This document shows, piece after piece, positions 1 to 64,000 of a DNA stretch of 64,000 nucleotides. Position 1 is the stretch's first letter; each line of letters opens with the position of its first letter. The stretch covers positions 8,451,700-8,515,699 of the forward strand of contig NC_088654.1 of the NCBI RefSeq assembly GCF_964019385.1, written 5' to 3'. Made by a program: the position numbers and the translations under genes. The notes under the pieces were generated by a model that was not told the origin of the DNA, made no database searches, and saw only the letters and a list, made by a program, of their open reading frames with translations. The stretch comes from Sycon ciliatum. Taxonomy: Eukaryota; Porifera; Calcarea; Leucosolenida; Sycettidae.

Positions 1-345
1 CGATTAGTCACTCGTCCACGAGTACGAACAAATACACTACTAAAATAATTCAACTGAGACAGAGTTTCGATCGCGGAAACTACTACTTCATACGGAAAAA
101 ACAACTGGGCCCGTGCAAACACTACAAGGTGCGGACACAAGGCACGGACACAGGAAAGAACAAGTTCACTGCGCCATGATACGTTACTATTTATTCGTGA
201 AGACTTGGGAACGGAAACAAAACATGTCATGAGAAAGAACAACAGGAAAAAGAAGCACACTCCACTAATCCGTGTGTGTGCGTGCATGCAGTACAACTAT
301 GACGTAATGAATATAGATACACATCACCCCCCGTTTCATGCACAG

Positions 346-493
346 GCGTTCTTACGTCAAGGCCAGGCACTGCAAAGTCTACAGCACTATGAGAGAGCAA
401 TGGTGGCCTTCTCTCACGGACTGATGTACGAACCGGCGAACACGCTGCTGCTCAACGCACTCAAAGACGTCACCATGTTATCGCCGTTGAAAG
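346..493 (+). CDS. TTC28: TTC28-like exon: N-terminal TPR
   Basis: First coding exon in the window. Acceptor after a CACAG, donor GTTAGA, start phase 0, end phase 1. It encodes an A-F-L-R-Q-G-Q-A-L-Q TPR helix pair typical of the start of the TTC28 TPR array, ending in a SPLK segment. Upstream 205-345 is open but looks intronic. Confidence 0.8.
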
Positions 494-2380
494 GTTAGAA
501 TGTATTGTTACTACTTGGGCTGAGTCGGGTAGCATTTTCTTCGGGTATCGGGTTCGGGTAGTTTTCCACGGGTAGCACGGGTACCCGATCGGGTAATGTT
601 TCCATGGTAACACCACAGTGCACCCGTTCCCTTACACACTGCGTAGACATGCAGAGTATTGCATGAATTTGTACACGTGCACTGTACATGATGTCATCTG
701 CGACGTCGGGCTTTCGGGCGCCATTCTGTACCCGTCTACCTGAATTCCTCACGGGTAGCACGGGTACCCGACTACCCGTGCACACCACTAGTTACTACAT
801 GTACTTGTAGTAGTAGTAGTATTCATTTAACATCGAACAACTCAACAGTGTTGACACACACAAATTCAAAGAGCGCCGATGAAGCAAAAAGGAAAAAGAA
901 AAGTTAAAAGATGAGGCTATAGACAAGTACTAGCCGAACATCACCCAATTATGCCGTATTACGTGCAGCCCAATCCCAATGATTCATACGTTGCTCAACT
1001 GTGCCTCCATGCATACTGTGTAAGTCAACGAATATTCGGCGATTATTTATTTTCGGCTACTTTCGGCCTGGTCATGTTTGGCCAAAAATTTGTTGCGGCC
1101 GAAATTTTGTTTTGCAAGGTTCATTGTGACAGTGTATACAGGCGGCAGCAGTACATGCCGAAAATGCGATGCGGCCGAAATGGGTTTTAGCCCTGGGAGG
1201 CCGAAATTTGAATGGGCTGAAAAGTTGTCGACTTATAGTAACCCAACCCCAAGGTTTCATACGTAGATCTACTCGGCCTTGGCTTTCTCAGTGTTCAGAC
1301 GATTAAAATAAACGGCTACGACTGGAAGAACTTCTAACGCCACCAAGGGCGACATCATCGCAAAGCCCTTCTGGTGAAGTAAAACAATGCAAACCTAGCA
1401 TCCACCCAATCTCTTTTTTCTTTCGGGGCCAGGGTGCTAGGTGGTGGCTGTAAGAGAGTGGGGGGTATGAGGGATTCTGTATCTCCTACACATTTTTTTA
1501 AAGGTTCAAAAGGGATCATTACACACGCTGTGCACCTAATCACTTCCTTCAGCACATGAAACACAGAAGCCATATTATAGTTTCGACTAGGCCTTTCGTA
1601 CCATTATTTTCAAGTCGAATACAGTGGTGAGTAACAAGGCAGTAAGCACCACTGCATTCGACTTGAAAAGTAGTGGTACGAAAGGCCCAGTCGAAACTAT
1701 ATGGCTTCTGTGCTTCGTGTGCTGATCACTTCCATACAACATCGCTACGTGAGTACACTGCATTGGTGCTTGTGTTAGTGCGTTGTCTGTATCTGATGTT
1801 ATGTGCTCCATGCAGCCACGTTTGGACCGATTCTGAGCCGCTTTGAGCACATGGGCCTAGCCGACAACACCTTCATCATCACCAGCATCATAGGCCAAGA
1901 GATGAACACTGCTGGGTCTTCGCAGACAGCGCTTCCCATCTTGAAGGCAGCCGAGGCAGTCGGTACTGATAACAACAAGCTGATGCTGGCTCTGCAGGCT
2001 GCGCTGGGCACGGCGTATTGGAGAAGTGGAGACCATGTAAGCTAAACCTTATTTTTCTTCTTGCTGTTGCTGCTGTCCCCGCAGAGGCTGACTTTTGTTG
2101 CTGTGTGCGTTTGGGTGTGCATATGAGTGAGGTGTGTTGGAGGTGGTAGCATGTATGGTGTGGCTGCACACAGGAGTGAGAAAGAGAGTAAAAAAGAATG
2201 GAGACCATGTAAGCCTAACCTTATCTTCGGTTTGACAAGAGCATGCTGATCTGATTTGTACTGTGTGTTCCTGTCCAGCTCTAGTCTGCTGTTGAGCGGA
2301 GGCATTATCATAAGAGGATATTTGAACTTGTCCACCTTCTCACGCATTTCATTTTGTCATTGTGTGTGTGTGTGTGTGTG

Positions 2381-2421
<41 letters not shown>

Positions 2422-2807
2422 GTATACGTGTTTGTGCGTGCGTGTTTGTGTGTGTATGTGTGTGTGTGTGTATCTCAGAACAATGCATTACGTCACATGA
2501 CACGTAGCATGGACATGGCCCGGGAACGAGAGGACCGGCCGGCCCAGTGCCGCGCCCATGGCAGTCTCGGCTCAGCGTACATGTCGCTAGGCGACCATCG
2601 CCTGGCTACAAGCCATTTCGAACAGCAGCACACGCTGGCTGTTGAGCTGGATGATGGGCCGTCAGCTGTCAGTGCGTTGAGCAATCTGGGTTTGTTGCGA
2701 TCCTCGCAGTCCGATCACAGAGGAGCACTGGTCTGCCATAAGAAAGCGCACACGGTGGCCAAGAACCTTGGCGACGAACCTCTGCTGCAGGTAATAGCAA
2801 AGAGTGG

Positions 2808-2861
<54 letters not shown>

Positions 2862-5800
2862 TCGTTTGTGTCAGTAAGTATTGGAGTGAGTCGGTCTTGG
2901 TACTATTTAGAGATACAATGTTGAATTTTAAGAAGTCATGCAATCACAGTCCTGACAATAGATAACATATAAGTGTACACGCCTCACCTCCAGGACTAGT
3001 GAAATGCCATGCATTCACCGGTTGTGTGGATTACACATGGCACATGTTAACACAAACACATGTTTCGAAAATTGAAAAAGTGTCTTTAGTCTTATCTTCA
3101 ACTGGTAATCAGTATTAAGACGTGCTGCTTCCTGAAGAGCGCTGTATGCCCGTATAAGACAGAGCTTTCCACACAATCGAGCAAAAGGAAGCTGTCATAC
3201 TTGACTCACTGATGTTTACCGTCAAGCAACAGCCCGCTTTTAATTAAGTGGACGATATGTGCTTGGAGTTTACCGTGGTGCGGTGTTTCTCGTTCCCAGC
3301 GCCTAATGCCATTTGATGTATTTTCTTGTGTGTTTGTGTAAAGGCACAGCAGCTAGGTCACATGGGTACATGTTACCAGCAGCTAGGTGATTATGAGAAG
3401 GCCGTAACGTGCCATCAGAAACACTTGCATCTGGCGCAGCGTCTCAAGTTACCAGCGGAGCAGTGCAAGGCAAGTAGCTTGCTAGCCCGGTTGTAGTCGG
3501 GAATCTAACTGCGGAATGTGTTCGATAGCACGTTGCCTAGTTCGCTGTGCAGTTCTGTATTGGGCCGGACTTGGAAGTCCGTTTCATTTCGGCTTATTTT
3601 GCTGTTTGTTCAGGATTTGAGGAATTCATACCAGAACGCATCATGACAGAGTAGTAAAATAATGATGAAGCGGGCTTTACACTCCCTTACGACCCTTGGC
3701 AGGAACATCAAGGACTTTTCCTTTACATGGATTTCAGCCTCATTCCATTGCTAACTTTTGTCTTTGGGCTTTGCCCTAACGGTATTGAGAAATCTTGCAA
3801 GTAGCAACGTAGCTCGTGTCGTTATATGTGCGTTATTTGTATGATGTCGTTCATGCAGGCATGTGAAAAGCTCAGTTTGGCCTACAGCAGCAATCTGAAT
3901 TTCAGTGCAGCCATGGCGTCGTACAAACAGCTGCTGACGCTGGGTGTGGAGACCCGTGACCTGTCCGTGCAGGCAGCTGGCTACGGCGGACTGGCACAGG
4001 TGTGCCGGAGTACGGGCGACAACGAACGGGCGCTCTCCTGCCACAGCGAGCAGTTCAAGCTGGTCAAGCAGCTATCCGACGTGGTGAGTGAAGAGGCAGG
4101 ATCGCCGCAAGCAGTTTTCAATTGGTCCAGTCATACCATAATCGTTCGTACTTTGTGTTTGATATACCGGCAACATATAACCTCCTTAGCAGTAAACGTT
4201 CGTTGGTGTCTGTCACTATGCTCAATGCAACCAATGAAAAAGAAGGAACAAGGGAAAAGTCCTCCAAATTGTTGCGCAAGGCCAATCTTCCCATTTTTCA
4301 TTGATTGATGTAGCCCCGAGACCATTCGAAGAGTGTGGTGGGTGAATATATGGCTATAATGGCTGGCTAACGTGGAGTCTGTGCACATTGAGAGCTGTGT
4401 GCAGATGTACAGTACAACATGCGAAGGTGACCACTCGGATAGCCTGAAGAAGCGTTGAATGTCCAAGAGCAGCTGCTAACTGTCGCTTATCCTTGTTGGG
4501 TCATCTGTTATCTTATTTTTGATGTTACAGACTCGCTGTACCTGATATAAGATGTGCTTGCATCCACTCACATTTGCAGTCAAACCTCTTTAGGACAAGT
4601 ACCAGAGGACCGATGATATATGCTCGCAACAATGGGAGTTCTTCTTATCCACGCGTTTTACTCTGTACTCCAGAGTGATTTATCCAATAGCGTTCCAATA
4701 GAACAATGTGGGCACATGTTATGCGATCGAGTCCACCAACTAAACCAGATTTTTAACAGTCAGACATGCACAATCTAGCGCAAAACTGACAAGGAGTACT
4801 GAGATATTCCACGGCATTTAGTTGGTGGACTCGATCGCATAACATGTGCCCACATTTTCCATGTTACAAATATTTTTTCCTTGGCTCACCATCTGAGTTG
4901 TTAGTTCCAATAGAGTTTTGAATTATAGTTCTTCCAACGTGAAAGTGTGTCTTGTCAGTGTTCTTCTTAACAAGTTTTCCCCTGTGTATTCTATTGTTAC
5001 TGCTTAGCACACGGAAGCAGCCATTCTCACCAGCATGGGAACGCTCTGCTATCAGCTGAGTCGCTACAACCAGGCACTGGCCTATCACCGAGAGCATCTG
5101 GCCATCGTCAAGGAGCTTGGCGATCGCGTTGCCGAGGGCTGTGCGTATGGAAACCTGGGCATCGTACACAAAGCGCTCGGCAATAACGCGGAAGCAATCA
5201 AGTTTCATCTCTTGGAGTTGGCCATAGCTTCGGAAGTAGGCTTTTGTTTAATACCACTCCTTAGCTATGTTGTGCACTGACGCCTGGGTAATGGGAGGTT
5301 TGGTTATGCTTTCTCAGTGTGTTTTTTTCATAGCCCAAAACTCTAGATAATGGCAAAGAAGGGCTAGTTGCACTATTGCTTTGTGAGAAGTGTATTTCTG
5401 ACTCTGTCCACTGTGAGAAGTGTATTTCTGACCCTGTCCACTGTGAGAAGTGTATTTCTGACTCTGTCCACTGGACACAGAGCACAGTATATGCAGCCAG
5501 ATGATTTAGATACATGTCTATGTACACATATGTATTGATTGCCCGAGCATACTTCCAGCAGCAATAACATGCAGTCCTTTCGGCATCATTAATTGGACTT
5601 TTTTCCTTGAAATCTGAGGTGTGCCACAACCCTCACAGACTGAAACCAGGATTTGTTTCACCTGGATTTAACATAGTTGTATCTGGTGTTGGTGTTGTCG
5701 TTTAGGTTGGTGATCGTTCCAGCGAGGCCAGTACCCACGGCAACCTGGGTATCGCGTACCAGGCGGTCGGGGATCACGAGCTGGCGGCCAAGCACTTCCA

Positions 5801-8800
5801 CCTGCACCTGCGCATGGCCGAAGATCTCGGCGACGTCCTGGCTCAGTGCCGAGCCCTGAACAACCTGGGTCAGCACTGCATGACTGGTGGCCAGCATGCA
5901 AAGGGTGTACCCTATCTGGAGAGCTGTCTCAAGCTTAGCGTGCAGCTGAAGGACCGCGCTTGCGAATTCCGTGCTTGCAATCACCTCGGACAGGTTAGTT
6001 GTACACTCATAACTCGTTTATCCGGGACCGGGCACTGCCCGAAACTTTGAAAGGTCCGTAGCTCCAAATCACATACATTTCATGGAAAGCCATAGATATG
6101 GCACATGACGTCGCTATTTCCACAAAAGTGACAAAAGACTCAAAACGAGTAGTGATATTGCCACTGAGACTCGCCCAAAGAGTGCCCGGCAGACCGAAGT
6201 GCCCGCAACTGCAGGGTCCGGATAACCGAGGTATGAGTTTACTGTGTGACCTGTCTAAGGCGACCGCTCAGAGGACCTCCAACGTGTGGTCTCTGTTACC
6301 AGGTGGTCTCCTTATCCAGGGTCATTTCGACTGGAAATAGCATTCCCTGGTCCTGGTTTCAGTGGTCTTCTGGGGCAGGTGGTCACCTTATCCCAGTGGT
6401 CACCTTGGCAGGTTGTACTGTACATGTGTACACAGCTCTCAATGTGCACAGACTCCACGTTAGCCATCCATTATAGCCGTATATTCACGCAACACTCTTC
6501 GAATGGTCTCGGGGCTACACCGATCAATGAAAAATGGGAAGATTGGCAACGATTTGGAGGACTTTCCCCTTTCCCTTCTTTTTCATTGGTTGCATTGAGC
6601 ATAGCAATAGCAAAGTTGGTCTTGTTCAACACTGTACTACAGTTGTGGCAAGTGAAATCCGACACTTGCCATAGGGGACAGCGCCTCAAATGGACATCAA
6701 TGATGTAATGCACTGCACCTAATTTGTACTATAGAGCCGCATGCATCCCAAACAGGTCGAAAAGTCACAGTTTAGATACACACAGTTCACAAATATGGTA
6801 CACATAAGGAGTATTGGTATCCAATTCCCATTCATTTTTGCCAGCACCTTTTGAACCTTGACTGTGATGAGTACGAATTCTGTCATCAGACAGATAAAGT
6901 TGTATGCAGCACATGTACTGTACGTATGCAGGGCTGCAGAGGCTGCAGGATGCACGGTGCAGTCCCTTATGCCAAGTGTCGGATTTCACTTGCCACAACT
7001 GTAAATCTGAAAATAAAGTAAAACCTGCAACTAAAGACCACCGTGACTAGCGACCAGCCTGGCACTAAAGACCACACCGCAAGGCACGGACGGTCTGACA
7101 TTCATATACGGTTGTGCGGTGCAAACCTCTAACTAAGGACCACCTGCCACTAAAGACCGCTTTCTCTGGCCCCAAGGGGTGGTCGTTAGTCACAGGTTTC
7201 ACTGTACAAAGGAAATCCTCCGATCCATAACGCACACTCAAGTACAACACCTATGTTCTAACATTGTATGGGGGTTACTCACACAGCAGTCCTCTGCTTT
7301 CTTCACTTTATTAGCCAACTTCGGCCACGTAGCGAGTAGGTGTGGAAATTTCTACACATAACTGAGCGGTTATAACAGAGTAGCCTACCATTTCTGTAGG
7401 TGAAAACTCGCGCGCACGCGCAGATAACACCACGATCGATATACGAGATCGATTTACGTGAATAGGAATAAAAAGGGAATGTCTAGTATGACTGAACTTC
7501 ACTTCAATTTGCAGGACGCGCAGGAGCATGTAAGCAATGTAACACAACGCAAGGGATGGGAAAGCATCCGACTGCTGTGTAGTAACCCCCATTGCTGAAG
7601 TAACGCATGTTACTCACACAGCAGTCCTCTGCTATTATGGTGAGGAGTGAAATATGCTGGGAGGGGAAATGTAGCTGTGATGCATGTGATGAAAGATACC
7701 CTGCATGCAAGAGGCACGGTAGCGGTAACTAGACGCAGCAAAGCAGTGCCACTGGTTACAGAAGGACGGCGTCCGTCGCAGGCCCTGTGATGCCCACGTA
7801 GTGTCGATGAAAAACGTCGGAACTCTTCCAGCGACCCCGCAGCTGTACTACGGAGGGCTCTACGCTCTCCTCCAAAGCCTTACGGGCACCGGCAGGTCGA
7901 AGGGACTTAGCGGTGATACCGGCACCCTGGCCTGAGTCCTTGAGAACTTGGGCGAGGAGCTTGCTGATAGCTGCAGGAGCCAGGCCTTTGTATGGCGGAC
8001 GGAGTGAGATGAACACTGGCTGGTCGAGTATGGTCCCCCTAGCGGCGGCCGTCGCCTCGATGTATGACTTCAGAGTGTAGACAGGACATATCTCGGAGTC
8101 GGAGGACTTCTCGATACTGTAGCAGTAGAAAATGATCTGATACTACATGCTGGAGGGGTAGTGGTAGTGAAAGAGGTGTAGTACGAGGGGTAGTGGTAGT
8201 GAAAGAGGTGTAGTACGAGGGGTAGTGGTGGAGAAAGAGGTGTAGTACGAGTTTACACTCACAATACCCATATAACCTTTCCACTTTCATGGCAACAGCA
8301 AGGGCAGCAATTCCAGTATGCAGAGAAGAAGGAAGAGCAGCAGTAATGCCGTGGATAAATACAGGGTGAGCACCACACCACGTGAAGGGGCTTTGCAAAC
8401 TCGCTAGTATATCCGGTGCGGTTTACCATGACAGCCTTAAGCCGCAGTTGGCTGATCGGCAATTCGGCAGTGAGGCCTAGTGAGCGTAGGTAGCCGGTAA
8501 TCTTCGCTATGTCGGCGCTTGGAGTATCCTTCCTCGGCCGGATGGTGCGAGCTGCAACCAGGCTTGTGCATTCCCGCTCGACGAGCGCCGAGGTAGGTGG
8601 TGTCAAGCCGCGGAAGTCTGCGGCGAACCCAATGGCGGCCCATGCAAGACGGATAGTAGCTTCAGGTCGCTGAGTTGTCCGCGTGATGCTCTCGAGGAAA
8701 CTGCATACCACCTGAGGGTGGAAGGGATCTCTTCCTTGGCCGGCGCCGAAGGCATCTAGCCGCGCGATGACTTTCTCATATCTTGACAGGGTAGCCGGCG

Positions 8801-11800
8801 CTACTGATGCAGACATCATACTGCGAACTTCGGGTGAGATGACTAGCGGTGGGTGGCCCCAGAGCCTTTCCATGCCGCCATTGCCCACTTGGCATTCCTG
8901 AGAAGCTCCGGCTGGCAAAGCGCGTGGTGAGATGAAGGAGCCCGGAAGGACTCTGGAACGTTGGGAATGATCAGTGGCGGAGCTACTCTCATTGTCCTCA
9001 GCTCCTGAAACCAGTAATTTTCACACCTACTCGTTACGTGGCCGAAGTTGGCTAATAAATTGAAGAAAGCAGAGGACTGCTGTGTGAGTAACATGCGTTA
9101 CTTTAGTAATGTACATAATCGTACATTCTCACAAGTTCACAACACTATCCAACAACCTCTGGGCTACACCAATCATGCAAGTGATGTTTCTGGATATGTG
9201 CAGAGTTTTTCTATATTTTTTCTTTTACCTTGGACTGACCGACTTTCTGATGTGCACACTCATGTGGAATTGTGTATGTGTGTGTGTATGTGTGTGTGTG
9301 TGTGTGTGTGTTTCTGAGTATGCGTGTATGTGTGTGTTTTCCGTGTGTGTGTGCGTAACTGCACGTCTATGCTCCAGGCACATCTGGCTCTGGAAAACCA
9401 CGACAAGGCCATCATGTACTTTGAGCGTGTGTTTGACCTGAGCAAGGCACTGCAAGACAAGGCTGGCATGGGTCGGGCATGCAGTCGCCTTGGAGACGTC
9501 TTCAAGGCGATTGGTTAGTTACCAGTGGAAGCCTTAATGTGAATTATTGTGCAACTTACACTACCACATCTTGAGTTACCAGGATCTCGTAATTTGTAAG
9601 AAGGCAAACTCCAAGTAATGCCAGTATAACATTCTTCCGGAACTCTCTCGGAATTTTGAAACACTAAGTTGACGATGTGAGGGAGCAGTATAGTTGTGTT
9701 CGCTGTATTTCGAAAAATCGACGTGGAGACAGTAACTGTTCAATTTATCCATAATGAGTATAAGGGATGCAGGCTCTCTGTGTTTTGTAACTTCATTCCG
9801 TGAGGTTTTGGTTCTGATAAGCATTGTGCGTTTCAACCCACACTGGTTGCTTGCAGGAGACGTGGAGAAGGCCGAGACGTATCACAAGCAGTTGTTTGCG
9901 CTGTCGCAGCAGCTGTCCCATGCCGTGGGGCAATGTACGGCTCTGACCAACCTTGGAGAGCTGGCACTGGCCAGTGGCAAGCTAGATCTGGCAGCTGATT
10001 ACTACCGTCAACTGCAGACGGTCGCTGAGCGGGAAAAGCAGGTACGACATCTTGATGAATATTAGTGATATAGTCCACAAACGAGTTAAGATGTTGCAAC
10101 ATTAGCAGTAATTTGAGAGGAAAGTGTCTGCTCCGAGCGTCAGAGCTGGGGCTTTCTGTCGACTGACTTGACACGTGACTGACTCATGACTGTGTCTGGA
10201 GCACAGGGGGAGCCCATCAAACCGTCCACTTGGCAAACTTCTAAGGATTTAGTTCACGAATGACAAGTAATGCATCCCGAAGTATACACGATATCCGGAC
10301 GAATGTGGAGGTGCAGCCACACGACAAGCTACGGAGAAGCAGGGAAATACCCTTCACAGGTCATAATAGGGGTACCTACCGGTAGGTGGAAAGATCAACC
10401 ACAAGTGTACAGTGCACCGTCCACACCAAGCAGGAATGCACGGGAACAACAAACCTGACAACAAGGTGGTTTCTGTCAGCGATTTGACTGACACATTGAT
10501 TGCTCTGAGCTCTGTCACATACGATTAGCTATTCTCCTTTCCGTATGATCTACTATAATCCTCTCTCCCGGCACAGGCATCGTTTGAGGCAATTTCTCAC
10601 AGTGGCCAGGCTGCAGTGTGCAGGGAGAAAGGTAACTTCACGCAAGCCCTGGAGCATTATGAGTGCACACTCACTGCATGCCAGGAGAGCTCTGACAAAC
10701 GAGGCATGGCAAAGGTATGTACAGACTTGAACTTAGCGTGTTTCTTTCTGCTCCTGGCTCAAGTTAATCACACTCCTAATCACAATCAAGTCAAGGCAGC
10801 TCGAACGAGTGCTCTATGCAGCTAGGCGCTAATCGGTATACAGCACAACAGTCTACCGTTTCCTGTAGTTCTGTCTTCTTACACTCCTGATCTGAAGTCA
10901 GGTAGGTTTTGCTGCCAATACTTCATCCTCCCAAACCTCTCTCTTTCTCTATCTCACATCATATGCAAGGTAGCCTTTCGCTTTCCCCAGCGATCGGAAA
11001 GGGAAGTTTCACAGAGTGAGATGGTAAATAAGTAAGTAAATTATCGTGTCCGTTCCCGAAGGGAACTCACGACGGCCGCTAACACCCGATAAACCCTAGC
11101 GGCAGATGCAGCGCCTAACGGTGGGGGTGAGCGGATAAGCCTCACAACCACTGGCACAAGTGCCGAAAACGACCCCATTAGCTGCATCCATGTACCCCTT
11201 GTGCCTGGCCACAAGTTCCCAGTTGACTGTGGGTAGCAGCACGGCTGGAAAAACCGCTCCCAGGCAGGACTTGAACCAGGTACCTCTCGTATCTCCATCA
11301 TGGTCTTTGACCAACCCACTGTGCCTGCCTGGTAGTGAGATGGTGGTACCATGTAACTATTTACCGAAGGCTTAGTGTTTTCTCATGGTCGTGCTCCAAG
11401 CTATTCTCTCCTGAGCATGTCTCGAAATACTTGGCGCGTGTGGTTTGCTCCATACGATTCAGTGCATGTTGCTGAGGACTGAACATCTGCATGTGTAGTT
11501 CTCTGTCATACACAAATCTGGTCGTGTTTCCGAACACTAACATTTAGTCGCAGTTATGCTGCTCTGCATACCGTATTATAAGAACAAAATCCCACTGGAG
11601 TACGCGAAGGTACGACCTGTTTAGTGCCCGTTTAGTTTAGGGTCTGCTAACTTTACTGCCCTTTAAAACACCACAATCAGCGTGCGGTGACCCATTCATC
11701 TCATGTGCTGATCGATGTATATCCTCGAGTTACACTGGCAGTGAATGTACAACAGTACAGTCCTAAGCCAGTTGCTTGGTAGGTCAATGCTTGCTGTATC

Positions 11801-14418
11801 CATGGCAATGTTACTGCAGGCACTGGGTCATATGGGTGACTCATGGCTGGCCATTGGAGACTTTGCCAAGGCGTCTGAGCATTATCAGCAGCAGCTGACC
11901 CTGGCCAATGACCTGCAGGATGCGCTGATGGAGTGCCTGGTCTACCGCAGTCTTGGTCTGGCGCACAGCAAAGTCGGCGAATACAGCATGGCGGCGGAGT
12001 TCAACAAACGACAGGTAAGCTAGACAGGTAGAGAGAAGACGAGAATTGCCCTTTAAGTGAATTGAAAAGAAACTATTGAACTCACTGCAACAAGGGATCT
12101 TTTCTGTTTAAAATCTTCACAGCTGTTTCTGTTGCCATGTCGACTTGCCAGGAGAATTAGTGGCCACAGTCGGGCCGATTACCTCGGTTAGATCATGCCA
12201 GTATGCCAGTACTGGAAGTTTGTACTCAGACTTCCAATACTGAAAAGAATTCGGGTGGACACACCCATTCCCATAGCGCTGCATATCACATCCGAACCAG
12301 TTCCGTTATTTTACAACGTTTCGAATTCTTTTCACAGATGAAGCTGCAGGAAGCCTCAGCCCTTCTTCCAATACTGAGTTACAACAATTCATTTCCTGTT
12401 CTTACTTTGCCTCATGGCTGTCAATATGGTATGGTATTTATTATATTTTATTCAACAATCGAACAGGCATATCTGCCTTCTTGCCGGGATGGCCTGAGCC
12501 AACCGCGGCTCCTACTAATTGATGAATATGATAATGTGAAGCAAAAGAAAAGAAAAAATGGTACTTTGTCGGCTATAATTATATTCCGTACTAAAAATAT
12601 AGAGAGGTCAGTATGTGGATTCCATATTGAAGGACTATGGCTGGTGAAGATGCTACTTGTGTTTATATGTCACAGGTCAGTGTGGCCAGTGGTCTACCAA
12701 GTCACCAGCAGATCGAAGCTGGCCGAGCCTGGGCCAATCTTGGCGAGGCTTATGAGTGCTTGTTCCGCTACTCTGACGCGGTACCGTGCTACGACAAACT
12801 GCTGAGTATAGCGTCGATGTGCAGTGATGACGTGGAGAAGATGCGTGCACATGCTGGTGAGTGAGTGTGTGGATATAATTCTCCGCTATAGAATGTCTCC
12901 GTGTTTTGTGAGGCAGGCTGAAACTTGTAAACTGCGATGCTTAGATTGGCATGACGAAACATGCAACTTTTCATCAACCACCCCACGATAACTGTGCTCT
13001 CCAGCCGACCTCGACACGTTGCCACGGCACAACATCAGTACCCGCCCTGCGTTCTGGAAGTGTGAGGGGGCTTCGTTTAGCCGGGAACTAACAAAAGCGA
13101 CACAGGGACGAATGTGTTGCTTTGCTGGTGGTGTGCTGTGGCAACGTTGTGTCGAGGTTGGCTGTAGAGTGCAGTTGTGGTGTGGTAGTTAATGAAATAT
13201 CTGTACAGGGCCGAATGCCGCCGCTTGCCCCATTACTTGTAGCATGCAAGTAGAGAAATATTTCGGTGTTTTGACTGCTTTGCATTGGGTTTGTCTGCCC
13301 TAAGACCTGGTTCTGATGCTGTTGGGGTCTGTGAATTACCAGCATGTTAGTCCAGGTAAAACGTCCAACAAACAGCGACCTGTTGACATGTCCTACACTG
13401 CTCCTGGTATAATGATCAGAAGATTTCTATTTTGTCCATTCCACTAAAGAGGCATGTCGGAGTGTTGGGTTTGAGTGAAATCTCTGATGTGTTATTTTTT
13501 TGGTTCATGAGTGTTTTTGTTCATGTTTTTGTTTGTCTATTTTTGTTCTCTGATTGCAATTTTCCCCTCTTGCCAGGCCTCGGTCGTTGTCACAGAGAAC
13601 TAGGCAACACAGACGAAGCCATGGCGGCATTTGAACAGCGCCTGCAGATGGCGCAGGCGTTGCGTGACGTGGTGGCCGAGGTGGAGTGCTACGCCGACCT
13701 GGGCCAGGTACAGAAGTCCCTGGGCGACTATACGCGCGCAGTGGAGTACCACCAGCGCCAGCTCGTGTCGGCTCAGACCATGGCGGACCTGGAGCGGCAG
13801 GGACAGGCCATGTGCGACCTGGGTGAGGTCTACCAAGAGATGGGACAGTTCGAGCAGGCGGCCATGTACCACCGCAATGACCTGAAGATCGCCGAAGAGC
13901 TGGGCCATTTGGATGCTCAGGTATGGCAGTTACGGAACTAGTCTATATCTCAATCTTTGGTCAGCTACCTAGCTGAGCTAGCCTAATATCACAAATGGCA
14001 AGCCAATCCGCCCTGCGAGCGCAAGCTGCTCACAGATAGCGGACTTCCTCTGTCTTATAATACATGAAGCCGTGTAGGCTTCGTTCCATCCTCCTTAGTT
14101 TATCATTTTATTACTTTAATAAGGGGACCACTCTCTATGATCACAGATGTATTAGGCTTCCAGCAACCATTTTTCTTTCAATATGCATTCAGAGCCATTT
14201 GATCTGTGGCAGTGTATTGCAAGATCTTGTATTGGTGGTGTATGTTATTTTTTGAACGGTATTCATGGGTCTCGCTCAAAAGTAGTAGGTCAAAACACAG
14301 ACTGGGGTGCACCAGAGGGCAGCGACAGTTAAAACAGGTTGATGTCCATACCATGAACGTGATGCCTTGTGCGCTGCTGATGTGGCAAACGATTGGCATT
14401 GTGAAGTGTTTGCTCTGC

Positions 14419-14468
<50 letters not shown>

Positions 14469-17400
14469 TGTGTGTGTGTGCGCGTGTGTGCAGATGCGAG
14501 CTGCTGCCAATCTGGGCACGGCTTACTTTGCACTGCGGCAGTTTGACGCCGCGCTGAGCTATCACCGACGACAGCTGAGCATTGCAGCACAGCTGGGCGA
14601 GGAGGAGACTCAAGCGAGTGCCTACAATGCACTTGGCATGTGCTACATCGACATGAAGCAACCGGCCGAGGCTCTGCAACACCTGCAGAACGGTCTGAAG
14701 GCGTCGGCTCACTTACAGGTCAGCGTGGTGATGTTTTGTCTTGTGCTGTAATTGCACTGTAAACTCCACAGTGATCTCCATTAGAAGTGGCTGAGATGAC
14801 TGTGTGTTTCTCACCCCCGGCACATAATTATACTGGCATACAGAGATCCATGCGTAGACACCAACAGCAGTAGCACACGAGTTTAGGGGTAGGTGACCGA
14901 AGGCAATATCTACTGTGCTTATCATACCTTTGGGAACCTTTGCAAACCTGGGGAAAGATCAATGACATAGAGTACCTAGCTAGCAGTCAGCAATGTCGTT
15001 AGGTTGAGCACTCTTACCTTAGCGTGAAACGCTCACTGCTCTTGGAGCATTTCGAGCACTCTTGGCGGGGTTTGCAGCTCTTTATAAAAATGCTTTGCTT
15101 CACGGAAACGTATTTCATTGCGAAGAGCTGCGCTTCGGTCCTCTGAGCTGTGCTGAGGAGCTCTAAGAGAGCGAAACAGTTACCGTCCACAGATTTGAGT
15201 AGCTATGAAAATGTATACAAATGAAGCTGTGAGGCATGCGGCTAATACACTTTTGGGTGCCTATTACCACCCTCGATATCGGGACGGTCACGGCCAAGTC
15301 GAGATGGTTGGAAGGCATGGTTTATTTTTGATTTTTAACCTTTTTTCCCATCTGATCTCCTTGGAAATTGGTTAAGATTTTTTTGGTTCATTTGTATTGT
15401 GTTAGGTGACTGGATTACAAGCTGAATTGCGTATGAACTTGGGTCTCGCACTGCATATGTCTGGGAAGCAATCGGAGGCAAAGCGACAGCTGGAGACGGC
15501 CATTGCTCTGTTTGAACGAACAGCTCAGGCCATCATAGAGAAAGGTTAGTGTGATATGGTGCTTCTGTCTTTTACAGGAATGACTTGACTCCGCATAACC
15601 ATAATATACGTTCGGTATGTCTGTGTGCACAGACGTGTCACGTAATTGTGACGTTTTGCCGTGCCCCGTGTGTGTGTGGGGGGGGGGGGGGGGGGGGGGG
15701 GCGTTCACTGAACTCCTCTTCATGGTGACATTTTATATCGCGTCTGTAAAACTCAAGGGTGGCAAGCCATATCATCAGAACCTAAATGAGGCAAAACGAA
15801 AACACAGGAACGCCGTCCGATTTTCTTCTCTGTTCACCATGCTATTGTGCTCCTCTCTGCTAATCACTTTTTAACTTTAATGTAGCTATGTACGTTTATA
15901 CAGTATCACCTGCCAAGGCGACCACCTGTCCTTGAAGACCACTGAAACAACGACCAAGGGATGCTATTTCCAGTCAATTGACCCTGGATAAGGAGACCAC
16001 CTGGTAACAGAGACCACATTTTGAAGGTCCCTTGAGCGGTCGTCCTATACAGGTTTCACTGTATTTGAATTCGCAGAACGAAACGGGCGGTGTCGCCCAA
16101 TTACATGGAAGCGAATGGAAACAATAAATTATTGTAGAAAATAGCCGAACATGATAGCAGTGTGCGTGACCAACTCACATTCTACCACTTTCGGAGCTGT
16201 ATCTGCACCGTGGTCCTTGCGAGCGGTGACATTACTATAGATGTGGGGAAGTGTGTATGACAAACACTTACACAAATCACTATTAAATAGTAATTTGTAC
16301 AAATTTTGTTTTTTTCTTCATGTGCTGTTAGCTTCAAGTAGTGGTCAGTTGCGCCTAGTCGTGCACTATCAACAATTGTCATTGGAGACACTGCAGCAAG
16401 TCCTGGTGTCCCTTGGCGACAATCACAACGCACTGGCTGTGGCTGAGCAGTGTCGCATCAAGGCGCATCAACACATCCTTCTGGAGAGGCAGGTAAGCCT
16501 GAGCCAGTGCTGTAGGGCCATCTCGCACGTCTACTGTCGTGTATATCGACACACGATGGGATGACCGGGGCCGGCGCCCTAACTGGATTTAGCCCGTACA
16601 CACACTGTAGTTGACGTGCACACTGTAAAGATGGACCAGCAGTGCTCACGGATGCAAGGCTGGCACCCCGTGGCCGCTTGACTTCTCAATGGATTTCAAT
16701 GTCCACAAGAGTAGCAAACATTCTGCATTGCTTGTACCGTGCTGGCCAGAGAAATCCAACCTCATGAATAAAAGTAGCTCCGCGTTCGAGTGCACAGAAC
16801 AGTGTGTGCAGTGTTAACTTAGAGCTGCGTAGCGCCCGGGGTTGGATTTCTTTAGCCAGGACCGTCCAGTGCTTGTTCTGGCCACCTATCCCTTATATCC
16901 TCGGTGTGGCACATATGGTATGATTTCTTCGCCGCTCGCACAACAAATCTTGGCCGCTCACGTGACGAGTCCGGAACTAACACCGTGGACCTTGGCCATG
17001 CGAAGACGCAACTACGCAGTCTCCTTGCATGGCTCAGTAGATTATTGACAGGTGTCCTGCAGTAGGGGAATTCCCAGATTGCTAGACTGGGCAACACCAC
17101 CAGGATGTAGTAATGTAGTAATGCCACAAAGGCAGAAAAGAACAGCGACGATCGGCTGAATTATCGTTGCAACGCCGCGTTTCATGCGCATAGCAAGGCT
17201 GAGGCAATCCTGATGATCTGTTCATCATCTGGCCAGGCAAGTTGTAAAGCGTAGCATTGTCGTTAGCGAGACATGGCCATGGTGTCAACTCACATGAGAG
17301 GTGAAGAGAAGCTGCTTGTTGTGTGCTGAGATTGCCGTGCCTGATTCTTGTCGCACCGATGCAGGTTCAAATCCCGACGCTGGTCAAAGCCGGCTTCATT

Positions 17401-20400
17401 CACCCGCAGGACATGACGTTCGCCGACCTGCAAGGCTTGGTGCGTGGACTGGGATCCTGTGTTCTGTACTACTCCATAGCCGGCACTAGTCTGTACGCCT
17501 GGCTGCTCTCTCCGGACGGACGCGTGCAGAAGTTTCACTCCACCAAGCTGCAGCAAGATCTACATAGGGTGAGAGAGGTTTCTCAACAATCTGATCAATC
17601 ATGCATTCAGGTGTGCAGGAATGGACTTGGATGGAGAGCCAAGGATTAATTTATAGAAAAGAAAAAGACAGGTTGTAGAACGTCAGTACCGTCGGTCAGT
17701 GTCGTGCAATGTTATCGCATGAGCTGATTGTTTAGTAACTGGTGGTGTTAATGGACATTATAGTGTAACTTGTAGTTCCTTGGTCCTTTTTCTTTTCTAT
17801 CAATGATGTATCCTTTTTTTCTTTTCTTTTTAAACTTTGAAGCTCCATTGTAGCCGTGTCATGTTTTCCGATTATGCCCATCTGGTTGAAAATTAGGAAA
17901 CAATCCTTGTACGTGGTGAAGTCCTGGACTGTTTGTGTGCTACGGGTTGGAGGTTGAGTGAAAAAATGATAAACCTTGTGCTATGTTGCCTGATGATCGT
18001 AGTAATACGTGAAACTCAGAGTTGTGACAAAGCTTCCAATCTCTCTCTTGTGTCAACCTTGTGCTACGCATTTGACTAGATTTTGTAGTATTGACCATTG
18101 GCTTCAACATAATCCGATGTGTGGAGTTGTATAACATATAAACCATTTTAACCCTTTATGGGTCTCACATAAGCGTAAGGGTCGTATGTGACCCTTACAG
18201 CAAAATCGTATTTTCGGTGAGTTTTGTTGCTAGGAGACAACTAAAATGGTGCTCCACGTGTAGCTGAGGTCCAAGGCTTTCCAACGGTGTAAAAAACAAC
18301 CATACTTACCATACAAGTTTTTGCAGTATTGATTCACTGAAGTCTGGTGAAATTGGAAAAGACGAACATCCGCCATGCGCGCATTTCGAGAATGGGAGTG
18401 CATCTCTTGAGGCCGTGTCAGAAAAGCTTTCTGAGGACACTGACGGCACCAGTCTAGGCTGGATGTCTCTGGAGGATTTCCAGTGTAATGTGGTGAGAAA
18501 GAGAGCTCCGTTGAGTCCTCCAAGCTCAAATAAATCGTCCCCGAATGAAGAAATCAAATTTACCAACCAGCGAGGAAGCACAGCAACAGCAACTCTTACA
18601 AGGACTTGTCAGGTGCGATCAGCTGATTCGCCTGGCCGTGAGAATCACGGCATGCGTGACATCGCGCCTGAGTACGAGTCTCGTACTCATCTGAGCGAGC
18701 GAATCTGACGCGAGCGGCGCTGAGCTGAACGAACCAAAATTGTGATATTGTGGAACTGTTGCTGCTGGTGCCTCGCCGATGGCGACGTGTTGGAGTTCCA
18801 GGACGGAATTAGGAGCATATATTCTTCACCAAGACGTAGCGCTTACCTGATTGTTTATCATAGGACTTCAGCTCCATCACGAACTTGGTATGCACTTCGT
18901 GCTGTGATTTTTGTGTTTTTTGTTCGCAATTGTATTTTCTCTCAACTTGAAGGGCTACCACGCGTCATACCCTTGCCTGGACATAGTCAAATTTGTGTTT
19001 TCTGGACTCGTCCAAGCATACAGATTTTGAAAATATATAGTTTACCCATACCTACAACCCACAGAACTTGAGTTATGGCTGGTTGTTTGTGCGCGTGTTT
19101 GCGTGACCACCCCTCACATACATTGAGTAAGACCCACAAAGGGTTAACGAGAATGCGATTTTGAGGCTGGAATCGGTCCTAGTTGGGTTGTTAAGTGTCT
19201 GGAGCAGTGTCTGCTCCAGCACCGGGTGAGCCGGGTAATCCACCCGGTTGGGCGGCGCTTGGACCCGGTTGAAAATATAGTACCGGGTCACCTGTGACCC
19301 GGTTGGTACTTTACACTTTCGAACTTTGAAGGGACTGACTACATGGCTTGTATGTGTCAGATACTTCTTCTTCTTTCGTAATTTTCTAATTCCTGTCCTC
19401 TCTTTTTTAAATGTGGCTTATCCATTCGCCTTTATATCATTGGGCCTAGTTCCCGTTTATTGTCCGAATTAAAATAAACCACCCAACCAGTTAATTAAAG
19501 CATGTGACTCAGCTGGTGAGACAGCGCCAGGTACATTATGTATCCGGCTCCGACCCGGTTGAAATGGTTGCGCCAGGTACACGTGTACCCGGCTGTCCTA
19601 CAATCCTAGAGCAGACACTGCTGGAGGTCAACCATTTCCTAACCCTAAAACTGTAGTCCCAGGAAAAGAGAAGCTATTGTTAAGAACTCAGATGGTGAGC
19701 CAAGGAAGTCAGTTTTGTGCAAGATTGTGCACGTCTGACTGTTCAAAATCTGGTTTAGTTGGTGGACTTGATCGCATAACTTCTGCCCACAATCTCCATG
19801 TTAGAAACTATAGTATGGCATCCATTGACATACTTACGTTGGCTAATGACTTTTGCTCTTTGGGTTTTCATTTTGCTGTGTTTCAGTTCGGTGTGTCACA
19901 GAGAGCTCTCGAAAGCTCTGGACAAGCCACTGCCACTAACTCAACGTCTGGGAGTCCATCGCAAGCGGAATTTGCTGCCGGTTTGGGCACAAACGGCGAA
20001 ACCAACAGCAACGCAATGAGCTCGTCCGAGCTGCCGATACTGGAACGCCTGGTGGCGGATGCACGCACGATCACACTGGAAGGTGGTAGCAGCGGCAGTG
20101 CGGCGAGCCGCCCCGGATCCGGTCAGAGCTCCGGGAGCACCAGCGCCACCACGTCGCCACGGGATACGGCCGCTGCCGCAGCACAGGCGGTGGACATGAG
20201 CAGCGTTAGCAGCGGGGATACGTCGCCGTTCAAACGACAGTCGAGCGACGAGTCCACGATGTTCACACGCCGTCGCTCGGCATCTGTGAAGGTCGGCAGT
20301 GCCTCGCCGAAGACGTCCATTACGCGCAACAAGCTCCGAAGCGTGAACGAAACACTCAACACCGACGGCCAGAGTTACCTCCTCTCACCGTCTCCTCCAG

Positions 20401-23400
20401 CCGGCGGTGGCTTGCTGGGCGATCCCAACGGCCGAAGTAACGTTCCAGCGCCGCTGCAAGCCCTCTACGAACTCTTACTCCTGCCCATGGAGGACGTTTT
20501 CGCGGACATCCTCAGCAGCAGAAACACCGGAGGTGTGTCAGTGACGCCACAGCTCTACGTTGTTATACACGATTGCCTTCACCTGGTCCCGTTTGCGTTG
20601 CTCCGGGCGGACGAGAAGTCCGACTTTCTTCACCGTCGCTTCAACCTGATCGGCATGCCATTCCTCGGATACCTGAGGCACGACTTTGGAACGGCGCACT
20701 TGCAGCGTGTCAAGGAGAGGGGCTCATCGCGTGGAGCGGCCATCGTAGACGGAGGATATCCTGCAAGTCGACTTGGTACGTTCAGTCGTAAATTTGTGTC
20801 TGAATTCGAGTGTATGTGTGTGTGCATATGTGTCGAGAGGCTGGTGATGTTTGCCATCAAGCACGTCTTAAAAGCCTGGTGAAAGGCTTGGTCTTGTAGA
20901 CGTGTTTAATAAGTGTGCCAGTGATGCCAGCCGGTAGTGGACACGTGCACATGTGTCTGAATCTGTGCGTGAATTAGAGTGTACAGTGAAACCTGTCTAA
21001 GATGACCGCTCAAGAGACCTTCAAAACCTGCCAGGTGGTCTCCTTATCCAGGTTCATTTGACTGGAAATGGCATTCCTGGGTTCTGGTTTTAGTGGTCTT
21101 CTAGGACAGGTGGTTGCCTTATCCGAGTGGTCGCCTTAACCCTTTACCGGCAAGTTACTTTTGTATATGAAATCCTTAACATTTAGAACGATACCAATAA
21201 CTCACAACGAGGCCACATTTTGTATGTGCAAGTTATGTTTTCTTGGAAGTCTAGTACTACTTCTTGACCATGGAAAAAATTATTTTCTCATGCCATACAC
21301 ATACGCTGCTAAATTGGCACCTCTACGTCTAAACACGGAAATTGTACACATGCAAATCGTCAGAGTTCCGACATTGACATGATACTGCCAAAACAAGTCG
21401 ACTTCGGAGCGGAAACAAACGCCATAGCCATCACAAACTTCAGTGGCCATGGCTCGCTCGCAAATGAGAGCAGCATCGCCCCAGAATCGCTGTCGGAAAG
21501 CTCCGTAAGGTCGCACGCAAGCCGCGCTGCGCTGCCGTCACTCAGGTACGTAGAAAGTCGATGGGCTAAAATTCCGTCTCTGGGAGACTGTCGACACAGG
21601 GATCGCTCTCCATGGCTTCCCCACCATAAGCACCATCAGATTCTTCCAGGTACATCACGATGACATCGTCTTCAGCGGCTGGCGCTCCCCATATTTGCGT
21701 GAGAATTTACTTGGCGTGCGCACCGCTCCGTAATTTGAAATTCGCTTGCATCGGAGGCTGGAACGAAGTATTTATCTATCTGTCGTCGGTCCCAGAGCGA
21801 ATGACTGCTAGGTCGTCGTCGGAGAAGTCATGCGAGGACGAAAGGAACTCACTGCGCGAGAGAAAATGCACCTGACGATGTTTTGACGGAGGCGGACGGC
21901 ATTGTCGGCGCGCGTGTATTTCCGTAAGTTTTCGATCGCGCAGTTCTCAATGAAATCAAATGGGACACGCGTGGATCTCTTCAGCTACCGATAGGATCAG
22001 GCCTAGGCTGTTTGAGGGCCACGGGAAATCCCCGTGGGCTGATGCTTCCCGTCATGCCAGGCATGGTTTTGTATGCCTGTCGAATGCGTCAACGTTGACG
22101 CATTCAAGTATGGGGCTGCCGGTAAAGGGTTAACAGGTTCCACTGTATGTGTATGTGTGTATACGTGTCCACCTTAGTATTGTATAGTAGGCAACAAGCA
22201 GTGTATATGTCACTACATTGCAGTGTACAGTCAGACCTTGCTTAACTGCACACATCACTTTTCCACAAAGAAAGATCTGGATAGGCGAGGGAACCGGATA
22301 ATCGAACACACATACTGTATGTATGCATGACATATGCTGTAAATCGGTAACCAATGATTTTCTTCCGGATGACGAAGGACCCCGGATAAAAGAGGACAGG
22401 ATAAGCCGGGTCTGACTTTACTCTTGTTCATTTTGTGCTGCAGACACGAGGAGAGCTTCAGGCAGCAGCCCATCATCGTTCAGCACCGGCCATCACTCCG
22501 ATAGGACACAGCGAGCTAGTGGTGGCCAGAGCGGCTCGTCATCCACCAGCGTATCGTCCTCGCATCACTCCACACCTCCACCGCCTCCAGCAACAACAAC
22601 GGCCTCCAGTGCAGCCTCCAACCTGTCCACGTCTCATGGTAGCGGTGGTGGTGGTGGTGGTGGCGGAAACAGCAGTGGCGGTCATTACACAAGCACGGCT
22701 AGTAGTGGGGGTGGTGGCAGTGGCAGTGGAGGTGGCGGTGGCAGCAATAAGAACTACCTGGTGATGAGCAACCCGGCGGTGTCAAACGTCTTCCGTGATA
22801 TGTACTCCTGGCATGCGCTGCCCGCCGGCGATGCCGAAACCGGCACCGTTGCCGAGATCCTGGGAACGCACGCACTCACCGGTGCCATGGCAACCAAACA
22901 GAGGTTTCTCAAGATGGCGCCAGGCTCGCGACTTGTTCACCTGTGTACGCACGTGTCGTGGAAGCTGTCAACGTTTGTGCTGGGAGCACGGCCGGTGAGA
23001 TCATCTCGAGAGGCTTTGTGCCACCTTTGGCATTCGGATGGCTTTATTCTTTTCCATTGATTAGTGTAGCACAGATACCGCTGGGAGAGTGCTGGGAGGA
23101 TACATGGGTATAAGCTGTCGGACTAAATTCAATGCCGGACAGATGTTGATCTTGTCGAGGTTTCCAGTATTTGTTGTGGCCCTTGGACGAATTTTCTTTC
23201 AACGTAGACTCCCATTCTTGTACATGTAATTTTGGCGTAATTATTCACCGAGTGAAATGTTTTTGCTTTTGAAGCATGTGATGTTGTCTGATCTAGCTGC
23301 AATATAGCTATGAGCAGTAACAGTTATGCTGTGTCGGTGTGCTGACAATGACTTTGGCCACAGGTACCGTCCTCTGGAAGAGGTGCAGTCAGGGATGCGA

Positions 23401-26400
23401 GCGACGGTGACGACTCGTCGGGTACGGACTCCGCCGCCCAGCTGGGTGACGATCGCATTGCCGACCTGTCGGAGCTGCTTCTGACACCAGTGGATGTGCT
23501 GCAGATGAAGCTGGCCAGTGTGCGTGTGGTGGTGCTGGGTGGTTGTCATTCTACAGGCCTTGGACAGGTGAGTGATACAGGAGAGTTGTAATCAGAGGAT
23601 GTCTAGCCTTTATCAGCTGGGTCATTGTGCAGTGTGAACCGTTTTACCAAGTGCACTAAAACCTGTCCTAACCGGAAACCTTTGGCGCAGTGGAAACTGT
23701 CCTGATGTGACAGGATTCCGCTTGATCCAGGGATGTCCCATTTGATCCACAGCACTTTGGTGCATGAATCTTTGTTTGTCAATGCAGGACTCCACTTGGC
23801 ACACGGTCTGGAAAACACATGTTTTCTGTACTTTGGACAGCTGTGTGGGGAGATTCTGTGGTCTGAGATCTGGAAGGTTTTGCTTTGAGGTCATTATAGT
23901 GTTTTTTTTGTGGGGGGTTTTGGCGGCAGCGGCTTCTATCAATATGGAGTGTGTGTATTGTGTACATGTGTGTATGACTGTGTGCGTCTGTGTACATCCA
24001 TGGGTATGTCTGTGTGGATGCTTCTGTGTATGTGTGCGTGTGTGTGTCTGTGCGTGCGTCTGTGTGCGCTCTTCCATGTTGCACCGTGTCCGTGCACCTG
24101 TGTATACAACACACTTGTCTATCTCTTTTCAGATTAGTGCAGACGGAATGATGGCACTGTGCACCAGCTTCCTGGCTAGTGGCGTGTCGTGTGTGGTCAT
24201 GCCATTATGGCCCATTTCACCACAAGCAGGTTAGTTAATACTTCACTCTGTTTTTTTTTCATGTACCGTATTTTCCGGAGTATAAGCCGCCCTTTAAACA
24301 CCAGTATTTGACCCCCTAAAAGTCAGCTTAGTGCGGCTTACACTACGATGGCCAAGTTGATCGTGATAAACAGGGAATATGTCTGTGTGTCCATCACAAG
24401 AATCCGGGTGCGGCTTATTCTCTCGATAATACGGCAGACCTTCGTGTAAGAAAAATCCAGGAGAGTGAACAATCACTCTCGCTATCCTCTCAAGGAGAGT
24501 GGTGGAAGAGCAGTCCCCCCCCCCCAACAAAAATCGCTCGCCTTATCTATCCAAGGCAAGCACAATACGGATTTTTTCAATATCTTGCCATACCCCAATC
24601 GGATTCAATACCCAATAGCTGCCAAATTCGATCTGGAAAATCGCCGTACGCACTACAAATGAAAGCTGTTGGGACAACAACTTGAGTTTTCCTTCATCAA
24701 TTTTGACAATCTCAAGCATTCTGGGAAGCTATTTGCAAGAGAAACACACCAGTGGGATTTTCACCAGTAGGAGTGCGACTGCAGTGGCACTATAGCCCTG
24801 GGAAAAGACGCGCAACGGGAAATTGAGACAATCCGCTAAGATCCATGGTATTTTTGTAGTATTTAGAACGCTCCTTTCTTTTGTAGCTGACCGCTAGCAC
24901 GCTGAAAACCTGTGCCTGACGTCACACAGGTCTATGCATGCAAGGACTGTCGACATGTCACGCAACAGAGGGAAATCCTTTATGTCGAAATTATGATTGC
25001 CACCCAAGTGCAGAAGTGAAAATTTGCAATGGGACGTAAAATACCTTGCGAGTGCCGTAACTCCGTTATTCGACCTTGGATCGACTTCGGATTTGTTGGA
25101 GTCGACAGCTGAGAACTTTCTAATGCGAATAGACCTTTCTTTTGTAGCTGACCGCTAGCACGCTGAAAACCTGTGCCTGACGTCACACAGGTCTATGCAT
25201 GCAAGGACTGTCGACATGTCACGCAACAGAGGGAAATCCTTTATGTCGAAATTATGATTGCCACCCAAGTGCAGAAGTGAAAATTTGCAATGGGACGTAA
25301 AATACCTTGCGAGTGCCGTAACTCCGTTATTCGACCTTGGATCGACTTCGGATTTGTTGGAGTCGACAGCTGAGAACTTTCTAATGCGAATAGACCTTTC
25401 GATTACTCAATTCCGTTCAGAGGAAGCCGATTTACGAAATATTTGAGTGTTTGCAGAATGCACTTAATAGTGATGCGGATGCGCTCGAAATTCTCAAGGC
25501 GCGCGACGAAAAGTGCGCCCAAAATGAAAATAAGGAGAGTGAAGGCGCGCGAGAGCGATCGCTCTCCTTTTACCAGATGCTCTGATACGGTATGTACACC
25601 TTCTATCCCCGTGCTGGATAATGAAACCTACCCGCCTGAACCTACCCGCCTAAACCTACCCGCCTGAACCTACCCGCCTGAACCTACCCGCCTGAACATA
25701 CCCGCCTGAACCTACCTGCCTGAACCCACCCGCCTGAACGCAGCAATGCTGTGTTCGTGTATACAGTTCGATGTACGTAGTGCTAAGAAAATCTCCTGGA
25801 ATTGTTTCAGGCCTTCAGGCGTGTATCAGCAGTTTGCTATGTGACATTGACGGGACTTCTTTTTCCTCCAAAGAATAGAGGCTATGGCACATCTTTCGCA
25901 TGACCCTGCCGAGCAGCCTTGCTAGTTCCAACTGCCCCTGGCTATAAAATATACAGCAAGGACCCTAGATAATTTGACTATCTGCATTTTGTGTTGGTCT
26001 TCTTCCAGGCAAACTGTTCATGGCTGCGTTCTACAACAGCTTGCTGAGAGGCAGTCGTGCCAGCAGAGCTCTGGGTTATGCCATGCACAAGGTATTGGAT
26101 CTAGGCTATCTTTTGTTGTTGGGTTTGGCGAATCGCACTGCACTTCTAGAACTTCTGATTCTTTCCCCGGCCAATGGCATACTTTTATTTGCGTCGCCAA
26201 TGACGTAATTGTGTAAAGATACTCTTGTCCCGATGGCAGTCGTGAGTCAGTCAAGTGTCAAGTTCGGCAAGAAGCGTGTGTTCCTAGTTGGAACAATCAA
26301 CTTCATGACTATTGCCGCCGAAGTCGCAACTTCTAAGTTCATACTCTTGTTTTGTGTAAAAAAGAGAAAAAGAAGGTGGCATTTGGACATGGGATTTGAG

Positions 26401-29400
26401 TGTGTGAGTGTGTGGGGGGGGGGGGGGGGGCGTACCTATTTCTGCCGGTAGCAGGTAGCTGGACCAACGCCTGTTTACTGGTGAGAAGGTCGTGTGTACT
26501 GTACACGGCATATCACAACAGTATGAGCGGCTACGGTATATCCGTACCCATTGAAAACTGCTTCCACCTGTCCCGCGCGCCCGCTATTACTGTGTGCATC
26601 TACCTTCATTTCAGTACTCAAATCCAACTCTACTCAGTACTCACCCAAGTGTTGCCGATGGCGCTACAACAATCCCTTCTACTCTCCCTTTCTTCGTTTG
26701 TTCCAGGTTCAAACTTCTCGTCGTCACTGGCACCCCGTCAATTGGTCCGGGTTTGTGCTGTTCGGTAGGGACACCGTGCTCTACAATCAATCTCCACGGC
26801 TAGCCGAGGACTTGCGCCATGTACTGCACACGGAGGAGGATGGTGGCCGAGGGGCGTTCTATGTCTTGAGGCATCTGGTGAGACTCCCGGCCAATGGCTG
26901 TACTGTTTGACCCCATTGCAACTGTTTTTTTCTTCTTCTTTCTATCTAGCTTGTATGTTGTTTCTGTAGATCTTTCCACTGTTTGTCTATCTGTAATTGG
27001 CTAGCAGGCAGACATTTGTTGTGTCTATTCTATGCTTGCTGCTCCTTCAATCCATCTGCCTGTCTATCCATTTGTCTGGCGCTCTGGCGCTCTGTCTCTG
27101 TGTCTTTCCCCTCTCCTACTCTTTGTATCTCTAGCGCCATATAAATACTGCTATCTGATGATTAGCTGAAATGCGTGTTTCAGCTCAACTACCCTTCACC
27201 TCCTGTGTTTGTGTAGACTCGTGCTGCTCTACACATCTGTGTATGGAGCTGCCTTGACTGGCCTTGTTTCTATCTACAGTCAACTTCGCTAATAACGACT
27301 GCAGATATAACGACAATTCGCGAATAACGACAGCATTTCTGTGCCCAGAGCAAAGTCCCTTCCAACTGTAATACACATAATGAGACCCCGCCGAGTGTTG
27401 TTATAAGCGAAGTTGACTGAATATCATTGCTTGTTTGCTTGTGTGCATATGCTATTCTCTGTTCATGGCATCCTTCGCATCACGCACGCTGACGTCAAAA
27501 TCATCTTACAGGTCAAACGTGCACTGACGCGTCTCGACGGCTCCGCCACCTCGCCCAGCAAACCCGTGGTGTCCTGGAGCAGCGTCAAGCAGCGCGTCAA
27601 CAAAGGACCACCGACGTCGCCGACTGGCGGTGGCGGCGGCAGCCTATCGACGAGTGTGTGCAGTGTTGCCGACGAGAGCTCCCTGCAGAGCGGCATCGAG
27701 CGGCTAGACTTGACGTCAGATAATGGACCCGTGCACAATGACACGACTTCAGGTAAGCCGTTGGTTGGTCACTTGGCCAGTGTCACAGCCACTGTACGCT
27801 GGTCACTAGTGCGTGGTGTCATTTGCATTACACTTTACATGACAGTACTGTCAGTCGCCGAAGAACTGGGCAGGGGGGGGGGGGGGGGGTAACATCCTCG
27901 CTTAGTACACTTTTCCTTGTCAGCCGTGGTTGGCTATAAAAACCCTGCAATCGCCACGCAAAGTGGTCATTGGCTACCCCAGCCATGTATTGCTTGGAAT
28001 AAAATAAAATAAATAAAATAAATAGTCACGAACTTAGAAATAAATGGTCAGTTCTTATTTTCCTGTATTTCAGTGTATGCACACTTGATTCACCGTGTGT
28101 ACCTTCGCATGCTGTGCTCGGTGAAATTTTAGCCTGGTCGTACCTCGGCGCTCCGTTCTTCGGCGCTCCGTTCTTCGGCGCTCCGTTCTTCGGCGCTCCG
28201 TTCTTCGGCGCTCCGTTCTTCGGCGCCCGACAGTACTCTAGTTACAGTGAAACCTGTGTAAGACGACCGCTCAAGGGACCTTGAAAACCTGGTCTCTGTT
28301 ACCAGGTGGTCTCCTTATCCAGGGTCATTTGACTGGAAATAGCATCACTTGGTCCTGGTTTCAGTGGTCTTCCAGGACAGGTGGTCTTCCAGGACAGGTG
28401 GTCTTCCAGGACAGGTGGTCTTCCAGGACAGGTGGTCTTCCAGGACAGGTGGTCACCTTGACAGGTTTTACTCTACTTGTAGTAGTTAGAGTATTTATTT
28501 GTGCCACTTGCATGATAATTATGTTGGTACGCTGTGGGTGATGTCGCTTGTATTATACAGTTAACCTTTAACTAAAGACCAACGTGACTAGCGACCAGCC
28601 CGGTGCTACAGACCACTTCGACTCGCACGGACCGTCTCACATTCATATCATGGTTGTGCAGTGCAAACCTGTAACTAAAGACCACCTGTCACTAAAGACC
28701 GCATTGTCTGGCCCCAAGGGGTGGTTGTTAACCACAGGTTCTACTGTCTGTCGGTAACCTGTGGGTGATATCACTTGCATTATATTGACTTGTTAGCCAC
28801 TAAGGAATTTGTGGACATCACACACCTGCATGTTAGCTACTGCGGTTGGAAAGTAAAATCCAACCTCCTTGGATAGTACCGTGCAGGGACTAAAGTGGTT
28901 GTGACTGTGCGCTGTTCACGATGTTGGATTTCATTAGCCCGCCAATGTCGTACGGCACGCATCTCACAGTTGATAACAGTCATACAGAGGCTGTCCAGCA
29001 TTGTCACCGTTCGAAAGCAGGACATTAACACATACTGCAGTCATAGTGTGTATGTAGGCAAAAGGTTCCCATTAAAATGTGAGCAAATGTTTCAGTCCAT
29101 AGTGGATTGTTCCGCGCAAGACTGGTGGAGAGCTTGTTTAGTCCTATCAAGCCTAAATAATATTATTCTGAACCTTTATGCAGTCATCTGACATTCTGGC
29201 CATAAATGCCAAAAATCATGTACAAGGAGAGATTTCGTGTATGAACAAGTTTTTCTTCTTCTGAAAGCATGTTGAAAGCTATGCAATTCGCACGACATTT
29301 CCCGCCAAAAATTGCAAAATGTCCAAAATGGCGGAGGAAATAATTATTTACCGCATAATGTTACAATCTCCGACGTATTACTGTCTGTGTCTTTGTGCTA

Positions 29401-32400
29401 AATCGTGAAGCAAGGGCGTGAAGCAAGAGGGTATGCAGATAGTAACAGGTGGCTGACACTCATCGCAGCAGTATACGTAGTCTCTTGCTCTCTATCCTGG
29501 TTGTGCACGCAGCAAGCACGCATGGTATCGACGGGATCGATCCGCTTTTGTGGTAAAGTGCCTCTCATAGAGTCGAGCTTCTTGACTTGGACGGTCCGGG
29601 CACTTTCTGAAGGATACGTTTGCGATGAGTTCCTCTGCCAGCTTAAGTCTGAATTCTAGATGTGATAGCTTCCGTGGTGATGCCTTCCTCTTCAGAATCC
29701 ATGCGCTAGTGAGAGATAGGTCAATGTATCGGACGAGAATCACTTTCCACCATTTCCTTGTTTCGCTCTGAACCTTCGAGTATGTACAAGGCTTATCATT
29801 GGAATCAACGCCTCCCATGTATTTGCGCTACTCATGAATGCAAGGTGGTACTGGTACATTTGTAGTGTGCGTGGTCTAAGGCAAGGAGGCAACTACCCAC
29901 AGTCAGTCAACGAACGTTTCAGAACTTACTCCGGCACGGCCTGGAGGTTATCTTATATCAAATATTCCTAAGTGAACTTGCTCTCAATCAACCACGACTC
30001 CTACGTATGAGATACAAACTAGAGAACTTATACAGAATCTAACAAGGCCGTTGGCAAGGGGGCCAGCTAGGAAGCTTCAGCTGGTGTCTATTGCGGGAAA
30101 CAAGCAGCAGGCAGCAAAACAGCTAAAGAATGTATGTGATAGTGTAGCAAGCAATCTGGAAATGCCATTGATTACTCGCAGCACGCCTCAGTGCTACAAA
30201 GGAAGCATTGGAGCATGAAACTGATATCGCAGTGAAGAGAAGTCCATACAACTGCACAAGGACCTCTTGCAAATGAAGCATAGCGGCACAAGTATTGTAT
30301 TTTGGAAACAATGAAGACTACTGATAATATGTGTTGGTCTAGCTACTCTCCAGTGTGTAGTGGCGCCATGCAAGGATCATGGAAGAACAATCGTAAATGT
30401 AGGAAGTACTGTATGCTTCTAAACAATAAGAGTCATGCAAAATACATGTACTGCTAGTCATGTGTAAACTGTAAAGCAGGGATACTACACATTGATGACG
30501 GCGTGCTAGCCTGCTGCGTCCACCGTGTTCCGCCGTACAGAGTCATTGCCCGTGGCGTTTGTACACATACAAGTGCTCAGAAGTGTAACATCACTTGTGT
30601 TGTTCCACGTCTGGCAAGGAAGCGATCCACCCCTTCGGTAAATGGTCTCGCCCCGCTTCATCCTTTTCATTATTTTCGCTTCTACACTCCTTGATGTCGG
30701 GCACCGCCTGTTGCGCCGAATGGTGCCGACAGCATATATTCCCAGACCAAGAAGATCCGTAAGCAACGGCACACTGCTATAAACGTTGTCCATGAATACA
30801 CGGCGGAACTTGCTGTGCAGGCCTTCTTCTACGGACATTACAACACTGTAGGCCTCTCCCTACTCTCTTAGACTATGCTGTCGGCCTGCGTACACACTTA
30901 TTCGCCGCGTATACCCCGTTGGCAAGCACACTAGAGACCACAGCTTCAATCTCCATTTGCGTGGCGAATTCTTGATATCAACTCGTATTATGGCAACACT
31001 GGCCAAAACACTCGGATGCACTGCTACTTCACGCAGTCGGACGGTTCTTTCTCATCATTTCGGTCACTCTGACCATCTTCAGGATGAAGTGGGCAAGGAA
31101 GCAAGACGACTTTAACACAACAAGCTACTCTTGATTATTGTTTTAAATGGGACCGACATTTGGATGGAATGAGGGTCTCGTCAATTGAAACACGCTCTGT
31201 GGTGCGGTTATATGGAATCTGCTTATTTTTGCCAGCTAGCTGGCCTCTACGTACACCGCAGACACACCCACACACAACAGAAAGATACAGATCACAGTAG
31301 TAATGTGGTCTTTGTTCACTCACGAAAAGAGAAAGACCACGACGAAGAGAAAAGTTTGAGAACACTGACAAAAAACCAGCTGACGCAATCCTGGTGCCGT
31401 AACTATGGTGAAAATGCTGGCAAAAGAATACATTTTTCGTTTCATTCGCTACGCTCAGCGAACGAAAAATAACACTTTTCTGTATCTCTAGAAAATGGTA
31501 CGAGGGTGAGGCTGCCTCGTTGATACTATCTACTTTGGCATGGGCCTTGTGTAGTCTGGCGTTCGGCTGTTGATCAAGGTTGTTTGTGACGTGCAGACAG
31601 CGCAAGGTTCGCAAGAGCATATCTTTTGACATACAATACGCTATTCTTTCAGTTCGCGTGAATGAGAACCGCTTTCGCCACCAGTACATCCTCATCGTCA
31701 GAAGCGGCCCGACTCCCATAACGATGAGGATTCCTACGAAAGCCTCCATTACAGGCGCAGTCACGTCCTGCCAGTTGGGAGCTGTCTTCTGGGTAGGGTA
31801 CCGATTGGTCACCCCCTCCCCCCCCCCCCACACCACCTCCACCACCACCTCTCGTACTTGCTGCTTCAGTGCCTGTCAGTCCAGCCAGATCTCCGTCTCC
31901 AGGTTCATCTTCGCTGTCAGATGCGGGTTGAGATGCAGCTGCAACTGTGCTTGCTGCACCATCTCCGCCAGCCGCAGCACTAGTTGTTGGTGCTCAAGTC
32001 TCCCGCTGTCTTTCACTCTCGCTCGACTCCCTCATCCTCCGCTGGCTCATTGAAATGCAACCAGTATGGCTCACATACACGCCATTTCTCTGTTGGTGTT
32101 GGAGGAGTGGACGAAGTGAAACGGCATCATCATGCTAAAACATAAGAACTGTCTTTGCAAACAACAAAAAGGGAAGAAATAGAACAAAAAATGGACTGCA
32201 GGCCAAAACTTTACAAAAGAAAGGGGGAAACTGGCCGAAATTGGCAAAAATCGAAAAAAGAAGGGAAACAGGAGGAAACCAAAGGAAACTGTGTGTGTGT
32301 AAGGGAACGGCTTTGGCTGGGTTGGCAAGTATGCTAAAGTACCCGATGAGATACCATGAAGTGAGCAAGGCATTCTGTAGGACAGTGACAATTTCTCCTT

Positions 32401-32522
32401 GTGTACTTTCCCAAAGCAATTCCAACATGTCGCTATTGTCCTTGGTTCAATTATAACTATAATCATGCTGTTGCTGTTGCTGCTGCTGCTTGTGTTGCTG
32501 CTGCTGCTGCTGGTGTTGCTGC

Positions 32523-32553
<31 letters not shown>

Positions 32554-33352
32554 ACTGCTGGTGTTGCTGGTGGTGTTGCTGGTGTTGCCTGGTGTTGTTG
32601 TTCAGGTGTGACAGCTGGTCAGGAATGCTGGTGTCGTGTTCTAAGGACATGTGGGTTCCATGTTCAGCCGCCGACACCGGAGTATCCGGCCGGTGCCATC
32701 GTCCTCCCAGAGCACGATGACTCACGATTGCTGAAGAAGTGCTTTCTGCAGATGGACGCCTTCCTGGGTAAGGCTAGCGGGCGAGATTTTGTTGCCTCTT
32801 TCCATAATATCCATTCGCTTTTCTCTCGGTATCTCTCTCTTTGTATCTACTATTCTCAACTCTTTACATTTTACAGGCTTTGTTTTATTATTATTATTAT
32901 TGTAAAGCTTTCCTTTTGATCTTGTCTCTTATTGTTGTGTACTTTCCACAATATTGTGTTGCATTGTTAAAAAAACTATTACTCATAAAAAAAATTAAAA
33001 AACTATTCTCAAGAGTATAAGGTCCCGAGAGTGTGCAACTCCCAATCCCCTCCCTATGGGGTTCAACGGTGGCGAAAACTTACATTATATGGTCTAGTGT
33101 TCCTTTTGTACAGTTCCTGCTCATTTTTAGCGAGCAGCGGATTAATAACAAAGGCACTCCTAACAGAAACTCTCTGCGCGTATGCAACTCCCCAGCATGA
33201 TCATGGCAGATAATCGGATTGCGCGCACGCTATCCTTCGTGGTACGAAGTACGAAACATACCTGAGACACTTGATGTGAGTTTTCGCCGTTGGAGACCCC
33301 ATATGCACACTCTTGGGATCTTATTTACTCTTGCTAGTATCTTTCTCGGTCA

Positions 33353-33401
<49 letters not shown>

Positions 33402-33405
33402 ACAC

Positions 33406-33485
<80 letters not shown>

Positions 33486-35412
33486 TTGATACCTTATTTT
33501 CCTTTCATCCATGGCTGGCTGCCTGGGCTCCTGTAAAGCCTGTTCAGACTGACGCGCTCAAACTGTCCAGGGTCATTACTGTATACAATATTGCATGTGT
33601 TGTTTGGTTTCGTTTGGTTGTGCAGTCTTGTCCTCTGGCATGCAGCTCGCCCTAAGCCGAATGTCCTGTACGCCGACAGCAAGCCAACACCTTCAAGTTA
33701 TGGTGAGTGACAACTGACACTGTACTAAAACACCTTACAAGTTTGCAATGAAACAAGGTTACATTTATGTTGTAACTCAGAGTTTCACGACTTATAAAAA
33801 AAAAACAGAAGGACCAAGTTACGCTATAATGTCCACTAAGACCACCAGTTACTAAATGATCAGCTCATGCGATAACATTGCACGACACTGACCGACGGTT
33901 TTCGCAAATTAATCCTTTGCTCTCCGTCCGTTTCACGACTATTTGGCAAAAAAACTTCATGCAAAAATGAAAGGCCAGACAGATTTATTGCTTTCCTGTT
34001 GTTTGATGGCGTGTCCTTTGGGTGATTACAAGTACTTTACTTGTTCTCTTTTCACTCTGCGATTTCCCGCAGCTTCAGCAATCAGCGGATTACCTTCATC
34101 AGCGTGCAGCGGTGGCTGAAAACAGCAGCGCTGGCGGCAGCGGTAGACGATCATCATCACCTCCAGTGCATGCACCGCCACCGCAGCTGCATCCACCCAG
34201 CCTGTCTGTGCCCACGTGGGTACTGCAGCACGCCGGCGTGTCGGAAGTGCTCGATCAGCTTGGTCTGCTCATCCACTCGGCCACCGAGCAGGCAACGGGT
34301 TTCTCCATAGCGGCAGCGGCTGATCGTCGCGTGTTGCACGCCGCAGCGCAGATCTTCGCCTTTGTGTTCGGTAAGGAGACGCCCGACCTGTAGCTGACTG
34401 ATTTGATCAGATTTCAGTGGGTATCACTTTACATGGGGGGTGTGATGTGGATCTCACCTTCGGGCAATCTACAGCCCTCGTCCAGCTTGAATCTGATTTC
34501 TGTCGTGAGCGTTGTTGTTAGGTGTGCGAAGCATCCTGTATAATTACCTGCCATGCATGGGCTGGGGGGGGGGGGGGTGATGTGGATTCCACCTCCAGGT
34601 ATTCTACAGCCCTTGTCCAGCTTGAACCTGAGCGTGGTCTGCCCCACTGGCACAGCTACCTTGTGTGAATTCTATGCTCAATATTCCCTGCTGTTTCCTT
34701 CTACAAATCATAGGCAGGATTGTGTTTGGTATACAAATATCTCATCAGAGTGCGACTTGACATCAGGTCCTGCTTATGTGCTGGTGTCTATGCTCATGTT
34801 GGGCCTGCTAGACATTGATATTCAGCTTCTCTGTTACACTGATGCATGTGCATGGTTTTCATGTCTGTGTCGAATTCCTGCTCTGCCGGGTTTTGTTTCC
34901 GACTGCAGCTCACGAAGGCTCTGGTGCAGGCCGTAAGTCATCGTCCGGCGGTCGTGCTGTGACAAGTTGCTAGCACAGTGCTATGCTAAACCCTGCATCA
35001 AATTGAACACTGAATTGTGGTTCAGGAAGTAGTAGGCTGTCAATGCTGTGACAGGTTGCTAGTACGGTACTCCGCTAAACCCTGCATCAAACTGAACACT
35101 GACTTGTGGTTAAGGAAGAAGTAGGCTGTCAATGCTGTGACAAGTTGCTAGCACAGTGCTACGCTAAACCCTGCATCAAACTGAACACTGAATTGCGGTT
35201 CAGGAAGAAGTAGGCTGCCAATGCTGTGACAGGTTGCTAGTACGGTGCCCCACTAAACCTTCCATGTAACCGAAGACTGAATTCGTTTTGGTCCATGGTG
35301 AGATCGTATTGTGGATCAATGCACTGCTGCGTTATCACCAGTAGTATACTGACGTATCACAGACATCCAATGCGGACGTTCTCTCATGGCTTCTCTGCAC
35401 TCTCCAGTATGC

Positions 35413-35468
<56 letters not shown>

Positions 35469-36149
35469 CATGAACTTGACGGCAAACAAAAGAGATTTCC
35501 CCGTTTTGAGCTTCATGCCTCATGCTGCCTCTTGTGAAAACGTTCACAGCTTCCGACCCGTGAGCGGGGTCCTCCCTGCTGCCGAATGACTCGTTCTCGT
35601 TATGCATCAGAACTACCAACATCGCCATGCATTAAGGACAGTACTGTCAACAGGACCTGTAACATTATCCTGTTACATGCCACACTGTGTCTGGATACAT
35701 GTAACACTTCCAATGGTCAAAGTAGATATTTTAATTTTTATGACCGCATCCAAGCTGTATTTTTTGTTTTGTTTTAACACTTGAGTCACCTATTCTGTTG
35801 AATACGATGGAATTTATCAACTCTTAGAAAGTTTGAGTGCTTTGCAAACCCTAGAGAGCCTGTTGCAGAAGCCTTAGTTTTATTCTATTTCTTTATACCC
35901 AGGCGTGTTGCCACGCGTCACACATTAGGCTGTTGGCATTGTATTTATTGCTACGACACCGTCAGTGTAGTTTGTTTGTCAGTGTAGTGTGCTGTTCGGA
36001 TTGTTTGTTGTATTGTCACTGCTTGATGTCCGCTCACTCACTGCGATGATTGTTTCGTCCGACGAGTGTGTCTCAATTGTTGTCAGATCACGAATGTCCG
36101 AGCGGTCGGCGCAAAACCTCGTCGTCCCTGAATCAAACAATGTTCATTG
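346..36149 (+). CDS. TTC28: TTC28-like TPR-CHAT protein, whole gene (5'-partial, about 28 exons)
   Basis: Large scaffold protein with many tetratricopeptide repeats followed by a CHAT (caspase HetF-associated) domain. Joined exons in the window give about 2,080 residues; human TTC28 is about 2,480, and the N-terminal exons lie left of position 1. Every junction used keeps phase. TPR units of the form G-x-Y-x(5)-A-x-x-Y-x-x-x-L run from exon 346-493 to 15406-15544. An AVAE-type helix ends the array, then a Ser/Gly-rich linker, then CHAT with the His motif (codon 22950-22952) and Cys motif (codon 23544-23546), then a conserved C-terminal region. Vertebrate TTC28 is reported at the mitotic spindle midzone and midbody; the role here is inferred. 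The gene end is uncertain after 34370. Confidence 0.88.
515..790. mobile_element. hAT-type MITE
   Basis: 276-bp non-coding element in a TTC28 intron, flanked by 8-bp direct repeats GTTACTAC (507-514 and 791-798). The interior repeats CGGGTAGCACGGGTACCCG blocks. Ends resemble the element at 46917-47203. The 8-bp duplication is the usual hAT target-site length. Confidence 0.65.
799..1550. other. Intronic sequence without gene
   Basis: Intron of the TTC28-like gene. Around 1040-1210 are several GGCCGAAAT-type short repeats. No coding or RNA signal recognised. Confidence 0.5.
1551..1723. repeat. Hairpin MITE, arms about 78 bp
   Basis: Near-perfect inverted repeat: arms about 1551-1629 and 1647-1723 around a short loop. 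Both arms hold AGAAGCCATAT and CTTTCGTACCA(C) blocks in opposite orientation. No ORF. Confidence 0.7.
1816..2036 (+). CDS. TTC28: TTC28-like exon
   Basis: Starts with two bases completing a split Ala codon and ends in phase 0 before GTAAGC. It encodes the inter-TPR segment with the I-I-G-Q-E-M-N-T-A-G motif, then the start of the next TPR (A-A-L-G-T-A-Y-W-R-S-G-D). This matches the order in vertebrate TTC28. Confidence 0.85.
2361..2478 (+). repeat. (GT)n microsatellite at a splice acceptor
   Basis: Interrupted GT/TG dinucleotide run ending in TATCTCAG, the acceptor of exon 2479-2790. On the transcript it is a (UG)n tract. Confidence 0.9.
2479..2790 (+). CDS. TTC28: TTC28-like exon: TPRs
   Basis: 312 bp, exactly 104 codons, phase 0 at both ends. 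Encodes about 2.5 TPR units, including C-R-A-H-G-S-L-G-S-A-Y. The acceptor follows directly on a long (GT)n tract (2361-2470), and a second (GT)n tract follows the donor. Confidence 0.87.
2811..2866 (+). repeat. (GT)n microsatellite
   Basis: GT dinucleotide run 20 bp downstream of the donor of exon 2479-2790, ending in a short CG run. Confidence 0.9.
3344..3469 (+). CDS. TTC28: TTC28-like exon with GC donor
   Basis: 42 codons, phase 0. One TPR (L-G-H-M-G-T-C-Y-Q-Q-L-G-D-Y). The only donor that keeps the frame is AAG|GCAAGT, a GC-AG intron with an otherwise perfect donor consensus. The next exon joins in frame as a TPR helix. Confidence 0.82.
3859..4083 (+). CDS. TTC28: TTC28-like exon: TPRs
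   Basis: 75 codons between an ATGCAG acceptor and GTGAGT donor. Begins A-C-E-K-L-S-L-A-Y and encodes about two TPRs. Confidence 0.87.
4705..4856. repeat. Perfect 40-bp inverted repeat element
   Basis: Arms 4705-4744 and 4817-4856 are exact reverse complements (AATGTGGGCACATG...). The spacer contains a GCAAAACTGACAAGGAGTACTG block shared with the long inverted repeat at 53914-54352. One arm recurs in diverged form at about 19757-19803. Confidence 0.8.
5008..5235 (+). CDS. TTC28: TTC28-like exon: TPRs
   Basis: 76 codons, phase 0. Encodes G-T-L-C-Y-Q-L-S-R-Y and a well-conserved C-A-Y-G-N-L-G-I-V-H TPR. Acceptor TGCTTAG, donor GTAGGC. Confidence 0.86.
5383..5472. repeat. 30-bp tandem repeat, 3 copies
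   Basis: Three copies of a unit starting GTGAGAAGTGTATTTCTGAC with one or two differences. Intronic. Confidence 0.85.
5706..5993 (+). CDS. TTC28: TTC28-like exon: TPRs
   Basis: 96 codons, phase 0. Two TPRs including S-T-H-G-N-L-G-I-A-Y-Q-A-V-G and C-R-A-L-N-N-L-G. Ends C-N-H-L-G-Q. The following 3.4-kb intron contains a pogo-like MITE and the DIRS-like recombinase element. Confidence 0.88.
6236..6424. mobile_element. pogo/Tigger-like MITE, family A
   Basis: Non-coding element with GACCTGTCTAAGGCGACC at one end and GGCAGGTTGTACTGTA at the other. Other copies have the sharper termini TACAGTGAAACCTGTCTAAG and GACAGGTTTTACTGTA. The CAGT...ACCT termini and TA flanks suggest pogo-type Tc1/mariner relatives. 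Confidence 0.55.
7012..7204. mobile_element. pogo-like MITE, family B
   Basis: Contains repeated ACTAAAGACCAC blocks and ends in ACAGGTTTCACTGTA. A second full copy lies at 28556-28746. Confidence 0.55.
7756..8122 (-). pseudogene. Tyrosine recombinase, C-terminal catalytic part
   Basis: Different frame from the N-terminal part. Encodes I-C-P-V-Y-T-L-K-S-Y-I-E, then I-T-A-K-S-L-R-P-A-G-A-R-K-A, then L-R-G-R-W-K-S-S-D-V-F-H-R-H-Y-V and a stop. The R, W/H and final Y fit the DIRS/Crypton class of recombinases (S-x-R-x-A ... L-x-G-x-W-x-S ... F-x-x-x-Y). About 270 bp separate it from the N-terminal part. Confidence 0.7.
8152..8250. repeat. 32-bp tandem repeat, 3 copies
   Basis: Three copies of a unit beginning GAGGGGTAGTGGTAGTGAAA. 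Lies in the segment that interrupts the recombinase reading frame. Confidence 0.8.
8400..8918 (-). pseudogene. Tyrosine recombinase, N-terminal part
   Basis: Encodes a core-binding (SAM-like) domain: S-V-A-P-A-T-L-S-R-Y-E-K-V, then V-V-C-S-F-L-E-S, then A-W-A-A-I-G-F-A-A-D-F. The start of the catalytic domain follows (L-R-L-K-A-V-M-V). The frame runs off into unrelated sequence at about 8400-8390, where an insertion or intron-like segment breaks it. Confidence 0.7.
9270..9354 (+). repeat. (GT)n-rich tract upstream of an acceptor
   Basis: Interrupted GT microsatellite ending about 23 bp before the acceptor of exon 9378-9513. Confidence 0.85.
9378..9513 (+). CDS. TTC28: TTC28-like exon: TPR
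   Basis: Completes the TPR interrupted by the 3.4-kb intron (G-Q|A-H-L-A-L-E-N-H-D). Ends in phase 1 at GTTAGT. A (GT)n-rich tract lies just upstream of the acceptor. Confidence 0.85.
9857..10041 (+). CDS. TTC28: TTC28-like exon: TPRs
   Basis: Starts with GA completing a Gly codon. Encodes G-D-V-E-K-A-E-T-Y and C-T-A-L-T-N-L-G-E-L TPR helices and ends phase 0 at GTACGA. Confidence 0.86.
10110..10240 (-). repeat. Dispersed repeat family R, diverged copy
   Basis: Contains TGACTTGACACGTGACTGACTCATGACTG. On the opposite strand this is the GTGAGTCAGTCAAG-type block seen at 26217, 43070 (inverted), 48990 and 59150 (inverted). Confidence 0.5.
10577..10714 (+). CDS. TTC28: TTC28-like exon: TPR
   Basis: 46 codons, phase 0. 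One TPR with K-G-N-F-T-Q-A-L-E-H-Y-E. Donor GTATGT. The next intron carries a tRNA-derived SINE. Confidence 0.84.
11026..11333 (-). mobile_element. tRNA-derived SINE, copy 1
   Basis: 308 bp with an 11-bp target-site duplication AGTGAGATGGT (11015-11025 and 11334-11344). On the - strand the head has GGTTGGTCAAAGACC (A-box-like) and GGTTCAAGTCC (B box). Nearly identical to 45553-45862. Confidence 0.82.
11820..12014 (+). CDS. TTC28: TTC28-like exon: TPRs
   Basis: 65 codons, phase 0. Encodes L-G-H-M-G-D-S-W-L-A-I-G-D and Y-R-S-L-G-L-A-H TPR helices. Acceptor CTGCAG, donor GTAAGC. Confidence 0.87.
12676..12856 (+). CDS. TTC28: TTC28-like exon: TPR
   Basis: Phase 0 start, phase 1 end. Encodes R-A-W-A-N-L-G-E-A-Y-E-C-L and the next helix. 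Acceptor TCACAG, donor GTGAGT. Confidence 0.86.
12970..13196. repeat. Imperfect hairpin element, arms about 60 bp
   Basis: Arms about 12970-13030 and 13133-13196 are reverse complements with roughly 80% match (blocks GACCTCGACAC and GTGTCGAGGTTGG). Intronic MITE-like hairpin. Confidence 0.6.
13577..13920 (+). CDS. TTC28: TTC28-like exon: three TPRs
   Basis: 344 bp, the largest TPR exon. Contains three consecutive TPRs: L-G-R-C-H-R-E-L-G-N, C-Y-A-D-L-G-Q-V-Q-K-S-L-G-D-Y and C-D-L-G-E-V-Y-Q-E-M-G. Acceptor TTGCCAG, donor GTATGG. Confidence 0.9.
14421..14493 (+). repeat. (GT)n microsatellite at a splice acceptor
   Basis: GT run with CG interruptions that ends in GTGCAG, the acceptor of exon 14494-14718. 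Confidence 0.9.
14494..14718 (+). CDS. TTC28: TTC28-like exon: TPRs
   Basis: 75 codons, phase 0. Encodes A-N-L-G-T-A-Y-F-A-L-R and A-Y-N-A-L-G-M-C-Y TPRs. The (GT)n tract 14421-14490 runs into the acceptor, so little is left of a normal polypyrimidine tract. Confidence 0.88.
15406..15544 (+). CDS. TTC28: TTC28-like exon: last TPR
   Basis: 46 codons plus one base. Encodes L-R-M-N-L-G-L-A-L-H-M-S-G-K, the degenerate last TPR before the linker helix. Acceptor GTGTTAG, donor GTTAGT. Confidence 0.85.
15676..15701 (+). repeat. Poly-G run
   Basis: Uninterrupted run of about 24 G after TGTGTGTGTG. Intronic. G-quadruplex-capable on this strand; length may be affected by sequencing slippage. Confidence 0.8.
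15899..16062 (-). mobile_element. pogo-like MITE, family A, inverted copy
   Basis: Begins ACAGTATCACCTGCCAAGG and ends CAGGTTTCACTGTA. The reverse complement matches the family A element at 28242. Confidence 0.6.
16332..16492 (+). CDS. TTC28: TTC28-like exon: post-TPR AVAE helix
   Basis: Encodes L-Q-Q-V-L-V-S-L-G-D and A-L-A-V-A-E-Q-C-R, the helix that precedes CHAT domains and is strongly conserved in TTC28. Ends L-L-E-R-Q in phase 0 at GTAAGC. Confidence 0.9.
16735..16862. repeat. MITE-like element with AATCCAACC / GGTTGGATT ends
   Basis: Inverted ends GCCAGAGAAATCCAACC and GGTTGGATTTCTTTAGCC. A related pair of ends occurs at 28846-28940. Confidence 0.45.
17365..17568 (+). CDS. TTC28: TTC28-like exon: start of CHAT region
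   Basis: 68 codons, phase 0. Contains V-L-Y-Y-S-I-A-G-T-S-L-Y-A-W-L-L-S-P, the beta-strand pair opening the CHAT fold. Confidence 0.9.
17690..17775 (+). repeat. Dispersed repeat, inverted copy at 33810-33905
   Basis: Shares the blocks CGTGCAATGTTATCGCATGA and TTTAGTAACTGGTGGT with the reverse complement of 33810-33905, so the two form a 16-kb-spaced inverted pair. Confidence 0.7.
18152..19143. mobile_element. TTAA-type (piggyBac-like) non-autonomous element 1
   Basis: 992 bp, flanked by TTAA on both sides (18148-18151 and 19144-19147). Terminal inverted repeat CCCTTTATGGGTCT / AGACCCACAAAGGG. No transposase-like ORF inside; the open frame at 18415-18708 has no recognisable domain. Inserted in a TTC28 intron. 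Confidence 0.75.
19199..19626. mobile_element. MITE with GAGCAG(TGTC)TGCTC ends
   Basis: Ends CTGGAGCAGTGTCTGCTCC and GAGCAGACACTGCTGGAG form terminal inverted repeats. The interior repeats ACCCGGTTG motifs. Confidence 0.5.
19887..20775 (+). CDS. TTC28: TTC28-like exon: Ser-rich linker and CHAT core
   Basis: 889 bp. First about 190 codons are Ser/Thr/Gly/Ala-rich low complexity with basic R-R-R-S-A-S-type phosphosite-like motifs. Then come L-Y-E-L-L-L-L-P-M-E-D and L-Y-V-V-I-H-D-C-L-H-L-V-P-F-A-L-L (CHAT core strand). Ends in phase 1 at GTACGT. The open frame continues upstream to 19677, but the TTTCAG at 19881-19886 is the acceptor that fits the phase. Confidence 0.9.
20985..22147. mobile_element. 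Family A MITE split by a TTAA element
   Basis: Starts TACAGTGAAACCTGTCTAAG at 20991 and breaks at TTAA (21136-21139). It resumes after 22134 with CAGGTTCCACTGTA. The 991-bp element 21140-22130 lies inside, so the pogo-like copy is older. Confidence 0.65.
21140..22130. mobile_element. TTAA-type (piggyBac-like) non-autonomous element 2
   Basis: 991 bp, flanked by TTAA (21136-21139 and 22131-22134). Exact 13-bp terminal inverted repeat CCCTTTACCGGCA / TGCCGGTAAAGGG. No transposase ORF. Almost the same length as element 1 but with different ends. Confidence 0.8.
22224..22426. mobile_element. MITE with ACAGTCAGACC ends
   Basis: Begins ACAGTCAGACCTTGCTTAA and ends AAGCCGGGTCTGACTTTA. The inverted ends and the interior GGATAA/CCGGATAA blocks suggest a pogo-type MITE. 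Confidence 0.5.
22444..22994 (+). CDS. TTC28: TTC28-like exon: Gly-rich loop and CHAT histidine
   Basis: 551 bp. Begins with a Ser/His/Pro-rich stretch and two Gly-rich runs (an expanded surface loop inside the CHAT domain). Then E-I-L-G-T-H-A-L-T-G-A-M-A-T-K and L-V-H-L-C-T-H-V-S-W-K-L. The second His of that motif (22950-22952) aligns with the catalytic His of CHAT proteases. Donor GTGAGA, phase 0. Confidence 0.9.
23364..23567 (+). CDS. TTC28: TTC28-like exon: CHAT cysteine
   Basis: 68 codons, phase 0. Acidic start, then L-S-E-L-L-L-T-P-V-D-V-L and V-V-V-L-G-G-C-H-S-T. The Cys (23544-23546) sits where CHAT proteases have the nucleophile (h-h-L-S-A-C-x-S). Confidence 0.9.
24133..24229 (+). 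CDS. TTC28: TTC28-like exon: CHAT
   Basis: 32 codons plus one base. Encodes A-D-G-M-M-A-L-C-T-S-F-L-A-S-G-V and V-M-P-L-W-P-I, the standard helix and strand after the CHAT cysteine. Preceded by a T/G-rich tract. Confidence 0.9.
24265..24434. mobile_element. MITE with ACCGTATTTTCCGG ends
   Basis: Ends ACCGTATTTTCCGGAGTATA and TCTCGATAATACGGC form diverged inverted repeats, each followed inward by AAGCCGC on the respective strand. Intronic. Confidence 0.5.
24873..25394. repeat. 261-bp tandem duplication
   Basis: Two direct copies (24873-25133 and 25134-25394) that read as identical. Each holds a palindromic TGACGTCA. Lies in the intron between CHAT exons. Confidence 0.85.
25621..25740. repeat. 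14-bp minisatellite
   Basis: About eight copies of AACCTACCCGCCTG with minor variants. Confidence 0.88.
26009..26091 (+). CDS. TTC28: TTC28-like exon: CHAT
   Basis: Short exon (27 codons plus two bases). Encodes M-A-A-F-Y-N-S-L-L-R-G and A-L-G-Y-A-M-H-K, the usual FY..L..G....AL..A helix of CHAT domains. Confidence 0.88.
26217..26340 (+). repeat. Dispersed repeat family R, partial copy
   Basis: GATGGCAGTCGTGAGTCAGT through AACAATCAACTT, ending near a GCCGAAGTCGCAAC block. It matches 43070-43150 in inverse orientation. Confidence 0.6.
26707..26877 (+). CDS. TTC28: TTC28-like exon: end of CHAT
   Basis: 57 codons, phase 0. Contains H-P-V-N-W-S-G-F-V-L-F-G, the final CHAT strand (P..W.gF.l.G). 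Continues into an A-E-D-L-R-H-V-L helix. Confidence 0.88.
27281..27420. mobile_element. MITE with CAGTCAACTTCGCT ends
   Basis: 140-bp element. CAGTCAACTTCGCTAATAACGAC at the left and TTATAAGCGAAGTTGACTG at the right are inverted repeats. Confidence 0.65.
27512..27752 (+). CDS. TTC28: TTC28-like exon: C-terminal linker
   Basis: 80 codons plus one base. Helical start (V-K-R-A-L-T-R-L-D), then a Ser/Gly/Pro-rich disordered stretch. Followed by a 4.85-kb intron that contains the antisense piggyBac relic. Confidence 0.82.
27918..28022 (+). repeat. Non-LTR-like 3' tail repeat (family L)
   Basis: GCCGTGGTTGGCTAT...CCCTGCAATCGCCACGC, ending in an AATAAAATAAAT-rich tail. The 38622-38705 segment is an inverted copy of the same sequence. 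Confidence 0.6.
28143..28227. repeat. 15-bp tandem repeat
   Basis: About five copies of CGGCGCTCCGTTCTT, just left of a family A MITE. Confidence 0.9.
28242..28474. mobile_element. pogo-like MITE, family A, with internal 17-bp repeats
   Basis: Starts ACAGTGAAACCTGTGTAAG and ends GACAGGTTTTACT. An internal 17-bp unit CCAGGACAGGTGGTCTT is amplified about five-fold (28370-28450). Confidence 0.65.
28556..28746. mobile_element. pogo-like MITE, family B
   Basis: Second copy of the 7012-7204 element: ACTAAAGACCA blocks, CCCCAAGGGGTGG, end ACAGGTTCTACTGT. Confidence 0.55.
29492..32130 (-). pseudogene. piggyBac-type transposase relic
   Basis: Broken DDE transposase lying antisense in a TTC28 intron. 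In - strand order: acidic S-D-S-E-D-E start (about 31920); F-V-G-I-L-I-V-M-G-V plus Y-W-W (31700); S-I-D-E-T-L-I-P (31190); P-R-K-W-R-L-K-L-W (about 30950); F-M-D-N-V-Y-S-S-V-P-L-L (30780); M-G-G-V-D-S-N-D with R-K-W-W (29750-29818). The three Asp expected for the DDD triad are all present (IDE, MDN, GVD). However, stops, frameshifts and insertions (about 31215-31490 and 29820-30490) separate the parts, so it cannot be expressed as one protein. Confidence 0.8.
32463..32605 (+). repeat. (CTG)n tract upstream of an acceptor
   Basis: Imperfect trinucleotide run (CTG/TTG/GTG) ending directly at the TTCAG acceptor of exon 32606-32767. Confidence 0.88.
32606..32767 (+). CDS. TTC28: TTC28-like exon: conserved C-terminal domain
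   Basis: Encodes W-C-R-V-L-R-T-C-G-F-H-V-Q-P-P and Y-P-A-G-A-I-V-L-P. From memory this resembles the W-x-x-L-L-x-x-x-G-F-x-x-x-P-P segment after CHAT in vertebrate TTC28. A (CTG)n tract lies directly upstream of the acceptor. Confidence 0.8.
33355..33482 (+). repeat. (CT)n microsatellite
   Basis: About 128 bp of CT dinucleotides with three short interruptions, intronic. Confidence 0.92.
33626..33702 (+). CDS. TTC28: TTC28-like exon: C-terminal domain
   Basis: Short exon, 25 codons plus two bases, that joins in frame between its neighbours. Encodes M-Q-L-A-L-S-R-M. Donor GTGAGT. Confidence 0.7.
33810..33905 (-). repeat. Dispersed repeat, inverted partner of 17690-17775
   Basis: Reverse complement carries the same ordered blocks as 17690-17775. 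Confidence 0.7.
34073..34370 (+). CDS. TTC28: TTC28-like exon: C-terminal domain
   Basis: 99 codons plus one base. After a Ser/Pro/His-rich start it encodes a V-S-E-V-L-D-Q-L-G-L segment and D-R-R-V-L-H-A-A-A-Q-I-F-A-F-V-F. This is similar in layout to the second C-terminal module of vertebrate TTC28. Confidence 0.8.
34909..34932 (+). CDS. Possible TTC28-like micro-exon
   Basis: A 24-bp stretch flanked by a good CTGCAG acceptor and a GTAAGT donor fits the incoming phase 1. It would encode A-H-E-G-S-G-A-G. No homology supports it; it could be intronic. Confidence 0.35.
34955..35290. repeat. 89/90-bp tandem repeat, four copies
   Basis: Units start at about 34955, 35045, 35134 and 35223 with GCTGTGACA(A/G)GTTGCTAG. 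Copies 1 and 3 share CACAGTGCTA, while 2 and 4 share TACGGT(A/G)C, so the array grew as a dimer. Confidence 0.88.
35417..35467 (+). repeat. (GA)n microsatellite
   Basis: About 50 bp of uninterrupted AG/GA. Confidence 0.92.
36087..36149 (+). CDS. Possible late TTC28-like exon
   Basis: After TTGTCAG, a basic Ser-rich frame (H-E-C-P-S-G-R-R-K-T-S-S-S-L) fits the phase of the micro-exon and could end at a GTGACC donor. Beyond it are long poly-G and poly-C runs, and no stop-bearing terminal exon was found. Tentative. Confidence 0.28.
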
Positions 36150-36159
36150 GTGACCGGGT

Positions 36160-36286
36160 GGGGGGGGGGGGGTATGTGTGTGTGTGGGGGGGGGGGGGGG
36201 GTTGGAGAGGGGGGGGGGGGGGGGTGACAGCGAAATGCATGTCCACTGACACTGTACATGTACAACCCCCCCCCCCCCCCCCCCTC
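36160..36286 (+). repeat. Poly-G and poly-C runs
   Basis: Three G runs (about 36160-36225) then a 20-bp C run (about 36266-36285). The G and C runs could fold on each other. Any frame through them is uncertain because run lengths may be misread. Confidence 0.8.
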
Positions 36287-36429
36287 ACCACCACCATCAC
36301 AAGCACCAGCATTAACATTAACAAACTCACTTGTACTTGGAGTCCCTTCATATTTGTGTACGACATCATGTTTTCACCTTCTTCAAGTGGTTGGGGAGCC
36401 AGGTCCAGGTTCGATAGTAATTGAGCCGC

Positions 36430-37345
36430 ACCATGACAAAAGGGTGCTTATGGCAAACATTTCACAAACTGAGTTACGGATACAGCGCAATGGCTGAATT
36501 ATCACTGCTTCTGTTGCAAAAAAACGCATTCAAAAAGCTTGATAAATGGCAACGAAAACTAATCGAATTCAAAAAGAAAATGTGCACTCTCAATATTGCA
36601 TACTCGACTTTCAAACGAGTTTTTTCTCAGTTTGATGTTGCGTGCCATAAGCACCCTTTTATCGTGACTCGGCTCAATTATTAAAATTAATAAATTTCAA
36701 TCTAAGGGAAAATTGGAGGCGTATCCAATTTCAAAGAAAAGTGTCAGCACGAAGAAGAAAAGTGTCAGCACAGACGCAATCCATACAGTCAAGTAAAGCC
36801 AATTAAATTTTAGTGACCGAACGTTTTCGTTCCCTTCTCACCATGTTCAAGTAGAGGGAATTGTGAAAAGTGTCGAAAAACAGCAAAGAAGCATAGAGCT
36901 ACAGCAAAAAGCATAGATCGAGAACCTCACGCTATACGCATGGAAAAATAAAATTCAGCTGGAAAGGTCAAACACATGTAACATTTTGCTCCTTTCTTTT
37001 AATTTAATAATATTCTTATCAACCACCATTATACTGGCAGACACAGAGACATGGACAGCAATCATGGCAATAGCGACAGCACACAAAGTGAAGGGTAGTT
37101 GGCCGCAGCCAGATGTGAACCGGATAACGAGTGAGGTATGGAAGCAAGGACTGAGAACAGAGTGTCTCAGATAGAATAGGCGTGCCAGTGGATAGCAGAA
37201 ATAGGCCATGATGCAGAACCACTTGGGACCGTCAGATTAATTTTCCTGGACCGAGCCAGCCGGGAAAAACCCCTCGCGCCGACGGACGCAGTTGTGAGGG
37301 AAAAACGGGTATACATGTACCCAATGGCGATTAGGCATCATGTAG
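36430..37345. other. Stretch without recognised gene
   Basis: AT-rich non-coding sequence. Around 36820-36850 is CCGAACGTTTTCG followed by TCCCTTCTCA, a motif shared with 52304-52332. Confidence 0.5.
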
Positions 37346-37856
37346 TAGTAGCCCTTTCCCAAAGGTGCTCGCCCCTTTTTTCGGCCTTTTTGGCCCTTTT
37401 TGGAAAAGCCCGTTTCTTTCGCCCTTTACTGCGTTTTTGGTGAATATCGCCCTTTTTGAGCTTTTTTAGCTGAAAAAGTGCTAAAATCTGTTTTCTCATG
37501 CATGCGATCACAGTTTCCGAGTGCTCGATGGGCCTTGGCCTGCCGCGTTTTTGGGGGCAACATGTTGGTGAAGCTTGTACCCGCGGTACCCGATGTAGAC
37601 AGTGCTGTAAAAAGTGGGATTTTTGAACTTTAGTTCCTGTTTTGCCTTTCGTGGACCCATAAAAATGGAAGAGTGCGTATTCATTTCTCAGCTTGGGTTC
37701 ATACATTTGTATCTGAACATGTATCGTGGCTATACTTCACTGAAAAAAGAGCACTTTTTGCCTGTTTTCACTGAAAAAAGAGCACTTTTTCAGCATATTT
37801 TGAGGGACGCGAAAAGCACTAAGTGCGAATTAAAAGAACACCTTTGGGAAAGGGCT
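37346..37856. mobile_element. MITE with 9-bp direct repeats
   Basis: Flanked by ATCATGTAG (37337-37345 and 37857-37865). Inverted ends AGCCCTTTCCCAAAGGTG. Interior is rich in GCCCTTTTT / AAAAAGAGCAC. A 9-bp duplication is typical of Mutator-like elements. Confidence 0.6.
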
Positions 37857-38349
37857 ATCATGTAGGCATGGCAAGCACATCACGGCAAAACGTGATAAAA
37901 CCAGCAATGATAATATGCACAGAAATGAAGGGTGGGAGGGCAGGGACACTGGTGAGACTCAAAACTGACTGAAGAAGTCAGGAAAAGAAGCGACAATAAA
38001 GAACACACCAGATGCCATATTTGCAACTGAAAATGTTTCGCGAGAAATCATTTCTCGCCTATCACGCTGCGCTCGGCCGGCGAGAAATCCAACTATTACT
38101 TCTCTCACAGCCTAGCCAGGATCAGCTCATACTTACAGTAGTGTGTGGTGCAGGGAATCGTAAAAAACTCACTCCGCCTGTTTAAGATCCGTGCCGCCCC
38201 TTATTTACTACGACATGCATAGCTCATTATCCACATGTCCTTTGCGTCTCTGTGTTTTTCACTGTTTTTATTTGACATTATCTTTCTTTACGGAGTTGTT
38301 GTTGCTGTTCGTTTTGCTACTCTTTCTTTTTCCCTCCCCTTCTTTCTAT

Positions 38350-38448
38350 TTATCGCCGTGGTTGGCAATCACCCACTCTCGTAATATTGGCCCGTGTTTC
38401 CGCCGAGTCTTGAGATGTTGCAATAAATAAAAATAAAAAAATAAAAAA
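38350..38448 (+). repeat. Family L 3' tail repeat
   Basis: GCCGTGGTTGGCAATCACCC, a TATTGGCCCGTGTTTCCGCC block, then GAGTCTTGAGATGTTGCAAT and an A-rich AATAAA tail. Matches the reverse complement of 60660-60745. Confidence 0.6.
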
Positions 38449-38621
38449 AACCCTGTTGTGGTCCATACGTGGGAGGCAGGATGGTCTAAGTAATTAGTTG
38501 GCTGGTACATGATGTACTGTACATCCCACCGCTTAGGAGATGCATCCTAGTGGGTGGTGGCGCTCCTACGGACGCGGACAACTCGGCTTCCAGCCGAGTC
38601 TCACGCGCGTGAACGGTGAGT

Positions 38622-38705
38622 TTTTATTTTATTTGATTCCAAGCAATACATGGCTGGGGTAGCCAATGACCACTTTGCGTGGCGATTGCAGGGTTTTTAT
38701 AGCGT
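38622..38705 (-). repeat. Family L-like 3' tail, inverted
   Basis: Begins TTTTATTTTATTTGATTCCA and carries the reverse complement of the 27930-28005 sequence (GCCACGCAAAGTGG). Confidence 0.65.
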
Positions 38706-39209
38706 CTAAGTTCAACCATGAGTTGTTTTTGAATTTACGATGAAAATGGAACGACTTTGCTCAGATTTCCGTCCATATTTCGATCCTATACCTGTCACGA
38801 ACTAGAATTTGTAGTTTTGTTCACATGAGGAGTTCCCTCTGCCAAAATTATTTTGCAGCTTAGAGAGCGTGTAGCGTCTCTCTGACATCACTATCTGCCT
38901 GCACTGTGTGAGAATATCTGTATTTACCACCAATTCGCGAGGTGGATATTCTGAATTTTTTCACCATAATTTTGTTATCATTGTAACAATCCGGATTAGA
39001 GAGGCTGCACGTTAATTTTTGGGTGCGAAAGTTCAGCTCGCCTTATTTGGCCCGCCCGTTGGAAAACGACGCGTGTGGTCCGGTCTCCTGGATATGGATG
39101 GCAGTGCTGATGGCAGTGCGTGCTGGAGTGTGTGGTGTAGTGTGCGTGTCAAAAAAAGAGAATGAAATCAAATTATAAATAGGAAATAACCAGAAGGTAA
39201 TTACTGGAC

Positions 39210-41170
39210 AGGAAAAAGGTGCTTCAATCAGCTGGGTGCTGTGGACCAGGATAAAATTAGTGGACGTAAATTCGTCCGCCTCGCAAGTTTTTGAATGGTG
39301 TTATCCCATAATCCCAGCATAAGCTGCTATGTCTGACAGAGCTTGTTCGCTGTCATGGCGTCAGCCAAGGGCAGATGTAAGTGTCTGCGTAATATTATTG
39401 TCAGTGGTTTGGTGATAATGGGCGAGTTTAGGGGGATCCAGTAAGACATTAGTGTTACTCATTTTTACTACAAGTGCAGACAAAGGAAGAAGGAAACTGA
39501 CAAGCTACGGAGACAGTATCCTGTCAGTTTTGTGGCCTGTTTTCGCACTTTCTGACTCTTTCTTATCCTGTTGTAGAACATGTACAACTGTATAAGTATG
39601 GAATTAATTATTTGATGCGAACAGGCGGATAATTCCAATTTTACGCGATTCGTATGCAATTTGCCTCGAGTTATGCGATTATTCGATTTTGGTAGGAATT
39701 ATGCGAAAAATTATGCTAGCATAATCTGTCAAGGCCTAAGTCGTGGATAGTTGCTTGATGACTCATGGCCATGTTTTTTCTCCTTATCTCTTTACTTATG
39801 GGCTTACCATCCGAGTATTTCTTCTAGTATTAAGCCAAGTGCTCTACTAGTTGTTTTAATTTTTATATAATATTTACTCTACGTTACGAGAAGTCTGTGT
39901 GAGTTGTATGTATGGCTGGGCGAACAGGGAGGCTCAAAACATTTCGCGTGCCTCCAAAACGACATAATTATGCAGCAAAAGAGATCGTGTTGAGTGTTTT
40001 GATCGAGGAAATCAATTGTTGGAGGCGAGTAAATATATTTCCGTGCTTCATTGCCATGGAAGGCAGCCGACAGTAACCGCGGATACGTGATCGCCGTACT
40101 GACTTCTTCTTTAAAATTCGTTATCATCGTCGGAATGTCTCGACCGCAAGCCAGAACCACATAGAACATTCACTCAATAACGTATGTAGGTGGCGAGTAA
40201 CACCATTCAACTCCATCTCTTGATTTGAAAGCAAACAGAGTATAAACTGATGATCAGAAAAGTAATGTTTCAATGTTAGAATAGTAACACCAGCCGCTAG
40301 CCAATGGTTGCCAGTAATTATTATAATTCGGAAAACCTGTCTGTGTGGGTCATGTATTGCATATTCGAGGGAAGCTGTTAGAATCAATAACGATATTATA
40401 CCGTACTATCATGAGCCGAAAAACACACACAAGAGAACTGCGCAGGATATCTTTGCCATACAAATAATGATTATGGCTTTGGGTGCATCTTGAAAGGGTC
40501 CATCATGTCCCAACAACGGTAGGGTAGATAAAGTTTGGATGTAATATATGTATCGCTAGTGGCAATTGATGCCCAGCCAGCAATAATCCGATTGGCATCA
40601 GAATTTGAATGCTCATAGGTAATGCTAGACAGAGGATCATCTTTGGGGGTACCGTGGTTGAAGGGCGGATCAAGTGCTTCAAATGTGTGGAGGTCATAAT
40701 TCAGGATATGCACTAAGTGATGAACTGCAGAAATGCACTTAGGTGCGCACCGGGAACACCAGTCTACTGTGAGATCGATGGAGCTTCTCCAATCCGATCG
40801 ACTGTTATGGGGAGGGAAGTACGTTGGCCTTGCAAGCAACAAGTACGAAACAAGGCCTAGTTTAAAAGGTGACCCGGTATCATTCTTTTTACAGATGTGG
40901 TCACACAACAATTTTTCCTTTATGTGAAAACCGATCACTTTCTCGAGACGAGATTCTGATGACGAGTATCGAGTACTGTACACGTGATGGCAAAGCAAGA
41001 TCTCTAGCAAGCATTTTCTTCTAAATAGATCACTTGTATCTTGATCCGAATTCGACGAACACACACGAAATATTTGTCGGGACCAGATGGTTTCCCTTAC
41101 TTTCAAGTGTGGAGGAACATGTCCTTCAGGCCATTCACTGGTCAACGTATCATCATCCTTGCTTTTCCCA
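39210..41170 (+). repeat. Segmental duplication, copy 1
   Basis: Aligns by eye in the same order and orientation with 43175-46000. Shared blocks: GATCAGCTGGGTGC, CGCCTCGCAAGT, TTTTGATCGAGGAAAT, AGAGAACTGC, CATGTCC. Contains the orphan ORF at its right end. Confidence 0.7.
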
Positions 41171-41592
41171 TAAGAAAATGATTCACCAATATTCGCATGG
41201 CTTACTTTCAAACGTTCAGATAGGAGAACATGTACCTTTTCCCAATCCCTCCGGAAAACGTCGGCATTGAAGGCTTTGGGAGGCAGATCGTCCAGCACAC
41301 GATGGAGTGAAACGTCAGCGAACTTTTTCATCTGCGAAGGGGCCAGTTGTGGCTGATGAAGAACGAGTGATGAATCAGACAGCACAGATACCTCAACGTC
41401 CACACATTCTTGGAAGAAGGCTCTTCCCGGTGCTCGCTGCTCGTCCAAATACTGCAAAAAAATAGTCATCGTTTCCCTTTCGCAGGCGTTACCAAGTGGA
41501 TGAAGACTACCCGTACAACAATCAATGTCGGTATGGCAAGGCTGACAAACCTCAAGTCCTACAATATATAAGTCTCTTGGTGGACGCGACAA
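40471..41592 (-). CDS. Intronless orphan protein, 373 aa
   Basis: A long uninterrupted frame with no family I recognise. It begins M-S-R-P-P-R-D and soon has a Cys/His cluster C-Q-P-C-H-T-D-I-D-C-C that could bind metal. The middle is charged (D-W-E-K-V-H-V-L-L-S-E-R-L-K). Later come C-H-H-V-Y-S-T-R-Y and W-C-S-R-C-A-P-K-C, further paired cysteines. No signal peptide or membrane segment. A frame of this length in AT-balanced non-coding DNA is unlikely by chance, and a degraded duplicate (44370-46010) retains matching codons. It could be a genuine gene or the coding part of an unrecognised mobile element. Confidence 0.55.
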   Translation of the reverse strand: MSRPPRDLYIVGLEVCQPCHTDIDCCTGSLHPLGNACERETMTIFLQYLDEQRAPGRAFFQECVDVEVSVLSDSSLVLHQPQLAPSQMKKFADVSLHRVLDDLPPKAFNADVFRRDWEKVHVLLSERLKVSHANIGESFSYGKSKDDDTLTSEWPEGHVPPHLKVRETIWSRQIFRVCSSNSDQDTSDLFRRKCLLEILLCHHVYSTRYSSSESRLEKVIGFHIKEKLLCDHICKKNDTGSPFKLGLVSYLLLARPTYFPPHNSRSDWRSSIDLTVDWCSRCAPKCISAVHHLVHILNYDLHTFEALDPPFNHGTPKDDPLSSITYEHSNSDANRIIAGWASIATSDTYITSKLYLPYRCWDMMDPFKMHPKP

Positions 41593-41639
41593 ACTAGTAG
41601 AATTATTGTGATAAAACTACAGCTGACAGAATAGCGCTT

Positions 41640-43065
41640 AACACAAAACTTCACACACAACCCTCTCCAAGCTGAAACATTCGGAATGTTACTCCCCTTC
41701 TCTCACCACCACTACCACTTCCCTACACACACCTGGCGTGTTGTCTATATATGGCAGTTGATATTATCTTAGCAGCCTGGTACAATAGCTCACCATAATG
41801 TTACGTCACACACGGACACATACAGCGACTAAACACAAGCTGCCAAGCTGGCCTGGAGGTGATGAGAACCATAGCTTAGTGCAAGAGTGTAACTTTGCAG
41901 TGTAACGTTCTCGTGTGCGTGATCTTTACTGTTATTCGTGTTGGGTAGCCTACTTACAATTTTATTGGCAGCTCCGTTGAATTTAGATACTTTCTGTGGT
42001 GAATTGTGGCAGAACGTCCCACCACCCTGCGGGCTCGTGTTTGTGTGAGTGGGTACGTTTGGGTAGCTATTGTCACCCGTGTCTTTTTACTCGTTCTCAT
42101 TATCCTCTTGCATTCTTCTGGTTGGCTAACAACAGCAGTCCGGTCGAAGTTTGTGATGTAGTGTGCGTGTCAGAAAAAAGAATGAAAAAGAAAAGAAAAA
42201 TCTAGAATGATTTTTTTATATTAATTCACTAAGTTGATTATAGTTTGGTTGAGTTGGGTAACTCCGCTCTTCTTCCTCGCTCACCGGAGGAATTTCTCTA
42301 GTCTCCTCGCGCAACTGGGGAGCACTCCAATGGAGAGAGAAAGATTTTCATAGGGCGGCTTGGTGTGAGAGGTGGACTGAGACTTGACGGCGCTAACGGC
42401 GAATATCAAGACCTTACGGCCACGGAGCTGCGGGACTCTGCGCTGGTCGTCTATCCGTGTGGAGGCAAAGCAAACGCGGGCAACATTCTGCTGAAGCGAG
42501 CGTGGAGCTGAAGCTGGATTGGTGACTGACGTACCTGCTTACTCCACAACACCGGCGCATAATGATGTACATGTACAAGACTTCGTGAGTATTCAACTCA
42601 AATTCGTGTTCCGTCAGCGTCAGTATCAGCAAGTACATGTAGTACAGTTTGTTCCCAAAATAACTTCGGGACAGTCTGTTCATGGTTTTCATTTGACTCG
42701 TTCTCTACACTTGCGATAATTTAGCAGCAATTCTAACGTTGTAGCGTTGTTCTCTTGTAATTTAGTGGAACCTGTATTGAGTAACTGAGTTTTATGTTTC
42801 GTTACATTGTCGACAGATCTCCTGTGTACCGGTTTTGTGGCACAATGATTATAGCCATTATATTTTGTCGTCCCCATTCTTGTGCAATCATGCATATGTA
42901 GGTAATGGTTGGTTCTCTTCATGTTATTGTGGCCAATTTCATAGATGTTGGTTGCCTTGTTGCTTTCTCTCCCCTCTCCTCTCACCCAAGCCATTCTGCA
43001 TAAGCGAAGCTGTGGACGCAGCATACTGCTGCTACACTTCAACGCGGGAATGCGTATAATAATAA
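41640..43065. other. Stretch without recognised gene
   Basis: Non-coding. A GTAGTGTGCGTGTCA(A/G)AAAAA block near 42160 also occurs at about 39140. The small open frames here have no recognisable domains. Confidence 0.5.
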
Positions 43066-43069
43066 TAAT

Positions 43070-43150
43070 AAGTTGATTATTCCAACTAGGAACACACGCT
43101 TCTTGCCGAACTGGACACTTGGCTGACGCACGACTGCCATCCGGGGCACA
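43070..43150 (-). repeat. Dispersed repeat family R, inverted partial copy
   Basis: Reverse complement of 26222-26310: GTTGATTATTCCAACTAGGA through CACGACTGCCATCC. Confidence 0.65.
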
Positions 43151-43730
43151 CATTGATTCACTGCGCAAGAAAAGCCACTTCGATCAGCTGGGTGCCAAAG
43201 ACCTGGCCAAATTTCGTGGCGGTAAGTCATCAGCCTCGCAAGTAGCTAAACCTGCTATGTATGTGGTTGTCTACCGTAGCTTGTTCGCTTTCGTGGCTTC
43301 AGCGATCGGTAGGTGTAAGGGTGAGTGTTAGGGTGACAGCGGGCGAGTTTAGGCTGAAGAATTTTTTAACCATGAGTGTATGAGTTCTAACTTGTTATGT
43401 ACGGCTGGGCGAAAAAAACATTTCGGGAGCCTCCAAAATGACATTATGCAGCAAAGAGGCCGTGTTTGAGTGTTTTGATCGAGGAAATCTATTGTTGGAA
43501 ATGCCTAAATATTTGCGTACTTGAGAGCGACCTAAGGCAGCCGATAAAATACCCACTGATGAGTTATCACTACACTGAATTCTCAAATTTCGTTATGATC
43601 GTCCGAATGTCTCGACCCCAAGTCTGCACCCCATAGAACATTCAGTCTGTAACGTACACTGCATGTAGGTAGCGAGTAACACAATTCAACCTCATCTCAT
43701 GACTTGAAAAGAGGCAAAGGAACTGATATT

Positions 43731-44134
43731 GAAATAATCTACGTGGAGATACAAGTTTAATAATAGCTATGAAAAGTATGAATGCCGCAGACATCACCAT
43801 GCAACATGACAATTTGTTCAAGGTTTGAGATTGTGTGTTTCCAGAATCGATTTTCAAGCTCCGATCATCGGTGGAAATGCGGGACTGTTCATGCCCATTT
43901 GTCACACTTAATCTTTATCTTAGCCCTCACTTTTTGTAATACTTACGCGTCATATGTCACACTTCTTCGGATTTTTAACCTTTGTTTTTCCCTTGATCAC
44001 TTTAGTTCCGTATTTCCACTGATGATCGGAGCTTGAGAATCGATTCTGGAAACACACAATCTCAAACCTTGAACAAATTGTCATGTTGCGTGGTGATGTC
44101 TGCGGCATTCATACTTTCATAGCTATTATTGAAC
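43731..44134. mobile_element. Long-TIR MITE in the duplicated segment
   Basis: Inverted arms about 43755-43882 and 44008-44134 (AATAATAGCTATGA, ATTTGTTCAAGGTTTGAGAT, GATCATC blocks). An 11-bp direct repeat GAACTGATATT flanks it (43720-43730 and 44131-44141). Absent from the other copy of the duplication, so it inserted later. Confidence 0.65.
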
Positions 44135-44737
44135 TGATATTTTAATAGAAAAGTTTTGTTCCAATTTAAGAATCGGAAAACCACCCGCAAACCCATGTTT
44201 GCCTTTCACACTGATTTTGAAATCTTGTTTGTGTGAGTCATGTATCGAATAGGAGAAAGCATCAGTTTGGTCAATATCGATATACTATCATGAGCGGAAA
44301 ACGAACACAAGAGAACTGCACGCAGAGATCGTTGAATCAAAGTTGATGGCATGATTATGGCTTTGTTTGCAACTTCAAAGGGCTATTCATGTCCCAGCAG
44401 TAAGGTAGACGCAGGACGGATGTACACTATCTATAGCCAATGTTAATAATGACTACCTCCGCAGAACAACAGCTATCGGTAATCTGGATGCTAAATAGAA
44501 GGACAACTTTATAGGTACTTTGGTTCAAGGGCGGACCAAGTGCTTGAAATGCTTAGTGGACGTAATGCAAGATATACACTAAGGGATGAACGCACCGGGA
44601 ACACCATAATTATTACGTTGAGTTCAATGGACCTTCTCTAATCCCTTTGGCTGGCCGTCATGGGAACTTCAGTTCATGCATCTTGCAAGCATTACCTCAG
44701 AAGTGACGACAAATTCGTCCATTTGAAATAATCTTAA

Positions 44738-45334
44738 CCCGTTCACCTCTCCACACTGCGCTCCCTGCCCACATTCACAACATCACTCCAAGGAGTGGCA
44801 GCGGAGGAACCTCACACGGCGTGCGGGCAGTGCAGCGAATGCCCCACGGGCCTCTGGGACTGTCGTCTCGGCCTTCCGTTTCTCTCACCTCATGATCACG
44901 TCACTATGGGACGGTTACTGCAATCTATCATTATGCATGTATACTCGCTATGTACGTGGCAACGTTAGTCCCAACTTCTACAATGTAATAGATGGTCTGC
45001 TTCTTCACTTGTCTAAATTCTAGCGCCATCTGTATGCATGTTTCAACAGCACTGTGCATTTCGTTATCACCTTTAGAACCTTTGTCACCTTCAACTTATT
45101 TCGGTGTGCTACTGTGACATTTCTTAGCAGAATGTGCGCAATTGCGCCACGTTACCCTATAAATCTACTCATTCCTGAATCTGCTATTCATTCGTTATCT
45201 ACCTCCACTGAGGAGCTCCTAATGAGCGAAACAGCTGTCTGGAGGATATAGAACATCTACCCTAGAACGAACTTCCTAGCTATGGAGTGGTGTTGTGAAT
45301 GTGGGCCAAGTGCGCAGTGTGGAGAGGTGAACGA
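44738..45334. mobile_element. TTAA-type MITE 3
   Basis: 597 bp, flanked by TTAA (44734-44737 and 45335-45338). Long inverted ends GTTCACCTCTCCACACTGCG and its reverse complement continue inward for about 45 bp (CCCACATTCACAAC). Inserted in the pseudogene. Confidence 0.7.
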
Positions 45335-45552
45335 TTAAGATTATTTGCAAGCATTACGTGGAAAATAAGGCCTAGTTCATCTCGTGTCCCAGTTCGAGCG
45401 GCGTCAGAGAGGTGGCCACATCGTAATCTTTCCGTTCTGTGACATCCGATCACTTTCTTTCGGCGAGATTCTGATGATTCGTATCGAGTGCTGTACAGGT
45501 GACAGCAAAGCAAGTTCTCTACCAAGCATTTTCTAGTAAATGGATTATGATT

Positions 45553-45862
45553 TTTTTAAAGAAGTAAATATTATCGTGTCCGTTTCCGAAGGGAACTCAC
45601 GACGGCCGCTAACACCCGATAAACCCTAGCGGCAGATGCAGCGCCTAACGGTGGGGGTGAGTGGATAAGTCTCACAACCACTGGCACAAGTGCCGAAAAC
45701 GACCCCATTAGCTGCATCCATGTACCCCTTGTGACTGGCCACAAGTTCCCAGTTGACTGTGGGTAGCAGCACGGCTGGAAAAACCGCTCCCAGGCAGGAC
45801 TTGAACCAGGTACCTCTCGTATCTCAATCATGGTCTTTGACCAACCCACTGTGCCTGACTGG
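45553..45862 (-). mobile_element. tRNA-derived SINE, copy 2
   Basis: Nearly identical to 11026-11333. Target-site duplication TGGATTATGATT (45541-45552 and 45863-45874). B box GGTTCAAGTCC on the - strand. Confidence 0.85.
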
Positions 45863-46049
45863 TGGATTATGATTGGGATTATATAAATCCCTAATCCATT
45901 TAGAAGAATGGATGGCTTTCCATACAGTCAAGCGTTCAGAAACATGTCCTTCAAGCCATTCACTGGTCAACGTATCATCTTCCTTCTCTTTTCCCATATG
46001 CAACGGCCGTTGTCATCCTTCCGGATCGACGCAGGCCGTTATTTTGGTG

Positions 46050-46072
46050 TTCGGGGGGGGGGGGGGGGGGTG
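46050..46072 (+). repeat. Poly-G run
   Basis: About 20 consecutive G. The neighbouring 46080-46900 shows nothing recognisable beyond a fragment of the TCAGTTTTGTGCC repeat family (46680-46760). Confidence 0.8.
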
Positions 46073-46916
46073 TTTGTTCTGCTGTGAATGGAGCGTCCCT
46101 TTAGATTCGTTTGATGGGGGATGGGTTGACCTGAAGAGTACTGGTGGTACTTTTAGTGCACCGTCCTTAACAGTGACCGACTGCCGGCCCGACCATCACT
46201 GCATCAGCAGACAACATTCTACCTGAAGAAACAGCTTACGCCGATGACGTAGACACTTCATCTCCACATCAAAATCATTCCTTACCAGCGCCCTACCCGT
46301 CATCGCAGGCGTTTTCTTCCGATGTGGTCTTGCCGTCAATACCAGTAAGGCTGAATGGATCCGTACTTACCTGGAACCCACTTTGGGAGATGCACCTCTA
46401 CAACATCTAGAAATGTCGGCACAACTCGTGGTAAAGACGCTTGGCGACAGGTGAAGACGCTTGGCTCGCTGTACGGCTAGGGTGAAGACGTGACGCGCCA
46501 TATTGGCTTGGCTGCAAGAGCATTTGGAGACACTCTAAAGTTATGGTTCAAACGCAACCTGCTTTCCACAGGGCACAACACTATTCGCCTTCTCGGTCCC
46601 ACCTTATGGTGATTGAACCTTCCAAGTTGAAAGACCATTGGTTTGCGCACTGGAGTTATGTTAGAGCTAAGTCTTAGGTCGTTGAATATCTCAGTAGCTT
46701 GTCAGTTTTGTGCCCTGTTATCGCACATTCTGATTGCTGATTACCGTGTTACAGTCGTGGGAATTAGTTGCTTCATAACTCGTTCCCAAGTGATTTCTTC
46801 TATTTTGTAAAAGGACTTCATCCTTTTTATAAAGTTTGTACAGTATTCCCTTTCAATCGTTCAAAGATTATGTTGAATTGTGTTGTAGAAGGAATCGCAT
46901 TACATTCCGTGATTTT

Positions 46917-47203
46917 TAGGGCTGCAACGGGTAGGGGTTTGGTCGGTTAACGGGTTCGGGTATTTTTGTCCCGGTAGCACGGGTACTCTATGGGGTATTT
47001 TATGGCACAGTTTGTACAGTGAGTGTGCACTTGCGCTGCATAGAAAGCATACAGTAAGCAGGTAGCCGTGTTTTTCACATGCACCGTTGCAAAAACACCG
47101 TACTCCAACTAGCCGATCGGGTTCTAGCAAATTGCTACCCTACTACCCGATCAAATAACGGGTAGCACGGGTATCCTACTACACGTACTCGTTGACACCC
47201 CTA
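46917..47203. mobile_element. hAT-type MITE
   Basis: 287 bp, TAGGGCTGCAACGGGTAG ... GTTGACACCCCTA. Flanked by GTGATTTT / GTGATTTC (8 bp, one mismatch). Interior CGGGTAGCACGGGTA blocks are shared with 515-790. Confidence 0.75.
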
Positions 47204-47239
47204 GTGATTTCGACATGACTGTATGTAGACATACTCAAT

Positions 47240-47284
47240 CTGCGGACAGAACTGTTTCGTCCTTTGTGGACTCGTCAGCGCAGC
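47240..47284 (-). ncRNA. Type I hammerhead ribozyme, copy A
   Basis: Read on the - strand: helix I strand CUGCG; core CUGACGA; helix II GUCC-ACAAA-GGAC; core GAA; helix III ACAG-UU-CUGU; then C17 as the cleavage site; helix I return strand CGCAG. All conserved core bases are present and helices I (5 bp), II (4 bp) and III (4 bp) pair perfectly. The very short helix III is typical of retroelement-borne animal hammerheads, which often cleave best as dimers. Confidence 0.85.
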
Positions 47285-47465
47285 ACAGAGGAAATGAGGC
47301 CGAACCTGATAGCAATGGAAATAAAAATTTCCAATCAGGCCCGAACGTACCTTGTCAGAGTGCTCAAACTGACAAGTCAGTGAGCTCTGCATAACGCAAA
47401 CAGCAAAGGCACTACCCCACGCAAGAGTGCTCAACTGCTACAAGAGCAGGAGCGAAATACTCAAT

Positions 47466-47510
47466 CTGCGGACAGAACTGTTTCGTCCTTTGTGGACTCG
47501 TCAGCGCAGA
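47466..47510 (-). ncRNA. Type I hammerhead ribozyme, copy B
   Basis: Same core, helices and cleavage site as copy A, 226 bp away in the same orientation. Self-cleavage at both would release a 226-nt monomer. Confidence 0.85.
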
Positions 47511-47565
47511 ACAGAGGAAATGAGGCCGAACCTGATAGCAATGGAAATAAAAATTTCCAATGTAT

Positions 47566-48315
47566 GTAGACAGTTTCCTCTGAGACAAAAATGCGATAAT
47601 ACTCATAAAAAGGACACACTTCAGGCTCATTACAAACATCTTGAAAGTTTTTGTCTTCACAAGTATACTTTCAAGCCTTCTCGTCAGGTGAAATACAGGC
47701 AAGGGAAAAGGAACAGGAACAGTGGATTAAATACAGTAAGAAGGTGGTAAAACAGCGCAAAAAAAGAAAGAAAGAAAGAAGATAGCTAAAGTAAACAGCG
47801 AAAATTGCAATAATGACACAAAGGTGCAAATGCGAGAAAACTCAATAAGCGTGACATGTAGTGCGACAACAAGAGACAACCAGTGGACATACATGTAACT
47901 AACGAGGGTTTGACGACCTACCTAACAGCCTAAGTGTGAATTTGATTTGTTTCTGCTTGCAAAGGTTGGGTTTCTTTGTGTGGATGTATACAGCTTCCAA
48001 AACATTCAGCAATCTAGCACTGCGTACACGTGACACAATCGAAAAACAATCATCTGAATACACAGCACGACAATCAGGATGCTCAAACAAATGACTAGCA
48101 ATGGACGACTCATACTTATCAGAACTAACATCAGAACAATCAGCATGTGAGGTGGACACATCCGATTTCACATGGCTAGTCGAGTAGACCCTAGCCGTTG
48201 CCTCTGTCTGTACTTTAGTCGCTGCCATCGCCGCCGTTGCCGATCTTGTCATTTCAAGATGTTTGTAATGAGCCTAAAGTGTGTCCTTTTTATGAGTATA
48301 ATGTATGTAGACATA
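47566..48315. repeat. Inverted repeat around the Penelope-like ORF
   Basis: About 47566-47645 and 48242-48315 carry the same block (TAGACA..., TACTCATAAAAAGGACACAC, ATGTTTGTAATGAGCC) in opposite orientation, enclosing the reading frame. Confidence 0.6.
47899..48252 (-). CDS. Penelope-like element ORF fragment, 117 aa
   Basis: C-terminal half reads S-S-I-A-S-H-L-F-E-H-P-D-C, then F-S-I-V-S-R-V-R, then V-L-E-A-V-Y-I-H-T-K-K-P-N-L-C. This spacing (S-A-I-x-x-H ... R ... E-A-x-x-I ... P-x-L) resembles the end of the GIY-YIG endonuclease of Penelope-like retroelements. The GIY-YIG motif itself and the reverse transcriptase are not here. The paralog at 52483-53277 has the same layout, and hammerhead repeats lie 3' of it. 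Confidence 0.5.
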   Translation of the reverse strand: MTRSATAAMAATKVQTEATARVYSTSHVKSDVSTSHADCSDVSSDKYESSIASHLFEHPDCRAVYSDDCFSIVSRVRSARLLNVLEAVYIHTKKPNLCKQKQIKFTLRLLGRSSNPR

Positions 48316-48799
48316 GTATTTTCCCTTTCGCACAATTGACGGGAGAGGGGGGGGGGATTTTTACCATTAACTGTTGAACACCTATCCTTTTCACACTTTT
48401 CCTCGCACCTCATATTAGTATTCTAAAGATTTCGTGGTATTAAAACAGAAGAAATCACATGGAAACGAGTTATGAAGCAACTTTCTCACAACATTAGTTT
48501 ATTGTGCTATAAGTAGTAGTTCTATTGGCCAATTTTGGTGGCCTGTTTGCCACTTCGGCGATACTTGGGGCCGAAGTCGCACCTTCTTTACATCGTTGTC
48601 CCCAGCGCGAGCTTCCGAATAGATGGCTTGGAGACAACAACGTGGTGAATGGCCAACGGTCCTCAGTGCTTGTTCTGCATCACCAAGAGCGACACTGACT
48701 AACGTTGCTATCTCAGTATCTGGTGCTCACGAGGAGTTTATTACCCTAGAAACGGAGCGTCTCTGTGTAGCAAGAAGGACCCATCAGTGTGTGTGATCC

Positions 48800-48985
48800 C
48801 CGGTAGCCTAATCGGTAGGGCGCTGTCCCGGAAAGACAGGGGTGCTGGGTTCGAATCCCGCTCGTGGATCCTTCTTTTGCAACATCTGTAAGTTTGTATC
48901 CCTGGTGAAGTTTGTGCCTGGAGAGCAGCACCTTTATATGAATTGTAAATGGTGCTCTTCAGGCACAATCTTTCTAAGCCTACTC
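48800..48985 (+). mobile_element. tRNA-derived SINE, single copy
   Basis: A tRNA-like head (48806-48880) has A box TAGCCTAATCGG, B box GGTTCGAATCC and a CTGTC/GACAG anticodon stem around a loop reading GGA (Ser-like). The acceptor and T stems are imperfect and C33 replaces U33, so it is unlikely to be a functional tRNA. A non-tRNA body follows to about 48960. Confidence 0.6.
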
Positions 48986-49037
48986 AAGGTAAACTGATGA
49001 GGCGTGAATTCCCCGAAACACTGCGTATTGAGCAGGG
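48979..49037 (+). ncRNA. Hammerhead-like core in repeat family R
   Basis: AACUGAUGA, then a GGCGUGAAUUCCCC helix II that is partly mispaired, then GAAACAC and GCGUAUUGAG. The core bases are kept, but helices II and III carry mismatches compared with 59248-59307. Probably a decayed copy. Confidence 0.35.
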
Positions 49038-49410
49038 AGTGCTGCTTTCTTGCAGGTTTGCCGAGTGGACGGTTCGATGGACATCTCGTGTACTCTGGAT
49101 TTGAGTCGTGAGTCAGTCAAGTCACTTGAAGTGAGAATTCAAGTCGCAGGAAAACGCGAGCTCCCATGTAGGGAGCAGCACACAATTCTCCAAGTGTTGT
49201 CGTTGTTGAAATTTTGTTTTGTATCGCAGACCAAACGGGCAATGGTGCCCAATATCATGATAGCGATAAAGTAACGGCCAAAAGCCAAGGGTACAACAAG
49301 CAGGCCTCCACGAAAGAGAGAAACACCCAGAAAACACAGACTGCAAATACTCTAAGAGAAAGGGAAAAAAGAAAAAAGAAGAAGAAGAAAAACGTGTCGC
49401 CGAAGTCGCA
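48990..49410 (+). repeat. Dispersed repeat family R, longest copy
   Basis: Runs from the CTGATGAGG core through TTTCTTGCAGGTTTGCCGAG, CGTGAGTCAGTCAAGT, to GCCGAAGTCGCACCA. Shares this order with 59090-59320 (-). Confidence 0.55.
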
Positions 49411-49641
49411 CCACCGCTTCTTCACAGGAGTGAAAATGCAGAAATAGTATCCCAGCATTATTTGACTGCTTAGGTATGGCGGCAATCAATAAAGGTCAAT
49501 ACTAAGGGAGTGATAAAGAATTACTTCAGTAGAAATGTAAATACTGGTACTATAATACACACGGATTGACAAGGCGTTCTTTTTAATCTGCACTCAAGAC
49601 TTGTCCAAACTCAGAAATTTTTTAAATGGATTTGAGCAGAG

Positions 49642-50979
49642 CTATATTCCAAAACAGATCGGCTTGCCCGTTCGATCATTTTCTGATAGGGTAGTGAGAA
49701 CGTCGATTGGTGCATTGCCAACAATTAGTACTCTTGCCCCGAGCGGGCATCGCCTGTTTTCATCCGCCCAGTGGACGAACCCTCGCTCATCTCGCATACT
49801 CACGCCGGCTGCGTAGAGCAGCGTGCCCAGCATGGCGTCCTCCACGTTGCCAGGGAGACCTTCGCTGATGTAGCGCATCACCTCGAGCACGCTGAGGGCG
49901 GCCACGTCATGTGAGATGACGTAGGCGAAGCCGGAGGCAAAGTGTGGATACTGGCGTTGTCCCTTCAGCAGTGGCGTGTCCACACAGTTCGGATGTTCTG
50001 GGTACTTAGCACAGTGGTACACGACCCTATTGTAGTGCAGATGTCCCGAGTAGAAGCCGTGTCTCGGTTGTTCCAGCAGCCAAGGGATGAATGAACGGAA
50101 TGAGACATAGGCGTCATCGTCCACCATCAGCAAGTAATCGTAGCGCTTTTCCCTGACCAGACTCCACGTCAGGCACCACTGTGTTTTGGCCGTCATCTTG
50201 CCGTACCCATCGACGAATGGCGCCAGGAACAGGTCACCTTTCTTGGCTACCTCCTCCCTTAGCCTTGCCATGACGGTCGAATTTTCAGAGGCTCCTGTTA
50301 GAAAGAGGCATTCGACGGTGACTTGCTTGACCATCTGGCGTTCTTCCACAGTCAGTGTATCATCACTGCCGAAGATGTTGCCGCTGGTACATTGCGACAG
50401 CCACAAGTTCCTTGTGATCTCCCGCCGCTCGAAGTAGGTTGGTCCGGTCTTTACAACCAACAGCAGAGTTAGAATGGGGCGGATTGAGGATTCCGCAGTT
50501 GGCTTTGTCGCGCGTGAGCTCTCTTCGTTTCCCGCAGCTATCTTCGCCATGTGAGCCTCTTCATGCGCACCAGTGGTGCGCTCTTTTCTGTTATCCGATC
50601 CAAGGTCGTACGGGATTTGCCCTGCCGCCAGCACAGCGGGTTTTGCCCACCGGACCTGCAGGACATCTTGCGACCTGCGATCCGTCTCTGAGCTACCGCC
50701 CATCATCGCCTGCTCAGCGCCGCGGTCAGTGTCTGGGTTCGCAGCACCCGGGGCCGTGGGTTGCACAGCGCCGCCGCGTCTGACGTTCTCTTCCAGTTTC
50801 ATGTGCACTTCCACCTGGCGGTAGCCGTCTTGCTGCACCCCAGCTAGGCTACGCTGGTCAGATGCCAGCGTCCAGACACTGGACTCCGGGGCCAAGGGCA
50901 CGTGCTGAAGGACACTCAGGAGAATGAGTACTTGAAGCAAACATGCCACCAGCAGCAGAACCGTCTTCCTGTCAGCCAT
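49642..50979 (-). CDS. Beta-1,3-galactosyl/N-acetylglucosaminyltransferase-like (GT31), 445 aa
   Basis: Complete single-exon type II Golgi glycosyltransferase. Residues about 7-27 are the membrane anchor (V-L-L-L-V-A-C-L-L-Q-V-L). A stem follows to about residue 165, then the GT31 domain: R-E-I-T-R-N-L-W; E-C-L-F-L-T-G; G-D-L-F-L-A-P-F-V-D-G-Y; K-T-Q-W-C; the D-D-D metal and UDP-sugar motif in L-L-M-V-D-D-D-A-Y-V; F-A-S-G-F-A-Y-V-I-S; and E-D-A-M-L-G (family E-D-V-x-x-G). Length and single-exon structure fit the B3GALT/B3GNT group. Donor and acceptor sugars cannot be told from sequence. The first Met, just before the anchor, is the natural start. Confidence 0.9.
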   Translation of the reverse strand: MADRKTVLLLVACLLQVLILLSVLQHVPLAPESSVWTLASDQRSLAGVQQDGYRQVEVHMKLEENVRRGGAVQPTAPGAANPDTDRGAEQAMMGGSSETDRRSQDVLQVRWAKPAVLAAGQIPYDLGSDNRKERTTGAHEEAHMAKIAAGNEESSRATKPTAESSIRPILTLLLVVKTGPTYFERREITRNLWLSQCTSGNIFGSDDTLTVEERQMVKQVTVECLFLTGASENSTVMARLREEVAKKGDLFLAPFVDGYGKMTAKTQWCLTWSLVREKRYDYLLMVDDDAYVSFRSFIPWLLEQPRHGFYSGHLHYNRVVYHCAKYPEHPNCVDTPLLKGQRQYPHFASGFAYVISHDVAALSVLEVMRYISEGLPGNVEDAMLGTLLYAAGVSMRDERGFVHWADENRRCPLGARVLIVGNAPIDVLTTLSENDRTGKPICFGI

Positions 50980-50999
50980 TGTCTACACTATCCCACACT

Positions 51000-52160
51000 G
51001 TTAGACTTATTACTGCAACTCCAGTCAGTTGCTATCAACTGGGTCTTTCGTTACCGTCAGACACAAAGCAAAAATGAAAATGGACTACGTGGAGAGGACA
51101 ACTTCACAAGGCAGCGCGGTCCTACGAACGAGTAGTACGTAGTGTTTGGGCTTGGACATGACACACGGCTTCAGCTGAGACTTGAACGATTTGCAAACTA
51201 TCTACCAGCGCCACAGGTCACACTAGGAACGGAAGTGTACCGTGGCCTTGGTTACTGTGGAAGTGTACGCAAGGCTAGGCTTCCCCTTATTCTTACTTTA
51301 CTTGCACATGCAGGCACACCTCAGGAAATCATTGAGTTGCTCTCTGTCACGCGCAGTGCACAGTTCATGAACTCTTTCAGCGACTAGCTAGACGTAGACT
51401 CTCATCCTCCTTCAATCAGCCGTGTCAAGTACTTGTCATGCATGTACATGTACGTTGTGATGCTGAATGGTCGGCAACGCGGAGGCATGCATTATTACTA
51501 TTACTATTAGCGCGGCGAGCACGCTGTCTGCGTGCGTGTGTGTACTGTGCACATGTGTAGCATGGGCCATGGTGAGGCCAGGACCTTTCACAGCATACCG
51601 ATGCACGAATCACACGATGACTCTACGGCGCTGTTGTACCAAGTTACGTTGGAACGGCTTTAAGTTTTAACCAGTTTTTCAGTACTACCCACTGTACTCG
51701 ACTACTATTGCTACATGACAGCACTCTGCTTAGTGCCTACAGATAAAAGCACTCACTGGGTTGTTCGACCGTGCCAAAGACCGATGGGGGCGGTGTACAT
51801 GCACGTATGTACGAGTAGATAAAGAACGGCATCTAGAGAGTCAGATCACCAACACAGATCATCCGTGAGTTCACAATAATAAAAGTGACGTGATAGCAAA
51901 CATCAGTAGCATACGCTGATACGGGTGCGTCCCGTTGACGTGTGGTCTACATAGGCTGTGTTCTGGATGTTTATCGAAACCGCAAGTGTACAGTCATTAA
52001 TACATGTATTTACAAACCGCGGTCAACTGAGTGCACACGTTAACATCAGTCACATTCACAGGCTGAATACACAAGAAATTACTGCATTGTATGTGCAGTA
52101 ACCAGCCTACATACATGTATGCATGTACATGTAAATGTACATGATTTTATCACTCCCTTA
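51000..52160. other. Stretch without recognised gene
   Basis: No exon-like signal. 51685-51865 is a dispersed repeat; palindromic TACATGTACATGTA-type strings occur near 52090-52145; an (ATT)n tract lies at 52163-52189. Confidence 0.5.
51685..51865 (+). repeat. Dispersed 180-bp repeat, copy 1
   Basis: Almost identical to 54843-55045, including GTTGTTCGACCGTGCCAAAG and GGGGGCGGTGTACATGCACG, in the same orientation 3.1 kb apart. Confidence 0.8.
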
Positions 52161-52482
52161 GTATTATTATTATTATTATTATTATTATCATTTTTTAAAA
52201 GAGGTCGGAGGCGGATAATACTTTAAAACGAAGGTAAGTTATGGGTCGCAAATATCCACGCAAACACACATCCAGTCATAATAAGGCACTTGTCATAAGT
52301 ATCCGAACGTTTTCGGTCCCTTCTCATCAAGGATTATACAGGGAATGGCTCAAGCTGGAAAGACTAAAACTTATATAGCGTAAAGATAATTAGATAACAA
52401 CACTCGTGACAAGGTGGAAAAGTTTAGCACGACACAAAACTCGAAGGAAAGTAATAATAGTGACAACAACATAGTGAGCAAA

Positions 52483-53274
52483 TTAAGTTACATTGTTACC
52501 ACCTCGACGAGGAGTAACACCAAACAATTGTAGCGACAACACATTTTCTTTCTGTACGCAAAGTTCAGGATCTAACTTACGGATATACAAAGCTTCTAAC
52601 ACAGCCAAATGTAACGCACATCTACCACGTGACAATATTGAGAAAACATTATCACTGTACAACTCACGACAATTGGTACGGGCTGACAGATGTTGCTTGA
52701 TTGACGAAGTGCGATTCTTAGCTCCATTGGGTGTTGTCTCCTCCAATGTCCCGTCATCTCGCCTCTTCGTGGCATCACCACTATCTGTCTCTTCGCGTTT
52801 CCGCGGCCTTCCACGTTTCTTGACACTAACCGTTGGGTGCGCGATACCCGGTGTCCTTTCCGTTACGTCTCCTCCATTGCGGATTTCTATTGAGCTTCTA
52901 ACTCCAACTTGTCCGGTGTCCGATATTGAGGTTAGTTTTCGCGGTCTACCACGTTTTCGAATATTGACTGTTGTTGTCACTTCCGTTGTCGTTGTACGTT
53001 CGTCCTCATCAGTCCGTATTTTCACTTGGCTTCTCGTCACCCTTTCCGACGCCGACAGATCCTTTGTCAGTTTCGGTGGTTTACGTGTGGGTCTTTCACC
53101 ATCTTTTATGCTGTTCTCAGCTGACCCGTGTCCTACACACGCAGAGGAGGACGGGCATGCAGTCACATCTTCACGGGAAGAGGAAGATCCACCGATGGAC
53201 TGGACAGCACATTTTGGAGGACGACCACGGCGAGGACGACAATCGCGCGCATCAAGCGGAACACAACTTAACGG

Positions 53275-53277
<3 letters not shown>
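52483..53277 (-). CDS. AT-hook protein with Penelope-like C-terminus, 264 aa
   Basis: Three AT-hook DNA-binding motifs (R-R-G-R-P-P-K near residue 16, and K-R-G-R-P-R-K near 107 and 153) are spaced by acidic Ser/Thr-rich linkers. The last 65 residues (S-S-I-K-Q-H-L, L-Y-S-D-N-V-F-S-I-L-S-R, V-L-E-A-L-Y-I-R-K-L-D-P-E-L-C) match the ORF at 47899-48252 and resemble the end of a Penelope-type endonuclease. The frame opens straight out of an (ATT)n tract, so the true N-terminus is probably missing. It could be a domesticated DNA-binding gene, but a 5'-truncated element is more likely. Confidence 0.5.
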
Positions 53278-53308
<31 letters not shown>

Positions 53309-53310
53309 GA
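53276..53310. repeat. (ATT)n microsatellite
   Basis: About 30 bp of ATT between the AT-hook ORF and the SINE pair. Similar tracts at 52163, 53870 and 54353 mark element boundaries. Confidence 0.85.
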
Positions 53311-53590
53311 CTGATTTGAGGGAAAGAGACAAACGGGAAAAGTCTGAAGAAAAATTGACTGTCACCACCAGGACTCGAACCAGGGACCCTCGCTTGTAGC
53401 CAGCGATGCTCTAACCACTGAGCTATGGTGTAGTCGTCATCCCAGCAGAGGCCGTCCAACATTTTCTTCAGACTTCGTAACTCACACTTCCTGTGAATCC
53501 ACACAGGCGGGTGGGACGCAGCCCTCACTGTAACCCACACACTTCACGTACAAACTAGCACGCGGGGAGCCCCAAGTCATACAATATTGA
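53311..53590 (-). mobile_element. tRNA-derived SINE, tandem copy 1
   Basis: On the - strand 53435-53365 reads as a tRNA-like head with A box TAGCTCAGTGGTTAGAGC and B box GGTTCGAGTCC. The anticodon stem is perfect (TCGCT/AGCGA), the loop reads CTA, and only five acceptor pairs are possible. The head is enclosed by AGTCTGAAGAAAA and its complement. A 5' extension precedes the head. Confidence 0.75.
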
Positions 53591-53870
53591 CTGATTTGAG
53601 GGAAAGAGACAAACGGGAAAAGTCTGAAGAAAAATTGACTGTCACCACCAGGACTCGAACCAGGGACCCTCGCTTGTAGCCAGCGGTGCTCTAACCACTG
53701 AGCTATGGTGTAGTCGTCATCCCAGCAGAGGCCGTCCAACATTTTCTTCAGACTTCGTAACTCACACTTCCTGTGAATCCACACAGGGGGGTGGGACGCA
53801 GCCCTCACTGTAACCCACACACTTCACGTACAAACTAGCACGCGGGGAGCCCCAAGTCATAAAATATTGA
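53591..53870 (-). mobile_element. tRNA-derived SINE, tandem copy 2
   Basis: Direct tandem duplicate of 53311-53590 with period 280 bp and only a few differences (for example GCGATGC versus GCGGTGC). Confidence 0.8.
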
Positions 53871-53913
53871 CTATTATTATTATTTGAAACTCGGATGTTG
53901 AGCCATAAATAAA

Positions 53914-54352
53914 TGTGGAAGAGAAAAGGACATATGGATACGAGTTAAGAGTAACTCTCCATCACTGTAACATGATACTATATACAGTCAGAAAGTGCAA
54001 TAACTAGGCACAAAACTGACAGAGTACTGAAACATTCGACGTCCTGACACCTAGCTTCAACACATCTCCGTAGCGCTAACCGACAGCCTTCCAACTTGGA
54101 AGGTTCAAGGTTATGGAAAAGACCAAAGAGGGGAAGGCAAGCGCAACGAAAACGAGCAAAAGCTACAGTCCCAACGGAACAAAGAATGTCGATTGTGGAG
54201 ATGTGTTGAAGCTAGGTGTCAGGACGTCGAATGTTTCAGTACTCTGTCAGTTTTGTGCCTAGTTATTGCACTTTCTGACTGTATATAGTATCATGTTACA
54301 GTGATGGAGAGTTACTCTTAACTCGTATCCATATGTCCTTTTCTCTTCCACA
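53914..54352. repeat. 156-bp perfect inverted repeat
   Basis: Arms 53914-54069 and 54197-54352 read as exact reverse complements with a 127-bp spacer. Arms contain ACAGTCAGAAAGTGCAATAA and CAAAACTGACAGAGTACTG, blocks seen in diverged form at 4767, 39500, 46690 and 55660. (ATT)n flanks the right side. Confidence 0.88.
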
Positions 54353-54460
54353 ATTATTATTATTATTATTATTATTAATTCAACATCTCCTGGCTCGTCA
54401 GAAGACTGCCAATATATATGAGAAGTCGGGTGGTAGCCAACCACGGCGAACTGAATAATA
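54345..54460 (-). repeat. Family L 3' tail repeat with (ATT)n tail
   Basis: Reverse complement reads GCCGTGGTTGGCTACCACCC ... TATTGGCAG ... GAGATGTTGAATTAATAATAAT, the same order as 38350-38448. Confidence 0.6.
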
Positions 54461-54842
54461 AGGAGAGAAACAAAGAGAGTACTGCAAGGGGAGGCATGAC
54501 GAAAATGGTGAGATTATTTAGGACGAAGAAGCTGAAGCTTGAACTCCTTAATGTCTGTGCATGCTTTAAGGCTAGTTGGCAGGGAAGACGAGAGTGTACG
54601 CAGAGAAGATAGGAGATTTCAGAAACAGGGAGGTATTGGCACGGGGTAATGAGAAGGAATGACGTGTTGATCTGGTGGACACAAACCAGTTATACTTAGC
54701 AAAGTGTTTTGGAGCCAGGTCTAATAAGATCATGTGTACAAGGATGCAAAGATGTTGCTGGTGTCGCTCTAAGAGGGGAGATACTGAAGCTAAACTGTAG
54801 AGACGTTGGGAGGAGAATGTTTGATTTTTGCGAAACAGGATT

Positions 54843-55045
54843 TTTAGACTACCCACTACCCACTGTACTCGACTCCATCTAGCTACTATTGCCAAATGAC
54901 AGCACTCTGCTTAGTGCCTACAGATAAAAGCACTCACTGTGTTGTTCGACCGTGCCAAAGACCGATGGGGGCGGTGTACATGCACGTATGTACGAGTAGA
55001 TAAAGAACGGCATCTACAGAGTCAGATCACCAACACAGATTGACT
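54843..55045 (+). repeat. Dispersed 180-bp repeat, copy 2
   Basis: Direct copy of 51685-51865 with a few small indels. Confidence 0.8.
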
Positions 55046-55049
55046 CCCA

Positions 55050-56145
55050 TTGATTTTCGCTATACCTAAGCAGTCAAATATTCCTGCATATTTCACTCCT
55101 TAGGGCTATATTGACTGCTTATATTTGACTGCTTATGGGTTGCGCAGTTGAACGGTGCCTTGTGCAGCATTGTCACTGCATGAGTAGGTGGTGGTGCAAC
55201 GGTTATGCAATCATAAAACCGAGATTCATGAGGTTATCGTTCTGGAATTTGAAATACGGACTGTTTGTCGTGATAAATCTAATATTGACTTCGTACTTGG
55301 TCTAAATTATAGGAAATAAAAACCTCGTAAAAGACCTCGGCTTCGCCTCGGTCTTTTACTCGGCTTTTATTTCCTATTGACCTCGTACTCATGTACGTAC
55401 TGTATACATGTACGCACTGTACAGAACTACACTGTAAATGACGTGCGCGTGTACACTGTACGTGCATAATCATGTATTTTCTTTGTTTCTTTTTGGTCAA
55501 TTTACAAAAAAAAATAATAGTAAATAAACTGGTAAAAAAAAAAAATCATGTACATGATCGTAAACTAAGCCTGAGCCTTCCAAGTAACAGTTGGAAGGTT
55601 GTTGGTTTGCGCCTTGGAGAGGTGTTGGGGCTAGGTGTCAGGTCGCTGAATATCTCAGTACTCCTTTGTCAGTTTTGTTCCATTTTGTCACACTCGCCGA
55701 CTGTATTATGATCTGGTTACCATGGTTACGTTGCTGGACACACAGTTAGTCAAAGTTCGTAACTTTTTTCCTTCTCCTCTTTTACCATAAGTAAAAATAA
55801 TTGGCTCACCATCCGAATTTCATATTGATGCGCTACGAAAAGCAGACGCGACCGCTGACTGCATTTATCATGACTGATTGTACTGGATAGCAAGGAGATC
55901 TAGCGCGGGTAAACAGTATGAGATCTAGGCCTTGGCGGATAATGCTCGAAAAGGTGGCAGATTCTGCTTTTTTGCACCGAAATTGGCAGAACCATACAAA
56001 CCTTATGGCGGGCAATTCCTCGAATTCTGCTCCATTTCTTTATCCACATACCAAACATGCATGAAACTTACCAGAAAAAGTACCGAATTCTGCCAATTTT
56101 TCTGCCGGCATTATCCGCCAAGGCCTAATGAGATCTCTATTATAC
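55050..56145. other. Stretch without recognised gene
   Basis: Contains a palindrome near 55310-55375 (AGGAAATAAAA ... TTTTATTTCCT around CGAGG/CCTCG blocks) and a fragment of the CAGTTTTGT repeat family at 55600-55720. No coding signal. Confidence 0.5.
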
Positions 56146-56149
56146 AGTA

Positions 56150-56321
56150 AAACCTGGTTTAAGCGACCACCCCACGGTGCAAGCAAAAGCGGTCGCTAAA
56201 GCCAGGTGGTCTTTAGAACCAGGTCCCACAGTGTCTGCATTGAACTGTCGGTGCATGGAAAACGGTCGTTAAGAGCAGGTGGTCGCTAGCCCCAGAGGTC
56301 GCGTACACCAGGTTTTACTGT
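56150..56321. mobile_element. pogo-like MITE, family C
   Basis: Starts ACAGTAAAACCTGGTTTAAG and ends ACCAGGTTTTACTGTA: 14-bp inverted repeats with TA flanks. Interior AGCGGTCGCTAAAGC blocks. Confidence 0.7.
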
Positions 56322-56332
56322 AATACTGAAGT

Positions 56333-56517
56333 ACAGGGAAACCTATCTAAGCCGACCGCTCCAGGGACCTACAAAATGTGGTCTCCATGCACAGGTGGCC
56401 TCCCTATCCAGGGTCATTTGACGGTAAATAGCACTCGTTGGTCCTACTGAGTTGCAGTGGTCCTCTAGGACAGGTGGTCGCCTTTTCAGAGTGGTAGCCT
56501 TGACAGATTTTACTGTA
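56333..56517. mobile_element. pogo-like MITE, family A
   Basis: GTACAGGGAAACCTATCTAAG ... TTGACAGATTTTACTGTA. Same internal order as 6236 and 28242. Confidence 0.65.
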
Positions 56518-57257
56518 TATACAGTCTGTGCTGCCAACAAGCGGCCTGCGGCCTGCGTGTACAAAAAGAAGTGCAGTAACTTGACAATGGGAGTTAATTA
56601 GAATTACCCTCAGTTGTAAGGGATAAAGTAACTGACAAAGTAAAAGACCTGCAGATGAAAACAAATTTCTATCCAAATCTGTAGAGGAATCCACCATATT
56701 GATCACCTAGACCCGTCTCCAATGCCTTCACAACCACGGTCATCCAATGCCACTGAAATTAAAACAGTCTCTAAAGTTTCGGCCTTGAGGCGTATTAGGC
56801 AGCATTACAATGAAATCAAAGCTTGCTCAGCAGCAGTAATATAATTATTGTGTTTGGAGAGATGCTTGATTGGCTGCAGTGGAGCCTTCGAGTTATGAAG
56901 AGAGACCCGTACCTTCTGGGAGAAGGTGGTTTATACCAAGTGAAGGGGAGACAGAGAGAGAGAGTATGTGTCACGGAGATAGAGAGAGTGATAGGTAGAT
57001 TGAGAGAATGAGAGAGATCGTGCGTCTGGGTGCATATGTGTGTGTCTGTGTGCGTGTGCGTGCGTGTGTGTGTGCGTGCGTGTCAGTGAGTGAATGTGGG
57101 AGAGGGATGGAGGGCCGAGAGGAGCGAGCGAGCAAGTGGGAGTGTGAGTGATTGAGTAAGTGAGTGAGCCGGCCAGAGGCAAAGGGAATGTAAGAGTGTA
57201 AGGGAATGTAAGAGAGTGAGGGGAATGCGCAATGAAAGACAAGAACATGATATGCCA

Positions 57258-57350
57258 CGAAGTTTATTTATTTATTTAATTATTGCATCATCATCTCGTG
57301 GCAAGCAATGCCAATATTGAATGAGATAGAGGTGATAGCCAACCACGGCC
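57258..57350 (-). repeat. Family L 3' tail repeat
   Basis: TTTATTTATTTATTTAATTA followed by TGCCAATATTGA and GTGATAGCCAACCACGGCC. Its reverse complement matches 38350-38448. The AATAAA boxes on the - strand could also serve as a poly(A) signal for the GPCR gene that ends at 57854. Confidence 0.55.
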
Positions 57351-57853
57351 AAATCAACAAAAGAAAAGTACTAGACATACATGTACATGTATGAGAAAGA
57401 AGAAAGAAAGAAGATAACTCAAAAGAAAAAAAGAAAAGTTCAAATGATCTACACTCTAATATTTTGTGAGAGAACAACTACATGTACGTATGTCAGGCGT
57501 GGTTACTATGGAAACTAGGAACTAAAACTGAAAGGCAAACAGGTGGACATGCTGTGCTAGCATCGTGGAGCGGCGAGGTGTTCAAAGTCTGTGTTCACGG
57601 GTTAAGAAATGCGTGTGGGGCAATGGCGCTGAGTTGAAAGACTGCACGTCCATATGACATTCATGTCACGTAGGTTTGCAGCTTGGCAATGCATGTGCAT
57701 GAACGTATGGCAACAATCTTCTTTTTTCCCGGGAAGAAATTGCACATTACATCACATAAATGTTCCTCCAAGGTTCCCATGCAGATGCGATCTTTCCTCT
57801 GGAACTCTCTTATCGCGCATCAGCGGACGGGTCACCCTCGACTACGTCAAGCA

Positions 57854-58538
57854 TCAGTGGCTAACTGGTCCTACAGCTATGCTGGGGACGCTCAAGCGTG
57901 CGCTGAGTGCTGTTGCTTGCGTTGAACTGCTGCTTGTTCTCGCAGAGGCAGTAGCAAATGTGATTGTGCTTGCTCGCCGTTGTTCCTGCTCGGATGTTGT
58001 GCTGCTGGTGGAGGCTTCAAGGCTGCATTCGTCGCTTTTCTGCCCATGATTGCCGAGAACCAGCTGAATTTCGTATTGGTCGTTTTCAATGATATCGCTC
58101 TGGCTCTTCGCTACATCAATGGGCGACTTCTTCTTTGCATTCTGTGATGGCAATGGCTTTGACAAAGAAAACAAGGTCGATACTTTCTGCGTCAAACGAC
58201 GCTGCGTGTCCTTATCCCGGCTTATGTAGAGAAACAACAAGAAACCTTGAAGAGAGTTGAGTATCGCGAACAGGTACTGCAATGCGAGGTGGTCATAGAT
58301 GATAACGAGTACGCCGGTTGTCCATGTCAGGCCGAACAGGATTGACAGGAAGACGATGGTACGCAGCAGAGATAGCCCTCTTGTTGCCTTACCCATCCTG
58401 CTGCCCGTCAGTGCGTCACCCTGACGTTGTCGTAAAGACCGAACTACCAGTCCGAGCACGCACATGTTGTACAGCAGCGACAGAGCCATGGGAGCAACAA
58501 AAGACACGTAAAAGGCATTATGTCCAGTCATCCAGCAG
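57854..58538 (-). CDS. Adhesion GPCR terminal exon: ECL2, TM5-TM7, tail
   Basis: Begins in ECL2 (C-W-M-T-G). TM5 ([13 protein letters not shown]), TM6 ([13 protein letters not shown]) and TM7 ([12 protein letters not shown]) follow. About 120 tail residues rich in Ser/Thr end at the stop. Confidence 0.92.
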
Positions 58539-61500
58539 CTACAGAATGGACAAGAGAAAGGGGAGCATTCACACCGTTTCAGAAATAGCAAAAGTGTTTT
58601 TAAACTCGGATGTTGAGCCAATATTTTTTAATTTCTTTTTACAAAGACCACTTAAATGCCAAACATGAGATGCAGCTAGGGGAAGCACGCACAACCTGAA
58701 TCGTGGCAGTGGTGGTGAGGTTTAGGGAGCTCCGCCGACCTAGGGTCTCGACTTCATGGCCACCTAGACGCACCAAGTGAAACGTATCGTCCACAAGGAT
58801 ATCCACAGGCATACTCAGATTCATCCTTTGAGATTCTGACGATGGGTCAAAGATCCGAAGCGTCAAATTTGTAATTTAAATCTATTTATCAACAGTCTCA
58901 TTACCAAGTCCCTCAGCGAGCTTGTCAATTTCTAAGTACATGAAGATCAATAAAAAGTGCAACTTACAACTGTTTGGGCTTGTATGCTGTCATCTTTGAC
59001 ACGCTTGCAGTAATGACAACGATCAGCAATGGAAGTCCTGCACAAAACCGTCAAAGTAACAGATTCATGAATATGAAATAGTTGTTGCGACTTCAGCGAT
59101 GATTTGTAAGAAAGGGTTCGCTCCCCACGCCGGAGCTGGCGCTATTCCGCCGACTTGACTTGACACTTGACTGACTCACGACTGCCATCCAGAGCACACG
59201 AGAAGTCCGTCGAACCTTCGACTCGGCAAACCTGCAAGAAAGCACCACTACCTGCTCAATACACAGTGTTTCGGGGAATTCCCCCCTCATCAGTTGGGGT
59301 CGAGTAGGCTGAGGAAGTGGGGAGCGTGGGGGGGAGCGAACCCTTTCTTACAAAATAATCATGAATATGGTGGACAAGGGAATGGCATTGGCGGGGCTGG
59401 GGAAGGCAGTGACAATGCATCAAGACCGTGGCTGTGAAGGTCTTGGATAATGTCACAAACTTTCGTCCTGAAGAAAGTGAGATTCCAAATCCAAGTATTT
59501 TCGCACCATGCCACAATGACGTCACACATACATTGGTATGGGGGCGTGGATATAATTGAAATATCTCAAGAACGCTTTCTCGTAGAGACTTCGGACCAAG
59601 ACCATTCGACTTAGCGCCCGAAACTCTACAGGATATCAAATTTTCATTTTTCCGTGGATTTCCCCTTTAACTTTCAACGGAATGGCCATTGCACAGCAGA
59701 AGCTACAGTGTATGCTGTATAACATGTAATTTTAGGTGTACACACATTTCGGTGTCAGAGTCCTGTTAGGTTTCAGGTGTAATGTAGGACTAGGTGACCA
59801 GCTTACCCTTCACATACAGTGCATACTCCAGCGCCTTTTAGGCGTAATCTGAATTTAGGTGCCTGGTTTTTTGACCGAAATTAAAGTTACACCGAAATAA
59901 ACGTGTTATACAGTAGCTGCTCACCGAGGACGGCAGAGAGAAGCCTGCACAGGAGTGAGGACGGCTGAGCCCCGACAACCCTGACCAGCTTCACGTACGT
60001 CATGGTGGCATCGGCCGACGTGCAGGCGAACATGGTGAGAATGAGGTAATGCAAGAGCACAGCGACAGCGTAGCAGAGAGTGGGACGCGACGTGGAACGC
60101 ATACCACCATAGATGATTGCATAGATCAGCAGAAGGTTGAAGCACAGGGCCAGGATAATGCGGTAGTGGGCCTTGCTGCACATTGAACTGAGAAAAAAGG
60201 AGGCAAATTCAAGAAAAGCCCTTGGTCAAATCAATGCACGTTACAGCAGGTGCACTCATCTGGGTCATGCTCTTCGCATTACAACCTGTGTCATTGCATC
60301 AGAAGGCCATGTGTAATTGGATTCGAATTTCATCTCAAACGACAGCCGCACAGTGCAACGAAGAAAACGAGAGGCAAGAACCACTGACAAAATTAATAGT
60401 TGCTGCCCGTGCACCTGTTCCTAGTGGTATGTTGTCGTTTATGTAGAAAATACCTGTGCCTTAGTCTTCTAGGTCGTACATGTGTTAGAGATGTATGCAC
60501 CGGGGATTTCCCGTAGTTACAAACCTCTGTGAAACAGGCTATAGACCATTATGTTTGGCTGGTGAAGTAGTTCATGTATTCCGAGCCGGGATAAAACCAA
60601 CTGCATGTGAACCTGCAAGCTGTAAAGGAGCAGATCACGATCATGAGCTGGTTTTGTTATTAAATAATAATTATTTCTTTATTACATCTCAAGACTCAGT
60701 GCAAACACGGGCCAATGTGAAGGCAGTGGGTGATAGCCAACCACGGACATAGAATAAGGACAGGTTGGGAGGGAAAACGAAACGGTTTGTAAGTACATGT
60801 ACTTCGAAGTACATGTATTTGGTTCCAATGAGAGGTTAAAATCTTACCTTGATGTAAGTATGATTATCGTGGCGATCACCAAACCCAGAACTGAAATCCC
60901 CATTCCGATGTATGTGCTCATGTTCATAACTCGTTCGGCCTGGGTCAAAGGTCTAATGGAATTGGCTATCGATCGAGACTACAGATAGGAAGACGCATGA
61001 AGATAAGATGTTTTGGAATTAGATAACAGCACTTATACAAAAGCAACAGGAAATCTGGAACTAAGGTCACGAAGAAATTAGAAGCGGCTTTCTACAAGAT
61101 GGATTTTCGCGATAGCTTCAACAGAGCAATTACCTAGTGAGCAAGATTGGTTATAGTCAGGGCAGTTACAACACTACACCCATGTAAGTTCAAAAACATT
61201 TTCTTTGCTCGGTATGCCATGTTGGTTGTTGGGACTTTTTGATTGCCACCCTTGCTGATGACATCTGATCAGTGCAGGTCAATCATCTCTTCGGTGGATC
61301 TAGATATGAGGGTTTTTTCCTGTCCTGGCCACCCAGTGTTTCCATCCAGGGTCATTGACATTCCCTAGTTCTACCCAGGTCACAAGCCAGGCTGAATATA
61401 GTGGTCAACTTGTGCATGGTGATCATAAACCCTAGGTCTTTCAAACCGTGCAAACGTCACCAATGGGCAAGTACTGGAGAAAGACTGTGGTGGTATTCAT

Positions 61501-61670
61501 GAGTTAGTCGTTATCGTTCTAGGGATAAAGCACTGTATTCAGTACATACCACAAGTACTGCGAAGTTGGTCAGGTGATCACATTGGCACCTAACGTGGCG
61601 TGATGTCACGGACACTGTCCTGCAGCCTTCTGTGCTCCAAGACACTGTGATTACAATAATGCATGATAGT

Positions 61671-61714
<44 letters not shown>

Positions 61715-63803
61715 CACACGCAAACAAACATACACACACACGCGCACACACACACACACACGCACACACACATACACACACACGCATACACACACGCACA
61801 CACACACACGCACACACACACGCACACACACACGCACACACATATACACACACACGCACACACACACACGCAAACACGCACACACACACACACACACACG
61901 CACACACACGCACACACATACACACATATACACACACACGCACACTTGGATTTGATAACGCATTGTACGTGTAATGCGGTGAAAAGCTATTGCCTGTATT
62001 GCCTGTAGTTCTCCTTCCAATGCCCACTCACAGCGATATCCCGTGCAGCCATGCCATCACCGTGATGTTGAACGTATTAGGTGGGCAGTAATATTATACA
62101 AGTTGAACAATGTATAGGGAAGGCAGGGCGGAGGAACTACAAGTCAAGCTCTGACTCCACTAATACATCCATTTTACTGGACAATCAGCTCATGCGTACA
62201 TGTATATATTACACGACACTGACCAATTGTGCAGCCTGATTCATTATTACCAATCGCTATGAGGAGCGTCCGACCATTAATAGGCGTATGTTTCCTCTAA
62301 AATGTCACCTGTAGCATTATCCCAGAATACGCAGCTTGCATTGATTTCCGTCAGGTCCTAGGAAGGGAAACAAACAAATACCAGTGGTCAAGAGGGGTGG
62401 TGGCGTCCTGTCATTCATGCAGCCTTCACAATTAAACCTGCATGCATCTGGCTATGACAACCAGAACCTTTAACTTCATAACACATTCGTGGGAACCATC
62501 ACACGTATTTGAACTACTACGCCAACGGCTCAACTTTCTATTTTTAATTTTCTTCTTCGGAAAACAATGAATTGAGGTAAATATAATTATGAAGTCATGC
62601 TAGACAAAATTTAATGTGGAACGTAATACCAGGGTGAATTGTAAGAGTCCGCATAGCAGTAGCAATTCATCTTGCATCATGCTTCAAGTCAACTGTCATT
62701 GATTTTTCAACTGGGTCACCAACAATATAAACTTGAGTTACAAGTCAAGCGATTCCCTCTCATTCTCTCGTTGCCAGCATATCTTTCAATGTATAATTAT
62801 AACTGTTTAGACTTTAGACACAGCTGTCTATTGACCCACCAAGAGGAATTGTTACAGGAATGCTCTTGATTAAAATACTTGCCACCAGACATACAGACAC
62901 ACATACCCTTACCAGCCCAAAACGATTGAAGGGAAATGCCAACAGAACTGGATCCGTCAAGTTTGGCCGTGGGGTTTTCCCCACGTTTACCGTCACCACC
63001 TGTGTGGCCAGGAAAGTCGAGTTGTCAAGTGTGGTGTCGTTGAACAAGTCCGTGACATTGTAAACGACAAAACTAGGCTGAGCAAGTGGGCAATAGTATT
63101 CTTGGCCAGCCAAGGCGAGCTCGTCCGTTGCCTCGACAATAGTACTAGCCGCAATATCAACTGCCAGGGCCTTTACATCTCCTGCAACCAGCACCACAGA
63201 CAATAATTATCATTCTATCAAGCACATGCCGTCATTCAAAGGTCTGATTTTACCCTTTCACAGATATCGAATGTCTGATGAGCGTGAAGAGGTAAATACT
63301 TTACAAATGTACTCATTGTCCGATACATGAATAAAAGGGTCATCGAGTTTAATTCTGCAGGAAGTATTCATGTGTTGTTGCACCGCTCTGCAATCCTAAA
63401 ATTGATACAAGTTCAATCCAAACTGCACTGTTCACTTTGATTTCACTATGAGAATGTGGGGAGTTTCTGAGGAATGGAACTTCTAGGAGGCCTAGGGATG
63501 TCCCGACGTATTAGTAACTTTACTACCCGGAGGGCTCGTCACCCCGGCTCTGTCATTCTTTGTAACATAACTTATCATACAGTCTATTGGTTATTAGTCA
63601 GATGGCGCTCACCCTCTTTTGTGATATTTTCCGTGGAGCCTAGCAGATAGACACCGGTGTCGGAACTGGCACGTAATCCTTGCGACACTGGTTCTGTAGG
63701 ACAGAGCACGGCTAACGCGAGGTTATCACTGTGTATGACTAGCTTGGTCTCGTTCTCAACTGGTGACAGAGATGTGGCTAGAAAATCCACCAAGGTGATC
63801 AAT
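57854..63803 (-). CDS. Adhesion G protein-coupled receptor, 3' half (5'-partial)
   Basis: Eight exons join in phase. They encode the membrane-proximal part of a GAIN domain rich in N-glycosylation sites and a full GPS cleavage motif (C-V-F-W-D ... W-S-T-E-G-C ... [12 protein letters not shown]). Then come the stalk, seven transmembrane helices and a Ser-rich cytoplasmic tail ending at 57854. Family signatures: C-W in the second extracellular loop, F-G-L-T-W in TM6 and [11 protein letters not shown] in TM7. It is a plasma-membrane receptor expected to self-cleave at H-L|T. The N-terminal adhesion domains lie right of the window, so ligand and subfamily are unknown. Confidence 0.9.
58968..59037 (-). 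CDS. Adhesion GPCR exon: TM4
   Basis: 22 codons with split codons at both ends: [10 protein letters not shown], the aGPCR TM4 (G-x-P-x-x-I-V). Donor GTAAGT. Confidence 0.85.
59090..59345 (-). repeat. Dispersed repeat family R, inverted copy in a GPCR intron
   Basis: Contains reverse complements of GTGAGTCAGTCAAGTG, TTTCTTGCAGGTTTGCCGAG and the hammerhead-like core. It ends in the GCTGAAGTCGCAAC-type block. Confidence 0.65.
59248..59307 (-). ncRNA. Candidate type I hammerhead ribozyme in repeat family R
   Basis: On the - strand: CUACUC...AA, core CUGAUGA, helix II GGGG-GGAAUU-CCCC, core GAA, helix III ACA-CUG-UGU, A17 cleavage site, then UUGAG...GUAG returning for helix I with an internal bulge. 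The core is complete and helix II perfect, but helix I is interrupted and helix III is 3 bp. Confidence 0.5.
59925..60187 (-). CDS. Adhesion GPCR exon: TM2-TM3
   Basis: Encodes [14 protein letters not shown] (TM2) and [17 protein letters not shown] (TM3). Acceptor in a TTTTTTCTCAG context, donor GTGAGC. Confidence 0.88.
60660..60745 (-). repeat. Family L 3' tail repeat in a GPCR intron
   Basis: Reverse complement: CCGTGGTTGGCTATCACCC ... GGCCCGTGTTTGC ... GAGTCTTGAGATGTAATAAA. Closely follows 38350-38448. Confidence 0.65.
60848..60978 (-). CDS. Adhesion GPCR exon: TM1
   Basis: 43 codons plus two bases. Encodes the short stalk and [19 protein letters not shown], matching aGPCR TM1 (Y-I-G-x-G-I-S). 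Donor GTAAGA. Confidence 0.88.
61550..61644 (-). CDS. Adhesion GPCR exon: second half of GPS and tethered agonist
   Basis: Joins in phase to give V-S-W-S-T-E-G-C ... [14 protein letters not shown]. All four GPS cysteines and the H-L-T cleavage triplet are present. T-N-F-A-V-L would be the tethered (Stachel) peptide. Confidence 0.88.
61674..61945 (+). repeat. (AC)n microsatellite
   Basis: About 270 bp of CA/CG-interrupted dinucleotides directly 5' (on the gene strand) of the GPS exon at 61550-61644. On the transcript it is a (UG)n tract upstream of the acceptor. Confidence 0.92.
62309..62357 (-). CDS. Adhesion GPCR exon: first half of GPS
   Basis: 16 codons plus one base: [16 protein letters not shown]. 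The C-V-F-W-D is the first half of the GPS. Acceptor TTCCTAG, donor GTGACA, phase 1. Confidence 0.8.
62913..63181 (-). CDS. Adhesion GPCR exon: GAIN subdomain B
   Basis: 89 codons plus two bases. Has three or more N-x-T/S sequons (N-V-T, N-D-T, N-S-T, N-L-T) and a V-V-T-V-N-V-G strand. Donor GTAAGG. Confidence 0.8.
63613..63803 (-). CDS. Adhesion GPCR exon: GAIN region
   Basis: Acceptor TTTTGCAG, donor GTGAGC. Encodes [10 protein letters not shown] and [11 protein letters not shown], typical GAIN subdomain A/B strands. Confidence 0.75.
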
Positions 63804-64000
63804 CTGCAAAATACAGAAGATCATAACCGCTTATCAATGACGTCAGCAGAACCACATTGTTTGTGGACATACATGTAGAAATCCGCAGGAAAAAAGATGA
63901 TTCTCATCACCGTTGTTTAATGATCGCCTATTTTGTGTGAAAACTATTGTCACAACAGTTTCTTTCTCCTTTCGTTGTCAGAAATACCAAAATATTCGAC

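What the first reader, a model, noticed from the sequence alone, without database searches (positions are those of the whole stretch)
47231..47565. Two tandem hammerhead ribozymes beside a Penelope-like reading frame
Seen: on the - strand two copies, 226 bp apart in the same orientation, hold the complete hammerhead core (CUGACGA ... GAA) with perfect helices I, II and III and a UC cleavage site. Known: Penelope-like retroelements and retrozymes of animals carry tandem type I hammerheads with very short helix III in their terminal repeats. Inferred: 47.2-48.3 kb is the 3' part of such an element, and transcripts would be cut into a 226-nt unit that could circularise.
Basis: partly seen in the sequence, partly recalled or inferred. 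Interest (0 to 1): 0.82.

Follow-up and report, generated by a model that had tools for sequence, protein, structure and literature searches.

The report
Hammerhead retrozyme with Penelope-style insertion
Two self-cutting ribozymes here belong to a tiny retroelement built of 226-letter units, and its insertion marks resemble those of the Penelope-like element beside it, which suggests (but does not prove) which enzyme copies such elements.

Summary
In detail: two type I hammerheads, 226 bp apart on the minus strand, match Rfam Hammerhead_1 (34.0 bits, at the cut-off, and 30.1, below it). The hammerheads are not the end of the Penelope-like element (PLE). They form a separate 328-bp retrozyme insertion (1.45 units of 226 bp) whose family makes tandem arrays elsewhere in this genome. 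The reading frame at 47.9-48.3 kb is the 3' end of a different, high-copy PLE; none of 19 other loci with that 3' end has the hammerhead unit. Both sit in one target site: a 14-bp duplication flanks the pair and a third copy lies between; one detail suggests that the retrozyme came first. Retrozyme insertions end at one fixed point 11 nt past the ribozyme cut, where the sequence (TGAGTATT; TGAGTATTAT in a second, related retrozyme family) equals an RT start site of the PLE. Target duplications are 9-15 bp (PLE: mostly 12). Units are more alike within dispersed arrays than between them; in clustered arrays they are not. Best reading: retrozyme RNA, probably circular, is copied by PLE machinery. 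Retrozymes are known, and PLE mobilisation was proposed in 2020. No RNA data and no LINE control here.

The parts
47234..47561 (-). RZ1 retrozyme insertion, 328 bp = 1.45 units of 226 bp (from ATTGG to the final GAG)
   Evidence: 108-nt direct repeat at spacing 226; same unit in arrays elsewhere; borders from the target duplication
47465..47510 (-). hammerhead type I, copy A; predicted cut 47471|47470
   Evidence: Rfam RF00163 34.0 bits; coordinates
47239..47284 (-). hammerhead type I, copy B; predicted cut 47245|47244
   Evidence: Rfam RF00163 30.1 bits, below gathering score; coordinates
47245..47470 (-). 226-nt monomer expected between the two cuts
   Evidence: inference, no RNA data
47456..47464 (-). 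internal copy of the RT-start motif TTGAG|TATT, 11 nt past cut A; the insertion's own 3' end is the equivalent GAG at 47234
   Evidence: 3' ends of retrozyme insertions; PLE start site
47220..47233 (-). right copy of the 14-bp target duplication TATGTCTACATACA
   Evidence: (D2)
47559..47571 (-). middle copy GTCTACATACATT; its last bases TT belong to the retrozyme start
48302..48315 (-). left copy TATGTCTACATACA, followed by TT and the inverted PLE arm
48252..48299 (+). inverted arm of the PLE insertion (PLE1), ending at RT-start site 1 (GAGTAT)
   Evidence: inverted repeat 96%; same arrangement in other copies
47572..48251 (-). PLE1 forward part, 5'-truncated, ending ...GAGGAAACT (RT-start site 2 region); site 1 GAG at 47602-47604
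47902..48255 (-). C-terminal part of the PLE1 protein, open fragment
   Evidence: 95% over 101 aa to the L034 frame; no Pfam hit on its own
14980..15199 (+). second retrozyme family (RZ2) in the same window, 88% to the RZ2 unit; hammerhead 15148-15192; ends GATTTGAG
44696..45347 (+). older PLE-type insertion (PLE2) with inverted arm and a minimal hammerhead 45202-45245 (helix I CCUCCA/UGGAGG)
   Evidence: weak Rfam HH9 hit, 23.8 bits against a cut-off of 52; inverted arm; many genome copies end at 45342-45350; 13-bp duplication TTGCAAGCATTAC 44683-44695 / 45345-45357
46766..48482 (.). older inverted-repeat element (41-bp arms 46766-46806 and 48442-48482) that holds both insertions

Best explanation
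The two hammerheads are the repeat unit of a non-autonomous non-LTR retrozyme (RZ1). Shown by sequence: the unit, both ribozyme motifs, the insertion borders, the target duplications and the family elsewhere in the genome. Inferred: transcripts of an array cut themselves into 226-nt monomers and a host ligase closes them to circles. A PLE RT-endonuclease recognises the TGAGTATT start motif just past the ribozyme, nicks the target, primes inside the RNA there and copies back through the ribozyme, often more than once around, so that the new insertion is a short tandem array with a fixed 3' end, a variable 5' end and a duplication of about 12 bp. A linear cleaved monomer could not serve, because the start lies only 11 nt from its 5' end. 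In this window RZ1 probably inserted first; PLE1 then cut the same site in RZ1's left duplication and left a truncated copy with an inverted arm.
For: Retrozyme identity. Separate from the PLE. Same target around and between both. Fixed 3' end: 29 arrays end TTGAG (chosen on that motif; three further pieces, in L007, L039 and L065, lack it); RZ2 ends TTTGAG in 8 of 8 loci L096-L103, while the L093 array ends TTTGTG. Duplications: PLE1 12-15 bp in 12 of 18, nine exactly 12; RZ1 9-15 bp in 15 of 21 arrays outside microsatellite loci, against 7 of 416 mispaired flanks. Start motif: 8-nt run (RZ1) and 10-nt run (RZ2) shared with PLE1 site 1 in register; over 14 nt RZ2's is the best of 251 registers. 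PLE1 geometry fits a published PLE: site 2 at ORF nt 113-116 against 111-118. 23 of 29 insertions exceed one unit. Within-array distance 0.011 against 0.028 between 21 dispersed arrays, 0 of 1000 permutations.
Against: The motif is short and was noticed after the fact: RZ1 shares other 8-mers and one 10-mer with the 760-nt PLE piece; over 14, 16, 20 and 24 nt RZ1's register is reached by 4, 9, 27 and 8 of 226, RZ2's by 1, 1, 2 and 5 of 251. An overall local alignment of RZ1 with PLE1 is not significant. RZ1 and RZ2 are related, so not independent. Searches for convergent PLE/retrozyme pairs found none. 6 of 21 RZ1 arrays show no duplication, and three of the C11 rows share flanks. With the C11 and C13 clusters included, within- and between-array distances are equal (0.039 and 0.040); L002 and one L047 array are heterogeneous. 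No empty copy of this target was found. No LINE control. The lowest-energy fold lacks helix III. Copy B is under Rfam's cut-off. No RNA data.
Confidence: 0.68

Rival explanations
1. A true retrozyme, but mobilised by a LINE or another RT; the PLE landed beside it because both favour similar AT-rich targets.
For: Motif identity is 8-10 nt only; convergent PLE/RZ pairs 0 in two searches; no LINE control done.
Against: No consistent poly(A) or other added tail at the retrozyme 3' junctions read (L005 has five A after GAG); duplication size and internal fixed start resemble PLE1 and PLE2; both elements used one site here.
Confidence: 0.24
2. One PLE carrying tandem hammerheads in its terminal repeats.
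For: The two lie side by side in one orientation; PLEs are known to carry type I hammerheads (PMC7229834, PMC7761336 passages), and this PLE keeps CTGATGA at its ORF start in 30 of 31 matched copies.
Against: 0 of 19 other loci with the PLE 3' end hold the unit, and the unit occurs without the PLE; a copy of the target lies between them.
Confidence: 0.04
3. A satellite spread by DNA recombination, with relic ribozymes of no present role.
For: Heterogeneous arrays cluster on C11 and at C13:15.67-15.90 Mb, where units within an array are no more alike than between arrays.
Against: Dispersed copies with target duplications and fixed 3' ends; paired changes in the ribozyme stems.
Confidence: 0.04

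Closest known systems
Metazoan non-LTR retrozymes (Cervera and de la Pena 2020, PMC7229834)
   Same: Type I hammerheads in short tandem repeats (170-400 nt; coral 220-240 bp), no LTR, GC under 50% (0.491 here), duplications longer than 4 bp, PLE in the same genome.
   Different: In the sections I read, PLE mobilisation is a proposal and no fixed RT-start motif or target shared with a PLE is described. No RNA tested here.
Canonical Penelope/Poseidon PLEs, e.g. PAc of Anolis (Frangieh et al. 2024, PMC11167929)
   Same: Neighbour PLE1: ORF start inside the hammerhead core, two internal RT-start sites about 30 nt apart (the 'tail'), inverted arms as expected if both target strands are extended.
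   Different: RZ1 has no PLE reading frame, has a hammerhead with a 3-bp helix III, and its RT start lies 11 nt past the cut (PLE1: about 59 nt, if its assumed cut is right).
Plant LTR retrozymes (as described in PMC7229834; their own paper PMC4918200 seen in the search listing only)
   Same: Non-autonomous hammerhead elements thought to spread through circular RNA.
   Different: Those have type III hammerheads, LTRs, PBS/PPT and 4-bp duplications.

Membership tests
Metazoan non-LTR retrozyme | type I hammerhead | tested here: met
   Rfam RF00163 34.0 and 30.1 bits; only copy A reaches the gathering score
Metazoan non-LTR retrozyme | tandem units of about 170-400 bp | tested here: met
   226 bp; arrays elsewhere
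Metazoan non-LTR retrozyme | target duplications longer than 4 bp | tested here: met
   14-bp outer duplication; 9-15 bp in 15 of 21 RZ1 arrays outside microsatellite loci
Metazoan non-LTR retrozyme | GC under 50% | tested here: met
   0.491
Metazoan non-LTR retrozyme | no LTR, PBS or PPT | not tested
   5' ends vary between copies, unlike LTR elements; PBS and PPT were not searched
Metazoan non-LTR retrozyme | circular and linear unit-length RNA, self-cleavage | not testable with these tools
   no RNA data or bench work
PLE (the hammerhead unit as PLE terminal repeat) | unit joined to the PLE in its copies | tested here: not met
   0 of 19 loci L010-L028
PLE (neighbour PLE1) | RT plus GIY-YIG in one frame | tested here: inconclusive
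   L034 frame of 963 aa: RVT_1 E 1e-4 and GIY-YIG E 0.027, both below Pfam's cut-offs
PLE (neighbour PLE1) | inverted arm, optional tail of about 30 nt, short target duplication | tested here: met
   sites 1 and 2 at ORF nt 83 and 113-116; arms and duplications
PLE (neighbour PLE1) | hammerhead at the ORF start | tested here: inconclusive
   CTGATGA at the ORF start in 30 of 31 matched copies, but no Rfam hammerhead hit at E up to 5

The most novel reading that the evidence does not exclude
Animal retrozymes are derivatives of PLE terminal repeats: a self-circularising RNA that keeps the ribozyme and the PLE's internal RT-start motif, so that PLE reverse transcriptase rolls around the circle and writes tandem arrays. 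RZ2 and PLE2 hammerheads share helix II, the G at core position 7 and helix III bases (local score 59, 0 of 500 shuffles; RZ1 46, 1 of 500; part of this is the obligatory core), and RZ1, RZ2, PLE1 and, more loosely, PLE2 carry related start motifs.
Probability: 0.38. Interest if true: 0.75.

Novelty: new member of a known kind. Interest (0 to 1): 0.55.

Why it matters
Which enzyme spreads animal retrozymes is open: PMC7229834 and PMC7761336 name PLEs as likely candidates from co-occurrence, tandem copies and shared ribozyme type. Here the insertions themselves speak: a fixed start motif shared with a PLE, similar target duplications and one target used by both. That turns the question into a short in-vitro test, since a PLE protein assay exists (PMC11167929), and gives a sequence signature to look for in other animals.

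Tried and rejected
Single-element reading rejected. Empty-site test with joined flanks: among 97 matches (40 of 791 candidates scored) only the locus itself and the inverted-repeat ends matched, so no empty copy was seen. Similarity of RZ1 to PLE1 as a whole: not significant (947 of 1000 shuffles scored as high). L039 and L047 looked like single-event head-to-head retrozyme insertions; L039 has a damaged second end and L047 has target-like filler in the middle, so I do not claim that. Convergent PLE/retrozyme pairs: none; RZ1/RZ2 convergent pairs: 3 places, two with identical letters. In L031 I first took GAGTAATCGCG as RZ2's motif; array units read GAGTATTATGC in 7 of 9 units fetched for this, with one base different in the other two, and in one of two in L093. 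RZ2 duplications were not measured systematically. The statement that the PLE/retrozyme insertion link is unreported rests on paper searches only; Cervera 2014 and Lunse 2017 are not held and are known to me through citations.

Full report
Observation. Both hammerheads are present at the stated place on the minus strand: 47510-47465 (34.0 bits, exactly Rfam's cut-off) and 47284-47239 (30.1 bits, below it). They sit in a 108-nt direct repeat at spacing 226. Cuts are predicted at 47471|47470 and 47245|47244. The lowest-energy fold has helices I and II but not helix III. Forty distinct variants, taken from 108 places in the fetched loci with a pattern that fixes most of the core, show 89.4% of cells paired; 4 pairs and 9 cells change on both sides, above shuffles (reached by 2 and 0 of 500) and above slid versions, while further pair types are not above shuffles (483 of 500). 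The commonest two-sided change is C-G to U-A in helix II (6 of 40 variants); helix III shows none.

What it is. The window lies in an unnamed 538-Mb genome. A search with the 338-bp insertion gave 48 matches, 40 of 252 candidates being scored, so a lower bound. The unit forms arrays in L002-L004 without any PLE tail and in many other fetched loci. Clustered arrays on C11 and at C13:15.67-15.90 Mb are heterogeneous. This is the anatomy described for metazoan non-LTR retrozymes (PMC7229834: abstract, first of three parts of Results, Discussion and passages read).

The neighbour. The 755 bp on the other side gave 117 matches, 40 of 1454 candidates scored. Forward copies read ...GAGGAAACT and then diverge within a few bases in the 20 loci L009-L028; none of the 19 other than the window's own holds the hammerhead unit. 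A longer copy in L034 has an open frame of 963 aa with weak RT and GIY-YIG matches below Pfam's cut-offs; the window fragment is 95% identical to its C-terminus over 101 aa. That frame has an ATG inside CTGATGA; 30 of 31 copies matched by a pattern with one free core base keep CTGATGA, the window copy has CTGACGA. Two RT-start sites are seen: site 1 (from GAG, ORF nt 83, to a few bases beyond) at the inverted arms of 16 of 18 elements, one more using site 2 and one lying further inside; and site 2 (about ORF nt 113-116) at the forward ends, which were selected for reaching that far. The published PAc element starts at nt 111-118 and its ribozyme cuts 26 nt past the ATG (PMC11167929, first two of four parts read); here the assumed cut is at nt 24, but Rfam finds no hammerhead there. 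Rotifer PLEs have a 31-bp optional tail, inverted repeats and duplications of 8-10 bp (PMC3846280, passages read).

One target, two insertions. TATGTCTACATACA occurs before the inverted PLE arm and after the retrozyme; a third copy of its GTCTACATAC part lies between them. The left and middle copies share two further bases, TT, which the right copy lacks and which are the start of the retrozyme. The simplest order is retrozyme first, PLE second into the retrozyme's left duplication; a chance TT would be about 1 in 16, so this is suggestive only. Another PLE copy has the related duplication CTACATACTTTA (L033). No empty copy of the site was found.

Insertion signature. RZ1 arrays end at CGCAGATTGAG, 11 nt past the cut, followed by target. 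I analysed 29 arrays; 8 that run off their locus, 4 duplicates and 3 pieces without TTGAG (L007, L039, L065) were left out. Of 21 outside microsatellite loci, 15 have duplications of 9-15 bp and 6 show none; mispaired flanks reach 9 bp in 7 of 416 (3 of 410 without pairs inside the C11 cluster). L043, L046 and L055 of that cluster have similar flanks and are not independent. In 9 of the 15 the detected duplication itself begins with TA directly after GAG. PLE1: 12 of 18 have 12-15 bp, nine exactly 12; 3 lie in microsatellites, 1 in a repeated flank, 2 show none. An older PLE2 insertion in the window (44.7-45.35 kb) has 13 bp. RZ2, a second retrozyme family with a 251-bp unit, ends at CACAGATTTGAG in 8 of 8 loci L096-L103; the L093 array ends TTTGTG. 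An RZ2 copy lies in this window at 14980-15199, and two paralogues of the L031 site lack the insertion. RZ1 and RZ2 occur as convergent pairs in one target at three places, two with identical letters.

Shared start motif. At the start point PLE1 site 1 reads TTTATGAG|TATTATCGC, RZ2 GATTTGAG|TATTATGC and RZ1 AGATTGAG|TATTTCGC. PLE2 has CGATTAAGATTATTTC, but many of its copies end 3-11 nt after AAG, so its register is looser. Over 14 nt RZ2's match to PLE1 is the best of 251 registers and is reached by 10 of 187,246 register pairs; RZ1's 8 of 14 is reached by 4 of 226 registers and 2,520 of 168,596 pairs; wider windows are weaker. So RZ2's match is notable and RZ1's modest. The comparison was made after seeing the data, and RZ1 and RZ2 are related.

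Mechanism. Because the start lies 11 nt from the 5' end of a cleaved monomer, only a circle or an uncleaved multimer can template the insertions; 23 of 29 exceed one unit. In 21 dispersed arrays (52 units; 14 loci of the C11 and C13 clusters left out) distance within arrays is 0.011 against 0.028 between, 0 of 1000 permutations as low, although L002 and one L047 array go the other way. With the clusters included there is no difference (0.039 and 0.040, 153 units). Copying one circle several times explains the dispersed arrays; later tandem duplication of DNA could too. Cleavage, circularisation and the identity of the enzyme are inferred.

Known and new. Retrozymes and PLE hammerheads are known; that PLEs move retrozymes is stated as likely in PMC7229834 and PMC7761336 (passages read of the latter). 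I found no report of the insertion evidence in searches. I file RZ1 as a new member of a known kind whose insertions make the partner question testable.

Noticed in passing
window 14980-15199 (+): A copy of a second retrozyme family, RZ2 (unit 251 bp elsewhere), with hammerhead at 15148-15192.
   Followed up: partly
window 44683-45357 (+): Older PLE-type insertion (PLE2) with inverted arm, 13-bp target duplication and a minimal hammerhead (45202-45245) whose helix I, CCUCCA/UGGAGG, differs from those of RZ1 and RZ2 yet pairs fully; 900 first-look candidates in the genome.
   Followed up: partly
G000 C1:14563729, C1:14668240, C2:41581388: RZ1 and RZ2 inserted tail to tail in one short target.
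   Followed up: no
window 24873-25400: Perfect tandem duplication of a 261-bp unit.
   Followed up: no
window 53305-53872: Tandem pair of a 280-bp unit, each with a tRNA-like stretch.
   Followed up: no
window 36171-36320: Stretch with many weak miRNA-precursor matches on both strands, all below the cut-offs; perhaps a long inverted repeat, not checked.
   Followed up: no
window about 46917-47203: Small DNA transposon, perhaps hAT-like (ends TAGGGGTGTC / GCAGCCCTA; label recalled), between the retrozyme and the right arm of the 41-bp inverted-repeat element.
   Followed up: no
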